Assembly: GCF_013414345.1 (NCBI RefSeq)
Contig: NZ_CP058670.1
Span: 496,001 to 560,000, forward strand
Direction: 5' to 3'
Length of the DNA stretch: 64,000 nucleotides
DNA from: Microcella indica
GTDB taxonomy: Bacteria > Actinomycetota > Actinomycetes > Actinomycetales > Microbacteriaceae
The position numbers and the translations under genes were made by a program. Numbering within the stretch: position 1 is the first letter of the stretch; each line of letters opens with the position of its first letter. The notes under the pieces are model-generated. The model was not told the origin of the DNA. It did no database searches and saw only the letters and a program-made list of their open reading frames with translations. This document shows positions 1-64,000 of the stretch, one piece after another.

Positions 1-314
1 TGCTGCTCGTGGAGACGGACGCGCCGTTCCTCACGCCGCACCCGCACCGCGGCCGGCCGAACGGTCCGTACCTGCTGCCGTGGACGGTGCGCGCGATCGC
101 CGACCACCTCGGCACCGACCCTTCGATGCTCGCGGCTCAGCTGAGCTCGAACACCGAGCTCGTCTACGGCCACTGGGACGCCGAGCCGGTGACCTCTCCC
201 GGCGATCCGTGGGCGGACCGCATCGACGAGATCCCCGGCCACCCGGCCGATCTGACGGACGGGCCCGATCACTCGGGTTCCAGCACGTCGGGCTCCGACT
301 CCTCGGGCTCGTGA
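1..314 (+). CDS. tatD: TatD-family metal-dependent hydrolase, C-terminal part
   Basis: This is the 3' end of a gene that begins before the window; 103 residues are visible, with codons in frame from base 3. The first visible residues, LLVETDAPFL followed by PHPHRGRPN, match the last conserved block of TatD deoxyribonucleases, where the Asp of ETD is a metal ligand. After about residue 75 the protein becomes a Ser/Gly/Asp-rich tail that looks disordered and is not part of the fold. The family cleaves DNA with divalent metals in the cytoplasm. A tatD-rsmA-ispE order is common in actinobacteria and supports the call. Only the C-terminus can be judged. Confidence 0.88.
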   Translation, partial: LLVETDAPFLTPHPHRGRPNGPYLLPWTVRAIADHLGTDPSMLAAQLSSNTELVYGHWDAEPVTSPGDPWADRIDEIPGHPADLTDGPDHSGSSTSGSDSSGS

Positions 315-338
315 CCTCGAGCTCATGACGACCCACCC

Positions 339-1205
339 GTGAGCGCACTGCTCGGCCCTGCGGAGGTGCGCGACCTCGCCGACCAGCTCGGCGTGCAGCC
401 CACCAAGCGGCTCGGCCAGAACTTCGTGCACGACGCCAATACCGTGCGGCGCATCGTCGCCGCCGCCGGGCTGCCCGCGGGCGCGACGGTGCTCGAGGTG
501 GGCCCCGGGCTCGGCTCGCTGACCCTCGGGCTGCTCGAGGCCGGGCATCCGGTCATCGCCGTCGAGATCGACGCGCGCCTCGCCGCCCAGCTGCCGCGCA
601 CGGTGGAGCAGATGCAGCCGGATGCTCCGCTCACGGTCGTCACCGCCGACGCCATGCGAGTCGACTCGGCGGCCTTGCGCGTGACCGAGCTGGCCGGCTC
701 GCTGGCGCCGCCGACGGCTCTGGTCGCGAACCTGCCGTACAACATCTCGGTACCCGTGCTGCTGCATCTGCTCGCTACCGTGCCGACCCTCGACCGCACT
801 CTCGTCATGGTGCAGGCCGAGGTCGGCCACCGCATCGCGGCGCCCCCCGGGTCGAAGGTGTACGGCAGCCCGAGCGTCAAGGCGCGCTGGTACGGGCCGT
901 GGCGCGTCGAGGGCACCATCAGCCGGCAGGTGTTCTGGCCGGTGCCGAACGTCGACAGCGTGCTCGTCGGCATGACGCGCACGCCGCCGCCCGGATCGGA
1001 GGCCGACCGCATTCGTCTGGGGAAGATCGTGGACGCCGCGTTCGGGCAGCGCCGCAAGATGCTGCGGCAGGCGCTCGCCGAGCTCTACGGTTCGTCGGCC
1101 GCAGCGACCTCTGCACTGGAGGCGGCGGGGCTGGACCCGACGGCGCGCGGTGAGCAGCTCGGCTTCGACGACTACCTGCGGCTCGCGCAGGCGTCGCCGT
1201 CGTGA
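339..1205 (+). CDS. rsmA: 16S rRNA (adenine1518/1519-N6)-dimethyltransferase
   Basis: RsmA (KsgA) dimethylates two adjacent adenines near the 3' end of 16S rRNA using S-adenosylmethionine, late in small-subunit assembly. The 288 residues match the usual family length. LGQNFVHD lies at residues 25-32, the SAM-binding loop [10 protein letters not shown] at 53-62, and the catalytic NLPYN motif at 131-135. The start is a GTG 24 bases after the tatD stop; a nearer ATG at 325 runs into a stop after five codons. The stop overlaps the next gene by four bases (GTGA), so the two are probably co-translated. Confidence 0.95.
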
Positions 1206-2209
1206 CGACCGCGCGGCCGGAGGGGGTCGGCCCCGTCCTGGGTTGGCCGGGCGAGTACCCCGTGCCGGTCATCCTCGCCGGTGTCGGCGCCGGCTTCCTC
1301 GCCGGCGTGCTCGTGCCCGGCCTCGCGGAGGTTCCGGATGCCGTGGTCGCCACCGTCGTCGCCGTCGCGATCGCGATCACGCTGCTGCCGGTGCCGCTCG
1401 CCTCGCTCGGCCGCGCTGTCGTGGACCGTCGCTTCCTGCTCGCCGTGATCGGGCTCAACGTCGTCGTCTCGCCTGTGCTCGCGCTCATCCTCAGCCGCAT
1501 CGTGTTCCGCGACCCCGACCTGCAACTGGGGCTGCTGCTCGTGCTGCTCGCACCCGGCGTGGGCATCGTCGCCATCTTCGTGCGTCGCGCGGGCGGGGCG
1601 GTCGAGTCGCTGCTGGCCACGGCGCCGCTCATGCTCGTCATCCAGGCGGTGAGCCTCCCGGCTCTCATGGTGCTCTTCACGGCGGGCGACGGCTTCTTGA
1701 GCCTCGACCTCTCCCGTCTCCCTCTCGCTGTGCTGCTGGGCATCGTCGCTCCTGCGGCGGTCGTCACGCTGCTGCAGCTTCTCGCGGCTCGCGCGCCGCG
1801 ACTGCAGCGCGCGAGCCGGCAGGGGGCGGCGCTCGCAGTGCCGGCAACCGCCATCGCGGCGGGGCTCGTCGTAGCGGTCTGGCTGCCGCGCACGGCGGAG
1901 CGCAGCGAGCTGCTGGTCGCCGTCGCGCCGCTGTTCGGCGTCTACCTCATCCTCATGACGCCGGTCGGCATCCTCGTCGGCACGGCCGCGGGCCTCACCC
2001 TCTCGCAGGTGCGCGCTCTGACATTCAGCGGTGCCGCGCGCAACGGGCTCCTCGTGCTGCCCATCGCGATGGCGTTCGAGGAGGGCTTCGAGCTCATACC
2101 CGTCGTCGTCGCGCTCGGCATCGGCATCGAGGTCGTGGGCCTCTTCGTGTACCGACTCCTGGTGCCGAGCGTGACGCAGCAGTCGCGCGGCCCGCTCGCG
2201 CAGGACTAG
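1202..2209 (+). CDS. BASS/ACR3-like membrane carrier
   Basis: An integral membrane protein of 335 residues with about ten hydrophobic segments. [12 protein letters not shown] near residue 117 and [20 protein letters not shown] near residue 273 resemble the two conserved crossing helices of the bile acid:sodium symporter superfamily, which includes ACR3 arsenite exporters. I infer a secondary transporter of an organic anion or oxyanion; the substrate cannot be read from the sequence. It starts with GTG inside the rsmA stop codon region. ACR3 function is possible but the arsenic genes lie 11 kb away. It is one of three genes inserted between rsmA and ispE, which are usually closer together in relatives. 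Confidence 0.65.
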
Positions 2210-2224
2210 GAGCCGCCAGCGAAA

Positions 2225-2261
2225 TTCTTGCAGTTGTGCATATACTGCATGAATGCAAGAA
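2225..2261. promoter_or_regulatory. Nested palindromic operator overlapping the TetR start and -10
   Basis: TTCTTGCA (2225-2232) pairs with TGCAAGAA (2254-2261), and TGCA (2237-2240) pairs with TGCA (2246-2249), all centred on 2243. Between the arms is TATACT (2241-2246), a good -10 hexamer that places the first transcribed base at 2253, the A of the TetR ATG. A dimer bound here would cover both the -10 and the start of a leaderless message, so autorepression is likely. Confidence 0.75.
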
Positions 2262-2723
2262 ATGAGCAGGCGTGAGCAGAATCGTCGCGAGACGTGGGAT
2301 GCCCTGCATCGCGCCGCCGCCGACCTCGCGCTCGACGGCGGTCCCGCGGCCGTGACGGTGGACGCCGTCGCCGCACGCGCCGGCGTCTCCACCCGCACGT
2401 TCTTCAACTACTTCGCCACGAAGGAAGACGCCATCATCGGGTTCCGCACGCCGAGCCTGAGCGCCGAAGCGGTCGACGCCTTCCGCATCGGTCCCGCGGA
2501 TCTGCTCGAGCGCACGGTGAGACTCATCTTCGCGGCGTTCTCCTCCGTGACTCTGCCCGAGCACGTCGGCGGTCGCCGATTGGCCCTCGTGCAGCGCCAC
2601 CCGGAGTTGCGGGCGACCTTCGACGCGCACGTCGCCGCTGTCGAGGCGCTCGTGGCACCTCTCCTTGCGGAGGAGATCCGCGAAGGACTCTCGACCTTCC
2701 GCGACCTCGGGATCGCCCGGTGA
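2253..2723 (+). CDS. TetR-family regulator (short)
   Basis: The N-terminal helix-turn-helix is clear: VTVDAVAARAGVSTRTFFNYFATKEDAI at about residues 34-61, with the FFNYFATKED signature of TetR repressors. The protein is only 156 residues; most relatives reach 185-200, so the ligand-binding domain is missing its last helices or the gene is truncated. It starts at the ATG at 2253, where a -10 hexamer ends seven bases upstream; an ATG at 2262 is an alternative. Its stop overlaps the GTG start of the efflux pump, so it very likely controls that pump in one operon. The palindrome over its start is the probable operator. Confidence 0.88.
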   Translation: MQEMSRREQNRRETWDALHRAAADLALDGGPAAVTVDAVAARAGVSTRTFFNYFATKEDAIIGFRTPSLSAEAVDAFRIGPADLLERTVRLIFAAFSSVTLPEHVGGRRLALVQRHPELRATFDAHVAAVEALVAPLLAEEIREGLSTFRDLGIAR

Positions 2724-4312
2724 CGGCCCCCGCGGGCGTGCCAGCAGCCCCGGTCGACGAGCGCGTCGACCGCCGCACCCTCACACTCCTCTTCCTCGCC
2801 CTCATGGTCGTCATGCTGCTCGCGAGCCTCAGTCAGATGGTGCTCTCGAGCGCGCTCCCCACCCTGGTGGGCGAGCTCAATGGCGTGGAGCACCTCTCCT
2901 GGGTGATCACGGCGTACCTCCTCGCTGCCACGGTGACGATGCCCATCTACGGCAAGGTGAGTGACCTCCTCGGGCGCAAACCCCTCCTGCTCGCGGCTGT
3001 CATCCTCTTCATCATGGGCTCCGTGCTCGGCGGGCTGGCTCACGACATGACGATGCTCATCATCGCTCGGGCCGTCCAGGGTCTCGGCGGTGGAGGGCTC
3101 ATGGTGCTCTCGCAGGCCGCGATCGCCGACGTCGTCCCGGCGCGCGAGCGCGGGCGCTACATGGGAATCCTCGGCGGAGTGTTCGCCTTCTCCTCGGTCG
3201 CCGGCCCCCTTCTCGGCGGCTGGTTCACCGAGGGGCCGGGATGGCGCTGGACCTTCTGGATGAACGTGCCGCTCGGCGTCGTCGCGGTCGTCGCGATCGC
3301 GATCCTGCTGCCCGTGCCGCCGCCTGCGCGGGGAGCTCGCGCCCGCATCGACTACCCCGGCATGGTTCTGCTCACGCTCGCGACGACGGGCATCGTGCTC
3401 ATCGCCACGTGGGGCGGTACGCAGTTCGCCTGGGGCTCGGCGACGATGGTCGCGCTCATAGCGGGCAGCGTCCTCGCCGCAGGGCTGTTCGTCGTCGTCG
3501 AGCGGCGCTCGCCCGAGCCGGTCATCCCGCTGCGTCTGTTCCGGTCCCGCAACTTCGTGCTCGCGACGACAGCGGGCATGCTCGTGAGCGTCGCCATGTT
3601 CGGAGCCATGAGCTACATGCCCACGTACTTCCAGATGGCGGCGGGTGCGAGCGCGACCGAGGCCGGGCTGCTGATGATCCCCATGATGGCGACCTTCCTC
3701 ACGACCTCGATCGTGGTCGGAATCGCCATCTCGCGCACGGGGCGCTACAAGGTGCTGCCGATCATCGGCTCGGTGGTGCTCGCGATCGGTCTCGGCCTGC
3801 TCTCCACCGTCGGGCTCGAGACCCCGATCGCGCTCGTGTGCACCTGGATGGCGCTCATCGGGGTCGGGCTCGGCACGAGCATGCAGGTCATGACCCTCAT
3901 CGTGCAGAACACCTTCGCCCATCGCGAGGTGGGCACGGCCACGGCCGCGCAGAACTACTTCAGGCAGGTCGGGGGCACGCTCGGCACCGCGGTGGTGGGT
4001 GCCGTGTTCGCGGCGCGACTCACGGGGCTACTCGCAGACCGAGTGCCCGCAGAGGCAGCCGCAGCACCGGGCGTGAGCTCCCTCACGCCCGAGCTCGTGG
4101 CGGGACTGCCGGAGGCGCTGCGCCTGCCGATCGTCGCCTCCTACAACGATGCGCTCATGCCCATCTTCCTGGCCGTCGTGCCGCTCGCCCTCGCGGCGGC
4201 CGCCGTGCTCGTCTTCCTCATCGAAGCTCCTCTTGCGACGACGATCCGTGGAGAGGGCGCCAGCGGGCAGGACCAGGGCGCAAAGGATCGGGAGCCCACG
4301 CCGCTCGCATAG
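2720..4312 (+). CDS. MFS drug efflux transporter, 14-TM DHA2 type
   Basis: A 530-residue major facilitator with about 14 membrane segments. VLSSALPTLVGEL near residue 37 corresponds to motif C-like residues of helix 1, and GKVSDLLGRKPLLL near residue 78 is the A motif (GxxxDRxGRr) of the loop between helices 2 and 3. Length and layout fit the EmrB/QacA family of proton-coupled multidrug exporters. The start is the GTG at 2720 overlapping the TetR stop; longer in-frame readings only run antiparallel to the regulator. The TAG stop at 4310-4312 doubles as part of the ispE -10 element. Substrate unknown. Confidence 0.9.
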   Translation: MTAPAGVPAAPVDERVDRRTLTLLFLALMVVMLLASLSQMVLSSALPTLVGELNGVEHLSWVITAYLLAATVTMPIYGKVSDLLGRKPLLLAAVILFIMGSVLGGLAHDMTMLIIARAVQGLGGGGLMVLSQAAIADVVPARERGRYMGILGGVFAFSSVAGPLLGGWFTEGPGWRWTFWMNVPLGVVAVVAIAILLPVPPPARGARARIDYPGMVLLTLATTGIVLIATWGGTQFAWGSATMVALIAGSVLAAGLFVVVERRSPEPVIPLRLFRSRNFVLATTAGMLVSVAMFGAMSYMPTYFQMAAGASATEAGLLMIPMMATFLTTSIVVGIAISRTGRYKVLPIIGSVVLAIGLGLLSTVGLETPIALVCTWMALIGVGLGTSMQVMTLIVQNTFAHREVGTATAAQNYFRQVGGTLGTAVVGAVFAARLTGLLADRVPAEAAAAPGVSSLTPELVAGLPEALRLPIVASYNDALMPIFLAVVPLALAAAAVLVFLIEAPLATTIRGEGASGQDQGAKDREPTPLA

Positions 4313-4315
4313 GGT
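4310..4315 (+). promoter_or_regulatory. -10 hexamer TAGGGT for leaderless ispE
   Basis: The last T lies seven bases before the ispE ATG, so transcription should begin on the start codon. Its TAG is also the stop codon of the MFS gene. Confidence 0.6.
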
Positions 4316-4321
4316 GGTGGC

Positions 4322-5257
4322 ATGACGGCTGCGGCGACCCCTCCTGTCGTGCACGCGCGGGCGCCGGGCAAGATCAATGTCTTCATGAAGGTCGGTTCGC
4401 TCCTCGACGACGGCTACCACGACGTCGCGACCGCCTATCAGGCGATCTCCCTCTACGAGGAGGTCTTCGCGCGCGACGCCGACGACTTCTCGGTGCGCTT
4501 CCGCGGCCCCATCGACACGGCCGGGCTGCCGACCGACGGCAGCAATCTCGCAATCCGCGCGGCGCGCCTGCTCGCCCGCACGACGGACTACCGCGGTGGC
4601 GTGGCTCTCGACATCGAGAAGCACGTGCCGATCGCCGGCGGCATGGGGGGCGGCTCTGCCGACGCGGCGGCGACCCTCGTCGCGTGCGACCACCTGTGGG
4701 GCACCCGGCTCGGTCGGGATGAGCTGCAGTCTCTCGCCGCCGAGCTCGGCGCCGACGTTCCCTTCGCCCTCATGGGCGGCACGGCCGTCGGCACGGGCCG
4801 GGGCGACCGCCTCTCGCCCGCGCTCGCACAGGGCACCTTCCACTGGGTGCTCGCCCTCGCCGACTCCGGGCTGTCGACGCCCGAGGTCTACGCAGAGCTC
4901 GACCGGCATCGAGAGCGTCACGCGAGCGACATCGCTCCTGCTCCCGAGCAGCCCGCCGTCGAGGTCGAGGTGCTGCAGGCACTGCGCGCGGGCGACGCGC
5001 ACCAGCTCGCCGAGTACCTCTACAACGACCTGCAGGCACCGGCGCTGCACCTGCAGCCCGAGCTCGCGCAGACCCTCGAGCAGGGGGAGCTGCAGGGCGC
5101 CCTCGCGGGCATCGTCTCGGGCTCCGGCCCGACAGTCGCCTTCCTCGCGGCCGACGCGGATGCCGCGCTCGAGCTGCAGGTTGCGCTCAGTGCGTCCCGG
5201 TTGACGGTGCTGCGCGCGACGGGTCCTGTTCACGGGGCACGGGTCGTCGCGGGCTGA
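4322..5257 (+). CDS. ispE: 4-(cytidine 5'-diphospho)-2-C-methyl-D-erythritol kinase
   Basis: IspE phosphorylates CDP-methylerythritol with ATP in the MEP pathway to isopentenyl diphosphate. It is a GHMP kinase of 311 residues. APGKIN at residues 14-19 carries the substrate-side Lys/Asn, and [14 protein letters not shown] at 103-116 is the ATP-binding glycine loop. A third GHMP motif, [10 protein letters not shown], lies near residue 266. The last 71 bases overlap, tail to tail, the end of lspA on the other strand. The start at 4322 is fixed by both homology and the -10 hexamer seven bases upstream. The prenyl transferase at 53522 would use the pathway's products. Confidence 0.95.
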
Positions 5258-5819
5258 CGCCGAGCAGGCTCAGCAGCACGATCGCGATCGCACCGCCGAC
5301 GAGGGCGATGTCGGCGACGTTGCCGACGAAGAAACCGAAGTAGTCGATGAAGTCGACGATCTCCCCGCGCGCGAAGCCAGGCTCGCGGAAGAGCCGATCG
5401 CCGAGGTGGCTGATCGCACCGCCGAGGAGCGCTCCGCCGGCGAGAGCCCACGGCACACTGGAGATGCGGGCGACGAAGATGGCGATGCCGACCACGGCGA
5501 CCGCCGCCACGATTGCCAGAATCCAGGTGTAGTCGCCGCCGATGCCGAAGGCCGCCCCCGGGTTGTAGACGAGCCGCCACTCGATCCAGTCGCCGATGAC
5601 GGGAACACCGACGCCGCGCTCGAGCGTCGCCTCGGCCCAGTACTTGGTGCCCTGGTCGAACAGGATGATGCTCGCCGCCCACACGAGAGTCCACGGCAGC
5701 ACGCGGCGGATCGGTCGGGTCTCGATCGGCTCCTCCGCCGGCACAGAGCTCGCGGTAGGCGACGGCCCGTCGGCGGGTGTGGAGCTGGCGGGCTGGGCGT
5801 GCGACTCGTCGGCGGGCAT
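5187..5819 (-). CDS. lspA: Lipoprotein signal peptidase (signal peptidase II)
   Basis: LspA removes the signal peptide of diacylglyceryl-modified prolipoproteins. The 210-residue protein has four membrane helices after a Pro/Ser/Ala-rich cytoplasmic tail of about 38 residues. The two catalytic aspartates are D141 (HLGDRL) and D170 (GNVAD), and NPGAAFGI at about 86-93 is conserved in the family. The start is the ATG at 5819, preceded by CAGAAT at the leaderless distance; a longer reading adds 28 basic residues of no known function. The final codons overlap the 3' end of ispE by 71 bases in antisense, so the messages are complementary there. Confidence 0.95.
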
Positions 5820-5825
5820 CCCCCT

Positions 5826-5831
5826 ATTCTG
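5826..5831 (-). promoter_or_regulatory. -10 hexamer CAGAAT for lspA
   Basis: On the minus strand CAGAAT is followed by six bases and then the ATG of lspA, which predicts a leaderless transcript. Confidence 0.5.
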
Positions 5832-5854
5832 CCCTGTGGGGGAGGGGCGCGGAG

Positions 5855-7017
5855 TCAGAGAGCGCGCAGCACGATCGCCGAGCCCTGACCGCCGCCGCCG
5901 CACAGGGCAGCTGCGCCGAGCGAGCCCGCGCCGAGCGCCTGGAGTCGGCGGGCGAGGTGCCCCACGAGGCGAGCACCGGAGGCCCCGATCGGGTGGCCGA
6001 GCGCGATCGCGCCGCCGTGCGGGTTGATGAGCTCGTCATCGACCCCGAGCACGTCGGCGGATCGCACGGCCACGGAGGCGAAGGCCTCGTTGATCTCGAC
6101 GCCCGCGAGCTCGTCGACACGCAGACCGGCGCGGTCGAGAGCCGCCTCGATCGCGCGGGCCGGCTGCTCGAGCAGGGAGAGGTCGGGCCCGGCGACGAGC
6201 GCGCCGGCCTCGATGCGCGCGAGCGGGGTGAGGCCGAGCTCGGCGGCGTAGGACTCCTCGACGAGCACGAGCGCCGCCGCACCGTCGGAGATCTGCGAGG
6301 CGTTGCCCGCGGTGACGGTGCCCTCGCTCGCGAACGCGGGGCGCAGACGCGCGAGCGACTCGGGCGTCGTGTCGGCGCGCAGGCCGTCGTCTGCGGTGAT
6401 CGCACCGACCTTGGCGGAGGGCGTCACGGGCGTGATCTCGTCGGCGAGCATCCCGACCGACGTCGCGAGGCGCTCGTGGGAGCGCGCCGCCCAGGCGTCC
6501 TGCCGATCGCGAGAAATGCGCGCGGAGGCCGTGTGGCCTTCCGTGAGCGAGCCCATGGAGGTGCGCTCGAAGGCATCGCTCAGACCGTCGTGCTCGAGCG
6601 TGTCGACGACCTCCATCGCGCCATAGCGGCGCCCCATGCGGGCATCGCGCAGCACGTGCGGCGCGAGCGTCATGGACTCCTGGCCGACCGCGACGACGAT
6701 GCGCGCCTCGCCGGCGGCGATCGCGCGGGCGCCGGCGGCGACGGCCTCGCTACCCGAGAGGCACACGACGTTGAGGGTGGCGGCGGGGGTCGTGAGCGGG
6801 ATGCCCGCCGCGACGGCTGTCTGCCGCGCAGGGTTCTGGCCCGCGCCGCCCTGGAGCACCTGCCCGGCGATCACGAGGTCCACCTGATCGGGGGAGACTC
6901 CTGCGCGACCGAGAGCGGCCGTCGTCGCGTGCGCGCCGAGCTCTGTCGCGGAGAGGGCGGAGAAGACCCCGCAGAACTTCACGAAGGGTGTGCGGGCGTA
7001 CCCCGCGATGACGGTGC

Positions 7018-7021
<4 letters not shown>
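5855..7021 (-). CDS. Acetyl-CoA C-acetyltransferase (thiolase)
   Basis: A 388-residue thiolase that should interconvert acetoacetyl-CoA and two acetyl-CoA. The nucleophilic cysteine is C87 in [21 protein letters not shown] near the C-terminus holds the catalytic His, and CGGGGQG holds the second catalytic Cys. The ATG at 7021 overlaps the stop of the CoA-transferase B subunit (ATGA), so it is the third gene of the operon. Together with SCOT it would take acetoacetate to acetyl-CoA. A beta-ketoadipyl-CoA thiolase is the main alternative, but no other ring-cleavage genes are nearby. Confidence 0.92.
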
Positions 7022-7665
<644 letters not shown>

Positions 7666-7666
7666 G

Positions 7667-8398
7667 TCAGCGACCTCCGTCTGTCTCGGCGCTCGCCGTT
7701 CGCGGGCGCGTCGTGCGCTTCTCGATGGGCTTCTCGCGGTCGCTCGCCGGCACGACGTGCTGCACGAAGACGCCGGGGGTGTGAATCTCGTCGGGGTCGA
7801 GGTAGTTCTCCTCGATGATCTCCGCCTCGGCGAAGGTGACGCGGCCGCACATGGCGGCGAGGGGGTTGAAGTTGCGCGCAGTCTTCCGGTAGATGAGATT
7901 GCCCTCGCGGTCGGCGCGGTGCCCCCGCACGAGGGCGACGTCGGCGACGATGCCGCGCTCGAGCACGTACTCGACGCCGTCGAGCTCGCGCGTCGGCTTG
8001 CCCTCGGCGACGGGCGTGCCGACCCCCGTGCGCGTGTAGAAGCCGCCGATGCCGGCGCCTCCCGCGCGCATGCGCTCGGCGAGCGTCCCCTGAGGTGCGA
8101 ACTCCACCTCGAGCTCTCCCGAGAGGTACTGCTCGGCGAAGAGTCTGTTCTCGCCCACGTAGGAGGAGATGACGCGGCGCACCTGTCGGTTCTCGATGAG
8201 CAGACCGAGTGCGACGCCGTCGACACCCATGTTGTTGCTCACGATCGTGAGGTCTTTCACGCCCAGGTCGCGCAGCGCTTCGATGAGGTCGGTGGGGTTG
8301 CCGCTGAGCCCGAATCCTCCGACCGCGATCGTCTGCCCGTCGGTGACGACGGGTTCGAGAGCCTCCGCCGCCGAGCTCCTGACCTTGCTGCTGCCCAT
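7667..8398 (-). CDS. scoA: 3-oxoacid CoA-transferase subunit A
   Basis: The 243-residue A subunit carries the CoA-binding loop [10 protein letters not shown] at about residues 26-35 and the conserved blocks VSNNMGVD and [20 protein letters not shown] follows, as in succinyl-CoA:acetoacetate transferases. It has a strong ribosome-binding site (GAGGAG, seven bases before ATG), unlike the many leaderless genes here, so the operon should have a real 5' leader. A perfect 14-base palindrome sits just upstream at 8417-8430. The last 25 residues are polar and probably not part of the fold. Confidence 0.93.
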
Positions 8399-8416
8399 CT
8401 CGACTCCTCCTCAGCG

Positions 8417-8430
8417 GGTCACCGGTGACC
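8417..8430. promoter_or_regulatory. Perfect 14-bp palindrome upstream of scoA
   Basis: GGTCACCGGTGACC is its own reverse complement and ends 18 bases before the scoA start codon. Its place in the leader or promoter of the operon suggests a binding site, possibly for the divergent IclR protein. Confidence 0.5.
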
Positions 8431-8438
8431 ACATTCTG

Positions 8439-8490
8439 ATGAGTGCTGACGCTATCCAGCCCCCGCTGGACGGTCAACGTCTGCACTCAT
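8439..8490. promoter_or_regulatory. Large inverted repeat in the scoA-iclR gap
   Basis: The 13-base arms 8439-8451 and 8478-8490 (ATGAGTGCTGACG and CGTCTGCACTCAT) match with one mismatch. Inside them TCCAGC (8455-8460) pairs with GCTGGA (8465-8470). The repeat fills the centre of the divergent promoter region and is a likely operator, though a transcribed hairpin is also possible. Confidence 0.5.
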
Positions 8491-8512
8491 TGTGGAATCC
8501 GAGGCGGAGATG

Positions 8513-8527
8513 GTCCATTATGTGGAC
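8513..8527 (+). promoter_or_regulatory. IclR promoter with overlapping 15-bp palindrome
   Basis: GTCCA (8513-8517) and TGGAC (8523-8527) form a 15-base palindrome typical in size of IclR sites. CATTAT (8516-8521) inside it is a -10 hexamer that places transcription start at 8528, an in-frame ATG. The arrangement predicts autoregulation. Confidence 0.55.
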
Positions 8528-9310
8528 ATGGATGCTCCGCTCGAGCCGCGCACCGGTACGCAGGTCGTCGCGCGCGTGGGTGCGGTGCTGCGGGCGGTGA
8601 GCGCCCACGCCCCCGCGCCGATCTCGACGAGCGACGTCGCGGCCGCGACCCGCCTCACGCGCCCGACAGCCCACCGCCTGCTGAGCGCGCTCGCCACCGA
8701 GGGCTTCCTCGATCGAGATGGTGCCGGTTGGGTCACGGGCCCCGAGCTCTACCTCATGGGCTCGATCGCCGCCGAGCGCTACGACATCGCCGAGCTCGCG
8801 CGCGAGCACGTGCGCGAGCTCGCGCGCCTCACGGGGGAGAGCGCGTTCCTCTCCGCGCGCCGCGGTGACGAGACGGTGTGCCTCCTGCGGGAGGAGGGCA
8901 GCTTCCCGATCCGCTCGTTCGTGCTGCACGAGGGCATCCGCTTCCCCCTCGGCGTCGCATCGGCGGGCCTCGCGATCCTCGCCTTCCTGCCCCAGGAGGA
9001 GCGCGATGAGTACCTCGACCGCGCTCGCCTCGAGGGAGAGTGGGGAGTCTCGCACGCCACCGCGCAGCTCCTCGAGCGTCTGGAGCGCACGCGCGCGACC
9101 GGGTACTCGGTGAATCCCGGCCTCCTGGTCGAGGGAAGCTGGGGCATGGGCGCGGCGGTGTTCGACGAGCGCGGCCGCCCCGCGTGGGCCCTCTCGCTCA
9201 CGGGCATCGAGTCGGGGTTTCGCGACGACCGCCGCCGCGAGCTCGGTCGCGCGCTCCTGCAGCACGCGCACGCGCTCACGCAGCAGCTCTCCCGGGCGCC
9301 CGGCCGCTGA
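8528..9310 (+). CDS. IclR-family transcriptional regulator
   Basis: A winged-helix domain at the N-terminus (ISTSDVAAATRLTRPTAHRLLSAL, about residues 32-55) is followed by the IclR effector domain, with the long conserved stretch from SAFLSARRGDE to the LSLTG block. The protein is 260 residues, normal for the family. I chose the ATG at 8528 because a -10 hexamer ends seven bases before it; GTG at 8492 or ATG at 8510 would add up to 12 residues and read through the palindrome. It is divergent from the scoA-scoB-thiolase operon and probably controls it, in response to a small organic acid. Confidence 0.88.
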   Translation: MDAPLEPRTGTQVVARVGAVLRAVSAHAPAPISTSDVAAATRLTRPTAHRLLSALATEGFLDRDGAGWVTGPELYLMGSIAAERYDIAELAREHVRELARLTGESAFLSARRGDETVCLLREEGSFPIRSFVLHEGIRFPLGVASAGLAILAFLPQEERDEYLDRARLEGEWGVSHATAQLLERLERTRATGYSVNPGLLVEGSWGMGAAVFDERGRPAWALSLTGIESGFRDDRRRELGRALLQHAHALTQQLSRAPGR

Positions 9311-9375
9311 GCCTCCGCGGCCGCGCCTCGGCGCGCGCCCGTCTGGCACCCCGCGACCGCCCAGCGGCCTGCCTC

Positions 9376-9381
9376 TAGGCT
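9376..9381 (+). promoter_or_regulatory. -10 hexamer TAGGCT for the ABC-F gene
   Basis: Ends eight bases before the ATG at 9389, supporting that start over the ATG two codons upstream. Confidence 0.5.
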
Positions 9382-9388
9382 GATGCGA

Positions 9389-11212
<1,824 letters not shown>

Positions 11213-11247
11213 AGAACACTGCCCGGAGTGCCTGGCGACGCTCCGTG

Positions 11248-11425
11248 TAGGCTGGGAGCGACGCCGCAGTCTGCGTCACCTTCCCACACCCCCGGTTCGA
11301 TCTGGACGCCGCTTGTGCCTGTGCGCCGCGGCCGCCGCTGAATCCGCAGGACTGCCTGCCGCGCGATGACGCGCTCCTGTCATGTCCTGTGCGCGCGATC
11401 CGCGCCCGATCGAAGGGTGACCTCC
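11248..11425 (+). promoter_or_regulatory. Promoter and long 5' leader of the SulP gene
   Basis: TAGGCT at 11248-11253 is a -10-like hexamer that would start transcription near 11260, leaving a leader of about 165 bases before the SulP start. The leader is G+C rich and can fold, but I recognise no riboswitch class in it. Confidence 0.35.
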
Positions 11426-12934
11426 GTGTCCCTGCTGTCCAAGATTCCGTTCCGCCAGTCCCAGACGCTCGGCGCGCTGCGCAGCCCGCGCATCCTCACG
11501 CGCGAGGTGCTCGCGGGCCTCGTCGTCGCGATCGCGCTCATCCCCGAGGCGATCGCCTTCTCGATCATCGCGGGCGTCGACCCGCGCGTCGGGCTGTTCT
11601 CCTCGTTCGTCATGGCCGTCGCGATCGCCTTCCTCGGCGGTCGCCCCGCCATGATCACCGCCGCGACGGGAGCGATCGCGCTCGTGATCGCGCCGGTCGC
11701 GCGCGAGTACGGCACCGACTACTTCATCGCCACGGTGATTCTCGGCGGGCTCATCCAGGTGGTCATGGCGGCGACCGGCTTCGCCAAGATCATGCGCTTC
11801 ATCCCGCGCTCGGTGATGGTCGGCTTCGTCAACGCGCTCGCGATCCTCATCTTCACCGCGCAGCTGCCCTACCTGTTCGATGTGCCGTGGCAGGTCTACC
11901 CGCTCGTCGCGGTCGGCCTCCTCATCATGATCGGGATGCCCCGCCTCACGACTGTCGTGCCGGCACCGCTCGTCGCGGTCGTCGTCGTGACGGTTCTCGT
12001 CGCGTGGATGTCGATCACGGTTCCGACTGTGGGCGACCAGGGCGACCTGCCCGAGAGCCTGCCCGAGCTGCTCTGGCCGGACGTGCCGCTGAACCTCGAG
12101 ACGCTCGGCATCATCGGGCCATACGCGATCGCCCTCGCGGTCGTCGGGCTTCTCGAGTCGCTGCTGACGGCGAAGCTCGTCGACGACATCACCGACACCC
12201 CGTCGGGCAAGACCCGTGAGGCGTACGGCCAGGGCATCGCCAACGTGCTCAGCGGCTTCTTCGGCGGCATGGGCGGGTGCGCCATGATCGGCCAGACGAT
12301 GATCAACGTGAAGGTCTCGCGAGCGCGCACACGCCTCTCGACGTTCTTCGCCGGCGTGTTCCTCCTCGTCCTGGTACTCGCCCTCGGCGATGTCGTCGCG
12401 GCGATCCCCATGGCTGCGCTCGTCGCCGTCATGGTCATGGTGGCCTTCGCGACGTTCGACTGGCACAGCGTGCAGCTGGGCACGCTGCGGCGCATGCCGA
12501 AGAGCGAGACCTCCGTCATGGTCACGACGGTCGTCGCGGTCGTCGTCACGCACAACCTCGCCATCGGGGTCGGTCTCGGTGTGGTCGTCGCCATGGCGCT
12601 CTTCGCCCGCCGGGTCGCCCACTTCGCGACCGTGGAGCGGCGCATCGTCGACGCGCTCGACGGAACGCAGTCGGCGCTGTACACGGTCGACGGGGAGCTG
12701 TTCTTCGCCTCGAGCAACGACCTCACGACGCAGTTCCACTACCGCGACGACCCCGAGTACGTCGTCATCGACCTCTCGCGCTCGCACATCTGGGACGCCT
12801 CGACGGTCGCCTCGCTCGACGCCATCACGACGAAGTACGAGCGCTACGGCAAGAGCGTCGAGATCATCGACATGAATGACGAGTCGTCAGCGCTGCACGG
12901 GCGCCTCGCCGGCCACCTCGGCGCCGGGCACTAG
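11426..12934 (+). CDS. SulP-family anion transporter with STAS domain
   Basis: A 502-residue inner-membrane transporter of the SulP (SLC26) family. The early block AGLVVAIALIPEAIAFSI is the family signature of helices 1-2, about a dozen membrane segments follow, and a cytoplasmic STAS domain fills the last ~90 residues (VVIDLSRSHIWDASTVASLD). Substrates of the family are sulfate, bicarbonate or dicarboxylates. The GTG at 11426 has AAGGG seven bases upstream and is the best start; a GTG at 11417 adds three residues. A bicarbonate role would fit the carbon-uptake genes at 57 kb, but that is inference. Confidence 0.88.
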   Translation: MSLLSKIPFRQSQTLGALRSPRILTREVLAGLVVAIALIPEAIAFSIIAGVDPRVGLFSSFVMAVAIAFLGGRPAMITAATGAIALVIAPVAREYGTDYFIATVILGGLIQVVMAATGFAKIMRFIPRSVMVGFVNALAILIFTAQLPYLFDVPWQVYPLVAVGLLIMIGMPRLTTVVPAPLVAVVVVTVLVAWMSITVPTVGDQGDLPESLPELLWPDVPLNLETLGIIGPYAIALAVVGLLESLLTAKLVDDITDTPSGKTREAYGQGIANVLSGFFGGMGGCAMIGQTMINVKVSRARTRLSTFFAGVFLLVLVLALGDVVAAIPMAALVAVMVMVAFATFDWHSVQLGTLRRMPKSETSVMVTTVVAVVVTHNLAIGVGLGVVVAMALFARRVAHFATVERRIVDALDGTQSALYTVDGELFFASSNDLTTQFHYRDDPEYVVIDLSRSHIWDASTVASLDAITTKYERYGKSVEIIDMNDESSALHGRLAGHLGAGH

Positions 12935-12948
12935 CGCGCCGAGAGGTG

Positions 12949-13016
12949 TCGAGTCGAGTGCTTCTGTCGAGTTGACGGTTCGCGACACTCCTGTTCGACA
13001 GAAGCGCACAACTCGA
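12949..13016. terminator. Long hairpin between convergent genes
   Basis: TCGAGT...GTGCTTCTGTCGA on the left pairs with TCGACAGAAG..CAC.ACTCGA on the right, with a two-base bulge and a loop of about 25 bases. It lies between two convergent stop codons and could terminate both messages. There is no U-tract. Confidence 0.5.
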
Positions 13017-13025
13017 CGCGGCTGA

Positions 13026-13457
13026 TCAGCGGGTGAGGCCCATCTGCAGGTCGACGCGGTAGCCGTGCTTCGTGGCGGCGATCACGATCGGGATGCGCGG
13101 CTTGTCGCCGCGACCCTCCAGCCGGCGGATCGCCTCGTCGACCACACCCTCGAGCCCGCGTGGCACCGTGCCGACGACGCCGCTCACGCGGCGCCCGGCG
13201 AAGACGCGGATCTCGAGCGGAGCATCCACCTTCTCCTGCTCCAGCGAGCGGGCCGGTGTCGCGGTGGTGAGCGTCTCGGGGTCTTCGCCGCTCAGGGCGG
13301 TGAGCTCGTCCTGGTGGGCGTCGCTACCGGCGAGCCGCATCGTCGTCGACTTCTTGTTCGGCACGAGGTCGTAGTCGTAGTCGTCGAGCGAGCCGCTGCC
13401 GCGGTCGCTCTTGGGCAGATGCGCGTCGGCGCTGGAGGTGCGTCGCCAGAAGGGCAT
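13026..13457 (-). CDS. Conserved hypothetical protein, 143 aa
   Basis: I do not recognise a named family. The N-terminal half is polar and probably unfolded (DDYDYDLVPNKKS around residues 25-37). The C-terminal half looks folded, with EIRVFAGRRVSGVVG and a final RIPIVIAATKHGYRVDLQMG strand pattern. No membrane segment or signal peptide is seen. The -10 hexamer TAGCAT at 13469-13464 puts the transcript start on its ATG, and the hexamer contains the stop codon of the aquaporin gene upstream. It may therefore be transcribed separately from, and in addition to, the arsenic operon. Confidence 0.7.
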   Translation of the reverse strand: MPFWRRTSSADAHLPKSDRGSGSLDDYDYDLVPNKKSTTMRLAGSDAHQDELTALSGEDPETLTTATPARSLEQEKVDAPLEIRVFAGRRVSGVVGTVPRGLEGVVDEAIRRLEGRGDKPRIPIVIAATKHGYRVDLQMGLTR

Positions 13458-13463
13458 GCGCCG

Positions 13464-13469
13464 ATGCTA
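13464..13469 (-). promoter_or_regulatory. -10 hexamer TAGCAT for the 143-aa protein
   Basis: Followed by six bases and ATG on the minus strand. TAG is also the stop codon of the upstream aquaporin gene. Confidence 0.5.
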
Positions 13470-14234
13470 GTGGGCGCCGCTGCGCTGCGTCTCGGGCTCG
13501 ACGTGCGCGGCGGCGTCCGTGAGCGTGCCGGGCTCGCCGGGGTCGCCCGGCGTCTCGGCGACGACGATGACGGTGCGCGGGTAGAGCAGCACGGCGAGCC
13601 CGACGGCGATGGCTGCGCCGAGCAGTTGCGCGGCGATGAAGGGCGGGGCGCTCGCCGGGGCGATCCCTGCGAAGGTGTCTGACAGCATCCGCCCGATCGT
13701 GATGGCGGGGTTCGCGAAGCTCGTGGATGCCGTGAAGAAGTACGCCGAGCCGATGTAGGCGCCGACCGCGGGCGCCACCCAGTCGAGACGGTTCGAGCGC
13801 ACGAGGGCGAGGATCACGAGCACGAGTCCCGCCGCGGCGACGACCTCCGCGAGAAGATTCGCTCCCGTCGCGCGCGCGGTCGTGCTGATCGTCACCGCGG
13901 GCAGGGCGAACATGGCGTTGCCGAGAATCGCGCCGGATGCGCACCCTGCGATCTGCGCGACGACGTACGCGGGGGCGTCCCGCCACCTCATGTCGCCCAG
14001 GGTCGCGATGGCGAGGGTCACGGCGGGGTTGAAGTGCGCCCCGCCGACGGGGCCGAAGACGAGGATGAGCACCGTGAGGCCCATCGCTGTCGCGAGTGCG
14101 TTGATGAGCAGCTGTACGCCGACGTCGGGCGTGAGGGTCGTCGCCATGATGCCGGAGCCGATGACGATCGCGGCGAGCAGAGCGCTGCCGAGGTATTCGG
14201 CGAGCAGGCGGCGGGGCAGCGGGGGAGTGGTCAC
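13467..14234 (-). CDS. aqpS: Aquaporin/aquaglyceroporin, probable arsenite channel
   Basis: A 255-residue MIP-family channel with six membrane helices. Both NPA boxes are intact: GGAHFNPAVT at about residue 64 and FANPAITIGR at about residue 173. The acidic C-terminal tail is unusual. It lies four bases after arsR on the same strand and next to divergent arsC. In rhizobia an aquaglyceroporin (AqpS) in the same setting lets arsenite made by arsenate reduction leave the cell. I infer the same role; the general alternative is water or glycerol flux. No ArsB or ACR3 pump is in this cluster, which strengthens the inference. Confidence 0.8.
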   Translation of the reverse strand: MTTPPLPRRLLAEYLGSALLAAIVIGSGIMATTLTPDVGVQLLINALATAMGLTVLILVFGPVGGAHFNPAVTLAIATLGDMRWRDAPAYVVAQIAGCASGAILGNAMFALPAVTISTTARATGANLLAEVVAAAGLVLVILALVRSNRLDWVAPAVGAYIGSAYFFTASTSFANPAITIGRMLSDTFAGIAPASAPPFIAAQLLGAAIAVGLAVLLYPRTVIVVAETPGDPGEPGTLTDAAAHVEPETQRSGAH

Positions 14235-14238
14235 GGGC

Positions 14239-14589
14239 TTAGACCGTCGCGAGGAGGTGGGCGACGGAGTCGAGCGAGCCGGGCACGAGCCGGAAGTACG
14301 CCCACGTGCCGCGCTTCTCGCGCTCGAGGTATCCGGAGTCGACGAGCACCTTGAGGTGGTGCGAGACGGTCGGCTGGCTGAGACCGAGCGGCTCGGTGAG
14401 GTCGCACACGCATGCCTCGGCGCCCTCGCTCGCGGCGACGATCGAGATGAGCCTCAATCGCGCCGGGTCGGCGAGGGCCTTGAGCGAACGGGCGAGGTCG
14501 TCGGCGTGGTCGGCGCTGATCGTCTCGCGCGTGAGGGGCGAGCAGCACGCCGTGGCGTCGATGACGGGCAGCAGTTCTCGTGTGGTCAT
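14239..14589 (-). CDS. arsR: ArsR/SmtB-family arsenic-responsive repressor
   Basis: A 116-residue winged-helix repressor. SLKALADPARLRLIS and LGLSQPTVSHHLKVL are the dimer and recognition helices of ArsR. Cysteines C15 and C16 near the N-terminus plus C60 and C62 match in placement the As(III) ligands of the corynebacterial ArsR type (a Cys pair at 15/16 and one in the 50s), not the CxCxxC of Escherichia coli. It is first in an operon with the aquaporin and divergent from arsC. It should repress both directions until arsenite binds. Confidence 0.92.
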   Translation of the reverse strand: MTTRELLPVIDATACCSPLTRETISADHADDLARSLKALADPARLRLISIVAASEGAEACVCDLTEPLGLSQPTVSHHLKVLVDSGYLEREKRGTWAYFRLVPGSLDSVAHLLATV

Positions 14590-14635
14590 GCGGGCATCCC
14601 CTCGTTCATCGTGCGTTCACCGTCGGGCTGTTCCA

Positions 14636-14694
14636 TTGACAGTGGTCGATGCGATGAGCGTATCCTGGTCATCGACATTCATCAATACATCAGG
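14636..14694. promoter_or_regulatory. Divergent arsR/arsC promoters and ArsR operator
   Basis: For arsC, TTGACA (14636-14641) and TATCCT (14661-14666) are 19 bases apart. For arsR on the minus strand, TTGATG (14685-14680) and TACGCT (14662-14657) are 17 apart. The two -10 boxes overlap. The T/A-rich block with repeated TGATG units (14670-14694) covers the arsR -35 and the arsC start point, so one bound ArsR dimer would block both. Confidence 0.6.
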
Positions 14695-14751
14695 TGCTGC
14701 CCCTCCGGGGTCGGCCCGCCCGCGCACCTACTCACTCACGAGGGAGCACCC

Positions 14752-15159
14752 GTGTCCGACACCCCCACCGTCCTGTTCGTCTGCGTCCACAACGCCGGCC
14801 GCTCGCAGATGGCCGCCGGCTACTTGCGCCACTTCGCCGGCGACCGCGTCGAGGTGCTCTCGGCCGGTTCGGAGCCCAAGGATCAGATCAACCCGACCGC
14901 GGTCGAGGCGATGGCGGAGGAGGGCATCGACATCGCGAACAACACGCCCAAGGTGCTCACGACGGAGGCCGTGCGCGACTCGGACGTCGTCATCACGATG
15001 GGCTGCGGCGACGCGTGCCCGATCTTCCCCGGCAAGCGCTACGAAGATTGGGAGCTCGAGGACCCTGCCGGGCAGGGCATCGAGTCGGTGCGCGTGATCC
15101 GCGACGACATCAAGGGCCGCATCCAGGCGCTCCTCGCGGAGCTCGTCCCCACCGCCTGA
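14752..15159 (+). CDS. arsC: Arsenate reductase, mycothiol/thioredoxin-linked LMW-phosphatase type
   Basis: A 135-residue arsenate reductase of the low-molecular-weight phosphatase fold. CVHNAGRSQ at residues 11-19 is the CX5R oxyanion loop (C11, R17), and C85/C89 in MGCGDACP supply resolving cysteines. GKRYEDWELEDPAGQ follows, as in actinobacterial arsenate-mycothiol transferases. It turns arsenate into arsenite, which the neighbouring aquaporin can release. The GTG at 14752 follows a GAGGGAG ribosome-binding site. In-frame codons further upstream run through the arsR promoter and are not used. Confidence 0.92.
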   Translation: MSDTPTVLFVCVHNAGRSQMAAGYLRHFAGDRVEVLSAGSEPKDQINPTAVEAMAEEGIDIANNTPKVLTTEAVRDSDVVITMGCGDACPIFPGKRYEDWELEDPAGQGIESVRVIRDDIKGRIQALLAELVPTA

Positions 15160-15172
15160 GCCCGACTGGCCC

Positions 15173-15178
15173 TACGAT
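15173..15178 (+). promoter_or_regulatory. -10 hexamer TACGAT
   Basis: Ends seven bases before the GTG at 15185 and decides that start over the GTG at 15179. Confidence 0.5.
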
Positions 15179-15184
15179 GTGAGG

Positions 15185-15592
15185 GTGACCGAGCCCCTCG
15201 ATGCCATCGCGATCGCCGCCGAGGTCTTCGCGTGGCTCGCCCTCCCCGTGGGTCTCGTGCTTCTCGTGATCGGCATCGGCCGTCGCGCGTGGTCGAGCCG
15301 CTACACGACGGCGAAAGCTGTCGTCGCGACGGTGCGCGACCGCGATGCGAAGATCCGCTGGTTCGGGGAGGAGGGCGAGGTGCGCGAGAGCACGTCGCCG
15401 CTCACGGGTCAGATTCCTGCTGTCGGGGATGCCCGCACCGTGTGGGTGCACCCCTCGCGCCCGGACACGCCGCGCCTCGACGACCCCTCGCACGACGGGC
15501 GAGTGCTTCTGACTCTCGGCGGCATCCTCACCACCGTTGGGGCGATCGCGACGATCGTCGCGTTCCTGCTGCCCCTCATGGCGAGCGCGTAG
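15185..15592 (+). CDS. Small membrane protein, DUF3592-like
   Basis: A 135-residue protein with a membrane helix at each end (about residues 8-30 and 104-130) and a soluble loop between. The loop's order, with AVVATVRDRDAKIRWF and later VWVHPSRPDTPRL, resembles DUF3592 proteins; this is a weak match. Function unknown. It ends seven bases before the convergent MarR gene. Confidence 0.6.
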   Translation: MTEPLDAIAIAAEVFAWLALPVGLVLLVIGIGRRAWSSRYTTAKAVVATVRDRDAKIRWFGEEGEVRESTSPLTGQIPAVGDARTVWVHPSRPDTPRLDDPSHDGRVLLTLGGILTTVGAIATIVAFLLPLMASA

Positions 15593-15599
15593 GCACAGC

Positions 15600-16103
15600 T
15601 CAGGCAGGCATCTCGTCGAAGCCTGCACCGAGCGTGCGCAGCAGGTCGGCGAGCTGCGTCTGATCGGCGCGCGGCAGCCTCTCGAGCAGCTCGGTTTCGC
15701 TCTGCAGTAGCACGCCGATCGCGCGGTCGACGCGGCTGCGCCCCTCCGCCGACATCCTGACCCGGATGCTCCGCCCATCGTTGGGGTCGGTGCGACGCTC
15801 GACGAGCCCGCGCACGGTGAGCCGGTCGACCCGATTGGTCATGGTGCCGCTCGAGACGAGCGTCTGCTGCAGCAGAGCCTTGGGGCTGAGCTCGTAGGGT
15901 TCACCGGCGCGGCGCAGGGCGGAGAGCACGTCGAACTCCCACGATTCGAGCTCGGAGGCCGCGAAGGCGGCCCTGCGGGCGCGGTCGAGGTGCCGCGCGA
16001 GGCGGCTCACGCGCGAGAGCACCTGCAGCGGTTCGACGTCGAGGTCGGGGCGCTCGCGGCGCCACGCGTCGACGATGCGGTCGACCTCGTCCGGCTGCGT
16101 CAT
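15600..16103 (-). CDS. MarR-family transcriptional regulator
   Basis: A 167-residue winged-helix regulator. ELSPKALLQQTLVSSGTMTNRVDRL near residue 76 is the recognition helix region, and VERRTDPNDGRSIRVRMSAEG near residue 105 is the MarR wing with its DxRS-type turn. The ATG at 16103 has GATAAT at the leaderless distance; the longer reading would run into the tRNA-Gln gene. Targets are not evident; the small membrane gene facing it is the only close neighbour. Confidence 0.88.
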   Translation of the reverse strand: MTQPDEVDRIVDAWRRERPDLDVEPLQVLSRVSRLARHLDRARRAAFAASELESWEFDVLSALRRAGEPYELSPKALLQQTLVSSGTMTNRVDRLTVRGLVERRTDPNDGRSIRVRMSAEGRSRVDRAIGVLLQSETELLERLPRADQTQLADLLRTLGAGFDEMPA

Positions 16104-16109
16104 CCCCCC

Positions 16110-16115
16110 ATTATC
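16110..16115 (-). promoter_or_regulatory. -10 hexamer GATAAT for the MarR gene
   Basis: GATAAT, six G residues, then ATG on the minus strand. One of the closest matches to consensus in the window. Confidence 0.6.
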
Positions 16116-16196
16116 GAGGTGCGCGCCTCGGCGTCGCCCTTTCGAGTGCTCGCGCGCGCTCTGGCAGACTGGAGCCGTCCCTCTCTGGGGGCGCTT

Positions 16197-16267
16197 TCCG
16201 CCTTGGTGTAATGGCAGCACGACAGCCTTTGGAGCTGTTAGGTCCAGGTTCGAGTCCTGGGGGCGGA
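16197..16267 (+). tRNA. tRNA-Gln (anticodon UUG)
   Basis: A full cloverleaf of 71 bases. The acceptor pairs TCCGCCT with GGGCGGA (ending in a T-G pair), the anticodon stem ACAGC/GCTGT closes the loop CTTTGGA with anticodon TTG, and the T arm CCAGG-TTCGAGT-CCTGG is perfect. CCA is not encoded. A strong hairpin overlaps its last three bases. Confidence 0.95.
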
Positions 16268-16287
16268 GCGATCCGAAGGATCGCTCC
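16265..16287 (+). terminator. Hairpin at the 3' end of tRNA-Gln
   Basis: GGAGCGATCC, a GAA loop, GGATCGCTCC: ten perfect pairs. The left arm starts inside the tRNA acceptor, so it may serve as terminator or processing signal. It also faces the end of the convergent nucleotidyltransferase gene. Confidence 0.6.
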
Positions 16288-16350
16288 GGAGTGACGGTCA
16301 GTCGAGTCACGTCGTGAATGGGCGCCGACACGCTCGAGAACTTTGGCTGG

Positions 16351-17202
16351 CTAGGCACTCTCTAGTCCGCGAAGAAACGCTTGAGCCGACTGGCTCACGT
16401 CTACCCGCAGTTGCTCCGTCGGCGAATCGTCACCGGCCTGGTTGAGTTGGAGCACAACTGCGCCCACAATGCCGGACGCCGGGTCTGCGAGCTTGCTCAC
16501 GGCTTCTACAACTATCTCCCTGACCGGCTCCACGTGCGGAGGTAGCCGAACCTCCGCAACGGCGGCCGCAGCGGCACGAGGCCCGCGCGGCGCGTACATG
16601 ATCACGAAAGCGAGATCGTACGCGTCCTTGTCTTCGCCGCGCGACATCATCGCTGCAGACTTCGCGGCCAGGTAACCCCCCAAGCTGGCGAACTTCAAGC
16701 GCACGGCATCCGGCGCTCCCGGCAACTCTGCAAGTATCGCGGTCGGAACCCGGAGGTTGCGCTCGATAGGATCGTGCAACGCAGCCGCCGGCCCGCGAAA
16801 ATTTTGGACCCTCGCCCTGGTCGCCCCCGGGAGCGCCATCGGTTGACCGGGGTGGTCGTAGACATCGCTGAGCAGATCGAGCCTTACTACGGAGTCACCG
16901 AGCACTCCGTTCCATTGCCACCCGTGGTCGCCTGACCTGGGATGGAACTGCGCAGCCTCGAGAGCCTGATCCAGCCACTCGAAGTCCTGATCATCGCGCT
17001 CAAAACTGAGACCCAACTCGAAGAGTAAATCCACGTCGGTCGTTCCCAGGTGCGGGTATGGCGAGTCGGGCGCCAAGAAGTCGGGGTTCAACCCGCCGAT
17101 GACGACGAAGTCGGAAACGTGAGGTCCTGCAAGCAGGGCCAACCGCACGAGCACTTCTTCCGCCCGGTGACGGGTGGCTCTACTTCGCTCGTCAGAAGCC
17201 AA
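16351..17202 (-). CDS. AbiEii-like nucleotidyltransferase (putative type IV toxin)
   Basis: A 283-residue protein with a minimal nucleotidyltransferase core: VVIGGLNP at 33-40, then TTDVDLLFE with D56 and D58, and a third acidic residue at D109 (VRLDLL). A later block KSAAMMSRGEDKDAYDL (181-197) resembles the AbiEii/MenT pattern in which a Lys and a KDxYDL motif bind nucleotide. Such proteins inhibit growth by modifying tRNA in AbiE phage-defence systems. The start is a TTG at 17202 with GGGAG seven bases upstream, overlapping the partner gene by 11 bases. Base composition is clearly lower in G+C than the flanks. The toxin role is inferred from family and pairing. Confidence 0.72.
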   Translation of the reverse strand: MASDERSRATRHRAEEVLVRLALLAGPHVSDFVVIGGLNPDFLAPDSPYPHLGTTDVDLLFELGLSFERDDQDFEWLDQALEAAQFHPRSGDHGWQWNGVLGDSVVRLDLLSDVYDHPGQPMALPGATRARVQNFRGPAAALHDPIERNLRVPTAILAELPGAPDAVRLKFASLGGYLAAKSAAMMSRGEDKDAYDLAFVIMYAPRGPRAAAAAVAEVRLPPHVEPVREIVVEAVSKLADPASGIVGAVVLQLNQAGDDSPTEQLRVDVSQSAQAFLRGLESA

Positions 17203-18262
17203 TCGCGATCTCCCGAAGGTGTTCCGCAGCCTCTAGCGCCCGCCCGCCAGAACGCACCAGGTCCGCATAGACCCGTACCGGAGACGCGACGGGCAGCCCA
17301 TCGATGTGTCGATCGAATTCGAAGGTGAAGCGCGGTGCGCTGCGAAGATGCACGCGTCCACCCCGATCGACGACCGTCATGTCGTCGTGGCGCGTTAGTC
17401 GCTCGATTGAGCTTTCGAAGTCCTTGTCGGGAACGTAGACAATCATGTCCGGCACAGATGTTGTGAACGGGGCAAGCGCAGAGGCACCAAGCCAGCCGGA
17501 GACTGCCCACGGTGTAGTTGTGAGACCTTGGGAAATGTAGCGTTGCCAATCGCGAGGTTCGCGCGAGAGCACGTGAAGTTCTGCACTCTCCTCGCTGTGG
17601 GTGGATCGCTTGTACCAGGCCGCCCAATCGCTCAACAGCCTCCCCCGCTGCGGAAGCTCTCGCCACGATGTCGGCCCTCTTTCTGGGCCGAACTTGGAGG
17701 TGTAGCCCTCGTTATCGAGCATGAGCAGGACCTTGGCAACCGAACTTGGCGAGATCCCTGTTGCTTCAGCGATCAACGAGATGCGGTCAATACTGCTCCA
17801 CGGTGTGGGTGCTGGACTCACCGCGGATATCTGACGACTGAGGATGTACTCGACGACCCGCTTCGCGCTGGGTGACCAGTTCATTCCGGTCAGCATGCGG
17901 CGCGGGATCGGTTTCGGCTTCTGTCGGGATATGTATATGCCGCTATCTGGGGTGATCTCTGCGTGACCAGCGGCATCCGCCCACGAGAGCCGGTGTTCAG
18001 TGAGCAACTCGACTGCACCGGGGCTCATGCGGCGCGCGGTGACGACCATTGTTCCGCGCTGCTCCGGATTGCGCGCCTTATTGAGCAGTATTCGAACGTC
18101 GGCAGGGAACCCTTCACCGATCCATTCTGGATCGAGTCGGATCGTTGTGCCGTTGTAGCGGAGCTCGACATGGTTGATGCCGTCGACTGGCATCATGGCG
18201 GGCGGCACGACGTTCATGAGAACAGCGATGCCGGGGTTGTTTCCAGATTTCACAGTTTTCAC
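17192..18262 (-). CDS. AbiEi-like antitoxin with central winged helix
   Basis: About 356 residues, with three parts. An N-terminal ~120-residue region contains TMVVTARRMSPGAVELL and resembles a domain seen in actinobacterial AbiEi-type proteins. A winged helix lies at about 158-188 (ISLIAEATGISPSSVAKVL). The C-terminus ends LPVASPVRVYADLVRSGGR, the closing motif of AbiEi antitoxins. It precedes and overlaps the nucleotidyltransferase gene, the usual antitoxin-toxin order. GTG 18262 is my start choice; GTG 18253 or codons further up to 18331 are possible. ATA and AAT codons, rare elsewhere here, point to acquisition by transfer. Confidence 0.65.
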   Translation of the reverse strand: MKTVKSGNNPGIAVLMNVVPPAMMPVDGINHVELRYNGTTIRLDPEWIGEGFPADVRILLNKARNPEQRGTMVVTARRMSPGAVELLTEHRLSWADAAGHAEITPDSGIYISRQKPKPIPRRMLTGMNWSPSAKRVVEYILSRQISAVSPAPTPWSSIDRISLIAEATGISPSSVAKVLLMLDNEGYTSKFGPERGPTSWRELPQRGRLLSDWAAWYKRSTHSEESAELHVLSREPRDWQRYISQGLTTTPWAVSGWLGASALAPFTTSVPDMIVYVPDKDFESSIERLTRHDDMTVVDRGGRVHLRSAPRFTFEFDRHIDGLPVASPVRVYADLVRSGGRALEAAEHLREIAIGF

Positions 18263-18289
18263 TGTATCAAGAAACAACTCAGTTTTCTC
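18252..18289. promoter_or_regulatory. Candidate AbiEi operator at the antitoxin start
   Basis: ACAGT (18252-18256) and ACTGT (18261-18265) form a palindrome over the likely start codons, and CAGTTTTC recurs at about 18281-18288. AbiEi proteins repress their own promoters through such repeats. The region is A/T rich on the minus strand upstream side, as expected of a promoter. Confidence 0.4.
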
Positions 18290-18358
18290 GAAATAACTTC
18301 CAAGAAGCTGGAAGGGGAAACAAATCGGCACAGTACTCGAGGTCCGCTCCCGTGGGCG

Positions 18359-18394
18359 ACGACCGCTGACACAATGACGACCGCTGACACAATG
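18359..18394 (+). repeat. Perfect 18-bp tandem duplication in the glmU promoter
   Basis: ACGACCGCTGACACAATG occurs twice head to tail. Each copy contains the hexamer CACAAT, so the duplication makes two possible -10 elements upstream of glmU. Confidence 0.85.
18388..18393 (+). promoter_or_regulatory. -10 hexamer CACAAT for glmU
   Basis: Ends seven bases before the glmU ATG; a second copy sits 18 bases upstream in the tandem repeat. Confidence 0.5.
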
Positions 18395-18399
18395 GGGCC

Positions 18400-19848
18400 A
18401 TGACCGATTCGCGCCTCGCCGTCATCGTCCTCGCCGCCGGGCAGGGCACGCGCATGAAGTCGCGCACCCCGAAGGTGCTGCACCGGCTCGCCGGCGTGCC
18501 GCTCATCGGCCACGTTCTCGCGACGGCCCGCGCGCTCGACCCCGAGCACGTCGTCGCGGTAGTGCGTCACGAGCGCGACGTGGTCGCCGCGGCGATCGCC
18601 GACCTGGATGCCCACGCGATCATCGCCGATCAGGACGAGATCCCCGGCACCGGCCGAGCAGTCGAGGCGGGCCTCGCCGCGCTGCCCGCCGACTTCGAGG
18701 GCGACGTGCTCGTGGTCTCGGGCGATGTGCCGCTGCTCGACGCCGAGACGCTCGCCTCCCTGCTCGCGCGGCACCGGGGAGCCGAGGCCGCGGCGACCGT
18801 CCTGAGCGCGGTGCTCGACGACGCCACCGGGTACGGCCGCATCGTGCGCGATGTGGCGGGCACGCTCGACCGCATCGTCGAGCAGAAGGACGCGACCGAG
18901 GCGGAGCGGGCGCTCACCGAGATCAACTCGGGCACCTATGTGTTCCGCTCGGCGCCGCTGCGCGAGAAACTCGCCCTCGTCTCGACCGACAACGCGGCGC
19001 AGGAGAAATACCTCACCGACGTCATCGGCCTGCTGCGCGGGGACGAGCACCCCGTCGCCGCCTTGCCCGCTGGCCAGAGCTGGATCGTCGCGGGCGTCAA
19101 CGACCGCGTGCAGCTCGCCGACGCGGGTCTGCGCCTCAACCAGATGATCGTGCGCGGCTGGCAGCTCGCCGGCGTCACCATCAGCGACCCCGCGAGCGTG
19201 TGGATCGACCGCACCGTGACCCTCGAGGAGGACTCCGAGATCCTCCCGGGCACGCAGCTGAAGGGCGCGACGACGATCGCGCGCGGCGCCGTCGTCGGCC
19301 CCGACACGACCCTCACCGACTGCGAGGTGGGGGAGGGTGCGCGCGTGAGCCGCACCGACGGCACCCTCGCCGTCATCGGAGCGGGCGCATCCGTCGGGCC
19401 CTTCGCCTACCTGCGACCCGGCACTCGGCTCGCCGCGGACGGCAAGATCGGCACCTTCGTCGAGACGAAGAACGCCGTCATCGGGCTCGGCAGCAAGGTG
19501 CCGCACTTGAGCTACATCGGCGACACGACGGTGGGAGAGGGCTCCAACATCGGGGCCGGCACCATCACGGCCAACTACGACGGTGTGAAGAAGCACCGCA
19601 CCGAGGTCGGCTCGCACGTGCGCAGCGGCTCGCACAACGTGTTCGTCGCCCCCGTTAGGATTGGGGACGGAGCGTACACGGGAGCAGGAACGGTGGTCCG
19701 CAAGGATGTTCCGGCCGGCGCCCTCGCGGTGAACCACGCACCTCAGCGCACTGTTCCACGATGGGTGGCGGCGAATCGCCCGGGGACGGCTGCGGCGGAG
19801 GCGGCAGCGGCCGCATCCGAGACCGATGGGGACCGGAGCACCGAGTAG
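18400..19848 (+). CDS. glmU: Bifunctional GlcN-1-P acetyltransferase / GlcNAc-1-P uridyltransferase
   Basis: GlmU makes UDP-GlcNAc for peptidoglycan in two steps. The N-terminal pyrophosphorylase domain has LAAGQGTRMKSRTPKVLH at residues 10-27 (UTP loop with catalytic Arg/Lys). From about residue 265 the chain turns into left-handed beta-helix hexapeptide repeats, the acetyltransferase domain, with the active region near SYIGDTTVGEGSNIGAGT and NYDGVKKHRT. At 482 residues it is of normal length; the tail is Ala-rich. It is followed after 48 bases by prs, the conserved neighbour. Confidence 0.96.
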   Translation: MTDSRLAVIVLAAGQGTRMKSRTPKVLHRLAGVPLIGHVLATARALDPEHVVAVVRHERDVVAAAIADLDAHAIIADQDEIPGTGRAVEAGLAALPADFEGDVLVVSGDVPLLDAETLASLLARHRGAEAAATVLSAVLDDATGYGRIVRDVAGTLDRIVEQKDATEAERALTEINSGTYVFRSAPLREKLALVSTDNAAQEKYLTDVIGLLRGDEHPVAALPAGQSWIVAGVNDRVQLADAGLRLNQMIVRGWQLAGVTISDPASVWIDRTVTLEEDSEILPGTQLKGATTIARGAVVGPDTTLTDCEVGEGARVSRTDGTLAVIGAGASVGPFAYLRPGTRLAADGKIGTFVETKNAVIGLGSKVPHLSYIGDTTVGEGSNIGAGTITANYDGVKKHRTEVGSHVRSGSHNVFVAPVRIGDGAYTGAGTVVRKDVPAGALAVNHAPQRTVPRWVAANRPGTAAAEAAAAASETDGDRSTE

Positions 19849-19896
19849 GCGACCAGAACACGACAAGTCGCACAACGCGGCGGAAGGCGGGCAGTA

Positions 19897-20874
19897 GTGG
19901 CCAGCATCAAGATCACCGGCCAGAAGAGACTCGTCATCGTGTCGGGGCGATCCCACCCCGAGCTCGCCGCGCAGGTTGCCGAATACCTGCAGACCGACGT
20001 CGTGCACACCGACGCCCGCACCTTCGCCAACGGTGAGATCTACGCCCGCTACGACGAGAGCGTGCGCGGCTGCGACGCCTTCGTGCTGCAGTCGCACGCG
20101 AAGCCCATCAACGAGGCGCTCATGGAGCAGCTCGTCATGGTCGACGCCCTCAAGCGGGCCAGCGCCAAGCGCATCACGGTCGTCGCGCCCTTCTACCCCT
20201 ACTCGCGTCAAGACAAGAAGGGCAGAGGTCGCGAGCCCATCAGCGCGCGACTGGTTGCTGACCTGTTCAAGGCCGCCGGCGCCGACCGCATCATGAGCGT
20301 CGACCTCCACGCCGCTCAGATTCAAGGCTTCTTCGATGGCCCCGTCGACCACCTCTTCGCGATGCCCGTGCTGCTCGAGCACTTCCGCGCCCAGCTCGAC
20401 CCGGCGACGCTCACCGTCGTCTCGCCCGACATGGGGCGCGTGCGCGTCGCCGACATCTGGAGCCAGAAGCTGGATGCTCCACTCGCGATCATCCACAAGC
20501 GGCGCGACCCGATGGTGCACAACCAGGTGACCGTGCACGAGATCGTCGGCGAGGTGGAGGGCCGCGTGTGCCTGCTCGTCGACGACATGATCGACACCGG
20601 TCGCACGATCGTCAAGGCCGCGGAGGCGCTCAAGAAGTCGGGCGCCACGGGCGTCGTCGTCGCCGCGACTCACGCGATCTTCAGCGACCCGGCCTTCGAG
20701 ATCCTCCAGGATGAGTCGATCGACCAGGTCGTCGTGACCGACACGCTGCCCGTGCCGGCCGACAAGCGCTGGGATCGCCTCACGGTGCTGCCCATCGCGC
20801 CTCTGCTCGCGCGCGCCATCCACGAGGTGTTCGACGACGGGTCGGTCACCTCGATGTTCGACGGCGCCGCCTAA
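19897..20874 (+). CDS. prs: Ribose-phosphate pyrophosphokinase (PRPP synthetase)
   Basis: Makes PRPP from ribose 5-phosphate and ATP for nucleotides, His and Trp. All family landmarks are present in 325 residues: DARTFANGEI near 46-55, the flexible loop FYPYSRQDKKGRGREPIS near 102-119, SVDLHAAQIQGFF near 133, and the PRPP-binding LLVDDMIDTGRTI near 227-239. It starts with GTG and sits 48 bases after glmU, so the two are likely one operon. A strong hairpin follows. Confidence 0.96.
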   Translation: MASIKITGQKRLVIVSGRSHPELAAQVAEYLQTDVVHTDARTFANGEIYARYDESVRGCDAFVLQSHAKPINEALMEQLVMVDALKRASAKRITVVAPFYPYSRQDKKGRGREPISARLVADLFKAAGADRIMSVDLHAAQIQGFFDGPVDHLFAMPVLLEHFRAQLDPATLTVVSPDMGRVRVADIWSQKLDAPLAIIHKRRDPMVHNQVTVHEIVGEVEGRVCLLVDDMIDTGRTIVKAAEALKKSGATGVVVAATHAIFSDPAFEILQDESIDQVVVTDTLPVPADKRWDRLTVLPIAPLLARAIHEVFDDGSVTSMFDGAA

Positions 20875-20914
20875 CCTGCTGCGGCACCTCAGCTTGGTAC
20901 AACTGTGCCCGTGG

Positions 20915-20952
20915 GTGGCAACTGTGCCGCCTACAGCGAGCACAGTTGCCAC
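20915..20952. terminator. Bidirectional hairpin after prs
   Basis: GTGGCAACTGTG (20915-20926) pairs perfectly with CACAGTTGCCAC (20941-20952) around a 14-base loop. It lies between convergent prs and the aminotransferase gene. No U-tract. Confidence 0.65.
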
Positions 20953-20981
20953 TACGTGGCACACTCGTGCGCCGGAGACAG

Positions 20982-22343
20982 CTAGAGCGCGAGCAGCTCT
21001 CGGATGCACGCCTCGAAGACCTCGTGGTGAGCATCCACGTCGGCCCGCGTCGTCATGGGCGCCATGAGCGCCATGTTGTGGAACGGCGTCAGCATGATGC
21101 CGCGGTTGGCGAGGTAGAGGTGGATGACGTCTTCGAGCTCGCCGTCGGCGGCCTCGGCCGCGAGCGTGCCGTTGATCGGGTACGGCCTGGCGAAGCGGTA
21201 CTCGGCGCGCGCCCCGAGCTGGTTGATCGCCCACGGCAGCTCGTACCGGTCGAACAGCTCGTTGACCCCGTCGGTGAAGTACGTCGCCGTGTCGATCATG
21301 TGCGCGAAGGCCTCGTCGGTCAGCACGTGCTCGAGCGTCGCGCGCATCGCCGCGACCGAGACCGGGTTGCCCGCGAGGGTGCCGCCGACGCCTCCCATGT
21401 CGACGAGGTCGAGGTCGTCGCGCGCGAGCGCGCGCTCGGCGAACTCGGCTGAGAGGCCGTAGGCCCCGGTCGGGATGCCCCCGCCGATCGACTTGCCGAT
21501 GACGACCAGGTCGGGCTCGAGGTTGTACGCCGTCGTCATGCCACCGGGCCCGGCCGAGAACGTGTGGGTCTCATCGATGATGAGCAGCGCGTCGTACTGG
21601 CGGGTCAGCTCGCGCACGCCTTCGAGGTAGCCCGGCTCGGGCAGGACGATGCCGATGTTGGTCAGGGCAGGCTCGATGAGCACCGCGGCGACGTCGCCGT
21701 GCGCGAGGGCGCGCTCGAGGCCCGGCAGGTCGTTGTACTCGGCGGCGCGCGACGTCTCCGTGACGTCGACCGGGGCGCCCACGTTGCCGGGGCGCGCCAT
21801 GCTCTCGCCGTCGGGCCCGACGACGACGAGCGACTCGTCGACCGATCCGTGGTAGCAGTACGAGTGGAAGAGGATCTTCGGCTTTCCGGTGATCGCGCGC
21901 ACGAGTCGAATCGCCCAGCGATTCGCATCCGTCGCCGTCAGCGAGAACGACCAGCGGTCCATGCGGAATCGGCGGGACAGCTCGGCGCCGACCCACTCGG
22001 CGTCCTCCGTCGGCAGCATCGTCACGAGGCCGCCGAGCTCGTCGATGCGGCGGGTGACGGCCTCGACGACGGCGGGGTTCGAGTGCCCGGCCATCGAGCC
22101 GGTGTCGCCGAGGGCGAAGTCGATGTACTCGTGCCCGTCGATGTCCCACACGCGATTGCCCTGGGCGCGATCGAGGTAGATCGGGAAGGCGCCCGACTTC
22201 TTGTTCATCCAGGTCATGGGCACCCGTCCGAAGAGGTGCTCGGCGCCCTCGTAGGCGGCGCGCGAGCGGGGCCGTGCCGCGGCGAAGGCGGCCTGCTCGC
22301 GCTCGGCGAGTTCGGTGAGTCGGGTGCGATCGATGACGGTCAT
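20982..22343 (-). CDS. Class III PLP-dependent aminotransferase (GSA-aminomutase-like)
   Basis: A 453-residue fold-type I PLP enzyme. K284 in VIGKSIGGGIPTGAYG is the Schiff-base lysine, and D257 in IIDETHTFS pairs with the pyridine nitrogen. The glycine-rich LGDTGSMAGHSNPAV resembles glutamate-1-semialdehyde aminomutase, but the usual GSA residues cannot be checked here and no haem genes are adjacent. An omega-transaminase acting on an amino acid or amine is equally likely. The ATG at 22343 has CAGAAT at the leaderless distance. It begins an accessory block between prs and rplY. Confidence 0.82.
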   Translation of the reverse strand: MTVIDRTRLTELAEREQAAFAAARPRSRAAYEGAEHLFGRVPMTWMNKKSGAFPIYLDRAQGNRVWDIDGHEYIDFALGDTGSMAGHSNPAVVEAVTRRIDELGGLVTMLPTEDAEWVGAELSRRFRMDRWSFSLTATDANRWAIRLVRAITGKPKILFHSYCYHGSVDESLVVVGPDGESMARPGNVGAPVDVTETSRAAEYNDLPGLERALAHGDVAAVLIEPALTNIGIVLPEPGYLEGVRELTRQYDALLIIDETHTFSAGPGGMTTAYNLEPDLVVIGKSIGGGIPTGAYGLSAEFAERALARDDLDLVDMGGVGGTLAGNPVSVAAMRATLEHVLTDEAFAHMIDTATYFTDGVNELFDRYELPWAINQLGARAEYRFARPYPINGTLAAEAADGELEDVIHLYLANRGIMLTPFHNMALMAPMTTRADVDAHHEVFEACIRELLAL

Positions 22344-22349
22344 GCGCTC

Positions 22350-22355
22350 ATTCTG
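22350..22355 (-). promoter_or_regulatory. -10 hexamer CAGAAT for the class III aminotransferase
   Basis: Six bases separate it from the ATG on the minus strand, predicting a leaderless message. Confidence 0.5.
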
Positions 22356-22455
22356 TCCCGGACTGGCGGCGAGTGCGCAGTGCGCACTCGTGCGGCGGCG
22401 CCGAGAGCCTGTGCATCTCCTGGGCGCCCTCCTGGGCGCGTTACCGAGAGCCGAG

Positions 22456-22461
22456 TAGCGT
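22456..22461 (+). promoter_or_regulatory. -10 hexamer TAGCGT for the 51-aa membrane protein
   Basis: Ends eight bases before the ATG at 22469. Confidence 0.45.
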
Positions 22462-22468
22462 GGCGGAG

Positions 22469-22624
22469 ATGATCCAGTTCATCGTCATCCTTCTCGTCAT
22501 TTGGCTGGTGCTGTCGATTCTCGGCTTCGTCATCGAGGGCCTCTTCTGGCTCGCCGTCGTCGGCATCGTGCTCTTCCTCGCCACCGGCATCTTCGGCTGG
22601 CTCAAGCGCAAGACCACATCGTGA
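22469..22624 (+). CDS. Small hydrophobic membrane protein, 51 aa
   Basis: MIQFIVILLVIWLVLSILGF opens a protein that is almost wholly hydrophobic, with two membrane helices and a positively charged end (LKRKTTS) that should face the cytoplasm. Small proteins of this type are common in actinobacteria and have no assigned role. The -10 hexamer eight bases upstream and a hairpin downstream make it a complete single-gene transcription unit. Confidence 0.7.
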   Translation: MIQFIVILLVIWLVLSILGFVIEGLFWLAVVGIVLFLATGIFGWLKRKTTS

Positions 22625-22652
22625 GTCAGCCGGTCTGAACCGCCCAGACTCG

Positions 22653-22670
22653 GCTCGGCCTGTGCCGAGC
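22653..22670. terminator. Short hairpin between convergent genes
   Basis: GCTCGGC, CTGT loop, GCCGAGC. It follows the 51-aa gene and faces the end of the 124-aa gene. Confidence 0.5.
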
Positions 22671-22677
22671 GCGAGCG

Positions 22678-23052
22678 TCAGACGCGTGTCGTGGGCACGA
22701 GGCGGGGCGGGCCCGGGATGAGCCCGAGCAGCGCGACGCGCACCTCCCCGGTGGGGGCGACGGCGTAGCAGTTCCAGCCGAGCGTGTCGGGAGAGCCGAG
22801 CTCGAAGGCGACGCGCGAGGGCGTGCGCTCGTTGGCGTAGTAGTCGACCGCGATGCGGCACGACCTCTCGGCAGTGGACTGCGCGATCGCCCATGATGTG
22901 AGCGCGCCGGGTACGACCATGGCGATCATGGTGATGAGGGCGACGATGCGCATGATCCGGCGGCGGCGCTCCCACGGGGTGGTCGCCTCGTCGTCGGAGG
23001 CGTCGTAGGGCTCCCAGTCGTCGAGCTCGCGGGGGTTCTCGTCATCGGCCAT
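22678..23052 (-). CDS. Single-pass membrane protein, 124 aa, unknown
   Basis: An acidic N-terminus (MADDENPRELDDW) and a basic RRRRIMR stretch precede one membrane helix at about residues 34-58. The remaining ~65 residues lie outside the membrane and contain two cysteines (SCRIAVDYY, GWNCYAV) that could form a disulfide. No family recognised. The ATG at 23052 follows a GGAGGA site and also a GAGACT hexamer. Confidence 0.7.
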   Translation of the reverse strand: MADDENPRELDDWEPYDASDDEATTPWERRRRIMRIVALITMIAMVVPGALTSWAIAQSTAERSCRIAVDYYANERTPSRVAFELGSPDTLGWNCYAVAPTGEVRVALLGLIPGPPRLVPTTRV

Positions 23053-23097
23053 CTCCTCCAGTCTCGCACCCGCCGCTCCGGACCCTGTGCGCGCCGA

Positions 23098-23103
23098 TAG
23101 TCT
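23098..23103 (+). promoter_or_regulatory. -10 hexamer TAGTCT for the APC permease
   Basis: Ends eight bases before the ATG at 23111 and supports that start over in-frame codons upstream. Confidence 0.5.
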
Positions 23104-23110
23104 GGCGTCC

Positions 23111-24391
23111 ATGAGCCCGAGCGTGCCCACGTCGTCGCCCGGGGGGCTCGTTCGCAGCCTCGGCGTCGTCGGGGCGGTGGGCATCGGGCTCGCGTCGATG
23201 ATCGGTGCTGGGGCGTTCTTCGTGTGGGCGCCGGCGTCGGCGGCTGCCGGCGCGGGCGGTCTGCTCGTGGCGCTGCTCGTCGCCGCGGTCGTCGCGACGC
23301 TCAACGCGTTCAGCACGACGCAGCTCGCTATGGCGCACCCGGTGTCGGGCGGGGCGTACGCGTTCGGGCGCCGCTGGGTGGGCCCGTGGTGGGGCTTCAC
23401 CGCGGGGTGGCTGTTCGTGACCGGCAAGACGGCGTCGGCCGCCGCGATCGCGTCGGTCGCCGCCGCGTACGTGTGGCCGGAGGCCCGTACGCCGCTCGCC
23501 GTCGGCCTCATCGTCGTGTTCGCCGCGCTCAACATGACGGGAGTGCGCACGACGGCCCGTGTGTCGTTGGTCATCGTCTCGGTCGTGCTCACGGGTCTGA
23601 TCGGGATGCTCGTCGCGGCCTTCGCCGCCCCCCAGCCGGGCGGCCCCGAGCTCGACCTCACGCTCGCCACTCCGTACGACGTCGTGCAGGCCGCCGCGCT
23701 CCTGTTCTTCGCCTTCGCGGGCTACGCGCGCATGGCGACACTGGGGGAGGAGGTGCGCGATCCTCGGCGCACGCTGCCGCGCGCGATTCTTCTCGCCCTC
23801 GCCGTCGTCCTCGCCCTCTACGCGATCATCGCGATCACGCTCACGAGTCGACTGTCGTCTGGTGCTCTCGCCGCGAGCGCCTCCCCGCTGGCGGAGCTTC
23901 TCGACCCCGCGTGGCGCCCGCTCGTCGCGGTGCTCGCGGGTGTCGCGTGCCTGGGCTCCCTCATGGCGATCCTCGCGGGGCTCAGCCGCACGTCGCTCGC
24001 GATGGCGCGCGAGCGCGACCTGCCCGGCGTGCTCGCCCACGTGTCGCCGCGCACCCACGCTCCGGTCGTCGCGGAGGGGGTGATCGCTGCGGTCGCGATC
24101 GTGATCGTGCTGCTGCTCGAGCCGGCGCAGCTCGTGGCGGCCTCGAGTGCGGCGGTGCTGCTCTACTACGCGATCGCGCACCTCGCGGCTCTGCGTCAGG
24201 AGGCGCAGTACCGCTGGCAGCCGCGCGCCGTCGCGGTGGCGGGCCTGCTCGGCTGCGTGCTGCTCGTCGCCGCGCTGCCGTGGGGCTCGCTGCTCGGCAC
24301 GGCCGTGCTGCTGGCGGCAGGGCTACTCGTGCGGGTGCTCGCCGTCCGCGGCGGCGCAGCACCGTCGCGTCGAACCCCGGAGGACACATGA
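23111..24391 (+). CDS. APC-superfamily amino acid/amine permease
   Basis: A 426-residue transporter with about 12 membrane segments. GIGLASMIGAGAFFVWAPA near residue 24 is the substrate-binding unwound helix 1 of the APC fold (the GSG/GAG backbone), and FFAFAGYARMATLGEEVRDPRRTLPRAI near 202-230 is the family signature of helix 6 and its loop. Probable substrate is an amino acid; the exact one is unclear. Its stop overlaps the start of the CoA-transferase-like gene (ATGA), so they are coupled, and with the aminotransferase nearby may serve one amino-acid route. Confidence 0.88.
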   Translation: MSPSVPTSSPGGLVRSLGVVGAVGIGLASMIGAGAFFVWAPASAAAGAGGLLVALLVAAVVATLNAFSTTQLAMAHPVSGGAYAFGRRWVGPWWGFTAGWLFVTGKTASAAAIASVAAAYVWPEARTPLAVGLIVVFAALNMTGVRTTARVSLVIVSVVLTGLIGMLVAAFAAPQPGGPELDLTLATPYDVVQAAALLFFAFAGYARMATLGEEVRDPRRTLPRAILLALAVVLALYAIIAITLTSRLSSGALAASASPLAELLDPAWRPLVAVLAGVACLGSLMAILAGLSRTSLAMARERDLPGVLAHVSPRTHAPVVAEGVIAAVAIVIVLLLEPAQLVAASSAAVLLYYAIAHLAALRQEAQYRWQPRAVAVAGLLGCVLLVAALPWGSLLGTAVLLAAGLLVRVLAVRGGAAPSRRTPEDT

Positions 24392-26307
24392 CCGAGACAC
24401 CCGCCGTCGCCGTGACGGGCACGCCGACCCTGGGCGGCGCGTACCCGGTCAGCGTGTTCGCAGCGCAAGCCGTCGGCGCGGTCGGCCTCGCGCTCGCGAG
24501 GCTCGCCGAAGGGTCGGGCCATCCTGCCGTCGAGGAGTCCGCGCATGCGGAGGGGGCGAGCGGCTCGGTCGTGGTCCACGGACCTCTCGCTGACGCCTGG
24601 TTCTCCGCGGCGGTGCGACCGGTTCAGCCGCTTGCCTCGCCGTGGGACGCGATCGCGGGCGACTACCGCACGGCCGACGGCTGGATCCGACTGCACACGA
24701 ACGCTCCCCACCATCGGGCGGTCGCCCTGCGCGTGCTCGGAGTGCCGGAGCCGGCCGACCGCGCGGCGGTCGCCGCGGCGGTCGAGCGGTGGACCGGCGA
24801 CGTGCTCGAGACGGAGGTCGTGATCGCCGGCGGATGCGCCGCGGTCATGCGGTCCGTCGAGCAGTGGTCGCGGCATCCTCAGGGCATCGCGGTGGCCGCG
24901 GAGCCTCTCGTCGCGGTGGACGTGCGCGAGGCGGGTCGACCGCTCCCCGCGGGGGTGGCGGAGCGGCCCCTCGCCGGCGTGCGGGTGCTCGACTTGACGC
25001 GTGTGCTCGCCGGGCCTGTGGCGACGCGCGTGCTCGCCTTGTTGGGGGCCGATGTTCTGCGCGTGGATCCGCCGAGCTGGAATGAGCCGTCGGTGGCGCC
25101 GGACATGACGCTCGGCAAGCGGTGCACGCGCCTCGACACCGACGACGTGGAGGATCGCGCGGAGCTGCTGGCCCTGCTCGCGGAGGCCGACGTTCTCGTG
25201 CACGGCTATCGCCCGGGGGCCCTCGACTCGATGGGGCTCGATGCCGCGACGCTGCGGCGCGTGCGACCCGGACTCGTGGAGGTGCAGATCGACGCGTACG
25301 GGTATTCGGGCCCGTGGGCAGGGCGGCGCGGCTTCGACAGCCTCGTGCAGATGTCCTCGGGCATCGCGCACCGGGGGATGCTGCAGGCTGCCGCCGAGAC
25401 ACCGTTGCCCCTTCCTGTGCAGGCGCTCGATCACGCCACGGGCTGGTTCGCGGCGGCGGCCGCTCTGCGCGCTGTCGCGCGTGCCCGCCACACCGGTGCG
25501 GGGTCGCTGAGTCGCCTGTCGCTGGCGCGCACCGCGCTCGAGCTGGAGTCGCTGCGCGATGCCATGCTCACCTCGCAGGGCCCCTCGACCGATGCAACCG
25601 CCTTTGCGACGTCGCCCGCGCCGCCGACGCTGCCGGGTCGCACGATCGAGACGTTCTGGGGCGAGGCTCTCGTGCTGGACCCGCCGCTGAGCGTCGCGGG
25701 CGTGCGCATCGAGACTTTCGTGGCGCCCCGACCGCTCGGGTCGGACGAGCCAGAGTGGCAGTCCGACCTCGACGAGGCCCCGCCCGCGCGCCGCACGGGC
25801 CCCACGGGCCCCGCGGCTGGTTCGCCGGGGCGGGCCGTGGCGGCGCTGGGCGCTGGTCGCACGCTCGTGTGGGCGTTCCTGAGCGCGGCGCTCGTGTGGG
25901 GCCTGCAGGGAGCCGTCGGGCTGCTCGGCTCCCTGGCCCTGGGCGGCGCGCCCCAGCTGTACTTCTGGACGCAGCTGGAGTGGCTCGCGGGCGCCGCCGC
26001 GCAGGCCGCGGGTCTCGCCGGCGCCTGGTACGCCGCCTCGCGCGTCGTGACCGTGGCGCCCGCGGTGGCGATCACGACGCTCGCGGGCTATGCCGCGAGC
26101 GTTCTCGTGACGGGTGCCGCTGGGGCGCTGCGCGTGGGAGAGCCGATCGCGGGGGAGTCTTTCGCGACGGTGCTCGTCGTGTCGCTCTCGACGGGCGCCG
26201 CTCTCATCGCGTTTCTCGTGCCCGGCCTGCTCCTCTTCACCCGCTGGTTCGTGGGTCGCGTGAGCGGAGATCAGTCCCTCGCCCGAGCGAAGTACTCCCG
26301 CAGCTGA
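24388..26307 (+). CDS. Class III CoA-transferase-like protein fused to a membrane domain
   Basis: One uninterrupted frame of 639 residues. Residues ~85-180 match the end of a CaiB/BaiF CoA-transferase and ~190-450 the Rossmann half (RPLAGVRVLDLTRVLAGPVATRVLALLGADV..), closing with a PLGSDEPEW block typical of the family's C-terminus. Where relatives have GxGxxVDVSLL with the catalytic Asp, this one reads GAGSLSRLSLA, so the Asp seems replaced by Arg. From about residue 488 four hydrophobic segments follow, an addition I do not know from this family. Either a true fusion or an inactive, membrane-bound derivative. Coupled to the permease upstream. Confidence 0.65.
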   Translation: MTETPAVAVTGTPTLGGAYPVSVFAAQAVGAVGLALARLAEGSGHPAVEESAHAEGASGSVVVHGPLADAWFSAAVRPVQPLASPWDAIAGDYRTADGWIRLHTNAPHHRAVALRVLGVPEPADRAAVAAAVERWTGDVLETEVVIAGGCAAVMRSVEQWSRHPQGIAVAAEPLVAVDVREAGRPLPAGVAERPLAGVRVLDLTRVLAGPVATRVLALLGADVLRVDPPSWNEPSVAPDMTLGKRCTRLDTDDVEDRAELLALLAEADVLVHGYRPGALDSMGLDAATLRRVRPGLVEVQIDAYGYSGPWAGRRGFDSLVQMSSGIAHRGMLQAAAETPLPLPVQALDHATGWFAAAAALRAVARARHTGAGSLSRLSLARTALELESLRDAMLTSQGPSTDATAFATSPAPPTLPGRTIETFWGEALVLDPPLSVAGVRIETFVAPRPLGSDEPEWQSDLDEAPPARRTGPTGPAAGSPGRAVAALGAGRTLVWAFLSAALVWGLQGAVGLLGSLALGGAPQLYFWTQLEWLAGAAAQAAGLAGAWYAASRVVTVAPAVAITTLAGYAASVLVTGAAGALRVGEPIAGESFATVLVVSLSTGAALIAFLVPGLLLFTRWFVGRVSGDQSLARAKYSRS

Positions 26308-26313
26308 AGGTCC

Positions 26314-27762
26314 TCAGTGCGTGTCGGCGGCGCTGATCTCGGCGCGGTCGCCGCTCCACAGCGTGTGGAAGGTGCCGTCCTTGTCGACGCGCTGGTACGT
26401 GTGCGCTCCGAAGAAGTCGCGCTGCCCTTGCACGAGGGCGGCGGGCAGGCGGTCGGCGCGCAGGCCGTCGTAGTAGGAGAGCGAGGAGGCGAAGGCGGGG
26501 GTGGGGATGCCGGCGAGCGCGGCGCCCGCGACGACGCGTCGCCACGACGGAAGCGCACCCGAGACGGCGTCGGCGAAGTACGGTGCCGTGACGAGGGCCA
26601 CGAGGTCGGGCTGCTCGGCGTAGGCGTCGGTGATGCGGTTGAGGAAGCGCGCGCGGATGATGCAGCCGGCCCGCCAGATCTTGGCGATGTCGCCCTTCTC
26701 GATGCTCCAGCCGTACTCTTCGGCGCCCGCGACGATGGCGTCGAACCCCTGGCTGTACGCGACGATCTTGGAGGCGAAGAGCGCGCGCCGAACGTCCTCG
26801 ATGAAGGCGTCCCGGTCGGTGACCCGCCACTCCTCGGCGCCGGAGGGCATGCCGGCGGCGGCGGCGCGCTGCGCGGGCTTGGAGGAGAGTGAGCGGGCGA
26901 AGACGGCTTCGGCGATGCCGCTCACGGGCACGCCGAGGTCGAGGGCGCTCTTGACGGTCCACGCACCGGTGCCCTTCGCGCCGGCCTGATCGAGGATGAC
27001 GTCGACGAGGGGCTTGCCGGTCTCGGCATCCACCTGGCGCAGCACCTCGGCGGTGATCTCGATGAGGTAGCTCTCGAGCTCGCCGGTGTTCCACTCGGCG
27101 AAGATGTCGGCGATTTCGGCGGGGTCGAGCTCGCCGACGCGGCGCAGCAGGTCGTAGCCTTCGGCGATGAGCTGCATGTCGGCATACTCGATGCCGTTGT
27201 GGATCATCTTGACGAAGTGGCCGGCGCCGTCGGTGCCGACGTGGGTGACGCAGGGCTCGCCCTCGGCCACGGCCGCGATCGATTCGAGGATGGGCTTGAG
27301 CGTGACCCATGCCTCGGCGGAGCCGCCCGGCATGATCGAGGGCCCCAGCAGGGCGCCTTCCTCGCCGCCGGAGATGCCGGCGCCCACGAAGTTGATGCCC
27401 GTCTCGCGCACGGCCTTCTCACGGCGGATCGTGTCGGTGAAGAGAGCGTTGCCGCCGTCGACGATGATGTCGCCCGGCTCGAACACCTCGGTGAGCGCGT
27501 CGATGACGGCGTCTGTGCCGCGGCCGGCCTGCACCATGATGATGGCGGTGCGGGGCTTCTGCAGGGCGGCGGCGAACTCGGCGTAGTCCTGCGTGGCGAC
27601 GAAACCGGCTTCGGGGTGCTCGGAGAGGAGAGTCTCCGTCTTCTCGTAGGAGCGGTTGTACACGGCGACCGTGTTGCCGTCGCGGCTGGCGAGGTTGCGG
27701 GCCAGGTTCGACCCCATGACGGCGAGTCCGACGACTCCGATGTTGGCGGTGGGCTGGGTCAC
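26314..27762 (-). CDS. gnd: 6-phosphogluconate dehydrogenase, decarboxylating
   Basis: Converts 6-phosphogluconate to ribulose 5-phosphate and CO2, making NADPH. The 482-residue length fits the long homodimeric NADP form. The nucleotide loop VVGLAVMGSNLARNLA is at about residues 9-24. The substrate and catalytic blocks VGAGISGGEEGALLGPSIMPGG and FVKMIHNGIEYADMQLIAEGYD are complete, including the catalytic Lys of KMIHNGIEY. The GTG start has AGGAG six bases upstream. gntK lies close by on the other strand and supplies the substrate. Confidence 0.96.
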   Translation of the reverse strand: MTQPTANIGVVGLAVMGSNLARNLASRDGNTVAVYNRSYEKTETLLSEHPEAGFVATQDYAEFAAALQKPRTAIIMVQAGRGTDAVIDALTEVFEPGDIIVDGGNALFTDTIRREKAVRETGINFVGAGISGGEEGALLGPSIMPGGSAEAWVTLKPILESIAAVAEGEPCVTHVGTDGAGHFVKMIHNGIEYADMQLIAEGYDLLRRVGELDPAEIADIFAEWNTGELESYLIEITAEVLRQVDAETGKPLVDVILDQAGAKGTGAWTVKSALDLGVPVSGIAEAVFARSLSSKPAQRAAAAGMPSGAEEWRVTDRDAFIEDVRRALFASKIVAYSQGFDAIVAGAEEYGWSIEKGDIAKIWRAGCIIRARFLNRITDAYAEQPDLVALVTAPYFADAVSGALPSWRRVVAGAALAGIPTPAFASSLSYYDGLRADRLPAALVQGQRDFFGAHTYQRVDKDGTFHTLWSGDRAEISAADTH

Positions 27763-27903
27763 GGGGAACTCCTGCGGGTGTGGGGCGGATGAGATGCACG
27801 GGGGTGCGGGACGCGGTCGCACGGCTCTTCCCAGCCTAGAGCCTCCTCTCTCGCGAGTCCCTCGCGCCGTGAGCGGGCGCCCAGGATTCTGCGGTGCGAC
27901 GGG

Positions 27904-27909
27904 TACCCT
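27904..27909 (+). promoter_or_regulatory. -10 hexamer TACCCT
   Basis: Ends seven bases before the ATG at 27916. Confidence 0.5.
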
Positions 27910-27915
27910 GACCCC

Positions 27916-28239
27916 ATGACCTCCGCCGAGCCCGTCGTTGTGACCGCGTACTTCCGCCCGCTGCCCGAGAGCCGCGGTGCCGTGCTCGACGCTCTGCGCG
28001 AGGCGATCCCGCTCGTGCACGACGAGCCGGGGTGCGAGCTCTACGCGATCCACGATGCTCCCGATGGCAGCATCGTCATGCTCGAGAAGTGGTCGAGCGC
28101 GGCCGAGCTCGACGCGCACGGCGCGGGCGCCCCGGTCGCGGCCCTCGTCGCCGCACTCGACGGTCATCTGGCGGAGCCGGTCGAGGTCACGCGCCTCGCT
28201 CCCCTGCCCGTCGGCGATGCTCGCCGGGGTGCGCTCTGA
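27916..28239 (+). CDS. ABM-domain (antibiotic biosynthesis monooxygenase-like) protein
   Basis: A 107-residue dimeric alpha-beta barrel of the ABM superfamily. VVVTAYFRPLPESRGAVLDALR forms strand and helix 1, EPGCELYAIHDAPDG is the central hairpin, and VMLEKWSSAAELDAH the conserved third strand and helix. Members act on quinols or haem, or are sensors; the function here is open. The stop overlaps the probable start of gntK. Confidence 0.8.
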   Translation: MTSAEPVVVTAYFRPLPESRGAVLDALREAIPLVHDEPGCELYAIHDAPDGSIVMLEKWSSAAELDAHGAGAPVAALVAALDGHLAEPVEVTRLAPLPVGDARRGAL

Positions 28240-28742
28240 GCGGCACCCTCTCGCTCGTCCTCATGGGCGTCTCGGGGGCAGGCAAGACGACCGTGGGCCT
28301 CGAGGCGGCCGCGCTCGCGGGCGTGCGGTTCCTCGATGCCGACGACCTGCACAGCCCGGCTAACGTCGAGAAGATGCGGTCGGGCATCCCTCTCACCGAT
28401 GAGGACCGCGCCCCCTGGCTGGACGCCGTCGCCGCATCCCTGCGCGACGACGCGCCCTGCATCATGGCGTGCAGCGCCCTGCGCCGGTCGTATCGCGATC
28501 GACTGCGGCAGGATGCTCCGCTCACGGCCTTCGTCCTGCTGCGGGCGACACGCGAACTGCTCTCCGAGCGCCTCGCGGGGCGCACTGGCCACTTCATGAC
28601 CGAGCAGCTGCTCGACTCGCAGCTCGCGACGCTCGACGACCCGGAGGATGACGAGGTCGTCATCGAGGTCGACGCCGCGCGCAGCGTCGAGTCTCTCGCC
28701 GAGGAGATCGCGGCGGTGTTCGACCGCCCTGTGCTCGGGTAG
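28236..28742 (+). CDS. gntK: Gluconokinase
   Basis: Phosphorylates gluconate to 6-phosphogluconate, the substrate of Gnd. The P-loop MGVSGAGKTTV, FLDADDLHSPANVEKMRSG, and PCIMACSALRRSYRD match GntK from end to end, and GHFMTEQLLDSQLATLDDP is the lid and C-terminal block. The start is uncertain. The first in-frame ATG, at 28263, would remove the beta strand before the P-loop. No ATG, GTG or TTG lies closer upstream, but a CTG at 28236 overlaps the previous stop as CTGA and gives 168 residues. I list the CTG start and regard 28263 as the alternative. Confidence 0.85.
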   Translation: MSGTLSLVLMGVSGAGKTTVGLEAAALAGVRFLDADDLHSPANVEKMRSGIPLTDEDRAPWLDAVAASLRDDAPCIMACSALRRSYRDRLRQDAPLTAFVLLRATRELLSERLAGRTGHFMTEQLLDSQLATLDDPEDDEVVIEVDAARSVESLAEEIAAVFDRPVLG

Positions 28743-28745
28743 ACT
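28740..28745 (+). promoter_or_regulatory. -10 hexamer TAGACT for rplY
   Basis: Starts transcription near 28752, about 140 bases before rplY. TAG is also the gntK stop codon. Confidence 0.5.
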
Positions 28746-28765
28746 GACGGGCGGACTTCGGCGAG

Positions 28766-28784
28766 GGAGCGTGCTACACGCTCC
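28766..28784 (+). promoter_or_regulatory. Hairpin in the rplY leader
   Basis: GGAGCGTG, CTA, CACGCTCC: eight perfect pairs near the 5' end of the leader. It may stabilise the message or be the target of L25 autoregulation, since L25 binds a 5S rRNA stem. This is inference. Confidence 0.45.
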
Positions 28785-28892
28785 GTGATCGACGCGGTGG
28801 GCAAGGCATTCACGGTCTTTCCTCACGCGTTCGCGCGTTCGAGACGACACCACAGACCGGGCCAGGAGCCCACCGATCAAGGAGATTCACCC

Positions 28893-29534
28893 ATGGCTGA
28901 CCAGAACAAGCTCATCGCCGAGGACCGCACGGCCTTCGGCAAGGGCGCGGCCCGCAAGCTGCGCGCGACCCACAAGATCCCCGCCGTGGTGTACGGCCAC
29001 GGCACCGAGCCGCGCCACATCGCGCTGCCGGGCCACGAGACCGCGCTGCTGCTGCGCAAGTCGAACGTCATCGTGACGCTCGACATCGAGGGCGAAAAGC
29101 TGCTCGCGCTCGTCAAGGACGTGCAGAAGGACCCGGTGCGCCAGCTCATCGAGCACATCGACATGATCGTCGTGCGCAAGGGCGAGAAGGTCACCGTCGA
29201 CGTGTACGTGCACCTCGAGGGCGAGTCCGCCCCCGGCACGATCGCGATGGTCGACCACAACACGCTCACCGTCGAGGCCGAGGCCACGCACATTCCCGAG
29301 TCGTTCACGGTCTCGATCGAGGGTCTCGAGGAGGGCGCGCAGATTCACGCATCCGACGTCGAGCTGCCCTCCGGCACGACCCTCATCACCGACCCGGAGG
29401 CGCTCGTGGTCAACATCACCGTGCCGCGCGCGACGGTCGCCGAGGGCGATGAAGCCGCCGAGGGCGAGGCCGCCGAGGGCGAGACCGCCGAGGACGCGTC
29501 GGCCGAGGCCGGCGACTCCGAGTCGGACGACTAG
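28893..29534 (+). CDS. rplY: 50S ribosomal protein L25, CTC form
   Basis: L25 binds 5S rRNA. This is the long general-stress (CTC/TL5) form of 213 residues: an N-terminal L25 domain (GKGAARKLRATHKIPAVVYG, residues ~16-35), then the beta-rich TL5 domain (residues ~95-180) and a highly acidic Ala/Glu tail of about 30 residues. The ATG has a strong AAGGAG site. The gene follows a long leader with a hairpin. rplY-pth-mfd is a conserved order. Confidence 0.95.
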   Translation: MADQNKLIAEDRTAFGKGAARKLRATHKIPAVVYGHGTEPRHIALPGHETALLLRKSNVIVTLDIEGEKLLALVKDVQKDPVRQLIEHIDMIVVRKGEKVTVDVYVHLEGESAPGTIAMVDHNTLTVEAEATHIPESFTVSIEGLEEGAQIHASDVELPSGTTLITDPEALVVNITVPRATVAEGDEAAEGEAAEGETAEDASAEAGDSESDD

Positions 29535-29555
29535 CGAGCCGAGCACCCCGCCACC

Positions 29556-30179
29556 ATGTTCGGCCTGCAGCGGCGCTCGCAGCCGAGCGCGGCAGACGGC
29601 AGTACCTGGCTTGTGGCCGGGCTCGGCAACCCCGGGCCCGGCTACGCCGGCAACCGCCACAACGTAGGCGCGATGGTGCTCGACGAGCTCGCCGACCGCA
29701 TCGGCGCGCGCTTCAGTCGGCACCGCACGACCACGATGCTCGCCGAGGGGCGCGTGCGGCCCGGCGGGCCCAAGCTCGTGCTGGCGCGCCCGTTGAGCTA
29801 CATGAACACCTCGGGCGGCCCCGTCTCGAGCGCTGCCGCCTACTTCGGCATTCCGCCGGAGCGCACGATCGTCATCCACGACGACATCGATCTGCCGTTC
29901 GAGACGATCAGGCTGAAGGCCGACGGCGGGCACGGCGGCCAGAACGGCGTGCGCGACGTCATCAAGGCGCTCGGCACCCCGGAGTTCGTGCGCGTGCGCG
30001 TCGGGGTCGGGCGGCCTCCGGGTCGCCAGGAGGCGGCCGACTATGTCCTCCGCGACTTCCCGGCCGCCGAGCGCGCCCGACTGCCGTTCGTGCTGTCGGA
30101 CGCCGCCGACGCGGTCGAGCTCATCGTCGACGAGGGTCTGCTCGCTGCCCAGCAGCGCGTGCACGCTCCGCGAGCCTGA
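29556..30179 (+). CDS. pth: Peptidyl-tRNA hydrolase
   Basis: Releases tRNA from peptidyl-tRNA that drops off ribosomes. AGLGNPGPGYAGNRHNVG at residues 21-38 contains the catalytic H35, and LVLARPLSYMNTSGGPV carries the substrate-binding Asn. VIHDDIDLPF and GGHGGQNGVRDVI complete the active site. At 207 residues it is about ten longer than most, because of a short N-terminal extension. It begins 21 bases after rplY. Confidence 0.96.
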   Translation: MFGLQRRSQPSAADGSTWLVAGLGNPGPGYAGNRHNVGAMVLDELADRIGARFSRHRTTTMLAEGRVRPGGPKLVLARPLSYMNTSGGPVSSAAAYFGIPPERTIVIHDDIDLPFETIRLKADGGHGGQNGVRDVIKALGTPEFVRVRVGVGRPPGRQEAADYVLRDFPAAERARLPFVLSDAADAVELIVDEGLLAAQQRVHAPRA

Positions 30180-30220
30180 GCCGGGCATCCCGCCCCCGGC
30201 CGAGCGTCAGGGTGGCCGCG

Positions 30221-30226
30221 TAGACT
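30221..30226 (+). promoter_or_regulatory. -10 hexamer TAGACT for mfd
   Basis: Ends nine bases before the mfd GTG; at most a two-base leader. Confidence 0.45.
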
Positions 30227-30234
30227 CGTCCGAC

Positions 30235-33200
30235 GTGAGTCTCGAGCGGTTGATCCCTGCCCTGTCGCGCGCCCGCACCCTCGAGAAGGCGCTCGACCAC
30301 GCTGCGCGCAGCACCGACTTCTCCGTCGTCGAAGGCCTGCGCGTTCCGCTCCTGGCGGGCCTGCTCGAGCGTCGTGACGGCCCGCAGTGCCTTCTCGTGA
30401 TCGCGGCGACCGGCCGTGAGGCCGAAGCCGTGCAGCAGGCGCTCGCGTGCGTCGCACCCGGCACGACCATCCTCGACCTGCCGGCGTGGGAGACTCTGCC
30501 GCACGAGCGTCTGAGCCCGAGCGCCGAGACGGTCGGCCGGCGCATCCGCACGCTGCGGGCGCTCGCGGCATGGGAGCACGATGAGGATGCCCGGCGCGGC
30601 GACCTGGTCGTCGTCGCGTCCGTGCGCGCCGCCCTGCAGCCCCTCGCCACCGGCCTGACCGACATCGAGCCCGTGCGCCTGAGGGCCGGCGGTCGAGGCT
30701 ACGACCTCGCCGAGGTCACGCGCCATCTGGTCGATCTGGCCTATACGCGCGTCGACATGGTGACGCGCCGCGGCGAGTTCGCCGTGCGCGGCGGCATCCT
30801 CGACGTCTTCCCCGCGGTCGCCGAGCACCCGGTGCGCGTCGAGTTCTTCGGCGACGAGGTCGAGCAGCTGCGCGAGTTCTCCGTCGCCGACCAGCGCTCG
30901 CTGCCGGACGAGGTCGCGAGCGTCGAGCTGCCGCCCACGCGCGAGCTGCTGCTCACCGACGCGGTGCGCCAGCGCGCGCGCGAGATGCAGCACGAGTTCC
31001 CGAGCCTGCAGCAGCTGCTCGAGAAGATCGGCGAGGGGATTCCCGTCGAAGGAATGGAGAGCCTCGCGCCCGCCCTCGTCGACGAGCTCGTGCCGCTCAC
31101 GCACTACCTGCCCGCCGCAGCGTCCGTCGCCGTCCTGAGCCCCGAGCGGGTCGCGACGCGCGCCGTGAGCCTCGCCGAGACCAACCGCGAGTTCCTCACG
31201 GCGGCCTGGCACGCCGCGACGGCGGGGGCTGAGGCGCCCATCGACCTCGACGCCGGCGACTTCCTCACCGTGAACGGCCTGCGACTCGCGGCGGGCGATC
31301 GCGCCTGGTTCACGGTGAGCGCGTTCGACGCCGACGACCCCGAGGTTGTGCGCATCGACGCCTCCGAGCCTCCGAGCTTCGCGGGCACGAGCGCGGGCGC
31401 CGTCGACCACGTCGCCGAGCGGGCGCGGGCCGGCTGGTCGATGGTCGTCGTCGCAGGCGGTCATGGTCTCGTCGAGCGCGCCGCCGACGTGCTCGCCGAG
31501 CAGGAGGTCGCCGCGCGCGAGGTCGATGAGCTGCCCGACGTGCTCGAGGCCGGCGTCGTCTACCTCGTGCAGGGCAGCGTCGAGCACGGCTTCGAGCTGC
31601 CCGAGCTGCGCTTGGGCCTCCTGAGCGAGACCGAGTTCTACGGTCGCAGCGTCGGCTACGATTCGCGGCAGCCGAAGAAGCTCGCGAGCCGCCGCAAGAC
31701 GCAGGTCGACCCGCTGCAGCTCACGCCGGGCGACCACGTCGTGCACGTCACGCACGGCATCGGGCGCTTCGTCGAGCTCACGACGCGCGAGGTCTCCACG
31801 GGCGGCCGCAACGCGGTGAAGACGACGCGCGAGTTCCTCCTGCTCGAGTACGCGCCGAGCAAGCGCGGCTATCCCGGCGATAAGCTCTACGTGCCCACCG
31901 ACCAGCTCGACTTGCTCAGCCGCTACGTCGGCGGGGAGGCGCCGACGCTCAGCAAGATGGGCGGCAGCGATTGGGCCGCCGCGAAGGGCCGTGCCCGCCG
32001 CGCGGTGCGCGACATCGCCGTCGAGCTCGTCAAGCTCTACTCGGCACGCATGTCGAGCAAGGGGCACGCCTTCGAGCCCGACACCCCGTGGCAGCGCGAG
32101 CTCGAGGAGGCCTTCCCCTTCGCGGAGACCCCCGATCAGCTCACGACGATCGACGAGGTCAAGGCTGACATGGAGCGGCCGATCCCCATGGACCGCCTGC
32201 TTGCTGGTGACGTCGGCTACGGCAAGACGGAGGTCGCCGTGCGCGCGGCGTTCAAGGCCGTGCAGGGCGGCAAGCAAGTGGCCATGATCGTGCCGACGAC
32301 GCTGCTCGTGAAGCAGCACATGGAGACCTTCGCCGAGCGCTTCGCGGGCTTCCCCGTGCACTTGCGCGCGCTCAGCCGCTTCCAGTCCGACCGCGAGGCG
32401 AAGGAGACCCTCGAGGGCCTCGAGCGCGGCACCGTCGACGTCGTCATCGGCACGCACCGCATCCTCAGCCAGGGCGTCCAGTTCAAAGACCTGGGGCTCG
32501 TGATCATCGACGAGGAGCAGCGCTTCGGCGTCGAGCACAAGGACGCGCTCAAGAAGCTCAAGACCAACGTCGACGTGCTCGCGATGTCGGCCACGCCGAT
32601 TCCCCGCACCCTCGAGATGGCGGTGACGGGCATCCGCGAGATGTCGACTCTCGCGACGCCGCCCGAGGACCGCCACCCGATCCTCACCTACGTCGGCGCC
32701 TACAGCGACAAGCAGGTCGCGGCCGCGATCCACCGCGAGATGCTGCGCGAGGGGCAGGTGTTCTACGTGCACAACCGCGTGTCGAGCATCCAGCGCGTCG
32801 CCTCGCACCTCGCCGAGCTGGTGCCGGATGCGCGCGTCGCCGTCGCCCACGGCCAGATGAGCGAGTCGCTGCTCGAGCAGGTCATGGTCGACTTCTGGGA
32901 GCGCAAGTACGACGTGCTCGTCTCGACGACGATCATCGAGACCGGCCTCGACGTCGCCAACGCGAACACGCTCATCATCGACCGCGCCGACAAGTACGGT
33001 CTCTCGCAGCTGCACCAGTTGCGCGGGCGCGTCGGCCGCGGGCGCGAGCGCGCCTACGCATACTTCCTGTACGACGAGTCGAAGCCGCTCAGCGAGACCG
33101 CGCACGACCGCCTGCAGACGATCGCCGCGCACACCGACCTCGGCGGAGGCATGCAGATCGCCATGAAGGATCTCGAGATCCGCGGCGCCGGCAACCTGCT

Positions 33201-33780
33201 CGGGGCCGAGCAGGCCGGCCACATCGCTGGAGTCGGCTTCGACCTCTACCTGCGCATGATCGGCGAGGCGGTGAGCACATTTCGCGGCGACGCGGCTGCC
33301 GAGCAGACGGAGCTGCGACTCGAACTGCCCGTCGACGCGCGGATTCCCGAGGAGTTCATCGAGAGCGAGCGCCTACGGCTCGAGGCCTATCAGAAGCTCT
33401 CGACCGCGGCGGCGCCGACGAGCGACGAGGATGCTCTCGGTGCGGTTCTCGAGGAGCTGGCCGACCGCTACGGCGACCCTCCCGCCCCCGTGCACGCCCT
33501 GCTCGCGGTGTCGAGACTGCGGCGGCTCGCCCAGGGTCTGGGACTCAGCGACGTCGTCGTCATGGGGCAGATGCTGCGCATCGTGGGGCTCGAGCTGCCC
33601 GACTCGCGCCAGCTGCGGCTGCAGCGCATGTACCCGGGGGCGAAGTACTTCGCGCAGCAGCGCGCCGTCGCCGTTCCGCTGCCGAAGGATGCGAGCGACG
33701 ACGACCTCATCGAATGGGTCGGGCGCACCCTGGAGAACCTCTACGCCGCAGAGCCCGCTGCCTCCGCCGCTCGCGACTAG
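30235..33780 (+). CDS. mfd: Transcription-repair coupling factor
   Basis: Mfd removes RNA polymerase stalled at lesions and recruits UvrA. The 1181-residue chain has the UvrB-like N-terminal region (LDLPAWETLPHERLSPS near 83), the RNA polymerase-interacting domain (QLTPGDHVVHVTHGIGRFV near 495), and the RecG-like translocase: Walker A GDVGYGKTEV near 658, DEEQ box near 758, and the TRG region with RGRVGRGRERAYAYF. The C-terminal D7 domain follows. The GTG at 30235 is fixed by the -10 element; in-frame codons upstream overlap pth. Its TAG stop shares CTAG with the stop of the convergent gene. Confidence 0.96.
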   Translation: MSLERLIPALSRARTLEKALDHAARSTDFSVVEGLRVPLLAGLLERRDGPQCLLVIAATGREAEAVQQALACVAPGTTILDLPAWETLPHERLSPSAETVGRRIRTLRALAAWEHDEDARRGDLVVVASVRAALQPLATGLTDIEPVRLRAGGRGYDLAEVTRHLVDLAYTRVDMVTRRGEFAVRGGILDVFPAVAEHPVRVEFFGDEVEQLREFSVADQRSLPDEVASVELPPTRELLLTDAVRQRAREMQHEFPSLQQLLEKIGEGIPVEGMESLAPALVDELVPLTHYLPAAASVAVLSPERVATRAVSLAETNREFLTAAWHAATAGAEAPIDLDAGDFLTVNGLRLAAGDRAWFTVSAFDADDPEVVRIDASEPPSFAGTSAGAVDHVAERARAGWSMVVVAGGHGLVERAADVLAEQEVAAREVDELPDVLEAGVVYLVQGSVEHGFELPELRLGLLSETEFYGRSVGYDSRQPKKLASRRKTQVDPLQLTPGDHVVHVTHGIGRFVELTTREVSTGGRNAVKTTREFLLLEYAPSKRGYPGDKLYVPTDQLDLLSRYVGGEAPTLSKMGGSDWAAAKGRARRAVRDIAVELVKLYSARMSSKGHAFEPDTPWQRELEEAFPFAETPDQLTTIDEVKADMERPIPMDRLLAGDVGYGKTEVAVRAAFKAVQGGKQVAMIVPTTLLVKQHMETFAERFAGFPVHLRALSRFQSDREAKETLEGLERGTVDVVIGTHRILSQGVQFKDLGLVIIDEEQRFGVEHKDALKKLKTNVDVLAMSATPIPRTLEMAVTGIREMSTLATPPEDRHPILTYVGAYSDKQVAAAIHREMLREGQVFYVHNRVSSIQRVASHLAELVPDARVAVAHGQMSESLLEQVMVDFWERKYDVLVSTTIIETGLDVANANTLIIDRADKYGLSQLHQLRGRVGRGRERAYAYFLYDESKPLSETAHDRLQTIAAHTDLGGGMQIAMKDLEIRGAGNLLGAEQAGHIAGVGFDLYLRMIGEAVSTFRGDAAAEQTELRLELPVDARIPEEFIESERLRLEAYQKLSTAAAPTSDEDALGAVLEELADRYGDPPAPVHALLAVSRLRRLAQGLGLSDVVVMGQMLRIVGLELPDSRQLRLQRMYPGAKYFAQQRAVAVPLPKDASDDDLIEWVGRTLENLYAAEPAASAARD

Positions 33781-34604
33781 GCGTCGGCCTCCGGCTGGGC
33801 AGGCGGGGCAGCGAGGGCGAGAGGGCGGGGGAACCGCACGCTGCCCGGCACCTCGTGCACGCGGTACACGGCCATCGGGATGACGACGAGCGTGCGCAGA
33901 TCGAACAGGATGTGCACGAGCATCGCGAGCAGGATGCTGCCGCTCACGACGTAGAGGGTCGTGAAGAGCAGGCCCACGACGCTCGTCGCGACGACACCGA
34001 GCCACCCCTGGTAGGCGTGCAGCGCGCCGAAGACGAGAGCGGCGAGCACGAAGGCGCTGAGCGGCTCGCCCGTCACGATCACGAGCAGGGCGGGGAGTGC
34101 GAGACGGAACAGCGACTCCTCGACGATCCCTGCGTTGACCGAGAGCGCCGCGCCCCAGCCGAGCTCGGGCCGGTTGCGCGGCAGGAGCGAGGCGATGTCG
34201 CCGACCATGATGACGCCGCCCTCGGCGCGGGCGCTGCGCACGCCGAGCACGGTGAGCAGGGTGCCGCCGACGACGGCGCCGAGCAGCAGGCCGGCTCCGA
34301 GGCCGCCGGTCAGAGCATCCCGCAGCCAGGCCACCGGCGGCAGGGCCTGCGTCTCGGCGAGCAGCGGCGCGACGAACGGGTGCACCGCGAGGAGCACGAG
34401 AGCGGCGGTGCCGCCGAAGAGGGCGAGCGATTCGATGAGCCAGCGCCGCAGCATCGCCTGGCGGCGCACCGTCGAACGGTAGCGGCGGAAGCGCGCGTAC
34501 TCGCGGCGATCCTTGCGGATGGCGCGCACGAGGAACAGCACGAGCAGGCCGGTCGCGAGGAGGGCGGCCGCGAGCCGAGTGAGCCAGTCGAGGTCGGGGA
34601 GCAC
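33777..34604 (-). CDS. CPBP-family intramembrane metalloprotease
   Basis: A membrane protein of about 275 residues with seven or eight helices. The CPBP (Abi, CAAX-protease-like) motifs are present in order: EESLFR (EExxxR), FGALHAYQG (FxxxH), and VHILFDL (HxxxB). These glutamates and histidines form the metal site of Rce1-type enzymes. Targets in bacteria are mostly unknown; some members give bacteriocin immunity. GTG at 34604 has an AGGAG upstream; GTG at 34622 adds six residues. Both stop codons of this gene and mfd lie in one CTAG. Confidence 0.82.
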   Translation of the reverse strand: MLPDLDWLTRLAAALLATGLLVLFLVRAIRKDRREYARFRRYRSTVRRQAMLRRWLIESLALFGGTAALVLLAVHPFVAPLLAETQALPPVAWLRDALTGGLGAGLLLGAVVGGTLLTVLGVRSARAEGGVIMVGDIASLLPRNRPELGWGAALSVNAGIVEESLFRLALPALLVIVTGEPLSAFVLAALVFGALHAYQGWLGVVATSVVGLLFTTLYVVSGSILLAMLVHILFDLRTLVVIPMAVYRVHEVPGSVRFPRPLALAAPPAQPEADA

Positions 34605-34642
34605 GCCCCCAGTCTCCTGCACGCGGCAGCGAGGCGGGCTGA

Positions 34643-34648
34643 GAGGAT
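34643..34648 (+). promoter_or_regulatory. -10 hexamer GAGGAT for mazG
   Basis: Ends seven bases before the mazG ATG. The match to TANNNT is partial (A and final T only). Confidence 0.35.
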
Positions 34649-34654
34649 GGCGGC

Positions 34655-35341
34655 ATGAGCGAGCTCCCGACCCCGCGACCGCACCCGCAGCTGGACCAAC
34701 TCATCGCCGTGCTCGAGTACCTGCGGGCTCCCGGCGGCTGCGCCTGGGATGCCGAGCAGACGCACGAGAGCCTCGTGCAGTACCTCGTCGAGGAGTCGCA
34801 CGAGCTCATCGAGGCCATCGAGCACGGCTCGCGCGAGGACGTGCTCGAAGAGCTGGGCGACGTTCTCTACCAGGTGCTGTTCCACGCGGACATCGCGGCG
34901 GCGAGCGCCGAGCATCCGTTCACGATCGAGGATGTCGCGGCCGCGACGACCGCGAAGATGGTCGGCCGCCACCCGCACGTCTTCGGCGACGTGGTCGCCG
35001 ACACGGCAGACGACGTCGCGGCGAACTGGGAGACGTGGAAGCGGCAGCAGAAGCCAGCACGCACCTCGGTGCTGGACGGCGTCCCGGCCGGCCTGCCCGC
35101 GCTCGCCCGGGCCGAGAAGGTCCTCGGGCGAGCGCACAGCGTCTCCGCCGACATCGTGGTCGACGAGAGCGAGCCGGGTCTCGACGACGAGGCCGAACTG
35201 GGGCACCGGCTCTTGAGCCTCGTGGCCGCGGGCCGCGCACAGGGGTTGGACGCCGAGCGCGCCCTGCGCGCCGCCGTGCGCGATCTCGAGTCGCGCATCC
35301 GCGCGGCAGAGTCGGCAGCGGCTCGCACAGTGGTTGACTGA
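34655..35341 (+). CDS. mazG: Nucleoside triphosphate pyrophosphohydrolase MazG
   Basis: MazG hydrolyses (d)NTPs to monophosphates and removes damaged nucleotides. The single MazG domain holds EESHELIEAI and EELGDVLYQVLFH at about residues 46-80, where the four acidic residues of the EExxE...ExxD motif bind magnesium. CAWDAEQTHESL before it is the family signature. The C-terminal half is Ala/Glu-rich and may cover a degenerate second domain. It precedes an ABC exporter by five bases. Confidence 0.93.
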   Translation: MSELPTPRPHPQLDQLIAVLEYLRAPGGCAWDAEQTHESLVQYLVEESHELIEAIEHGSREDVLEELGDVLYQVLFHADIAAASAEHPFTIEDVAAATTAKMVGRHPHVFGDVVADTADDVAANWETWKRQQKPARTSVLDGVPAGLPALARAEKVLGRAHSVSADIVVDESEPGLDDEAELGHRLLSLVAAGRAQGLDAERALRAAVRDLESRIRAAESAAARTVVD

Positions 35342-35346
35342 CGCTC

Positions 35347-36303
35347 ATGACGGCAACCCCCTCGCACGCCTCGAGCGGCGCCGCGATCGAGGTGCACGGG
35401 GTCGCGCGCTCCTTCGGAGACGTGCACGCCGTGCGCGACGCGAGCTTCACCGCGCACGCCGGGTCGGTCACGGCCCTCATCGGCCCGAACGGCTCCGGCA
35501 AGACCACGCTCATGCTCGTGCTCGCGACCCTGCTCGCGCCGGATGCGGGAACCGTGCGCATCGCCGGAGCCGACCCCGTGCGCGATGCGCGAGCGGTGCG
35601 CCAGCGCATGGGATGGATGCCCGACGTGCTCGGCTCGTGGGCGACGCTGAGCGTGCGGCAGACGCTCGAGACGACGGGGCGGCTGTACGAGCTCACGCCG
35701 GCGCAGTCCCGCGAGCGGGCGCGCGAGCTCATCGAGCTCGTAGGGCTCGAGTCCCTCGCCGACCAGCCGACGCGCGTTCTCAGCCGCGGCCAGAAGCAGC
35801 GTTTGAGCCTCGCACGCGCGCTCGTGCATCGGCCGGAAGTGCTCTTGCTCGACGAGCCCGCGTCGGGCCTGGACCCGGCGGCGCGCGTCGACCTGAGGGT
35901 CCTCGTGCGGCAGCTCGCTGCGGAGGGCGTCGCGGTGCTCGTCTCCAGCCACGTGCTCGCCGAGCTCGACGAGATGGCCGACGCCGCCGTGTACCTCGAC
36001 CACGGCGTCACCGCCAGCGCCGAGCGCATCGAGTCCTCGCGTGCGGGGGCGCGACAGTGGCGCATCCGCGCGGTCGACCCCGCGGCTCTCTCGGCAGCGC
36101 TCGAGAGCGAGGGCGTCGAGAGCGCTGGTCAGGACTACCTCGGAACCCTGATCTCCGTGGCGAGCGAGGCCGACGCGGCCGCCCTGCTGGCCCGTCTCGT
36201 GAGCGCGGGAGTCGCCGTGAGCGCCTTCGGGCCGGCGGTGGGCGACCTCGAGCACACCTTCCTCGACCTGGCGCGCGGCGAGCGGCCGGAGGAGGCGCGA
36301 TGA
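35347..36303 (+). CDS. ABC transporter ATP-binding protein
   Basis: A 318-residue ATPase subunit with Walker A GPNGSGKTT near residue 46, signature LSRGQKQRLSLARAL near 145 (R in place of the usual second G), Walker B VLLLDEPASGLDP, and switch His in VLVSSHV. A further ~90 residues form a C-terminal regulatory domain of the kind found in DrrA/CcmA-like exporters. The stop overlaps the permease start (ATGA). Substrate is unknown. Confidence 0.92.
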   Translation: MTATPSHASSGAAIEVHGVARSFGDVHAVRDASFTAHAGSVTALIGPNGSGKTTLMLVLATLLAPDAGTVRIAGADPVRDARAVRQRMGWMPDVLGSWATLSVRQTLETTGRLYELTPAQSRERARELIELVGLESLADQPTRVLSRGQKQRLSLARALVHRPEVLLLDEPASGLDPAARVDLRVLVRQLAAEGVAVLVSSHVLAELDEMADAAVYLDHGVTASAERIESSRAGARQWRIRAVDPAALSAALESEGVESAGQDYLGTLISVASEADAAALLARLVSAGVAVSAFGPAVGDLEHTFLDLARGERPEEAR

Positions 36304-37391
36304 CCCGGTACTCGGACACACTCGGCACGATCATCCTGCTCGAGCTGCGGCAGCGCATCCGCTCGGTCGCCTGGATCGTCCTCGTGATCGTCGTCTTCGT
36401 GCTCGTGGGCGTCGTCACGGCGATGCTGTGGGCCTCGATATCCGCCTTCGGGGGCGACGCCGAGACGGCGGGCGTCTACTCGACCATCATCTTCTTCGTG
36501 CTGCTCGTGGGCACTCTCGTCACGCCCGCCATCAGCGGGGGCGCGGTCAACAGCGATCGGGACGCCGGAACGCTCGCGACGACGCAGGTGACGCTCGCGA
36601 GTGCGCCGCAGATCGTGCTCGGCAAGTTCGTGGCGGCCTGGACCGTGGCGCTCACCTTCCTGCTCGCCTCCCTGCCGTTCCTCGTCTTCTCCGTTGTGGC
36701 GGGCGGCGTGCGGCTCGACACGCTCCTGGCCTCGCTCGGCGTGCTCGTGCTCGAGCTCGGCGTCGTCGCCGCGATCGGCGTCGGTCTCTCCGCACTCATG
36801 TCTCGAGCCCTGTTCTCGGTCGTGACGACCTACCTGGCCGTCGCCGCGCTGAGCATCGGCACGCTCATTGCCTTCACGCTCGGCGGGCTCGCCTTCCAGT
36901 CAGAGGTTCGCTCGACCTACATCGGCGTCGACTACTCCGTCGGGGGCGAGTTCGATCCGCAGACAGGATTCCCCGAGCAGGTCGAGTGCCTTCCGCCCGA
37001 GACCTACGAGTACCTCGTGCCGCGCTTCGACCACGTGTGGGGCATCCTCGCCGCGAACCCGTACGTCGTGCTCGCCGATGCCGCGCCGACCACGTTCGAC
37101 AGCAACGGCAACCCGCAAGACCTGTTCGGCACCATCGCGACGGGCGTGCGAGCGGCCCAGCTCGCCCCCGAGCTCGAGATGGTCACGGACGAGTGCGCGG
37201 CGGCGCTCGCCGGCGACCTCGACCTTCTCAACGACTACGAGACGCCTCAGGAGATCTTTGAGCGCACGGTGCCCAGCTGGTTCGTCGGCCTGCTGCTGCA
37301 CCTCCTGCTCGCAGCACTCGTACTGGGCGGCGGCATCGCGCGCACGCGCACCCCGGCGGGTCGCCTGCCGAAGGGCAGCCGCATCGCCTGA
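36300..37391 (+). CDS. ABC transporter permease
   Basis: A 363-residue membrane protein: an N-terminal helix (about 25-50), then five helices between about 60 and 200 with SDRDAGTLATTQVTLASAP, a soluble loop of about 130 residues with two cysteines (VECLPPE and DECAAAL), and a last helix. The order fits ABC-2 type exporters, except that the large extracellular loop between the last two helices is unusual. Coupled to the ATPase gene. The pair may export a peptide or lipid. Confidence 0.88.
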   Translation: MTRYSDTLGTIILLELRQRIRSVAWIVLVIVVFVLVGVVTAMLWASISAFGGDAETAGVYSTIIFFVLLVGTLVTPAISGGAVNSDRDAGTLATTQVTLASAPQIVLGKFVAAWTVALTFLLASLPFLVFSVVAGGVRLDTLLASLGVLVLELGVVAAIGVGLSALMSRALFSVVTTYLAVAALSIGTLIAFTLGGLAFQSEVRSTYIGVDYSVGGEFDPQTGFPEQVECLPPETYEYLVPRFDHVWGILAANPYVVLADAAPTTFDSNGNPQDLFGTIATGVRAAQLAPELEMVTDECAAALAGDLDLLNDYETPQEIFERTVPSWFVGLLLHLLLAALVLGGGIARTRTPAGRLPKGSRIA

Positions 37392-37419
37392 GCGCGCCGG
37401 AGGCGCCCGGGCTGCGTGA

Positions 37420-37425
37420 CAGAAT
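37420..37425 (+). promoter_or_regulatory. -10 hexamer CAGAAT for hisS
   Basis: Ends eight bases before the hisS ATG. Confidence 0.4.
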
Positions 37426-37432
37426 CGAGCGT

Positions 37433-38707
37433 ATGGCCAGCCCGGTGACCCCGCCCCGCGGGATGCGCGACATCCTGCCCGCCGACAAGGCCCGGCGCGA
37501 GCGCGTGCTCGCGACGGTGCGCGGCGTGTACCGCGCGCACGGTTTCGACGAGATCGAGACTCCCGTCATGGAGGACGCCGACCGCCTGCACGCGGGCCTC
37601 GGCGGCGACAACGAGAAGCTTGCGTTCGCGGTCATGCGGCGCGGTCTCACCGTGGATGACCTGCGCACCGCCGAGTCGCCGCTCGACCTCGCCGACCTCG
37701 GGCTGCGGTTCGACCTCACGGTGCCGCTCGCGCGCTTCTACGCGAGCAACCGCGGGCAGCTGCCGACCGTGTTCCGCGCCATCCAGGTGGCGCCGGTGTG
37801 GCGGGCGGAGCGCCCGCAGAAGGGCCGCTACCGGCAGTTCGTGCAGTGCGACATCGACATCATCGGCGAGCCGGGCATCATCGCCGAGGTGGAGCTCATC
37901 GCGGCGACCTCGGCGGCGCTCGACGCCCTCGGCATCCCCGACTGCAGCATCCGCGTCAACGACCGCCGTCTGCTCACGGCGTGGCTCACGCGGCACGGCG
38001 TGCCGGCGACTCTGCAGCCGCAGGCGCTCATCACGATCGACAAGCTCGACAAGCTCGGCGTCGACGGGGTGGTGGAGGAGCTCGTCGCCCTCGGCGTCAC
38101 GCAGGCGCGGGACCTGTTCGAGGCGCTCGCCGCCGACGAGGACGACTCGTGGAGCCTGCTGCAGAGTCCCGCGTTCGACGGAAGCCCCGCCCTCGACGAT
38201 CTGCGCGCACTGCGCGCGGCACTGCCCGAGCTTCCGCTGCAGTTCGACCCGTTCCTCGTGCGCGGCATGGGCTACTACACGGGCCCGATCTTCGAGGTCG
38301 CGCACCCGCAGCTCGGCTACTCGCTGGGCGGCGGAGGCCGCTACGACGGCATGATCGGGCGGTTCCTCGGCAGCGAGGTGCCCGCGACGGGCTTCTCGCT
38401 CGGCTTCGAGCGCCTCATCGACCTCGTGCAGCTCGCCGAGACGGGGGGCGCAGAGGATGCGGCTCTCGTCTACGACCGCGATGTCGCTCCCGCGACGATC
38501 GTGACCCTGCAGGCCGCCCTCGTCGCGGAGGGCGCCCGGGTGCGTCTGCTGAAGCGGCCCAAGAATCTGCGCGCCGCTCTCGAGCAGCTCGAGGCGGACG
38601 GCTTCCGCCGCTTCGCGCCCGTGGCGCACGACACCGCACCCGACCCTGCGCTTCTCGACTGGCGTAGGCTCGGAGCCGCAGATTCGACCACCACCGAAGG
38701 AGACTGA
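37433..38707 (+). CDS. hisS: Histidyl-tRNA synthetase
   Basis: A class II aminoacyl-tRNA synthetase of 424 residues. PPRGMRDILP near the N-terminus, motif 2 with FRAIQVAPVWRAERPQKGRYRQFVQCDID at about 113-140, the histidine-A loop LVRGMGYYTGPIFEV near 276, and motif 3 GFSLGFERLI near 321. The insertion around residues 60-90 and overall sequence resemble the HisRS subgroup of actinobacteria. Its last codons contain the ribosome-binding site of eno. Confidence 0.94.
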   Translation: MASPVTPPRGMRDILPADKARRERVLATVRGVYRAHGFDEIETPVMEDADRLHAGLGGDNEKLAFAVMRRGLTVDDLRTAESPLDLADLGLRFDLTVPLARFYASNRGQLPTVFRAIQVAPVWRAERPQKGRYRQFVQCDIDIIGEPGIIAEVELIAATSAALDALGIPDCSIRVNDRRLLTAWLTRHGVPATLQPQALITIDKLDKLGVDGVVEELVALGVTQARDLFEALAADEDDSWSLLQSPAFDGSPALDDLRALRAALPELPLQFDPFLVRGMGYYTGPIFEVAHPQLGYSLGGGGRYDGMIGRFLGSEVPATGFSLGFERLIDLVQLAETGGAEDAALVYDRDVAPATIVTLQAALVAEGARVRLLKRPKNLRAALEQLEADGFRRFAPVAHDTAPDPALLDWRRLGAADSTTTEGD

Positions 38708-39991
<1,284 letters not shown>

Positions 39992-39999
39992 GCGGCGCC

Positions 40000-40500
40000 G
40001 TGGCCCGCCCCCCGCGCAGCGCCTCCCCGGCTCCGGCCGCGGAGGCGCTGGGGGTGGGCGCCTGGTTCCGCAACCTTCAGCTCTCCGGGTTCACCGTTAC
40101 CGTCTTCCTGCTGATCGTCGCGGGGCTCGTCGTGCTCGCGCCCTCCCTGCGCATCCTCGTGGAGCAGCGGCAGGAGATCGCCGAGCTGGAGCGAACTGTC
40201 GCCGAGCAGCAGGCGGCGGTCGAGGATCTCGAGATCGAGATCGATCGCTGGCAGGACCCTGCCTACATCGAGGCGCAAGCGCGCGGTCGGCTGCTGTACG
40301 TGTACCCGGGCGACATCAGCTATCTCGTGATCGACGACGGGCTCACTCCCGCCTCGGATGACGGTCAGCCGATCAGCGACGAGATTCAGACGACGCGCGT
40401 CGACTGGACGCGCGCGCTGCTGTCGTCGTTCGTCACGGCGGGCCTCACCGACCTGCCGGCCGACTCTCTCGTCTCCCCTGCGTTCGAGGGGGCGCAGTGA
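40000..40500 (+). CDS. ftsB: Septum formation initiator FtsB/DivIC-like
   Basis: A 166-residue bitopic division protein: cytoplasmic tail, one membrane helix at about 27-48, then a coiled coil (LVEQRQEIAELERTVAEQQAAVEDLEIEIDRWQDP, in register over five heptads) and the short folded QARGRLLYVYPGD motif typical of FtsB/DivIC. It links FtsQ and FtsL at the septum. The C-terminal ~60 residues are an actinobacterial extension. The gene overlaps the next start (GTGA). Confidence 0.9.
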   Translation: MARPPRSASPAPAAEALGVGAWFRNLQLSGFTVTVFLLIVAGLVVLAPSLRILVEQRQEIAELERTVAEQQAAVEDLEIEIDRWQDPAYIEAQARGRLLYVYPGDISYLVIDDGLTPASDDGQPISDEIQTTRVDWTRALLSSFVTAGLTDLPADSLVSPAFEGAQ

Positions 40501-41015
40501 GCCGGCCGCCGTTCGCACCTTTCAGCGAGGGCGATGTCGCGCTCGTCAGTGCGCAGCTCGGTCGCCCAGCGCGCGACGTCGTCGGCATTCCCGCCCGCTG
40601 CGTGTGCGGCGCGCCCACGGTCGTCGCGACCCGGCCGCGGCTCTCGAACGGAACACCCTTCCCGACCCTCTACTACCTGAGCCACCCCGCGGCGACGGCG
40701 GCCGTCTCCCGACTCGAGGCCGACGGCCGCATGGCCGAGTTCACGGCGATGCTCGCCGAGGACTCCGCAGTCGCTGCGCAGTACCGCGCCGCTCACGAGG
40801 CGTACCTGGCCGACCGCGGGCAGCTGCTGGACGTTCCCGAGATCGACGACTACTCCGCCGGGGGCATGCCGACGAGGGTCAAGTGCCTGCACGCCCTCGT
40901 CGGCCATTCCCTGGCCGTGGGGCCGGGCGTCAACCCGATCGGCGACCGCGCCCTCGCAGAGTGCGGCTGGACCCCCGAGGTGTGCGCGTGCACTCCCGAC
41001 CTGCGCGGCTCCTAG
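40497..41015 (+). CDS. DUF501 family protein
   Basis: A 172-residue cytoplasmic protein of unknown function found next to ftsB across actinobacteria. RCVCGAPTVVATRPRLSNGTPFPTLYYLSHP and later MPTRVKCLHALVGHSLAVGPGVNPIGD are the two conserved blocks. Four cysteines and two histidines in these blocks could bind a metal. It overlaps both neighbours. Confidence 0.88.
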   Translation: MSRPPFAPFSEGDVALVSAQLGRPARDVVGIPARCVCGAPTVVATRPRLSNGTPFPTLYYLSHPAATAAVSRLEADGRMAEFTAMLAEDSAVAAQYRAAHEAYLADRGQLLDVPEIDDYSAGGMPTRVKCLHALVGHSLAVGPGVNPIGDRALAECGWTPEVCACTPDLRGS

Positions 41016-42244
41016 CGCGCCTGACCGTGCTCGCCGTGGCGGGCGCTGGCGCTCTCGCGCTCGCTCCGGCTCCGGATGCCCGCGCAGACTCGATCAGAGA
41101 CCTCCAGTACTGGCTCGACGAGTACGGAATTCGCGAGGCGTGGCAGATCACGCGAGGCGCGGGTGTCACGATCGCGGTCATCGACTCGGGCGTCGACGCG
41201 GCGCATCCCGATCTCGCGGGCGCGGTCATCGGGGGCACCGACGTCTCGGGGCGGGGAGCCGACGACGGAACGCGGCCGGTCAGCGGAACGGGCAGCACGC
41301 ACGGCACTATGGTGGCCTCCCTCGCGGCAGGACGGGGCAGCGGGCCCACGAACGGTGTCATCGGCGCGGCTCCAGCGGCCTCGCTGCTGAGCATTTCCCT
41401 CGCCTTCGGAGCGGGGGAGCGCAGCGCCGACGCGCAGGTCGCCGACGCGGTGCGATGGGCCGTCGACAACGGCGCCGACATCATCTCGCTCTCCCTCACG
41501 CGCAACACCCTCGGCTGGCCGGAGAGCTGGGACGACGCGTTCGGCTACGCCGAGGAGAACGACGTGGTCGTCGTCGCGGCGGCGGGCAACCGGGGCAGCG
41601 GCACCGAGTCGGTGGGAGCGCCAGCGACGATGCCGGGAGTGCTCGCGGTCGGCGGAGTGGACCGTTCGGGCGTCGCGAGCGACAACGCCTCGTCGCAGGG
41701 CATCACGATCGGGGTCATGGCTCCGAGCGAGCAGCTCGTGGGCGCGGTGCCGGGTGGCGGGCACGCCCTCTGGCAGGGCACGAGCGGGGCCACGCCGATC
41801 GTCGCGGGCATCGCGGCGCTCGTGCGCGCGGCGCATCCCGAGCTCGATGCCGCGAACGTCATCGAGCGCATTCTGCGCACCGCCCGCCCCGCGACGCCCA
41901 CCGTGCCCGATCCGCTCTACGGCTACGGCCTCATCGACGCGCGCGCGGCCGTGGGCGCGAGTGTCGCTCCTGTCGCGAGCAATCCGCTCGGCAGCCTCGC
42001 CGAGTGGGTCGTCGTGCACCGTCGAGCGGAGGCCGACACCGTCGCAGCCGACCTTCCCGCGGCGCGCGAACCGATCGCCCGCGGCTCGGTCGCGAACGAT
42101 CCTGTCGCGGATGCCCGGCCTGCGATCGCCGCGGCGGCACCCGTGCTGCCGATCGTGGGCCTGCTGCTCGGGCTCGTGCTCGTCGTCGTGGGAGCGGTCA
42201 CCGCAGGCGCCGTGCAGTTCGCCAGGCGCACGCCGTCGGAGTAG
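40988..42244 (+). CDS. Mycosin-like S8 serine protease, membrane-anchored
   Basis: About 418 residues. A signal peptide (LTVLAVAGAGALALAPAPDARA) precedes a subtilisin domain with the triad Asp in IAVIDSGVD, His in GSTHGTMVAS and Ser in GTSGATPIVAG. A Pro/Ala-rich stalk and a C-terminal membrane helix follow. Signal peptide plus C-terminal anchor is the layout of MycP, the protease of type VII secretion, but no ESX gene is in the window. The GTG at 40988 has GAGG seven bases before it and overlaps DUF501 by 28 bases. Its TAG stop lies in the -10 of ndh. Confidence 0.85.
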   Translation: MHSRPARLLARLTVLAVAGAGALALAPAPDARADSIRDLQYWLDEYGIREAWQITRGAGVTIAVIDSGVDAAHPDLAGAVIGGTDVSGRGADDGTRPVSGTGSTHGTMVASLAAGRGSGPTNGVIGAAPAASLLSISLAFGAGERSADAQVADAVRWAVDNGADIISLSLTRNTLGWPESWDDAFGYAEENDVVVVAAAGNRGSGTESVGAPATMPGVLAVGGVDRSGVASDNASSQGITIGVMAPSEQLVGAVPGGGHALWQGTSGATPIVAGIAALVRAAHPELDAANVIERILRTARPATPTVPDPLYGYGLIDARAAVGASVAPVASNPLGSLAEWVVVHRRAEADTVAADLPAAREPIARGSVANDPVADARPAIAAAAPVLPIVGLLLGLVLVVVGAVTAGAVQFARRTPSE

Positions 42245-42247
42245 ATT
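42242..42247 (+). promoter_or_regulatory. -10 hexamer TAGATT for ndh
   Basis: Predicts a start point near 42254 and a 28-base leader carrying the AAGGAG site at 42267-42272. TAG is the stop codon of the protease gene. Confidence 0.45.
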
Positions 42248-42281
42248 AACCGGGTTCCCCCAAACAAGGAGTGTTTTTCTC

Positions 42282-43601
42282 GTGCCCAGAATTCTCATCG
42301 TCGGTGGAGGCTACGCCGGTTTCTACACCGCTCTGAAGCTCGAGAAGTGGCTGCGCAAGGGTGAGGCCGAGGTCGTTCTCGTCGACCCGCTGCCCTACAT
42401 GACCTACCAGCCGTTCCTGCCCGAGGTCGCGGCGGGCTCCATCGAGCCGCGTCACGCGGTCGTCTCGCATCGGCGCCACCTCAGGAGCACCCGCGTCATC
42501 ACGGCGAAGGTGTCGGGAGTGAACCACGCGAGCAAGACCGCCACGATCGAGCCCGAGGTGGGGGAGCCCTTCGAGCTCGACTACGACCACGTCGTCATGA
42601 CCGCCGGCTCCGTCTCTCGCACGTTCCCCATTCCCGGCGTCGCGGATGAGGCCATCGGCATGAAGTCGATCGAGGAGGCCGTCGCGGTGCGCGACCGCCT
42701 CATCGACAACTTCCACCGTGCCGCCCTGCTGCCGGCCGGCCCCGAGCGCGATCGGCTGCTCACCGTCGTCGTGGTCGGTGGCGGCTTCGCCGGCATCGAG
42801 ACCTTCGCCGAGCTGCGCAGCCTCGCGAGCGCCCTGCTGCGGGACCACCCGCAGCTGACGATCGACGACACGCACTTCCACCTCATCGAGGCGATGGGCC
42901 GCATCATGCCCGAGGTGTCGCTCAAGACGAGCCACTGGGTTCTCAAGAACCTGGCCCAGCGTGCCGCGATCGTGCACCTCGAGACGCAGCTCACGAGCGC
43001 CGTCGACGGCCGCATCGAGCTGTCGACGGGCGAGAGCCTCGAGTCGGACCTCATCATCTGGACGGCGGGCGTCATGGCGAACCCGGTGCTACGCGGCACC
43101 GACCTGCCGGTCGACGAGCGCGGTCGCCTGCGTGCGCAGGCAGACCTGCGCGTGATCGACGACAACGGCATCGTCGACGCCGCGTGGACCGCGGGCGACG
43201 TCGCCGCGGTGCCCGACCTCTCGGGCGGCGGAGTCGGTGGGTTCTGCGTGCCCAACGCGCAGCACGCCGTGCGCCAGGGCAAGCAGCTCGCGAAGAACAT
43301 CGTGGCGGTGCTGCGCGGTGAGGACCCGAAGGACTACGAGCACAAGAACCTCGGCGCCGTCGCCGGCCTGGGCCTCGGTTACGGAGCCTTCCAGTCGGGC
43401 AAGTTCGCCGTCACGGGCTTCCCCGCCTGGGTCATGCACCGCGGCTACCACGGCCTCGCGATCCCCATGTGGGAGCGCAAGCTGCGCGTCGTGGGCGACT
43501 GGGTCGGCAACCTCGTGCTCGGGCGCGACAACGTGAGCCTCTCGGCGCGCGAGGAGCCCGCGGCGTACTTCCAGGAGTTCGCGGCCCGCCCCAAGGGCTA
43601 G
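42282..43601 (+). CDS. ndh: Type II NADH dehydrogenase
   Basis: A 439-residue monotopic flavoprotein that passes electrons from NADH to menaquinone without pumping protons. RILIVGGGYAGFYTALKLEK at the N-terminus is the FAD dinucleotide fold, TVVVVGGGFAGIETFAEL near residue 163 the NADH fold, and WTAGDVAAVPD with PNAQHAVRQGKQLAKNI near 305-343 the second FAD site and quinone region. GTG start with a good ribosome-binding site. A strong hairpin follows the stop. Confidence 0.95.
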   Translation: MPRILIVGGGYAGFYTALKLEKWLRKGEAEVVLVDPLPYMTYQPFLPEVAAGSIEPRHAVVSHRRHLRSTRVITAKVSGVNHASKTATIEPEVGEPFELDYDHVVMTAGSVSRTFPIPGVADEAIGMKSIEEAVAVRDRLIDNFHRAALLPAGPERDRLLTVVVVGGGFAGIETFAELRSLASALLRDHPQLTIDDTHFHLIEAMGRIMPEVSLKTSHWVLKNLAQRAAIVHLETQLTSAVDGRIELSTGESLESDLIIWTAGVMANPVLRGTDLPVDERGRLRAQADLRVIDDNGIVDAAWTAGDVAAVPDLSGGGVGGFCVPNAQHAVRQGKQLAKNIVAVLRGEDPKDYEHKNLGAVAGLGLGYGAFQSGKFAVTGFPAWVMHRGYHGLAIPMWERKLRVVGDWVGNLVLGRDNVSLSAREEPAAYFQEFAARPKG

Positions 43602-43605
43602 TGCC

Positions 43606-43630
43606 CGCGACCGCAGGTTATGCGGTCGCG
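43606..43630. terminator. Hairpin between ndh and the tRNA
   Basis: CGCGACCGCA, GGTTA, TGCGGTCGCG: ten perfect pairs. It can serve both ndh and the convergent tRNA gene. Confidence 0.7.
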
Positions 43631-43641
43631 CCAGTGCGGTG

Positions 43642-43715
43642 TACCCCGGCTGGGGTTCGAACCCAGACTGAAGCGATTTTAAGTCGCCTGCCTCTGCCAA
43701 TTGGGCTACCGGGGC
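43642..43715 (-). tRNA. tRNA with anticodon UAA (Leu) and a short variable loop
   Basis: A complete 74-base cloverleaf on the minus strand. The acceptor pairs GCCCCGG with CCGGGGT (first pair G-T), discriminator A. The D arm GCC..GGC with loop CAATTGGCAGA resembles leucine tRNAs. The anticodon loop CTTAAAA reads UUA codons. The T arm CTGGG-TTCGAAC-CCCAG is perfect. The variable region is only TCAGT, five bases, whereas normal bacterial leucine tRNAs have a long extra arm. The structure is sound, but the amino acid is assigned by anticodon only. CCA is not encoded. Confidence 0.8.
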
Positions 43716-43727
43716 CCGCCCGCCACA

Positions 43728-45812
43728 TTAGCTGTCGAGGGCGGGTGCCACCCAGCGCACCCAGACGGTGAGCGCGGTCAGCACCGCGGCGATTCCGAGC
43801 GCGATGAGGCCGAGGGCGAGCAGCGGGAAGCTCGCGCCCGAGGCGACGATCGCGCCCGTGACGGAGGCGCTCGTGAGGGCGACGACGGCCCAGCCGCCTC
43901 GCGAGATGGCGTAGAGCTCGCGACCGGGCAGCCCGCCGATGGGCAGCAGGAGCAGCAGGAGCGACCCGAACCCGCCGAGGGCGATCGCCGCCATCGTCTC
44001 GGCGGCGAAGGTCTCCCAGAATCCGACGGTCGGCATGAGCAGGGTGTGCGCTGCCCACGCGAGCAGGGCGAGTGTCGCGACGCCCGCGATCTGAGCGATG
44101 GCGACTCCCCCTCGCGCGCGCAGGCGCGCGGGCTCGAGGGCGAGGCAGGCGAGGAGCACGCCGAGCAGGACGGGTGGCTGCAGGTCGAGGAAGCGCGAGA
44201 GGAGCGCGGCGACGAAGGCGACGATCAGGATGCCCGGCAGCAGTCGCGCGCGTGCGGGGGCGTGCAGCACGCGCCCGGCGATCCTCGCGGGGATGACGAC
44301 GGCGAAGAGGTTGAGCAGCACGAGCCCGAGCCCGATGGCAGCCATGAGTCTGATGTACCGCACTTCCGCCGTGATGCCTCCGGAGAGCGCGGCGACGAGC
44401 GCGGCACCCGCGAAGGTGGCGACGACGACGAGGAGAGGGGAGAGGACGGGCCGCTCGCCGCCCTCCTCGCCCTGCTGCTCCTCATCATCGGGCTCCTCGT
44501 CCTGGCGGTTGCGGCCGGTGAGCCGCCAGGGTGAGGTGCCGAGCCGTGGCCCGACGATGGTCGCGTACGCGCGCAGGGGGAGCGCGATGAGCAGCAGGTA
44601 GGCGAGCGCCACGATCGGGGCGAGTGCCCAGCCGCCGCGCTCGATGATCTGCTCGGCGGAGGGCAGCGAGTTTCCGAAACCCGTCTCGGTGCCCCAGTGG
44701 GTGGCGGGTGAACCGCCGCTTCCGCTCTCGCCGAACGGGGGCGACGGCACGCCGGGGGCCGGCCGCTCGGGGGGCGTCGTGGGGCTGGGGATCGGTGAGC
44801 TCTCGGGTTCGGGCGACCCGGTGCCACCGGGTTCCGGGGCGGGAGCGGGAGGCACCGCAGGGCCGCCCGGCGATCCGCCTCCCCCGTCGGGGCCGCGGGG
44901 GGAGGCGATGATCTCGACGCGCTCGCTCGCGCTGCTGAAGTTGCCGGCGACATCCCGCTGCAGTGCCTGCAGGGTCCACTCTCCGGGGCCGGGGAGGCCG
45001 AGTGCGCAACTCCACTCGCCGGTCGGCTCGACGTCGGCCTCGCACGCGATGTCGCCGTGCGTGAAGACCTGCACCCGGGCATCCGGTTCTCCCTCGCCCG
45101 CGACGGTCACCGCGGGGCCGCTCACCGCATCGCCGTTCGAAGGGCTCGTGATGAGGGGAGCAGCGGGAGGCGTGCGGTCGATCGTCGCCGTCGTCGCGGG
45201 GGAGTAGCTCGAGTACTCCGGCCCGAGAGAGGGCAGCGATTGACTCACGCGCACCTCGTGCTCGCCTTCGGGGAGGATGACGACGCACGACCAGAAGCCG
45301 CTGTCGACCGCCGCTGGGCACGAGTGCTGCTGCGGAGCTCCGGACCCGTCAGACTGCACCTGGATGGTCGCCCCGGGCTCAGCCTGACCCGTGAACCGGC
45401 CCGTCGTCGTGATCTGAGCTCCAGAACCGTCGAGCGTGGGGGGACGCAGGACGCGCAGCACGAGAGGCTCGAGCGGCTCGACGGAGTCGTCGGCGAGGGT
45501 CTCCACCCCCGTGAAGGTCTGCTCGCCGTTGGGCACCGAGATCGACGGGCACTGCCAGGTCGTCGCCGCTGAGGCGGTGATCGTGCACACCACGCCGGCG
45601 CCGGCGCGGCGCAGCTCGAGCGCGCTCTCGGCCTCCTTCGTGCCCTGCAGCACCACGTGCCCGGTGCCGACGAAGTCGCTCGTCGGCTCGGTGAACGAGG
45701 CTGCGGCCGCCGCAGGAACGGAGGGCAGTGCGGCGAGTGCGGTAGCCGCGGCGACGACGATCGCAGCCCTGAGCATCCCGCGAGCGGGCGACGATGAGCG
45801 GCCCATGCTCAT
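43728..45812 (-). CDS. Large surface/membrane protein with Ig-like repeats
   Basis: A 694-residue protein: a signal peptide ending near PAAAAASF, about 290 residues of Ig-like beta repeats (TGRFTGQAEPGATIQVQSDG and VTVAGEGEPDARVQVFT mark two units, each with a Cys pair), a ~60-residue Pro/Ser/Glu-rich linker, and a membrane domain of about nine helices split by an acidic loop (EEPDDEEQQGEEGGE). The ATG at 45812 has GGAG six bases upstream. I do not know the membrane domain. The layout suggests an exposed sensor, adhesin or transporter with a wall-spanning ectodomain. Confidence 0.75.
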   Translation of the reverse strand: MSMGRSSSPARGMLRAAIVVAAATALAALPSVPAAAAASFTEPTSDFVGTGHVVLQGTKEAESALELRRAGAGVVCTITASAATTWQCPSISVPNGEQTFTGVETLADDSVEPLEPLVLRVLRPPTLDGSGAQITTTGRFTGQAEPGATIQVQSDGSGAPQQHSCPAAVDSGFWSCVVILPEGEHEVRVSQSLPSLGPEYSSYSPATTATIDRTPPAAPLITSPSNGDAVSGPAVTVAGEGEPDARVQVFTHGDIACEADVEPTGEWSCALGLPGPGEWTLQALQRDVAGNFSSASERVEIIASPRGPDGGGGSPGGPAVPPAPAPEPGGTGSPEPESSPIPSPTTPPERPAPGVPSPPFGESGSGGSPATHWGTETGFGNSLPSAEQIIERGGWALAPIVALAYLLLIALPLRAYATIVGPRLGTSPWRLTGRNRQDEEPDDEEQQGEEGGERPVLSPLLVVVATFAGAALVAALSGGITAEVRYIRLMAAIGLGLVLLNLFAVVIPARIAGRVLHAPARARLLPGILIVAFVAALLSRFLDLQPPVLLGVLLACLALEPARLRARGGVAIAQIAGVATLALLAWAAHTLLMPTVGFWETFAAETMAAIALGGFGSLLLLLLPIGGLPGRELYAISRGGWAVVALTSASVTGAIVASGASFPLLALGLIALGIAAVLTALTVWVRWVAPALDS

Positions 45813-45969
45813 CCCCCTCTCCGCTCGTGAGGGTGACGGCCCTCGGTGCTGCCGGCGCGCCGACATCGGACCATCCTCGCGACCATCATGTCGTGTTGGG
45901 CCGGTGACTGCTGGGCGGCTCCACAGGAGGCGCCAAGCCTGGCGCCTGTTGCGGGTCGGATGCGCGCTC

Positions 45970-45975
45970 TATGCT
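45970..45975 (+). promoter_or_regulatory. -10 hexamer TATGCT for lemA
   Basis: Ends seven bases before the lemA ATG; leaderless transcript predicted. Confidence 0.55.
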
Positions 45976-45981
45976 GTGCTC

Positions 45982-46548
45982 ATGGAATTCTTGGTCATCG
46001 TCGGCGTCATCGTCCTTCTCGTCGTCATCGCGGGCATCTACCTATGGGCGACGTACAACTCGCTCGTCACCCTCAATGTGCGCGTCGACGAGGCGTGGAG
46101 CGACATCACGGTGCAGCTCAAGCGCCGTGCCGACCTTCTGCCGAATCTCATCGAAGCCGTCAAGGGCTACGCGGCGCACGAGAAGCAGGTCTTCGAGAAC
46201 GTCACCAAGGCGCGCGCCGAGACGCTGACCGCGCAGGGCCCGGCAGAGGCGAGCGCGGCCGAGAACCACATGCAGCAGGCGCTCAAGAGCATCTTCGCGG
46301 TCGCCGAGGCGTACCCGCAGCTCCAGGCGAGCCAGAACTTCCTGCAGCTGCAGGGGGAGCTCGTCGACACGGAGGACAAGATCCAGGCGTCTCGCCGCTT
46401 CTACAACGGTGGGGTGCGCGAGCTCAACGTCAAGATCAAGCAGTTCCCGAACACGCTCTTCGTGCGCGGCCTCGGCTTCACCGAGCGCGACTTCTTCGAG
46501 GTGGCGGATGCCGCGGCGATCGCGGAGCCTCCGCGCGTGCAGTTCTGA
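45982..46548 (+). CDS. lemA: LemA family protein
   Basis: A 188-residue protein with one N-terminal membrane helix (about 3-25) and a helical bundle. YNSLVTLNVRVDEAWSDITVQLKRRADLLPNLIEAVKGYA is the LemA signature, and FYNGGVRELNVKIKQFPNTL closes it. The exact role is unknown, but LemA is often paired with a membrane protease, as here with htpX 32 bases downstream. Confidence 0.92.
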   Translation: MEFLVIVGVIVLLVVIAGIYLWATYNSLVTLNVRVDEAWSDITVQLKRRADLLPNLIEAVKGYAAHEKQVFENVTKARAETLTAQGPAEASAAENHMQQALKSIFAVAEAYPQLQASQNFLQLQGELVDTEDKIQASRRFYNGGVRELNVKIKQFPNTLFVRGLGFTERDFFEVADAAAIAEPPRVQF

Positions 46549-46580
46549 TCACCGCGCTCGCGAGCAGGGAGTAACCGCAC

Positions 46581-47456
46581 GTGTATCGCGCCATTGCGGC
46601 GAACAAGCGCAACACGGTGTTCATCATCATCGTGTTCGTGCTGCTCATCGGGGGTCTCGGCCTTGTCGCCGACTACCTGTACGGCGGCGGCATGACGATC
46701 TTCATCGGCACGCTCATCGGCGCGACAGCGTACGTGCTGTTCCAGTACTTCGCGTCGAGCTCGCAAGCGCTCTCGATGGCGGGTGCCCGCCAGATCGAGA
46801 AGCGGGACAACCCTCGCCTCTACCGCATCGTCGAGAACCTCGCGATCACGGAGGGCATGCCGATGCCCAAGGTGTACATCGTCAACGATCCTGCGCCGAA
46901 CGCCTTCGCGACGGGTCGCGACCCCGAGCACGCGAGCGTCGCTGCGACCACGGGCCTGCTCGAGCTCATGGACGATCGGGAGCTCACGGGGGTCATGGCG
47001 CATGAGCTGGGCCACGTGAAGAACTACGACATCCGTGTGTCGACGATCGTGTTCGGTCTCGTCGTCGCGGTCGGGCTGCTCGCCGACATCCTGGTGCGCA
47101 TGGCCTTCTTCGGCGGCAATCGCAACAACGGCAACCCGATCGTGCTCATCTTCGGCGTCGTCGCGATGATCGTGGCGCCGCTCGTCGCGAGCCTCATCCA
47201 GGCGGCCGTCTCCCGGCAGCGGGAGTACCTCGCCGATGCGACGGGCGCTCTCACGACGCGCGACCCGGAGGCGCTCGCGAGCGCTCTCCAGAAGCTCGGC
47301 GACTACGCGCGCCCCATGCGCAAGCAGAGCTCGACGATGGCGCACTTGTGGATCAGCGACCCGATGAAGCCCGGAGTGATCGACCGCATGTTCCAGACCC
47401 ACCCCCCTATCCCCGACAGGGTGAAGCGGCTCATGGAGAACTCGACGCGCTTCTAG
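46581..47456 (+). CDS. htpX: HtpX-like M48 membrane metalloprotease
   Basis: A 291-residue M48 peptidase with two N-terminal and two internal membrane helices. The zinc motif is MAHELGHVKNYDIR (HEXXH, near residue 138), and the third ligand is the Glu of SRQREYLADATGA near 213. It degrades misfolded membrane proteins. GTG start with AGGGAG upstream. It is in an operon with lemA; the order lemA-htpX is widespread. Confidence 0.93.
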   Translation: MYRAIAANKRNTVFIIIVFVLLIGGLGLVADYLYGGGMTIFIGTLIGATAYVLFQYFASSSQALSMAGARQIEKRDNPRLYRIVENLAITEGMPMPKVYIVNDPAPNAFATGRDPEHASVAATTGLLELMDDRELTGVMAHELGHVKNYDIRVSTIVFGLVVAVGLLADILVRMAFFGGNRNNGNPIVLIFGVVAMIVAPLVASLIQAAVSRQREYLADATGALTTRDPEALASALQKLGDYARPMRKQSSTMAHLWISDPMKPGVIDRMFQTHPPIPDRVKRLMENSTRF

Positions 47457-47468
47457 CCGGTCGAGCAG

Positions 47469-48677
47469 TCATCGACCCCGCAGTGCTTCCCGCACGGCGG
47501 CGGCGGCCGTGCCCCGATCGGCGACGAGAACCTCCCCGAGCCCCTGCCAGGCCGATGCCCGTCTCAGCACCGGGGCGATGCGCTCGGCGAGCGCACCGGC
47601 TGACACGCCCGGCTCGGCCCACGCCGACTGCACGCGCAGCACCCCCGCCTGGCGGTCGCTCTTGAGGTCGATGCGCCCCAGCAGGGCATCGTCGACGAGC
47701 ACGGGCAGCGAGTAGTAGCCGTACTGGCGGTGCGCAGCCGGTGTGTAGATCTCGATGCGGTAGGGAAAACCGAACATCCGCAGGGCTCGCTCACGGTTCC
47801 ACACGACCGGGTCGAAGGGAGAGAGAAGGGCGGTCGACTCGATGCGGCGCGGGATGCGCGCGCCCGAGGGCATGAACGCCGGGAGCGGCCGGCCTCCGCG
47901 CACCCACCCCTCCACCTCGACCTGTACGACCTCGCCCGCGTCGAGGAGCGCGCGCAGGGCATCCTTCGTCGGAGCGATCTTCAGCCGGTGGTAGTCGGCG
48001 ATATCGCCGATCGTGCCCACGCCGAGGGCTCGCACGCTACGCCGGACAAGCTCGAGCTGCGCATCGTCGCGCGCAACCCGCTGCGCGTGCAGTTCGCCGA
48101 GGCCCACCTGCTCGGGCAGGGCGTACACCCGCGAGAAGCCCCGCCGCCCGCCGCTCACGACGTCGCCCACGGCGAACAGGTGCTCCAACCCGATCTTGAC
48201 GTCGCTCCACCCCCACCACGGCCCGCGTCGCGCGGTGGCCTCGTGCTCGACGTCGCCCACGGTCATGGGTCCCACCGCGGCGAGCTCGCCGAGCAGCCAG
48301 GAGAGCATCGCTGCGTTGTCGCGCACCCACGCGTTCGAGCGGTTCTCCTTCTCGCGCAGCGCCTCGCGCTTCCAGTGCCACAGCGGCCAATCATCGCGAC
48401 GGATGATCGCCGCCTCGTGCGCCCAGTACTCGGTGTAGCGGCCTCGGGCGTGGAAGATCAGCCGGTCGAGCAGTGCGGGGTCGTACGAGCCGAGTCGCGC
48501 GAAGAGCGGCAGGTAGTGAGACCGCGCGAACACGTTCACCGAGTCGAGCTGCAGCACCGCGAGGCGATCGAGGGCGGCCGTCAGCTGGCGCGCGCCGATC
48601 GTCTCGGGATGCGGGCGGGCGAAGCCGCCCGCCCCGAGGGCGAGCCGCCGAGCCTGATCGCTTCGGAGCCGGTCCAC
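47469..48677 (-). CDS. YcaQ/AlkX-like winged-helix DNA glycosylase
   Basis: A 402-residue protein of the HTH_42 superfamily. VLQLDSVNVFARSHYLPLFARLG near residue 42 contains a QxD motif; in Escherichia coli YcaQ (AlkX), which unhooks interstrand DNA crosslinks, QxD is the catalytic site, while the antibiotic-linked AlkZ branch has QxQ. ARGRYTEYWAHEAAII and SPFDPVVWNRERALRMFGF are the other conserved blocks. I infer repair of bulky alkyl lesions. The GTG start has TAGCCT at the leaderless distance and is divergent from the next gene. Confidence 0.85.
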   Translation of the reverse strand: MDRLRSDQARRLALGAGGFARPHPETIGARQLTAALDRLAVLQLDSVNVFARSHYLPLFARLGSYDPALLDRLIFHARGRYTEYWAHEAAIIRRDDWPLWHWKREALREKENRSNAWVRDNAAMLSWLLGELAAVGPMTVGDVEHEATARRGPWWGWSDVKIGLEHLFAVGDVVSGGRRGFSRVYALPEQVGLGELHAQRVARDDAQLELVRRSVRALGVGTIGDIADYHRLKIAPTKDALRALLDAGEVVQVEVEGWVRGGRPLPAFMPSGARIPRRIESTALLSPFDPVVWNRERALRMFGFPYRIEIYTPAAHRQYGYYSLPVLVDDALLGRIDLKSDRQAGVLRVQSAWAEPGVSAGALAERIAPVLRRASAWQGLGEVLVADRGTAAAAVREALRGR

Positions 48678-48683
48678 CTGCGA

Positions 48684-48689
48684 AGGCTA
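48684..48689 (-). promoter_or_regulatory. -10 hexamer TAGCCT for the YcaQ-like gene
   Basis: Six bases before the GTG on the minus strand. Confidence 0.5.
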
Positions 48690-48729
48690 TCGAGGACCAG
48701 CGACCCGCGAACGGGGCCTCGCGGGCTCG

Positions 48730-48735
48730 TAGACT
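48730..48735 (+). promoter_or_regulatory. -10 hexamer TAGACT for the AI-2E family gene
   Basis: Ends seven bases before the ATG at 48742. The two divergent -10 boxes are only 40 bases apart, so RNA polymerase can serve one direction at a time. Confidence 0.55.
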
Positions 48736-48741
48736 GACCGC

Positions 48742-49905
48742 ATGTTCCGCGCGTTCCGCTCCGCAGAGCAGAGCAGCGCGCCCGCGGTCTCCACGGTCCC
48801 CCCGGGTGTGCGCATCGCGAGCGAGTGGTCCTGGCGCTTCCTCGCCATCGCGGGCGCCGCCGGGGTCCTCATCTTCCTCATCATCCAGTTGCGGCTCCTG
48901 GTCATCCCGCTCTTCATCGGCGTGCTGCTCGCGGCGCTGCTCGTCCCCTACGCATCGTGGTTGGGCTCGCGCCTGCGCTTTCCCCGCTGGCTCGCGATCC
49001 TCACCGCGATGCTGACCCTCATCGCGGTCGTCGGGGGCCTCGTCTGGCTCGTCGTCTCCCAGGTGCGGGCCGGCTACGGTTCGCTCGAGGAGCGATCGGT
49101 CGAGCGCTACGCCGACTTCCTCTCCTGGCTGTCGGCGACCTTCGAGCTCTCCGACGCCGAGCTCGCGACGGTCATCGACGACACGGTCGCCCAGCTCGAC
49201 CTGGGCGGAGGCTGGCTCGTGAGCGGAGCGCTCTCCGTCGGCTCCACGCTCACCGAGGTGCTCACGGGCTCGGTGCTCGTGCTCTTCGCCGTGCTGTTCT
49301 TCCTCATCGACGGGCGCCGCATCTGGCAGTTCGTCGTGGGGCTGTTCCCGCGGCGGGCGCGCACCCCCGTCGACGGTGCCGGTCGAGCCGGGTGGCTGAC
49401 CCTCACCAACTTCGTGAAGGTGCAGATCTTCGTCGCGTTCGTCGACGCGGTGGGCATCGGGCTCGGTGCGGTCATCCTGCAACTGCCGCTCGCTCTGCCC
49501 ATCGCGGTCGCGGTGTTCCTCGGCGCGTTCGTGCCCATCGTCGGCGCCGTCGTCACCGGAGCGCTCGCCGTCTTCGTCGCGCTCATCTACTACGACATCG
49601 TGATCGCGCTCATCATGCTCGGCATCGTGCTGCTCGTGCAGCAGATCGAGGGCAACGTGCTGCAACCCCTCGTCATGGGCACCGCGGTCAAGGTGCACCC
49701 GCTCGCGGTCGTGCTCGCCGTCGCCGCGGGCGGATTCCTCGCAGGCATCCCGGGTACGCTCTTTGCCGTGCCCATCGTGGCGGTGCTCAACGTCGTCGTC
49801 CGCTACCTTTCTCGTGGGCAGTGGCGCACCAACCCTCGGCCGAGCCTCGCCGACGTCATAGCGCCCCACGATCACGATCCCCCCACGACAGAAGGGCGAG
49901 CATGA
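48742..49905 (+). CDS. AI-2E family transporter
   Basis: A 387-residue membrane protein with about eight helices in the AI-2E (PerM/TqsA) pattern: two N-terminal pairs, a soluble region at about 110-170, then four helices with FLGAFVPIVGAVVTGALA and VQQIEGNVLQPLVMG, the family signature. Members export small molecules or act as sodium/proton antiporters; most have nothing to do with AI-2. The stop overlaps ilvA (ATGA), so the two genes are co-transcribed. Confidence 0.9.
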   Translation: MFRAFRSAEQSSAPAVSTVPPGVRIASEWSWRFLAIAGAAGVLIFLIIQLRLLVIPLFIGVLLAALLVPYASWLGSRLRFPRWLAILTAMLTLIAVVGGLVWLVVSQVRAGYGSLEERSVERYADFLSWLSATFELSDAELATVIDDTVAQLDLGGGWLVSGALSVGSTLTEVLTGSVLVLFAVLFFLIDGRRIWQFVVGLFPRRARTPVDGAGRAGWLTLTNFVKVQIFVAFVDAVGIGLGAVILQLPLALPIAVAVFLGAFVPIVGAVVTGALAVFVALIYYDIVIALIMLGIVLLVQQIEGNVLQPLVMGTAVKVHPLAVVLAVAAGGFLAGIPGTLFAVPIVAVLNVVVRYLSRGQWRTNPRPSLADVIAPHDHDPPTTEGRA

Positions 49906-51143
49906 CGACCCCCGTGACGCTGGCCGGCCCCACGCTCGACGACGTCGAGGCCGCGCGCCTCCTCGTGCGCCGAGTCGCGGAGACGACGCCCATCGAGACC
50001 TCCCGGTACCTGAGCGACATCCTCGGCGCGACCGTGCTGCTCAAGTGCGAGAACCTGCAGCGCACCGGCTCGTACAAGATTCGCGGCGCATACACGCGCA
50101 TGGCGCGGCTGACCGAGGAGGAGCGCTCGCGCGGAGTGGTCGCCGCGAGTGCCGGCAATCATGCGCAGGGCGTGGCCTTCGCCGCGCGCGAGCTGGGCAT
50201 CCACGCCACGATCTTCATGCCGATCGGGGTGGCCCTGCCCAAGCTCCAGGCGACCCGCGACTACGGAGCCGAGGTCGTGCTGCGCGGGCACTCCGTGTCG
50301 GAGCCGCTTCAGGCCGCCGCCGAGTACGCCGAGCGCACGGGCGCCGTCTACATCCCGCCCTTCGACCACCCCGACGTCGTCGCCGGTCAGGGCACGCTCG
50401 GGCTCGAGCTGCTCGAGCAGGTTCCCGACCTCGAGACCGTCGTCATCCCGATCGGCGGAGGCGGGCTCGCGAGCGGCGTCGCGAGCGTGCTCAAGCGACG
50501 GGCGGCCGAGGAGGGGCGCACGATCCGCATCATCGGGGTGCAGGCCGCCAACGCGGCCGCCTACCCCATCTCGCTCGCCGCGGGCGAGCCGACCGACATC
50601 ACGATCGGCTCGACCATCGCCGACGGCATCGCCGTCGCACGGCCGGGCGCTCTCAACTTCGCGATCATCCGGGACGCCGTCGACGAGGTCGTCACCGTCG
50701 AGGAGGACGACATCGCCCAGGCCATGCTCGTGCTGCTCGAGCGCGCCAAGCTCGTCGTCGAGCCGGCGGGCGCCGTCGGAGTCGCCGCGGTCATGCAGGG
50801 CAAGGTGAGTGCTCAGGGCACGACCGTCGTCATCCTGTCGGGCGGCAACATCGACCCGCTCATCATGGAGCGCGTCATCAGTCACGGTCTCGCGGCGGGG
50901 GAGCGCTATCTCAAGCTGCGCATCCCCCTGCCCGACCGGCCCGGCCAGCTCGCTCGCACGAGCGAGATCGTGGCTTCGCAGAACGCGAACGTCGTCGAAG
51001 TGCTGCACACTCGCCACGGCACGGGGCTGCAGATCAGCCAGGTCGAGCTCGAGCTGCACATCGAGACCCGCGGCCCCGAGCACGCCGACCAGGTGCTGGG
51101 CGCGCTGCGGGACGCAGGGTATGAGCCGCGTGTCGACTTTTAG
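49902..51143 (+). CDS. ilvA: Threonine ammonia-lyase with ACT-like domain
   Basis: Deaminates threonine to 2-oxobutyrate, either for isoleucine synthesis or for breakdown. K59 in GSYKIRGA binds PLP, AASAGNHAQGVAFAA is the substrate loop and IGGGGLASGV the phosphate cup. An ACT-like domain (KLRIPLPDRPGQLARTSEIV) fills the last ~85 residues, giving 413 in all, the shorter single-ACT form. Its last six residues (EPRVDF) are encoded in a sequence repeated twice more downstream. Confidence 0.93.
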   Translation: MTTPVTLAGPTLDDVEAARLLVRRVAETTPIETSRYLSDILGATVLLKCENLQRTGSYKIRGAYTRMARLTEEERSRGVVAASAGNHAQGVAFAARELGIHATIFMPIGVALPKLQATRDYGAEVVLRGHSVSEPLQAAAEYAERTGAVYIPPFDHPDVVAGQGTLGLELLEQVPDLETVVIPIGGGGLASGVASVLKRRAAEEGRTIRIIGVQAANAAAYPISLAAGEPTDITIGSTIADGIAVARPGALNFAIIRDAVDEVVTVEEDDIAQAMLVLLERAKLVVEPAGAVGVAAVMQGKVSAQGTTVVILSGGNIDPLIMERVISHGLAAGERYLKLRIPLPDRPGQLARTSEIVASQNANVVEVLHTRHGTGLQISQVELELHIETRGPEHADQVLGALRDAGYEPRVDF

Positions 51144-51250
51144 CGTGCGCGCGCAACGCTGGCGCGTTGGAGGTCGAGGCCGCGCGTCGACGTTTGGCGT
51201 TCGCGCGCAACGCTCGCGCGTTGCGGGGTGCGAACCGCGCGTCGACTTCT
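51126..51250 (+). repeat. 54/55-bp tandem repeat at the ilvA 3' end
   Basis: CCGCGTGTCGAC, CCGCGCGTCGAC and CCGCGCGTCGAC begin at 51126, 51180 and 51235. The two full units also share GCGCGCAACGCT.GCGCGTTG, itself a small hairpin (CAACGC/GCGTTG). The first unit spans the ilvA stop codon, so the repeat looks like a duplication of the gene end. Confidence 0.75.
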
Positions 51251-51255
51251 CGAGC

Positions 51256-51323
51256 GCCGTCTCCTCTGACGGCCCCGGTCGTCTGTTCGGGAACGGGTGA
51301 GGCGGGCCGTCAGAGGAGACGGC
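51256..51323. terminator. 20-bp perfect hairpin between ilvA and greA
   Basis: GCCGTCTCCTCTGACGGCCC (51256-51275) is exactly complementary to 51304-51323, with a 28-base loop. It separates convergent genes and is the strongest hairpin in the window. No U-tract. Confidence 0.75.
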
Positions 51324-51331
51324 ACGGTCCG

Positions 51332-51823
51332 CTAGGGCGTGTAGGTCTCGACGTTCACGATCGTGACGGAGACCTGCGCGCCGCTCGGCGCCTCATAGCT
51401 CGTCGAGTCGCCGACCTTGAGCCCGAGGATCGCCGAGCCGAGGGGGCTCTGCTCGCTGTAGACGGCGAGCTCTCCGCCGTCGCCGACGATCTCACGGCTG
51501 CCGAGCAAGAACTTCTCCTCATCGCCCATGATCGTCGCCACGATGACGGTGCCCGGCTCGACGACGCCGCTCGACTGGGGCGCCTCGCTGACGGTCGCGC
51601 TCTTCAGCAGGGCCGAGAGCGTCCTGATTCTCGCCTCGATCTTGCCCTGCTCGTCCTTCGCGGCGTGGTAGCCGCCGTTCTCCTTGAGGTCGCCCTCGTC
51701 TCGGGCAGCCTCGATTCGCCGCGCGATCTCGGCGCGACCCTCGGTGCTGAGCTGCTCGAGCTCGGCGTTGAGGCGATCGTAGGCCTCCTGGGTCAGCCAC
51801 TTCGTGTCGGTGGTGTCGCTCAT
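51332..51823 (-). CDS. greA: Transcription elongation factor GreA
   Basis: GreA rescues backtracked RNA polymerase by stimulating transcript cleavage. The 163 residues form the N-terminal coiled coil with the acidic tip in RDEGDLKENGGYHAAKDEQ (about residues 41-59) and the C-terminal FKBP-like domain ending SVTIVNVETY. The ATG at 51823 has AGGAGG seven bases upstream; the longer reading adds seven residues. DUF4307-greA is a conserved actinobacterial pair. Confidence 0.95.
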   Translation of the reverse strand: MSDTTDTKWLTQEAYDRLNAELEQLSTEGRAEIARRIEAARDEGDLKENGGYHAAKDEQGKIEARIRTLSALLKSATVSEAPQSSGVVEPGTVIVATIMGDEEKFLLGSREIVGDGGELAVYSEQSPLGSAILGLKVGDSTSYEAPSGAQVSVTIVNVETYTP

Positions 51824-51846
51824 CTTGTCTGCCTCCTGACGCAACA

Positions 51847-51869
51847 GAGCCGACCCGGTGGGTCGGCTC
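51847..51869. terminator. Hairpin between DUF4307 and greA
   Basis: GAGCCGACCC, GGT, GGGTCGGCTC: ten perfect pairs. It can end the DUF4307 transcript or attenuate read-through into greA. Confidence 0.6.
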
Positions 51870-51889
51870 GCCGCAGTGATCTGAGGATA

Positions 51890-52294
51890 TTACGGGAGCC
51901 AGCAGCGGTACGGCAAACCCGTCACGGCTGGTTCTGAAGTTCGCACGGTCTGCGCGAGGGACCGGGTGCGCTCAGGAGAGGCGGGGATCTCGACGATCGT
52001 CCACCCCACGATGCCGAAGCTGCTGTTGAGCGCCTGCAGTGCGCAGTGCACAGTGGTCTCCGGTGGTGCCGTCACCTCCCACTGCACGGTGATCGACGTG
52101 TCGGTGACGTCGGTATAGCCCAGTTCACGCGTCTCGAGCGTCGCGCTCGTGCCCGATAGTCCTCCCCACACGACCCACGCGGTCAGGACCACGGCGAGAG
52201 TGATGGCTCCTGCGATGAGGATGCGGCGAGTACGGCGCTCGCTCCCGGCGCTGCGCCCGTAGCGCTCATCGAGGAGCTGCTGGGTCGTCGTCAT
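51890..52294 (-). CDS. DUF4307 family membrane protein
   Basis: A 134-residue protein with a basic cytoplasmic N-terminus (LLDERYGRS, RRTRR), one membrane helix at about 25-45 and an extracytoplasmic domain with VQWEVTAPPETTVHCALQALN, the DUF4307 core. Function unknown. In relatives it sits beside greA and the mycothiol amidase gene mca; mca is absent here. Confidence 0.85.
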   Translation of the reverse strand: MTTTQQLLDERYGRSAGSERRTRRILIAGAITLAVVLTAWVVWGGLSGTSATLETRELGYTDVTDTSITVQWEVTAPPETTVHCALQALNSSFGIVGWTIVEIPASPERTRSLAQTVRTSEPAVTGLPYRCWLP

Positions 52295-52436
52295 GGTTTC
52301 CTGTGCGGGTGGTCGGCGAGCATCCGGATGCGCTCGATAGTGTGGCTCTCAGGGTAGTCGGCGCCGCTGAGAGGCGAGCGCTCGGCGCCCTCCCCCCTCG
52401 GCGTGAATCCCACGCCGATCGACTCGAGGAGCACGC

Positions 52437-52724
52437 GTGCACTGGCTGACCGTTCACCGAACCGGCATCGGGCCGAACCCTGTGGACGACCCGCTCCTCC
52501 CGCCCATACAGGTCGATGAGAACCTCGTGACGCCGGGCGTCATCGGCTTCGTCGTCACGCTCCTCGTCGCGGTCGGTGCGATTCTGCTCATCATCGACAT
52601 GTCGCGGCGGGTGCGCCGCGTGCGGTATCGCGGAGAGGTGCGCGAACGCCTCGAGGAGGAGCAGGCCTCAGCCGCCGTAGGGCGGGTCGAGGGCGACGAT
52701 GAGGACCCCCGCCCAGTGGCATAG
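52437..52724 (+). CDS. Small single-pass membrane protein, 95 aa
   Basis: One helix at about residues 33-55 (IGFVVTLLVAVGAILLIIDM), then a strongly basic stretch (SRRVRRVRYRGEVRERLEEE) and an acidic tail. The charge pattern places the C-terminus in the cytoplasm. GTG start after GAGGAG. No function known. Its last 57 bases overlap the end of the hemolysin III gene on the other strand. Confidence 0.7.
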   Translation: MHWLTVHRTGIGPNPVDDPLLPPIQVDENLVTPGVIGFVVTLLVAVGAILLIIDMSRRVRRVRYRGEVRERLEEEQASAAVGRVEGDDEDPRPVA

Positions 52725-53435
52725 GAACGCCACGACCGTCAGGGTGTGAAAGATCTCGTGGAAGCCGAACACGCCCGGCACCGGGTTCGGGCGCTTGAGC
52801 CCGTAGATGACCGCCCCAGCCGTGTAGGCGAGCCCTCCGACGATCACGAGCGTCATCATGGCCGGGCTCGCGGCGAAGAGGTCGACGATGTACAGCACAG
52901 CCGCCCACCCGAGCAGCACGTAGAGCGGCACGTACGCCCAGCGAGGCGCGGTGATCCAGAAGACGCGGAAGCCGATGCCCAGCAGAGCACCCGCCCAGAC
53001 GAGCGCGAGCAGCAGGTAGCCCTTGTCCGGGGGCAGCGCCATGATGGCCAGGGGCGTGTAGGTGCCGGCGATGAGCAGGAAGATGTTGGCGTGGTCGAAG
53101 CGCTTGAGCAGTATGCGCGTGCGCGTGCTCCAGTGGAACCGGTGGTACGTCGCCGAGATGCCAAAAAGCAGGAGCGACGAGGTCATGAAGACGGCGCTCG
53201 ACCACGTGGCGGCGACACCGTCGGCGACGATCAGCAGCACGATGCCGGCGACGACGGCCAGCGGGAACGTGCCGGCGTGAATCCAGCCGCGCCAGGTCGG
53301 CTTCTCCTCTCGTTGCTCGATCCGCTCGTACTCGATCGACTCCTCGAGGAGAGGGACATTCGGGATGTCCGCCGCGGGCTCGTCGTCGACGCGGTCTGCG
53401 GCGGTGGTCACGGGCTCCTCAGCGGCAGGCGTCAT
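52668..53435 (-). CDS. Hemolysin III / TrhA family membrane protein
   Basis: A 255-residue seven-helix protein of the PAQR/HlyIII family after an acidic cytoplasmic N-terminus of about 60 residues. ISATYHRFHWS, KRFDHANIFLLIAGTYTP and GFHEIFHTLTVVAFLCHW carry the Asp and His residues of the metal-binding core. Despite the name, members maintain membrane-lipid energetics rather than lyse cells. TACGAT lies at the leaderless distance from the ATG at 53435. It overlaps the convergent 95-aa gene. Confidence 0.88.
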   Translation of the reverse strand: MTPAAEEPVTTAADRVDDEPAADIPNVPLLEESIEYERIEQREEKPTWRGWIHAGTFPLAVVAGIVLLIVADGVAATWSSAVFMTSSLLLFGISATYHRFHWSTRTRILLKRFDHANIFLLIAGTYTPLAIMALPPDKGYLLLALVWAGALLGIGFRVFWITAPRWAYVPLYVLLGWAAVLYIVDLFAASPAMMTLVIVGGLAYTAGAVIYGLKRPNPVPGVFGFHEIFHTLTVVAFLCHWAGVLIVALDPPYGG

Positions 53436-53441
53436 GCCGCG

Positions 53442-53447
53442 ATCGTA
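53442..53447 (-). promoter_or_regulatory. -10 hexamer TACGAT for the hemolysin III gene
   Basis: Followed by six bases and ATG on the minus strand. Confidence 0.5.
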
Positions 53448-53508
53448 GCCCGCCCAGCTCACAGGCGCCTTTCGACTGGAGACCGTGAACAATGCGAGCA
53501 CGGTGCAC

Positions 53509-53514
53509 TACCGT
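53509..53514 (+). promoter_or_regulatory. -10 hexamer TACCGT for the prenyl transferase
   Basis: Ends eight bases before the GTG at 53522, which it favours over the ATG at 53516. Confidence 0.4.
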
Positions 53515-53521
53515 GATGGCT

Positions 53522-54307
53522 GTGCAATCGAGGAGAAGTCTCCGCGGGCGCGGCGTGCTCTACCAGCTCTACATGCGCCGGCTGCGGCATCAGTTGTCCG
53601 ATGCCACGCACCCTCGTCATGTCGCGATGATCCTCGACGGCAACCGGCGCTGGGCGCGACTGCGCGCCGGCGGCACGAGCGCGCACGGGCACCGCGCCGG
53701 AGCGGAGAAGATTCGCGAGTTCCTGACGTGGTGCGACGACGCGGGCATCGGAGTCGTCACGCTCTACCTGCTCTCGACCGACAATCTGACGGGGCGGGAG
53801 TCGGAGGAGCTGCGGGAGCTCATCCCCATCATCGGCGAGCTCGCGAGCGCCCTGTCGCAGTTCCGCGACTGGCGCGTGCAGCACGTGGGCAGCCGCGACG
53901 GCCTCCCGGACCCGCTCCTGGCTCAGCTGGACGCCGCCGTGGCGAGCACGCGAGACCACAAGGGCCTGCACATCAATCTCGCCGTCGGCTACGGCGGCAG
54001 GCGCGAGATCGCCGACGCCGTGCGCTCGCTCGTGCACGAGCACGCCTCGGCGGGCGGCACTCTGGACGCGCTCGGCGAGCTGCTCACACCGGAGAACATC
54101 GCCGACCACCTCTACACGGGAGGCCAGCCCGACCCCGACCTCGTGATCCGCACGTCGGGCGAGCAGCGCTTGAGCGATTTCATGCTGTGGCAGAGCGCTC
54201 ACAGCGAGTTCTACTTCGTGGAGGCCCTCGGGCCCGACCTGCGCGAGGTGGACTTCCTGCGTGCTCTGCGCGACTTCTCCCGCCGCCAGCGCCGTTTCGG
54301 CCAGTAG
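53522..54307 (+). CDS. Isoprenyl transferase, cis-prenyl (UppS/Z-FPP synthase-like)
   Basis: A 261-residue cis-prenyl transferase. HVAMILDGNRRWAR holds the catalytic Asp and diphosphate-binding residues, GHRAGAEKIREFLTWC the substrate helix, and VIRTSGEQRLSDFMLWQSAHSEFYF the C-terminal IPP site. Actinobacteria often have two: one makes a short Z-prenyl diphosphate, the other extends it to C50/C55 for cell-wall lipid carriers. Which one this is cannot be told. The start is GTG 53522, by the -10 distance, or ATG 53516. Confidence 0.9.
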   Translation: MQSRRSLRGRGVLYQLYMRRLRHQLSDATHPRHVAMILDGNRRWARLRAGGTSAHGHRAGAEKIREFLTWCDDAGIGVVTLYLLSTDNLTGRESEELRELIPIIGELASALSQFRDWRVQHVGSRDGLPDPLLAQLDAAVASTRDHKGLHINLAVGYGGRREIADAVRSLVHEHASAGGTLDALGELLTPENIADHLYTGGQPDPDLVIRTSGEQRLSDFMLWQSAHSEFYFVEALGPDLREVDFLRALRDFSRRQRRFGQ

Positions 54308-54335
54308 GCTCGCCGTCTCACACCTGGAGACCCTC

Positions 54336-55457
54336 ATGACAGCTCTCGATGCGTTTATCGCCGACTTCCACGAAGACCCCGGCTACCTCGACTTCGCCCG
54401 TCTCGCCCCCGTGGGAGACCCGGTCCTGGCCGAGGAGCGCGCGCACGCCGAACTTCTCGCGCGCGCGCGCTTCGGCTCGCTCCAGACACTCGCTGAGCAG
54501 GATGCCCGGGCACGGGCCGCGCTCGGCGAGATGCTCGGCTTCCGCCCCGATCAGGTGGTCTTCCAGCCGAGTGCCTCGCAGGCGCTCATGCACGTCATGT
54601 TCGGGTTGACGGGTGGCGTCTCCGCATCGCCGGGCGATTTCCCCGCCGTCGGCTACGCCCTCGCGCGGGCGGCGGAGGCCCTCGGCGTGCTGGTGCCGCG
54701 TGACCTCGTGCCGCAGCACGAGCGCGTGACGCCGGGAGTCGTGAAGGAGCAGGTGGGGGCGAACACGGTCGCGGTGATCGTGAGCCTCGTCGACTACCGC
54801 ACCGGCCAGGTCGTCGACCTGGAGGGAGTGCGCCAGGTCATCGGCGACCGGCTGCTCATCGTCGACGCCTCGCAGGGCGCGGGGGTCGTGGACGCACCGT
54901 GGCAGGCGGTCGACGTGATCGCGGGCGGAGGCCGGACCTGGTTGCGCGCCGGCCCTGGCACCGGGTATCTGGTGCTCTCTGATCGAGCCCGCGAGAGCCT
55001 CACGCCGGTCTGGTCGGGGTGGCTCGCGCAGGGCTCGGTGGAGCCCGTTCACGAGATCCTGCCGCCGCAGGACGATGCGGGTGCCTTCAGAGTGGGCGCT
55101 GCAGACCCGGGTGCCGAGGCGAGACTCGCTGCGGCTGTCGAGGCAGTCGTCCGTGTCGGCGTCGAGGTCATCGCCCCTGTGGTGCTCGACCGCACCGCCC
55201 GCATTCTCGAACTCGTCGACGAGGCAGGCCTCGCGGTCGTCTCCCCGCGGGAGGACGAGGAGCGGGCAGGCATCGTGGTCGTCGAGCCCGATGCCGACCA
55301 GTTCGGCGTGCTCGCCGCCGCTCTCCACAACCACGGCATCTCAGCGACCAGTCGAGAGGGGCGCGTGCGGTTGAGCGCCCACGTGTCGACGAGCGAGGAC
55401 ACGCTCGCACTTCTGCGAACGGCCCTGCTCACCTTCCGAGCCGCCACGCGGCACTGA
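54336..55457 (+). CDS. Class V aminotransferase-fold protein lacking the PLP lysine
   Basis: A 373-residue protein of the class V fold. LIVDASQGAGVVDAPW with D177 is the usual cofactor-binding strand. Where relatives have GGRKWLRAG with the Schiff-base lysine, this protein reads GGRTWLRAG with T201, and no lysine is near. SGW and the C-terminal RVRLSAHVSTSEDTLALL are otherwise normal. It may be a degenerate enzyme or have a non-catalytic role. ATG start after GGAG, 29 bases after the prenyl transferase. Confidence 0.8.
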   Translation: MTALDAFIADFHEDPGYLDFARLAPVGDPVLAEERAHAELLARARFGSLQTLAEQDARARAALGEMLGFRPDQVVFQPSASQALMHVMFGLTGGVSASPGDFPAVGYALARAAEALGVLVPRDLVPQHERVTPGVVKEQVGANTVAVIVSLVDYRTGQVVDLEGVRQVIGDRLLIVDASQGAGVVDAPWQAVDVIAGGGRTWLRAGPGTGYLVLSDRARESLTPVWSGWLAQGSVEPVHEILPPQDDAGAFRVGAADPGAEARLAAAVEAVVRVGVEVIAPVVLDRTARILELVDEAGLAVVSPREDEERAGIVVVEPDADQFGVLAAALHNHGISATSREGRVRLSAHVSTSEDTLALLRTALLTFRAATRH

Positions 55458-55536
55458 GGGAGGCACCGTGCTCTCTCCTGGGTGAACCAACCCGTAACAC
55501 GCGCGTGTCGTTGCGCGTCGAGCGCGACGGGAGGCA

Positions 55537-55542
55537 TAGCGT
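55537..55542 (+). promoter_or_regulatory. -10 hexamer TAGCGT upstream of phoH
   Basis: Would start transcription near 55549 and leave a leader of about 107 bases. Confidence 0.35.
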
Positions 55543-55655
55543 GGCGCTCATCAGGCATCGAGCCTGGTCGAGACGGCCGGAAGTTCGTCTTGCGAGCCCT
55601 GGCCGGCACGTCAGATGAGTCCGGGGGCGCCCGCGCTTCCGGGGTTGGAGCACTG

Positions 55656-57008
55656 GTGGCCGCATCGAGAACCTCCTCCCAGACATCCCGCACCACGGCG
55701 TCGACGACGGAGGTGATGCAGCGCACCTACGTCTTGGACACCTCGGTCCTCCTCAGCGATCCGAGAGCCATGTTCCGGTTCGCGGAGCATGCCGTCGTCC
55801 TCCCTGTCGTCGTCATCACCGAGCTGGAGGCGAAACGCCACGACCCGGAGATCGGGTACTTCGCGCGTCAGGCGCTACGCCACCTCGACGAGTTGCGGGT
55901 GCAGCATGAGCGCCTGGACTTCCCGATCGCGGTGGGGGAGGAGGGCGGTTCGCTGCGGGTCGAGCTCAACCACTCGAACCAGTCGGTGCTGCCGAGCGGG
56001 CTGCAGCTCGGCGACAACGACTCGCGCATTCTCGCGGTCGCTCTGAACCTCGCGCAGGAGGGCCTGGCCGTCACGGTCGTCTCGAAAGATCTCCCCCTGC
56101 GCGTCAAGGCCTCGTCGGTCGGTCTCGCGGCCGAGGAGTACCGGGCCGAGCTCGCCGTCGACAGCGGGTGGACCGGCACGGCCGAGATCACGCTGTCGGC
56201 CGAGCAGATGGCCGATCTCTACGACCGGGAGACGGTGTCGAGCGCGGCGGTGCGCGAGCTTCCCGTCAACACGACGCTCGTCATCCATTCCGACCGAGGG
56301 TCGGCCCTCGGGCGCGTCCTCGGCGAGGACGTCGTGGGCCTCGTGCGCGGGGATCGCGACATCTTCGGTCTGCACGGCCGCTCTGCCGAGCAGCGCCTCG
56401 CGATCGACCTGCTCATGGACCCCCAGATCGGCATCGTCTCCCTCGGCGGTCGCGCGGGCACGGGCAAGTCAGCGCTCGCGCTCTGCGCGGGTCTCGAGGC
56501 GGTGCTCGAGCGTCAGCAGCAGCGCAAGATCATGGTGTTCCGTCCCCTGTACGCGGTCGGGGGGCAGGAGCTCGGCTACCTGCCGGGCGATGCGGGCGAG
56601 AAGATGAACCCCTGGGCGCAGGCGACGTTCGACACGCTCAGCTCGGTCGTCTCGCAGAACGTGCTCGACGAGGTCATCGAGCGCGGGCTGCTCGAAGTGC
56701 TGCCGCTCACGCACATTCGCGGTCGGTCGCTCCACGACGCGTTCGTGATCGTCGATGAGGCGCAGTCGCTCGAGCGCAACGTACTGCTGACGGTGCTCAG
56801 CCGCATCGGGCAGAACTCGAAGGTGGTGCTCACGCACGACGTCGCCCAGCGGGACAATCTGAGGGTCGGGCGGCACGACGGCGTCGCGAGCGTCATCGAG
56901 ACGCTCAAGGGCCACGCGCTCTTCGGCCACATCACCCTCACGCGCAGCGAGCGCAGCGCCATCGCGGCGCTCGTCACCGAGCTCCTGGAGGGCAACGAGC
57001 TCGCCTGA
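55656..57008 (+). CDS. phoH: PIN-PhoH protein (PhoH2-like RNase/ATPase)
   Basis: About 450 residues. An N-terminal PIN domain ([13 protein letters not shown] with the catalytic Asp, then ITELEAKR and [11 protein letters not shown]) is joined to a PhoH ATPase with Walker [12 protein letters not shown] near residue 267 and Walker [10 protein letters not shown] near 363. Such fusions unwind and cut RNA. I prefer GTG 55656, which has GGAG upstream; ATG 55716 is a shorter option. phoH next to fumC is a common actinobacterial order, here split by the Dab module. Confidence 0.92.
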
Positions 57009-57020
57009 GCGCACCTGATC

Positions 57021-57061
57021 AGCACGGCGAGGGGTGTCCTGTCGGGCACCCCTCTCGTGCT
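57021..57061. terminator. Hairpin between phoH and the wHTH gene
   Basis: AGCACG-GC-GAGGGGTG pairs with CACCCCTC-T-CGTGCT, a 14-pair stem with a small internal loop, followed by TATT. It suits both convergent genes. Confidence 0.7.
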
Positions 57062-57097
57062 ATTCGAGCTGTGCTGCGCGTCGGAGCGCGACTCCGC

Positions 57098-57421
57098 TCA
57101 GCCCTGGTCGCCCGGCGATCCTGACGGTGCTTCGCCACGCTGCCGCGCGCGGTCGCCGACGGCGCGCAGGAGCTCGCCGATCGTGTGCGTGCGCTCGAGG
57201 GGGTGCCGCAGCGGCTCGTCGTCGACGACGCTGTAGCGGTTGCGTCGGCCCTCGCGCGTCTTGACGAGGTAGCCGGCCTTGACGAGCTCGGCGACGATGC
57301 GCTGCGTGCCGCGCTCGGTGATGCCGACGCGCTCGGCAATGTCGCGCATGCGCAGATCGGGGTCGTCGGAGAGGCACACGAGCACGTGCGTGTGATTCGT
57401 CAGAAACGTCCACTCGGCCAC
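57098..57421 (-). CDS. Winged-helix transcriptional regulator of the dab operon
   Basis: A 107-residue protein that is mostly one winged helix: LVCLSDDPDLRMRDIAERVGITERGTQRIVAELVKAGYLVKTREGRRNRYSVV, followed by a short dimer or ligand tail. It resembles MarR/ArsR-like one-domain regulators; no metal-binding cysteines are seen. The GTG at 57421 has TACAGT at the leaderless distance. It is divergent from dabB and a palindrome lies between, so I infer that it controls dabB-dabA. The signal could be inorganic carbon or pH. Confidence 0.82.
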   Translation of the reverse strand: MAEWTFLTNHTHVLVCLSDDPDLRMRDIAERVGITERGTQRIVAELVKAGYLVKTREGRRNRYSVVDDEPLRHPLERTHTIGELLRAVGDRARQRGEAPSGSPGDQG

Positions 57422-57427
57422 GCGACC

Positions 57428-57433
57428 ACTGTA
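57428..57433 (-). promoter_or_regulatory. -10 hexamer TACAGT for the wHTH regulator
   Basis: Six bases before the GTG on the minus strand. Confidence 0.55.
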
Positions 57434-57476
57434 CGAGCCACATCGCGCCCCGTCCGGCATCGAAATGCACGTTGTG

Positions 57477-57505
57477 CAATACGCGAACTAGCAATCGTGT
57501 ATTGT
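57477..57505. promoter_or_regulatory. dabB promoter and candidate operator
   Basis: CAATACGCGA (57477-57486) and TCGTGTATTG (57495-57504) form an inverted repeat with one mismatch and an 8-base centre. TATTGT (57500-57505) is a good -10 for dabB, with a start near 57512 and AAGGAGG at 57515-57521. The repeat therefore covers the promoter; a second smaller one, TGCAcgttgTGCA, lies just upstream. Confidence 0.6.
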
Positions 57506-57527
57506 GATGCGCGCAAGGAGGTTCTCC

Positions 57528-58916
57528 ATGTTCTCAGCCGGTACCCCCCTCGACCCTCGCGCACTGCTCGCGGTGGCACCCATGCCCCCGATCGATGGTG
57601 GCCTGTGGCGACTCGACGGCGTCGCGCTGGTGCTGCTCGTCCTCGTCGTCGGCATCGCCGCAGCCGTCGTGCCCTTCGCCCACCGCTCACTCCGCGGCGA
57701 CCGGCACGGCACTGCCCTCACGATGGCGTTGGGTGCGATGCTCGCGACGACGGCACTGCTCGCCGTCGCGGGCCCGCTCTGGATGCTCGGCCTCGCCTGG
57801 AGCGCCTCCACCGTCGCGACGCTTGTGGCCCTCGGTCTCGGCGGGGGAGTGCGCGCACTCCTTCCCGGTGCCGTATGGCTCGTCGCCGCCGACGTCGCGC
57901 TCTGGGCCGCGATCGTTCTGATGTCGCTCGGTGCCGAGGGGGATGCCGCAGCACTGCTCTTCGTGATCGCCGCCGTTCTGCGCTGTGCCCTGCCGCCCGC
58001 GCAGAGCTGGCTCGTCGGCTCTCTCTACGCTCCGACTCCCGTGAGTGCCGCTCTGCACGGCGGCATCGTGAACGGCGGGGGCATCCTCGTCATCACCCAG
58101 TTGCCCCTCATCGGCGAGAGCGCCCTGGCATCCCTCGCGCTCAGCCTCCTCGCGGCGGTCGGCCTCCTCGTCGGTGTGACGGCCTCGCTCGTGAGAACGG
58201 ACGTCAAGGGCCGACTCGTCATGTCGACCGTCGCGCAGATGGGCTTCATGCTGCTGTGCGCCGCCCTCGGCCTCGCCGCCGCCGCGCTCGTGCACCTCGT
58301 CGCCCACGGCCTGTACAAGAGCTCGCTCTTCCTCGCCTCGAGCGACGGCATCGACCGTCGCGCCTACGACCGCCGCGCCCCGGCGGTCCTCGCGCTCTCC
58401 CGCCCCAGCGCCGCGGCCCGGGCCCTCGCGGGCATCGCGCTCCCCGTGATGACACTCGCGGCCGTGGCGGTCGCGGTGTACCCGGGCGGCCGGGGCGTGC
58501 CCGAACTCCTGCTCCTCGTCGTGGTGGGCGCGGCCTTCGCCGCCGCGGGCGCCCGCGCGGCACGACTCGCCCCGAGCACCGCGCTCGCCGCCGCGTCGAC
58601 CACCCTGCTCGCGGGCGGTGCGGCGGCGTACGCACTCGCTGCATCGCTGCTCTCGGCGGTGATCACACCCGAGTCTGCGCCCGAGGCGCAGCCCGCCATC
58701 GTGGTCGTCGCGGTGCTCGCCCTCCTCCTCGTCGTCGCTCTCGGCGTCGTGCGTCGATGGTTCCCGATGAGCCGGACGGGTCTGGCCCTGCAAGCCTTCG
58801 GTCTCGGCTTCGGCGACCCTCGCGCTCGGCGTCCCGCGGGCAGAGCATCCACGGCGCGCGCGATCCCCGCATCCGACCCCCTCGGCAGCCCGCTCACGAC
58901 AGGAGCCTCGTCATGA
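57528..58916 (+). CDS. dabB: DabB: NuoL-like cation channel subunit of the DAB inorganic-carbon pump
   Basis: A 462-residue membrane protein with about 13 helices in the antiporter fold of NuoL/MrpA. LYAPTPVSAALHGGIVNGGG, STVAQMGFML and LVAHGLYKSSLF are the conserved proton-channel blocks, including the Lys of HGLYKS. Standing alone with a DUF2309 gene rather than in a complex I operon, it fits DabB, which uses the cation gradient to drive DabA. It starts at the ATG at 57528 after AAGGAGG and overlaps dabA (ATGA). The polar ~45-residue C-terminus may bind DabA. Confidence 0.88.
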   Translation: MFSAGTPLDPRALLAVAPMPPIDGGLWRLDGVALVLLVLVVGIAAAVVPFAHRSLRGDRHGTALTMALGAMLATTALLAVAGPLWMLGLAWSASTVATLVALGLGGGVRALLPGAVWLVAADVALWAAIVLMSLGAEGDAAALLFVIAAVLRCALPPAQSWLVGSLYAPTPVSAALHGGIVNGGGILVITQLPLIGESALASLALSLLAAVGLLVGVTASLVRTDVKGRLVMSTVAQMGFMLLCAALGLAAAALVHLVAHGLYKSSLFLASSDGIDRRAYDRRAPAVLALSRPSAAARALAGIALPVMTLAAVAVAVYPGGRGVPELLLLVVVGAAFAAAGARAARLAPSTALAAASTTLLAGGAAAYALAASLLSAVITPESAPEAQPAIVVVAVLALLLVVALGVVRRWFPMSRTGLALQAFGLGFGDPRARRPAGRASTARAIPASDPLGSPLTTGASS

Positions 58917-61291
58917 CCGATATCGTCGCACCCATGCGCGCGGCCCTCCGCGCCCGGGCACGCGCCGAGATCGCCGCCTCGGTGATCGCCCCGTACTACG
59001 GCCTCGACGCGGCGATCGCAGTGAACCCGCTCCTGCCCTCGCTCTCCGAGGGGTTCGCCGGTGCGGTGACGCGGGCCGCACCCGCGCTCGGAGCCCGCGG
59101 GGCGCTCTCCGAGGGGCAGTACCGCGACCTGCTCGACTCCGGTCGCATCGCGGAGGCCGACCTCGCCCAGGCGATCCGTCGCCGCGACGCCGAGTCCCCG
59201 CGGGGGGCGACCGACGCGCAGCTCGTCACGCGGTTCCTCACCCGTGCTGCCCCGCCTCCACCGCTCGAGCGGCAGCCGATCAGCGCCGTCGACGAGCGAC
59301 TCGCCCAATGGTGCCGCGCAGCGCTCGCCCCCGATGCCGCGGCGTGGCCCGTGCCCGTCGCCGAGCTCGGATACTTCGGCGCGTGGCGCGCCCTCGCGCT
59401 CCACGACGCGACCCTCCCGCGAGAGGCGAGGCGTCGCATCGCCGAACTCCCCGACGTCGCCGATCGTGCCCTCGCCACCGTTCTCGAGATCACCGACGTG
59501 AGCGAGGACGAGCAGCTCGCGCACTTTCGCGCCGGGCTCGCCCGGCTGCCCGGTTGGGCCGCCTACGTGCGATGGCGCGCCGAGACCGCGGGCGATGTGG
59601 ACATCGTCGACCTCCTCGCCGTGCGCGCAGCACTCGAATGGGCACTCGACGAGCCTCGACCCATGCCCGCTGCGGGGCACGGCGACGAGGCGGGCGCCGT
59701 GCGCACGCTCGTCTGGCAGGAGGCTTTCGAGTCGGCCCCCCATCGTCGGGTGCTCGAGCAGATCACCGCATGCTCGGGTCGTCACCGTGACGCCTCGGCA
59801 CCCCGCGCTCACCTCGTCTTCTGCATCGACCCCCGCAGTGAAGGACTGCGACGGCACCTCGAGCGTCGCGGCCCCTACGCCACCTCCGGCTTCGCCGGCT
59901 TCTTCGGAATCGCCGCGCTCGTGGAGCCCCTCGCCGCGACCGAGCCCGCGGCAGCATGCCCCGTGCTGGTGACTCCCCGCTACCGCGTGGCCGAGCGACC
60001 GGCACCCGGGGCGTGGCGCGACGCCGCTCGGTTCGTGCGCTCTCTCGCCCTCCGCCGCGCCCTGCGCTCGAGCGTCAAGGCGCCCGACGCCCTTCCCGGC
60101 GCCCCGCTCGGCTGGGCCGAGGTCACCGGGTGGCTCTTGGGCCCGCGCTCGATCGCGCGCAGCCTGCTGGCCGGGCGAGCAGTGCGCGCGGGGCGCCCCG
60201 ACGATCCGGCCATGAGCGTGCCCACGCTCCTCGACCTCGATAGCGCGCTCACCCCTGAGGCGCAGCTCGACACGGCCGAGGTGATTCTGCGCACCATGGG
60301 CATGGTGGAGTCGTTCGCGCCTCTCGTCGTCTTCGTCGGCCACGGCACGTCGACGACCAACAACGCCTACCGAACGGCGCTCGACTGCGGAGCGTGCGGG
60401 GGCCACCGGGGCGCTCCCAATGCGCGGGCTGCCGCCGCGCTGCTGAACACGCCGGCGGTGCGGGTGGGACTGAGCGAGCGGGGGATCAGCATCCCTGAGG
60501 CCACCGTCTTCCTCGCCGGGGAGCACGACACGGCTACTGACGTGGTCACGCTCGCCGACCTGCACCGGCTCGAACCGGTGCGGCGCGACGCCGCCGCCGA
60601 GGTCGAGCGAGACGCTCGGGCAGCGGGGCACGACCTCGCCGCCGAACGGATGCTGGATCTGCCGGGCGCGTCTGCGCGCACGCCGGCGAGCATCGCCGCC
60701 GCTCGTCGGTCGCGGGACTGGGCTCAGGTGTACCCGGAGTGGGGTCTCGCGCGGAACGCCGCGATCGTCATCGGGCCGCGGTCGCTCACCGCGGGCGCCG
60801 ACCTCGAGCGCCGCGTCTTCCTGCACTCGTACGCGCCCGAGCACGACGCCGAGGGCACGGCGCTCGAGACGATCCTCACGGCACCGCTCGTCGTTGCGCA
60901 CTGGATCAACGCGCAGTACTACTACTCCGCCGTCGATCCCGAGGTGTTCGGCGCCGGGTCGAAGACGGTGCACAATCTCGTCGCGGGCGCTGGAGTGCTC
61001 AGCGGGCCGTCGGGAGACCTGCGACTCGGCCTGCCGTGGCAATCGGTCGGCACCCGCGACGGTCTCCACCACGAGCCCGTGCGGCTGCTCGTGGTCGTCG
61101 ACGCGCCGCGCGAGCGCATCGAGCGCATCGTCGAGCGCGCCGACGTCGTGCACGATCTCGTGCACGGCGAATGGGTGACCCTCGTGCGACCGGGCGACAC
61201 GGTCGGCGAGTGGGAGCGGTACACCCGAGCAGGGTGGCAGTCGTGGCAGCTGCCCGGCGCCGAGTGGACTGCAGGAGAGGAGGCGGCATGA
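58913..61291 (+). CDS. dabA: DabA: DUF2309 zinc protein, vectorial carbonic anhydrase-like subunit
   Basis: A 792-residue soluble or peripheral protein of the DUF2309 family. In DabA2 of Halothiobacillus the zinc/active site is C351, D353, H524 and C539. Here VFCIDPRSE gives C304 and D306, VGHGTSTTNN gives H477 and LDCGACGG gives C492, with identical spacing (173 and 15). DabA is thought to hydrate CO2 to bicarbonate in the cytoplasm, driven by DabB, so that carbon is trapped. It is translationally coupled to dabB and to the PII-like gene. Confidence 0.9.
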   Translation: MTDIVAPMRAALRARARAEIAASVIAPYYGLDAAIAVNPLLPSLSEGFAGAVTRAAPALGARGALSEGQYRDLLDSGRIAEADLAQAIRRRDAESPRGATDAQLVTRFLTRAAPPPPLERQPISAVDERLAQWCRAALAPDAAAWPVPVAELGYFGAWRALALHDATLPREARRRIAELPDVADRALATVLEITDVSEDEQLAHFRAGLARLPGWAAYVRWRAETAGDVDIVDLLAVRAALEWALDEPRPMPAAGHGDEAGAVRTLVWQEAFESAPHRRVLEQITACSGRHRDASAPRAHLVFCIDPRSEGLRRHLERRGPYATSGFAGFFGIAALVEPLAATEPAAACPVLVTPRYRVAERPAPGAWRDAARFVRSLALRRALRSSVKAPDALPGAPLGWAEVTGWLLGPRSIARSLLAGRAVRAGRPDDPAMSVPTLLDLDSALTPEAQLDTAEVILRTMGMVESFAPLVVFVGHGTSTTNNAYRTALDCGACGGHRGAPNARAAAALLNTPAVRVGLSERGISIPEATVFLAGEHDTATDVVTLADLHRLEPVRRDAAAEVERDARAAGHDLAAERMLDLPGASARTPASIAAARRSRDWAQVYPEWGLARNAAIVIGPRSLTAGADLERRVFLHSYAPEHDAEGTALETILTAPLVVAHWINAQYYYSAVDPEVFGAGSKTVHNLVAGAGVLSGPSGDLRLGLPWQSVGTRDGLHHEPVRLLVVVDAPRERIERIVERADVVHDLVHGEWVTLVRPGDTVGEWERYTRAGWQSWQLPGAEWTAGEEAA

Positions 61292-61607
61292 GCCGCGAAG
61301 CACTGACGAGGATGACCAAGATCGAGATCGTGGCGCGCACGGTCGATGCCGACGCGGTGCGCCGCCAGATCGTCGCGGCGGGAGCGACGGGCTACACGAG
61401 CCTGCCTGCGGTGGCCGGTCTCGGGCACCACTTCGCTCACGAGGGCCGGCAACTGTTCAACGACCGGGACGCGCTCACGCTCATCATCACGGTCGTGCCC
61501 GATGACCGGGCGGACGATCTCATCGAGGGTCTGCGCTCACTGCTCGACCTCACAGCGGGCGTCATGTTCGTCTCCGACACCTACGTGAGCAGACCGCACT
61601 ACTTCCG

Positions 61608-61611
<4 letters not shown>
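61288..61611 (+). CDS. PII-like regulator of the Dab system
   Basis: A 107-residue protein with the ferredoxin-like PII fold: [41 protein letters not shown] matches the first strand, helix and T-loop region, and [24 protein letters not shown] the second half. The T-loop is short and lacks the GlnB uridylation Tyr context. PII-like proteins beside DUF2309 and SbtA transporters bind nucleotides and tune carbon uptake; I infer that role. The ATG overlaps the dabA stop, and its TAG stop overlaps the fumC stop on the other strand. Confidence 0.85.
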
Positions 61612-63008
<1,397 letters not shown>

Positions 63009-63105
63009 GTCGATGTGCGTCCTTCTGTGCGTGGCGGTGGGGTGTCTGGTCGGCGGGTGGCGGGTGAGGATGCCCGGGTGTCGGCTCGGCGTGCGTCGAG
63101 CTCGG

Positions 63106-63744
63106 TCAGATCTGGCCCACGACGACGTCGGGCTCGACGCGACCCTCGCGCAGCTTGTAGTTCGCGCCGACGATGGCCAGCGTACCGGCGGCGACCTCCT
63201 CGCTGATGAGCTCGCTCGCCGAGAGCAGCGCTCCGACGGTGTCGCGCAAGTGCTGACGACCGACCTCGAGAGCGTCGAGCTGGTCGATCGCGCTCGCCCC
63301 CGCGCTCATGCGCACGCGCTGAACGGCGGGGAGGATCTGGTTGACGATGCCGCGGATGTGCACGGGCAACGGCTCGGCGCCGGGTCGGGCGGAGTCCATC
63401 GCGGCCCGCACAGCACCGCACTCGTCGTGCCCGAGCACGAGGATGAGCGGCACGCGCAGCACTGCCACGGCGTACTCGAGCGAGCCGACGACGCTGTCAC
63501 TGATGACCTGCCCGGCGTTGCGCACGACGAACAGGTCGCCGAGTCCCTTGTCGAAGATGATCTCGGCGGCGAGTCGAGAGTCCGAGCAGCCGAACAAGGC
63601 CGCGCCAGGGGCCTGCGAGCCGGCGAGCTCGGTGCGCCGCTCGACGTCCTGGTGCGGATGCTGCGGCTCGCCCGAGACGAACCGCGCGTTGCCGCGCTCC
63701 ATCTCGCGCCAGGCCTGGGCGGGGGTGCGTCGGGTTGCAGTCAT
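63106..63744 (-). CDS. can: Beta-class carbonic anhydrase
   Basis: Equilibrates CO2 and bicarbonate. In 212 residues the zinc ligands are C53 (GCSDSR), H106 and C109 (LGHDECGA), with the catalytic pair D55 and R57, so it is an active type by sequence. It lies between fumC and a DUF4245 gene and 1.5 kb from the Dab operon. It would supply bicarbonate to carboxylases, but a freely reversible cytoplasmic enzyme would also work against a bicarbonate trap, so expression must be balanced. Confidence 0.95.
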
Positions 63745-63778
63745 GCGGTCACCTCGCGTTGATCGATCGAGGCCGCGA

Positions 63779-64000
63779 CTACGGTGCGGTCTCGGTCTCG
63801 TCCTCGGCAGGAAGGTCGGCGGCGATCGCAGTAGCCAGTAGCGCGAACTCGTTCTCCGACGCGGTGCCGTAGAGCACGATCGTGCTCTCGGCGGCCTCGG
63901 TCACGAGGGCGTACTGGCGGCTGCCGACGGCGTCGACCCCACGTCGATCGTAGAGGTTCCACTCGACCCCGGCGATCTCCACGGGCTCTCCGCCCGACGC
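63779..64000 (-). CDS. DUF4245 family protein, C-terminal part
   Basis: The last 73 or so residues of a gene that continues beyond the window. GVEWNLYDRRGVDAVGSRQYALV and STIVLYGTASENEFALLATAI match the end of DUF4245 proteins, which are anchored by an N-terminal helix not seen here. In relatives DUF4245 lies beside glpX and fumC. The reading frame is open to base 64000. Confidence 0.78.
   Translation of the reverse strand, partial: ASGGEPVEIAGVEWNLYDRRGVDAVGSRQYALVTEAAESTIVLYGTASENEFALLATAIAADLPAEDETETAP

Follow-up and report, generated by a model that had tools for sequence, protein, structure and literature searches.

The window analyzed here is a 64,000-nucleotide stretch of Microcella indica DNA (contig NZ_CP058670.1, positions 496,001 to 560,000), to which all coordinates refer, and it includes a DabB-DabA-PII operon with a divergent regulator gene. 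dabB (57528-58916, + strand; 462 aa) encodes a NuoL-like membrane subunit with a short N terminus, dabA (58913-61291, + strand; 792 aa) encodes a cytoplasmic beta-CA-like subunit, and the third gene (61288-61611, + strand; 107 aa) encodes a PII-like homologue of CPII. The dabB/dabA and dabA/PII-like junctions are each an ATGA overlap, and dabB is preceded by AAGGAGG at 57515-57521. The gene of the winged-helix (MarR-like) regulator (57098-57421, - strand; about 107 aa) has a GTG start in the version adopted here, and its frame begins at ATG 57460 in the mechanical ORF list. Gene calls and Pfam agree with the initial annotation on this arrangement, including the overlapping junctions and the divergent one-domain winged-helix gene. 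Two overlapping strandless dyads were found by motif search: a candidate operator, AATACGCGA-actagcaa-TCGTGTATT, at 57478-57503, and a weaker one at 57464-57489 (6.2 bits, three mismatches). A scan of 57380-57600 for a sigma-70-like promoter and a terminator found neither.

The convergent neighbor of the operon is a fumarase/aspartase-family gene (61608-63008, - strand; Lyase_1 and FumaraseC_C by Pfam), which adjoins the cassette in Microcella and not in the other genera fetched. A beta-carbonic anhydrase (Pro_CA) gene follows at 63106-63744 (- strand), two genes downstream of the DAB operon; PF00484 matches nowhere else in the genome. Neither this gene nor the shortness of dabB had been mentioned in the initial annotation.

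DabA matches PF10070 at 730.7 bits over residues 20-755, in line with its earlier designation as a DUF2309 protein, and DabB matches PF00361 at 72.9 bits; profile searches detected PF10070 once in the 2.585-Mb genome. At the NCBIfam cut-offs, nothing was detected for dabA, the PII-like gene or the regulator gene. Alignment to the DAB2/DAC structure of Halothiobacillus neapolitanus (9rd0) equates DabA Cys304, Asp306, His477 and Cys492 with DabA2 Cys351, Asp353, His524 and Cys539 of the zinc active site, as had been proposed from the spacing of these residues, and Arg308 with Arg355, such that the Asp-Arg dyad is also kept. All five residues are invariant across 18 DabA sequences. Of 20 catalytic and tunnel positions compared with the cryo-EM structure of DAB2 (PMC13144422), Microcella DabA keeps 18, including 5/5 in the active site and 13/15 tunnel and second-shell residues; the two differing residues are Tyr607, which replaces the tunnel-gate Arg653, and Ala650, which replaces Val696. 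The finger-motif glutamate (E444 in DabA2) is Glu in DAB2 and in the 11 Microbacteriaceae DabA proteins extracted of the 18; DabA E403 is invariant in all 18, with the pairwise alignment to DabA2 alone having placed the finger glutamate elsewhere.

The DabB fold matches NuoL, and the seven mutated proton-path residues (S256, H260, K310, S316, H339, H343, and K347) are conserved in 20/20 sequences, as in DAB2. DabB2 has 15 transmembrane helices; Microcella DabB has a shortened N terminus, with 83 residues fewer before the aligned core. Lys235 of DabB2, which forms an ion pair with Asp185, is Arg in 20/20 sequences, with the Asp185 region lying outside the alignment shown. Microcella also differs from the DAB2/DAC system in its divergent regulator and CPII gene and in the host, which has no RuBisCO large chain. 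Overall, sequence identity supports the assignment of the operon to a predicted DAB-type DabA-DabB complex. DAB systems of this kind are already known, including in heterotrophs.

The PII-like protein matches PF00543 (P-II) at 66.9 bits and is homologous to CPII (5d4n) over its full length (E 3e-15 by single-sequence and 2e-21 by profile comparison). Its inclusion in the operon was recognized previously as a fusion; the gene does overlap dabA, but it is a separate frame, and fusion to the operon proteins is ruled out. The 5d4n protein is from Thiomonas intermedia, and CPII is reportedly carboxysome-associated. In contrast, the Microcella homologue is encoded with DAB genes, and its host has no RuBisCO large chain. 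No match to PF00016 was obtained in the whole 2.585-Mb genome, which extends the earlier observation that the locus has no RuBisCO gene. A carboxysome-based CO2-concentrating mechanism for RuBisCO is therefore rejected.

It is fair to say that DAB studies center on autotrophs and a number of pathogens, but a bicarbonate-supplying role of DAB/MpsAB for anaplerosis in heterotrophs has already been published (PMC8567241, PMC6689103). The role in anaplerotic carboxylation proposed for the Microcella operon is plausible. MpsAB of Staphylococcus aureus is likewise a DAB-type system in a heterotroph and is thought to supply anaplerosis; however, S. aureus is reported to lack carbonic anhydrase, whereas in Microcella the beta-CA gene is two genes away, and the passages available mention neither CPII nor a divergent regulator for S. 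aureus (PMC8567241). A cytosolic beta-CA is present in all 22 genomes examined; this enzyme could dissipate trapped HCO3-, which counts against the explanation favored below.

The regulator scores 35.1 bits for HTH_24 and 34.0 bits for MarR_2 (Pfam cut-off, 27), and carries the signature WTFLTNH.HVL ... GRRN.Y ... LRHPL. Its AlphaFold model (pLDDT 82) is a winged helix, the nearest folds of which are MarR HcaR and AspA. The protein was not assigned to the classical MarR type: it has one domain and about 107 aa, whereas the complete dimer fold of MarR proteins takes about 140 residues (TM-score 0.54, relative to the query length). A homologue diverges beside dabB at 20/20 Microbacteriaceae DAB loci found, and among 80 named loci the regulator gene is within 500 bp of dabB in 48 and at 0.5-3 kb in 10 more. 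This conserved linkage and the conserved dyad described below strengthen the link between regulator and operon, which had initially been put forward as an inference. Members of the family are not confined to DAB loci; others occur beside sbtA, the Na+/bicarbonate transporter gene, and a few genomes have one next to TerC or a P-type ATPase. At 25 of 30 sbtA loci examined, taken from the 41 sbtA matches listed, the regulator gene is 1.5 kb or less from sbtA (one of the 25 is a fragment at a contig end). One Microcella genome (G275) keeps an intact regulator gene, and its dab genes and dyad are gone, suggesting that the regulator may have another duty.

Cyanobacterial CO2-concentrating mechanisms are controlled by LysR-type regulators. 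The SbtA/SbtB systems of cyanobacteria similarly place inorganic-carbon uptake under carbon control, although the Microcella regulator is a small MarR-like winged-helix protein. In the literature searched (titles, abstract starts and passages of PMC12628692), no transcription factor has been assigned to DAB, and titles and abstract starts revealed no regulator of DAB or SbtA in Actinobacteria. The novelty of the system appears to lie in this regulator.

The consensus dyad, AATACACGA-N8-TCGTGTATT, was learned from DAB loci only. The 26-bp dyad in the window has 8/9 complementary arm pairs and scores 28.5 bits, compared with 8.5 bits for the runner-up site in the window, and the pattern is matched without mismatch only once in the genome. 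The weaker dyad sits 14 bp upstream, and four Mycolicibacterium-type loci examined have stronger overlapping sites, mostly with the same 14-bp step. Across 52 non-redundant regions, the dyad scores 15.1 bits per sequence, compared with 7.1 bits in shuffled regions (20 sets; sd 0.18; highest 7.6), the shuffles and window controls leaving the shared ancestry of the DAB sequences in place; the palindrome search gives each of the 52 regions a site, which looks poor in several distant metagenome loci. In the 21 training sites, the arms are complementary on average in only 5.2/9 pairs. Of 80 named DAB loci, 68 were scored, which include further copies of training contigs; the other loci shared a name with a training locus, had no dabB or began too near a contig end.

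The sbtA set includes no such copies. Sites of at least 8 bits occur upstream of sbtA at 18/30 loci compared with 10/703 other windows, and sites of at least 12 bits at 8/30 loci compared with 0/703, the region upstream of sbtA itself having been chosen after a scan upstream of the regulator, and the signal being clear only there. In that earlier scan, the locus-wide best site was upstream of the regulator in 8/24 sbtA loci. Twelve of the 30 sbtA loci have no site of 8 bits, and no dyad was found upstream of four paralogous regulators, which lie beside a P-type ATPase (two), TerC (one) and unclear genes (one). With up to three mismatches allowed, matches to the pattern in 26 genomes barely outnumber those to the reversed control (341 versus 270; 6 versus 8 in the genome of the window), and so only near-perfect sites are informative. 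These patterns suggest that the dyad may be a docking site of the regulator common to DAB and sbtA loci.

Each of the ten Microcella genomes drawn has exactly one uptake system, DAB in seven and SbtA in three, never both, and SbtA occurs at two places of the Microcella tree. DAB and SbtA thus replace one another in Microcella (1 in 120 by hand calculation assuming independent genomes, which these are not). Among 398 genomes of the family, 19 have DAB and 37 have SbtA with no overlap; as about 1.8 would be expected, this is not significant, and exclusivity beyond chance is rejected for the family and retained for Microcella only.

The explanation that we favor as a whole, with a probability of roughly 0.7, is that a heterotroph controls its inorganic-carbon uptake, which would feed carboxylases, through a dedicated repressor-operator switch. 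DabB would let protons in, and DabA would use this drive for one-way CO2 hydration, trapping HCO3- in the cytoplasm, while the CPII-like protein might sense the bicarbonate/adenylate state and trim DAB activity. The divergent winged-helix protein would bind the dyad at 57478-57503 and control dabBA-PII, and probably its own gene, most likely as a repressor released when inorganic carbon is scarce. In relatives, the same regulator family and dyad would control SbtA. The trapped bicarbonate would be used by bicarbonate-dependent carboxylases of heterotrophic Actinobacteria. The sharing of regulator family and dyad with SbtA, together with the mutual replacement of the uptake systems, points to an inorganic-carbon-uptake switch of these bacteria.

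As an addition to this explanation, rhodopsin proton pumping might power DAB, making carbon capture a light-driven supplement to heterotrophy, which we regard as rather doubtful. Rhodopsin (PF01036) is found in 16/19 DAB and 28/37 SbtA genomes (44/56 together), compared with 71/342 genomes with neither, and, in the sole correction for phylogeny, in 16/20 DIC genera compared with 12/65 others; however, the association is explicable by shared aquatic habitat or ancestry, rhodopsin is absent from 3/19 DAB and 9/37 SbtA genomes, and many named DAB loci are mycobacterial and outside the genome-wide rhodopsin search. All ten Microcella genomes match rhodopsin (an open frame in the genome of the window, two frames in G366), and in two Cryobacterium loci among 130 scanned, a rhodopsin gene lies 0.9 and 3.2 kb after the PII gene. 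In Polaribacter, light increases anaplerotic bicarbonate fixation (PMC3587595).

It is unlikely that DAB is instead constitutive and that the regulator acts in a response to a different ion or to pH, being linked by chance or shared transfer. The paralogues beside TerC and the P-type cation ATPase and the retained regulator of G275 would fit such a role, but linkage holds at all 20 loci found in the family, extends to the unrelated sbtA, and is accompanied by a dyad common to the dabB and sbtA upstream regions and not found upstream of the TerC/ATPase paralogues. A proton or sodium entry path (the original MpsAB idea, in which membrane potential is generated or dissipated) or cytoplasm acidification in alkaliphiles, with bicarbonate secondary, is very improbable: M. 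alkaliphila and M. alkalica are among the named relatives and MpsAB is argued to use sodium, but DAB2 was found to be independent of sodium (PMC13144422), Microcella DabA retains all five active-site residues needed to hydrate CO2, and a bicarbonate transporter replaces DAB in sister species.

Beyond the repressor-operator switch at this locus, we tentatively raise the possibility of an undescribed regulon of heterotrophic Actinobacteria, in which one repressor family and its operator might be plugged into DAB, driven by protons, or SbtA, driven by sodium; genera would exchange one pump for the other among their species, and rhodopsin light energy would load bicarbonate for anaplerotic fixation. 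The control of bicarbonate supply in heterotrophs is little known. A single regulator-operator pair marking DAB and SbtA operons would be a handle for finding inorganic-carbon uptake genes and a way to study the nature of the CO2 or bicarbonate signal. Microcella would provide one genus in which to test the interchangeability of two unrelated pumps, and whether carbon capture spends rhodopsin light energy.

The four genes of the cassette lie where the initial annotation had placed them: a winged-helix regulator gene (57098-57421, minus strand; Pfam HTH_24, 35.1 bits, and MarR_2, 34.0 bits) diverges from dabB (57528-58916; Proton_antipo_M, 72.9 bits), dabA (58913-61291) and a PII-like gene (61288-61611; P-II, 66.9 bits), which are all on the plus strand and overlap by ATGA at 58913-58916 (dabB/dabA) and 61288-61291 (dabA/PII-like). 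The predicted DUF2309 product of 58913-61291 matches the DabA profile with 730.7 bits, and is the single DabA in this genome (one 2.585-Mb contig). Among the named loci (the best 80 of 225), the closest DabA proteins are those of Microcella, i.e., M. pacifica (89% identical), M. alkalica, Yonghaparkia sp. Root332 and M. alkaliphila.

The proposed DabA active site is borne out by alignment to the Halothiobacillus neapolitanus DAB2 complex (structure 9rd0), in which Cys304, Asp306, His477 and Cys492 correspond to DabA2 Cys351, Asp353, His524 and Cys539, and Arg308 to Arg355. Mutation of these DabA2 residues is reported to have impaired DAB2 (PMC13144422). The comparison with DabA2 covered 20 residues of the catalytic site, second shell and tunnel; 18 are identical in the window DabA, and 16 of the 20 positions are invariant among 18 Microbacteriaceae sequences. 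DabA2 Leu658, which replaces the usual carbonic-anhydrase glutamine, is kept as Leu612; the two differences are Tyr607 in place of the tunnel-gate Arg653 and Ala650 in place of Val696. The finger glutamate Glu444, which was misplaced by pairwise alignment, corresponds to Glu403 when 11 extracted sequences and DAB2 are aligned together, and Glu403 is invariant in 18 sequences.

All seven DabB2 proton-path residues that had been mutated are retained in 20/20 DabB sequences; DabB2 Lys235 is Arg in all 20. The window DabB has 462 aa, with a core match 83 residues closer to the N terminus than in DabB2. With manually assigned start codons, the six Microcella DabB proteins measured (of seven) are 440-462 aa, and those of other family members are 484-526 aa, except for two of one genome (G066) at 451 aa. 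An AlphaFold model of DabB (pLDDT 82) is a bundle of helices that matches NuoL with a TM score of ~0.55 to query length; confidence is low for roughly 23 residues at the N terminus and 35 at the C terminus. The window DabB is read as being without part of the N-terminal helices, the missing part being outside the conserved proton path. The dabB of G189, a metagenome-assembled Microcella genome (L025:7488-8966), has an early frame end and no dabA overlap, by frameshift or assembly error. The PII-like protein matches CPII chains (5d4n; from Thiomonas intermedia) from residue 7 to the end (E 3e-15; 2e-21 with a profile of 18 sequences).

DabA is present in 19/398 Microbacteriaceae genomes (20 loci) and in 23/396 Actinomycetota genomes, the window's own included. 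The named set (best 80 of 225) comprises Mycobacterium/Mycolicibacterium, Cryobacterium, Rhodococcus, Arthrobacter, Subtercola and others; Microcella alkaliphila and M. alkalica in this set each have a DAB locus. A regulator homolog adjoins dabB divergently in 20/20 family loci. In the named set it is divergent and within 500 bp of dabB in 48 loci, at 0.5-3 kb in 10 and elsewhere in the contig in 10, and was not found in 10 (two of these at contig ends); two named contigs are without dabB. PII, in some cases partial, is downstream of dabA in 72 of the 80, and several of the other eight contigs end at dabA. In 28 phylum-sample loci, PII was found in five and the regulator in two. The Microcella cassette is flanked by a PhoH-like gene and by fumarase-like and beta-carbonic anhydrase (CA) genes in 7/7 cases, but at loci of other genera with long enough contigs none of these neighbors was found, save one weak CA match. 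As the same cassette has differing flanks, the four genes seem to move as one unit. In Mycolicibacterium iranicum (L112:6348-8342) and in similar Mycolicibacterium loci, TerC and a CBS-domain gene sit between regulator and dabB and a beta-CA follows PII, making a larger cassette; CBS domains together with CPII would suggest adenylate sensing.

The regulator is also linked to a second pump. The window regulator has 29 matches in 22 genomes: 20 at DAB, three at sbtA, one at the emptied dab site of G275, two by P-type ATPase genes (one by Pfam, the other by eye), one by TerC, one unclear and one weak. In dab-less Microcella, SbtA (PF05982) is divergent from regulator paralogs; of ten Microcella genomes drawn, seven have DAB and no SbtA, and the three without DAB all have SbtA. 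In a tree of three neighboring proteins, the SbtA-bearing genomes occupy two positions, G137 with G310 (support 100) and G275 with the DAB-bearing G189 (support 80). At the old dab site of G275 (L041:9153-9485), an intact 110-aa regulator ORF lies directly by the fumarase-like gene and dabBA-PII and the dyad are absent; this site is a deletion scar. At the corresponding sites of G137 and G310 (L042:5243-6819, L043:4676-6258), the dab genes' place is taken by genes named by eye as encoding a PadR-like regulator and one membrane protein. G137 also has a RuBisCO large-chain match (G137:C1:362987-363814, E 8.7e-65), either true RuBisCO or RuBisCO-like. Across the family, SbtA is in 37/398 genomes with zero overlap with DAB, an exclusivity that alone is not significant, and the regulator family lies within 1.5 kb of sbtA in 25 of 30 loci examined (of 41 sbtA matches).

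A candidate operator, a dyad of two 9-bp arms with an 8-bp gap, is located at 57478-57503. When 52 non-redundant regions between regulator and dabB (of 68) were searched for palindromes of these dimensions, the score was 15.1 bits per sequence versus 7.1 for shuffled sets (sd 0.18; 20 sets, highest 7.6). A matrix from 21 DAB sites scores 28.5 bits at 57478 (next best in the window, 8.5), and one built without any Microcella 25.8 (next, 9.5). The window arms pair at 8/9 positions, but the 21 sites average 5.2/9, compared with 2.2 at other positions. The whole genome has one pattern site with no mismatches, none with one or two, and five with three. Sites of at least 8 bits occur upstream of dabB in 62 of 68 named loci not in training by name, some of which are copies of training contigs, versus 36/2544 other windows. 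As an independent test, the DAB-derived matrix was applied to ~160 bp upstream of sbtA and to other windows of the same loci: sites of at least 8 bits occur in 18/30 versus 10/703, and of at least 12 bits in 8/30 versus 0/703. Upstream of four paralogs unlinked to DAB or sbtA no site was found (best, -5.9 to -10.0 bits); one such locus has a 14.1-bit match, but far from the paralog. In the four Mycolicibacterium/Mycobacterium loci examined, overlapping sites directly precede dabB, mostly at 14-bp steps.

Because the dyad is located between the divergent genes, repression by the regulator, which would be lifted at low inorganic carbon, is favored. Alternatively, the regulator may act by activation, given that a promoter scan of the regulator-dabB region found none.

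The window genome's single beta-CA is two genes downstream of the cassette. At least one beta-CA is present in each of 22 genomes examined, 19 of which have DAB, and 29 of the 80 named loci (best 80 of 225) have a beta-CA gene in the same orientation as dabA and no more than 1.5 kb downstream of it. According to one paper, few species have both CA and MpsAB, the DAB-type system of Staphylococcus aureus (PMC8567241); in these 22 genomes, coexistence of DAB and CA is the rule.

Rhodopsin (PF01036) matches are present in 115/398 family genomes (113 above the family cut-off): 16/19 with DAB, 28/37 with SbtA and 71/342 with neither (Fisher 6e-17, without phylogeny correction), or, by genus, 16/20 with DAB or SbtA versus 12/65 others. 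The window genome's rhodopsin contains ...RYIDWLLTTPLLLVEF..., with the Asp-Thr-Glu pattern of proton-pump rhodopsins. In two Cryobacterium loci, a rhodopsin gene after PII is convergent with the DAB operon (L038:14342-15157 at 0.9 kb; L094:15918-16733 at 3.2 kb), and a Microcella rhodopsin match in G366 (L197:2535-3106) is in two frames, the gene being probably broken. Rhodopsin in Microcella and Yonghaparkia has been described, as reported in PMC6106888. A putative rhodopsin-DAB link is mechanistically sensible, as proton-motive force is proposed to be required for DAB activity (PMC13144422).

The presence of a DAB complex in a heterotroph is already known; what looks new is a dedicated small winged-helix regulator with a candidate operator common to two unrelated, mutually replacing inorganic-carbon pumps.
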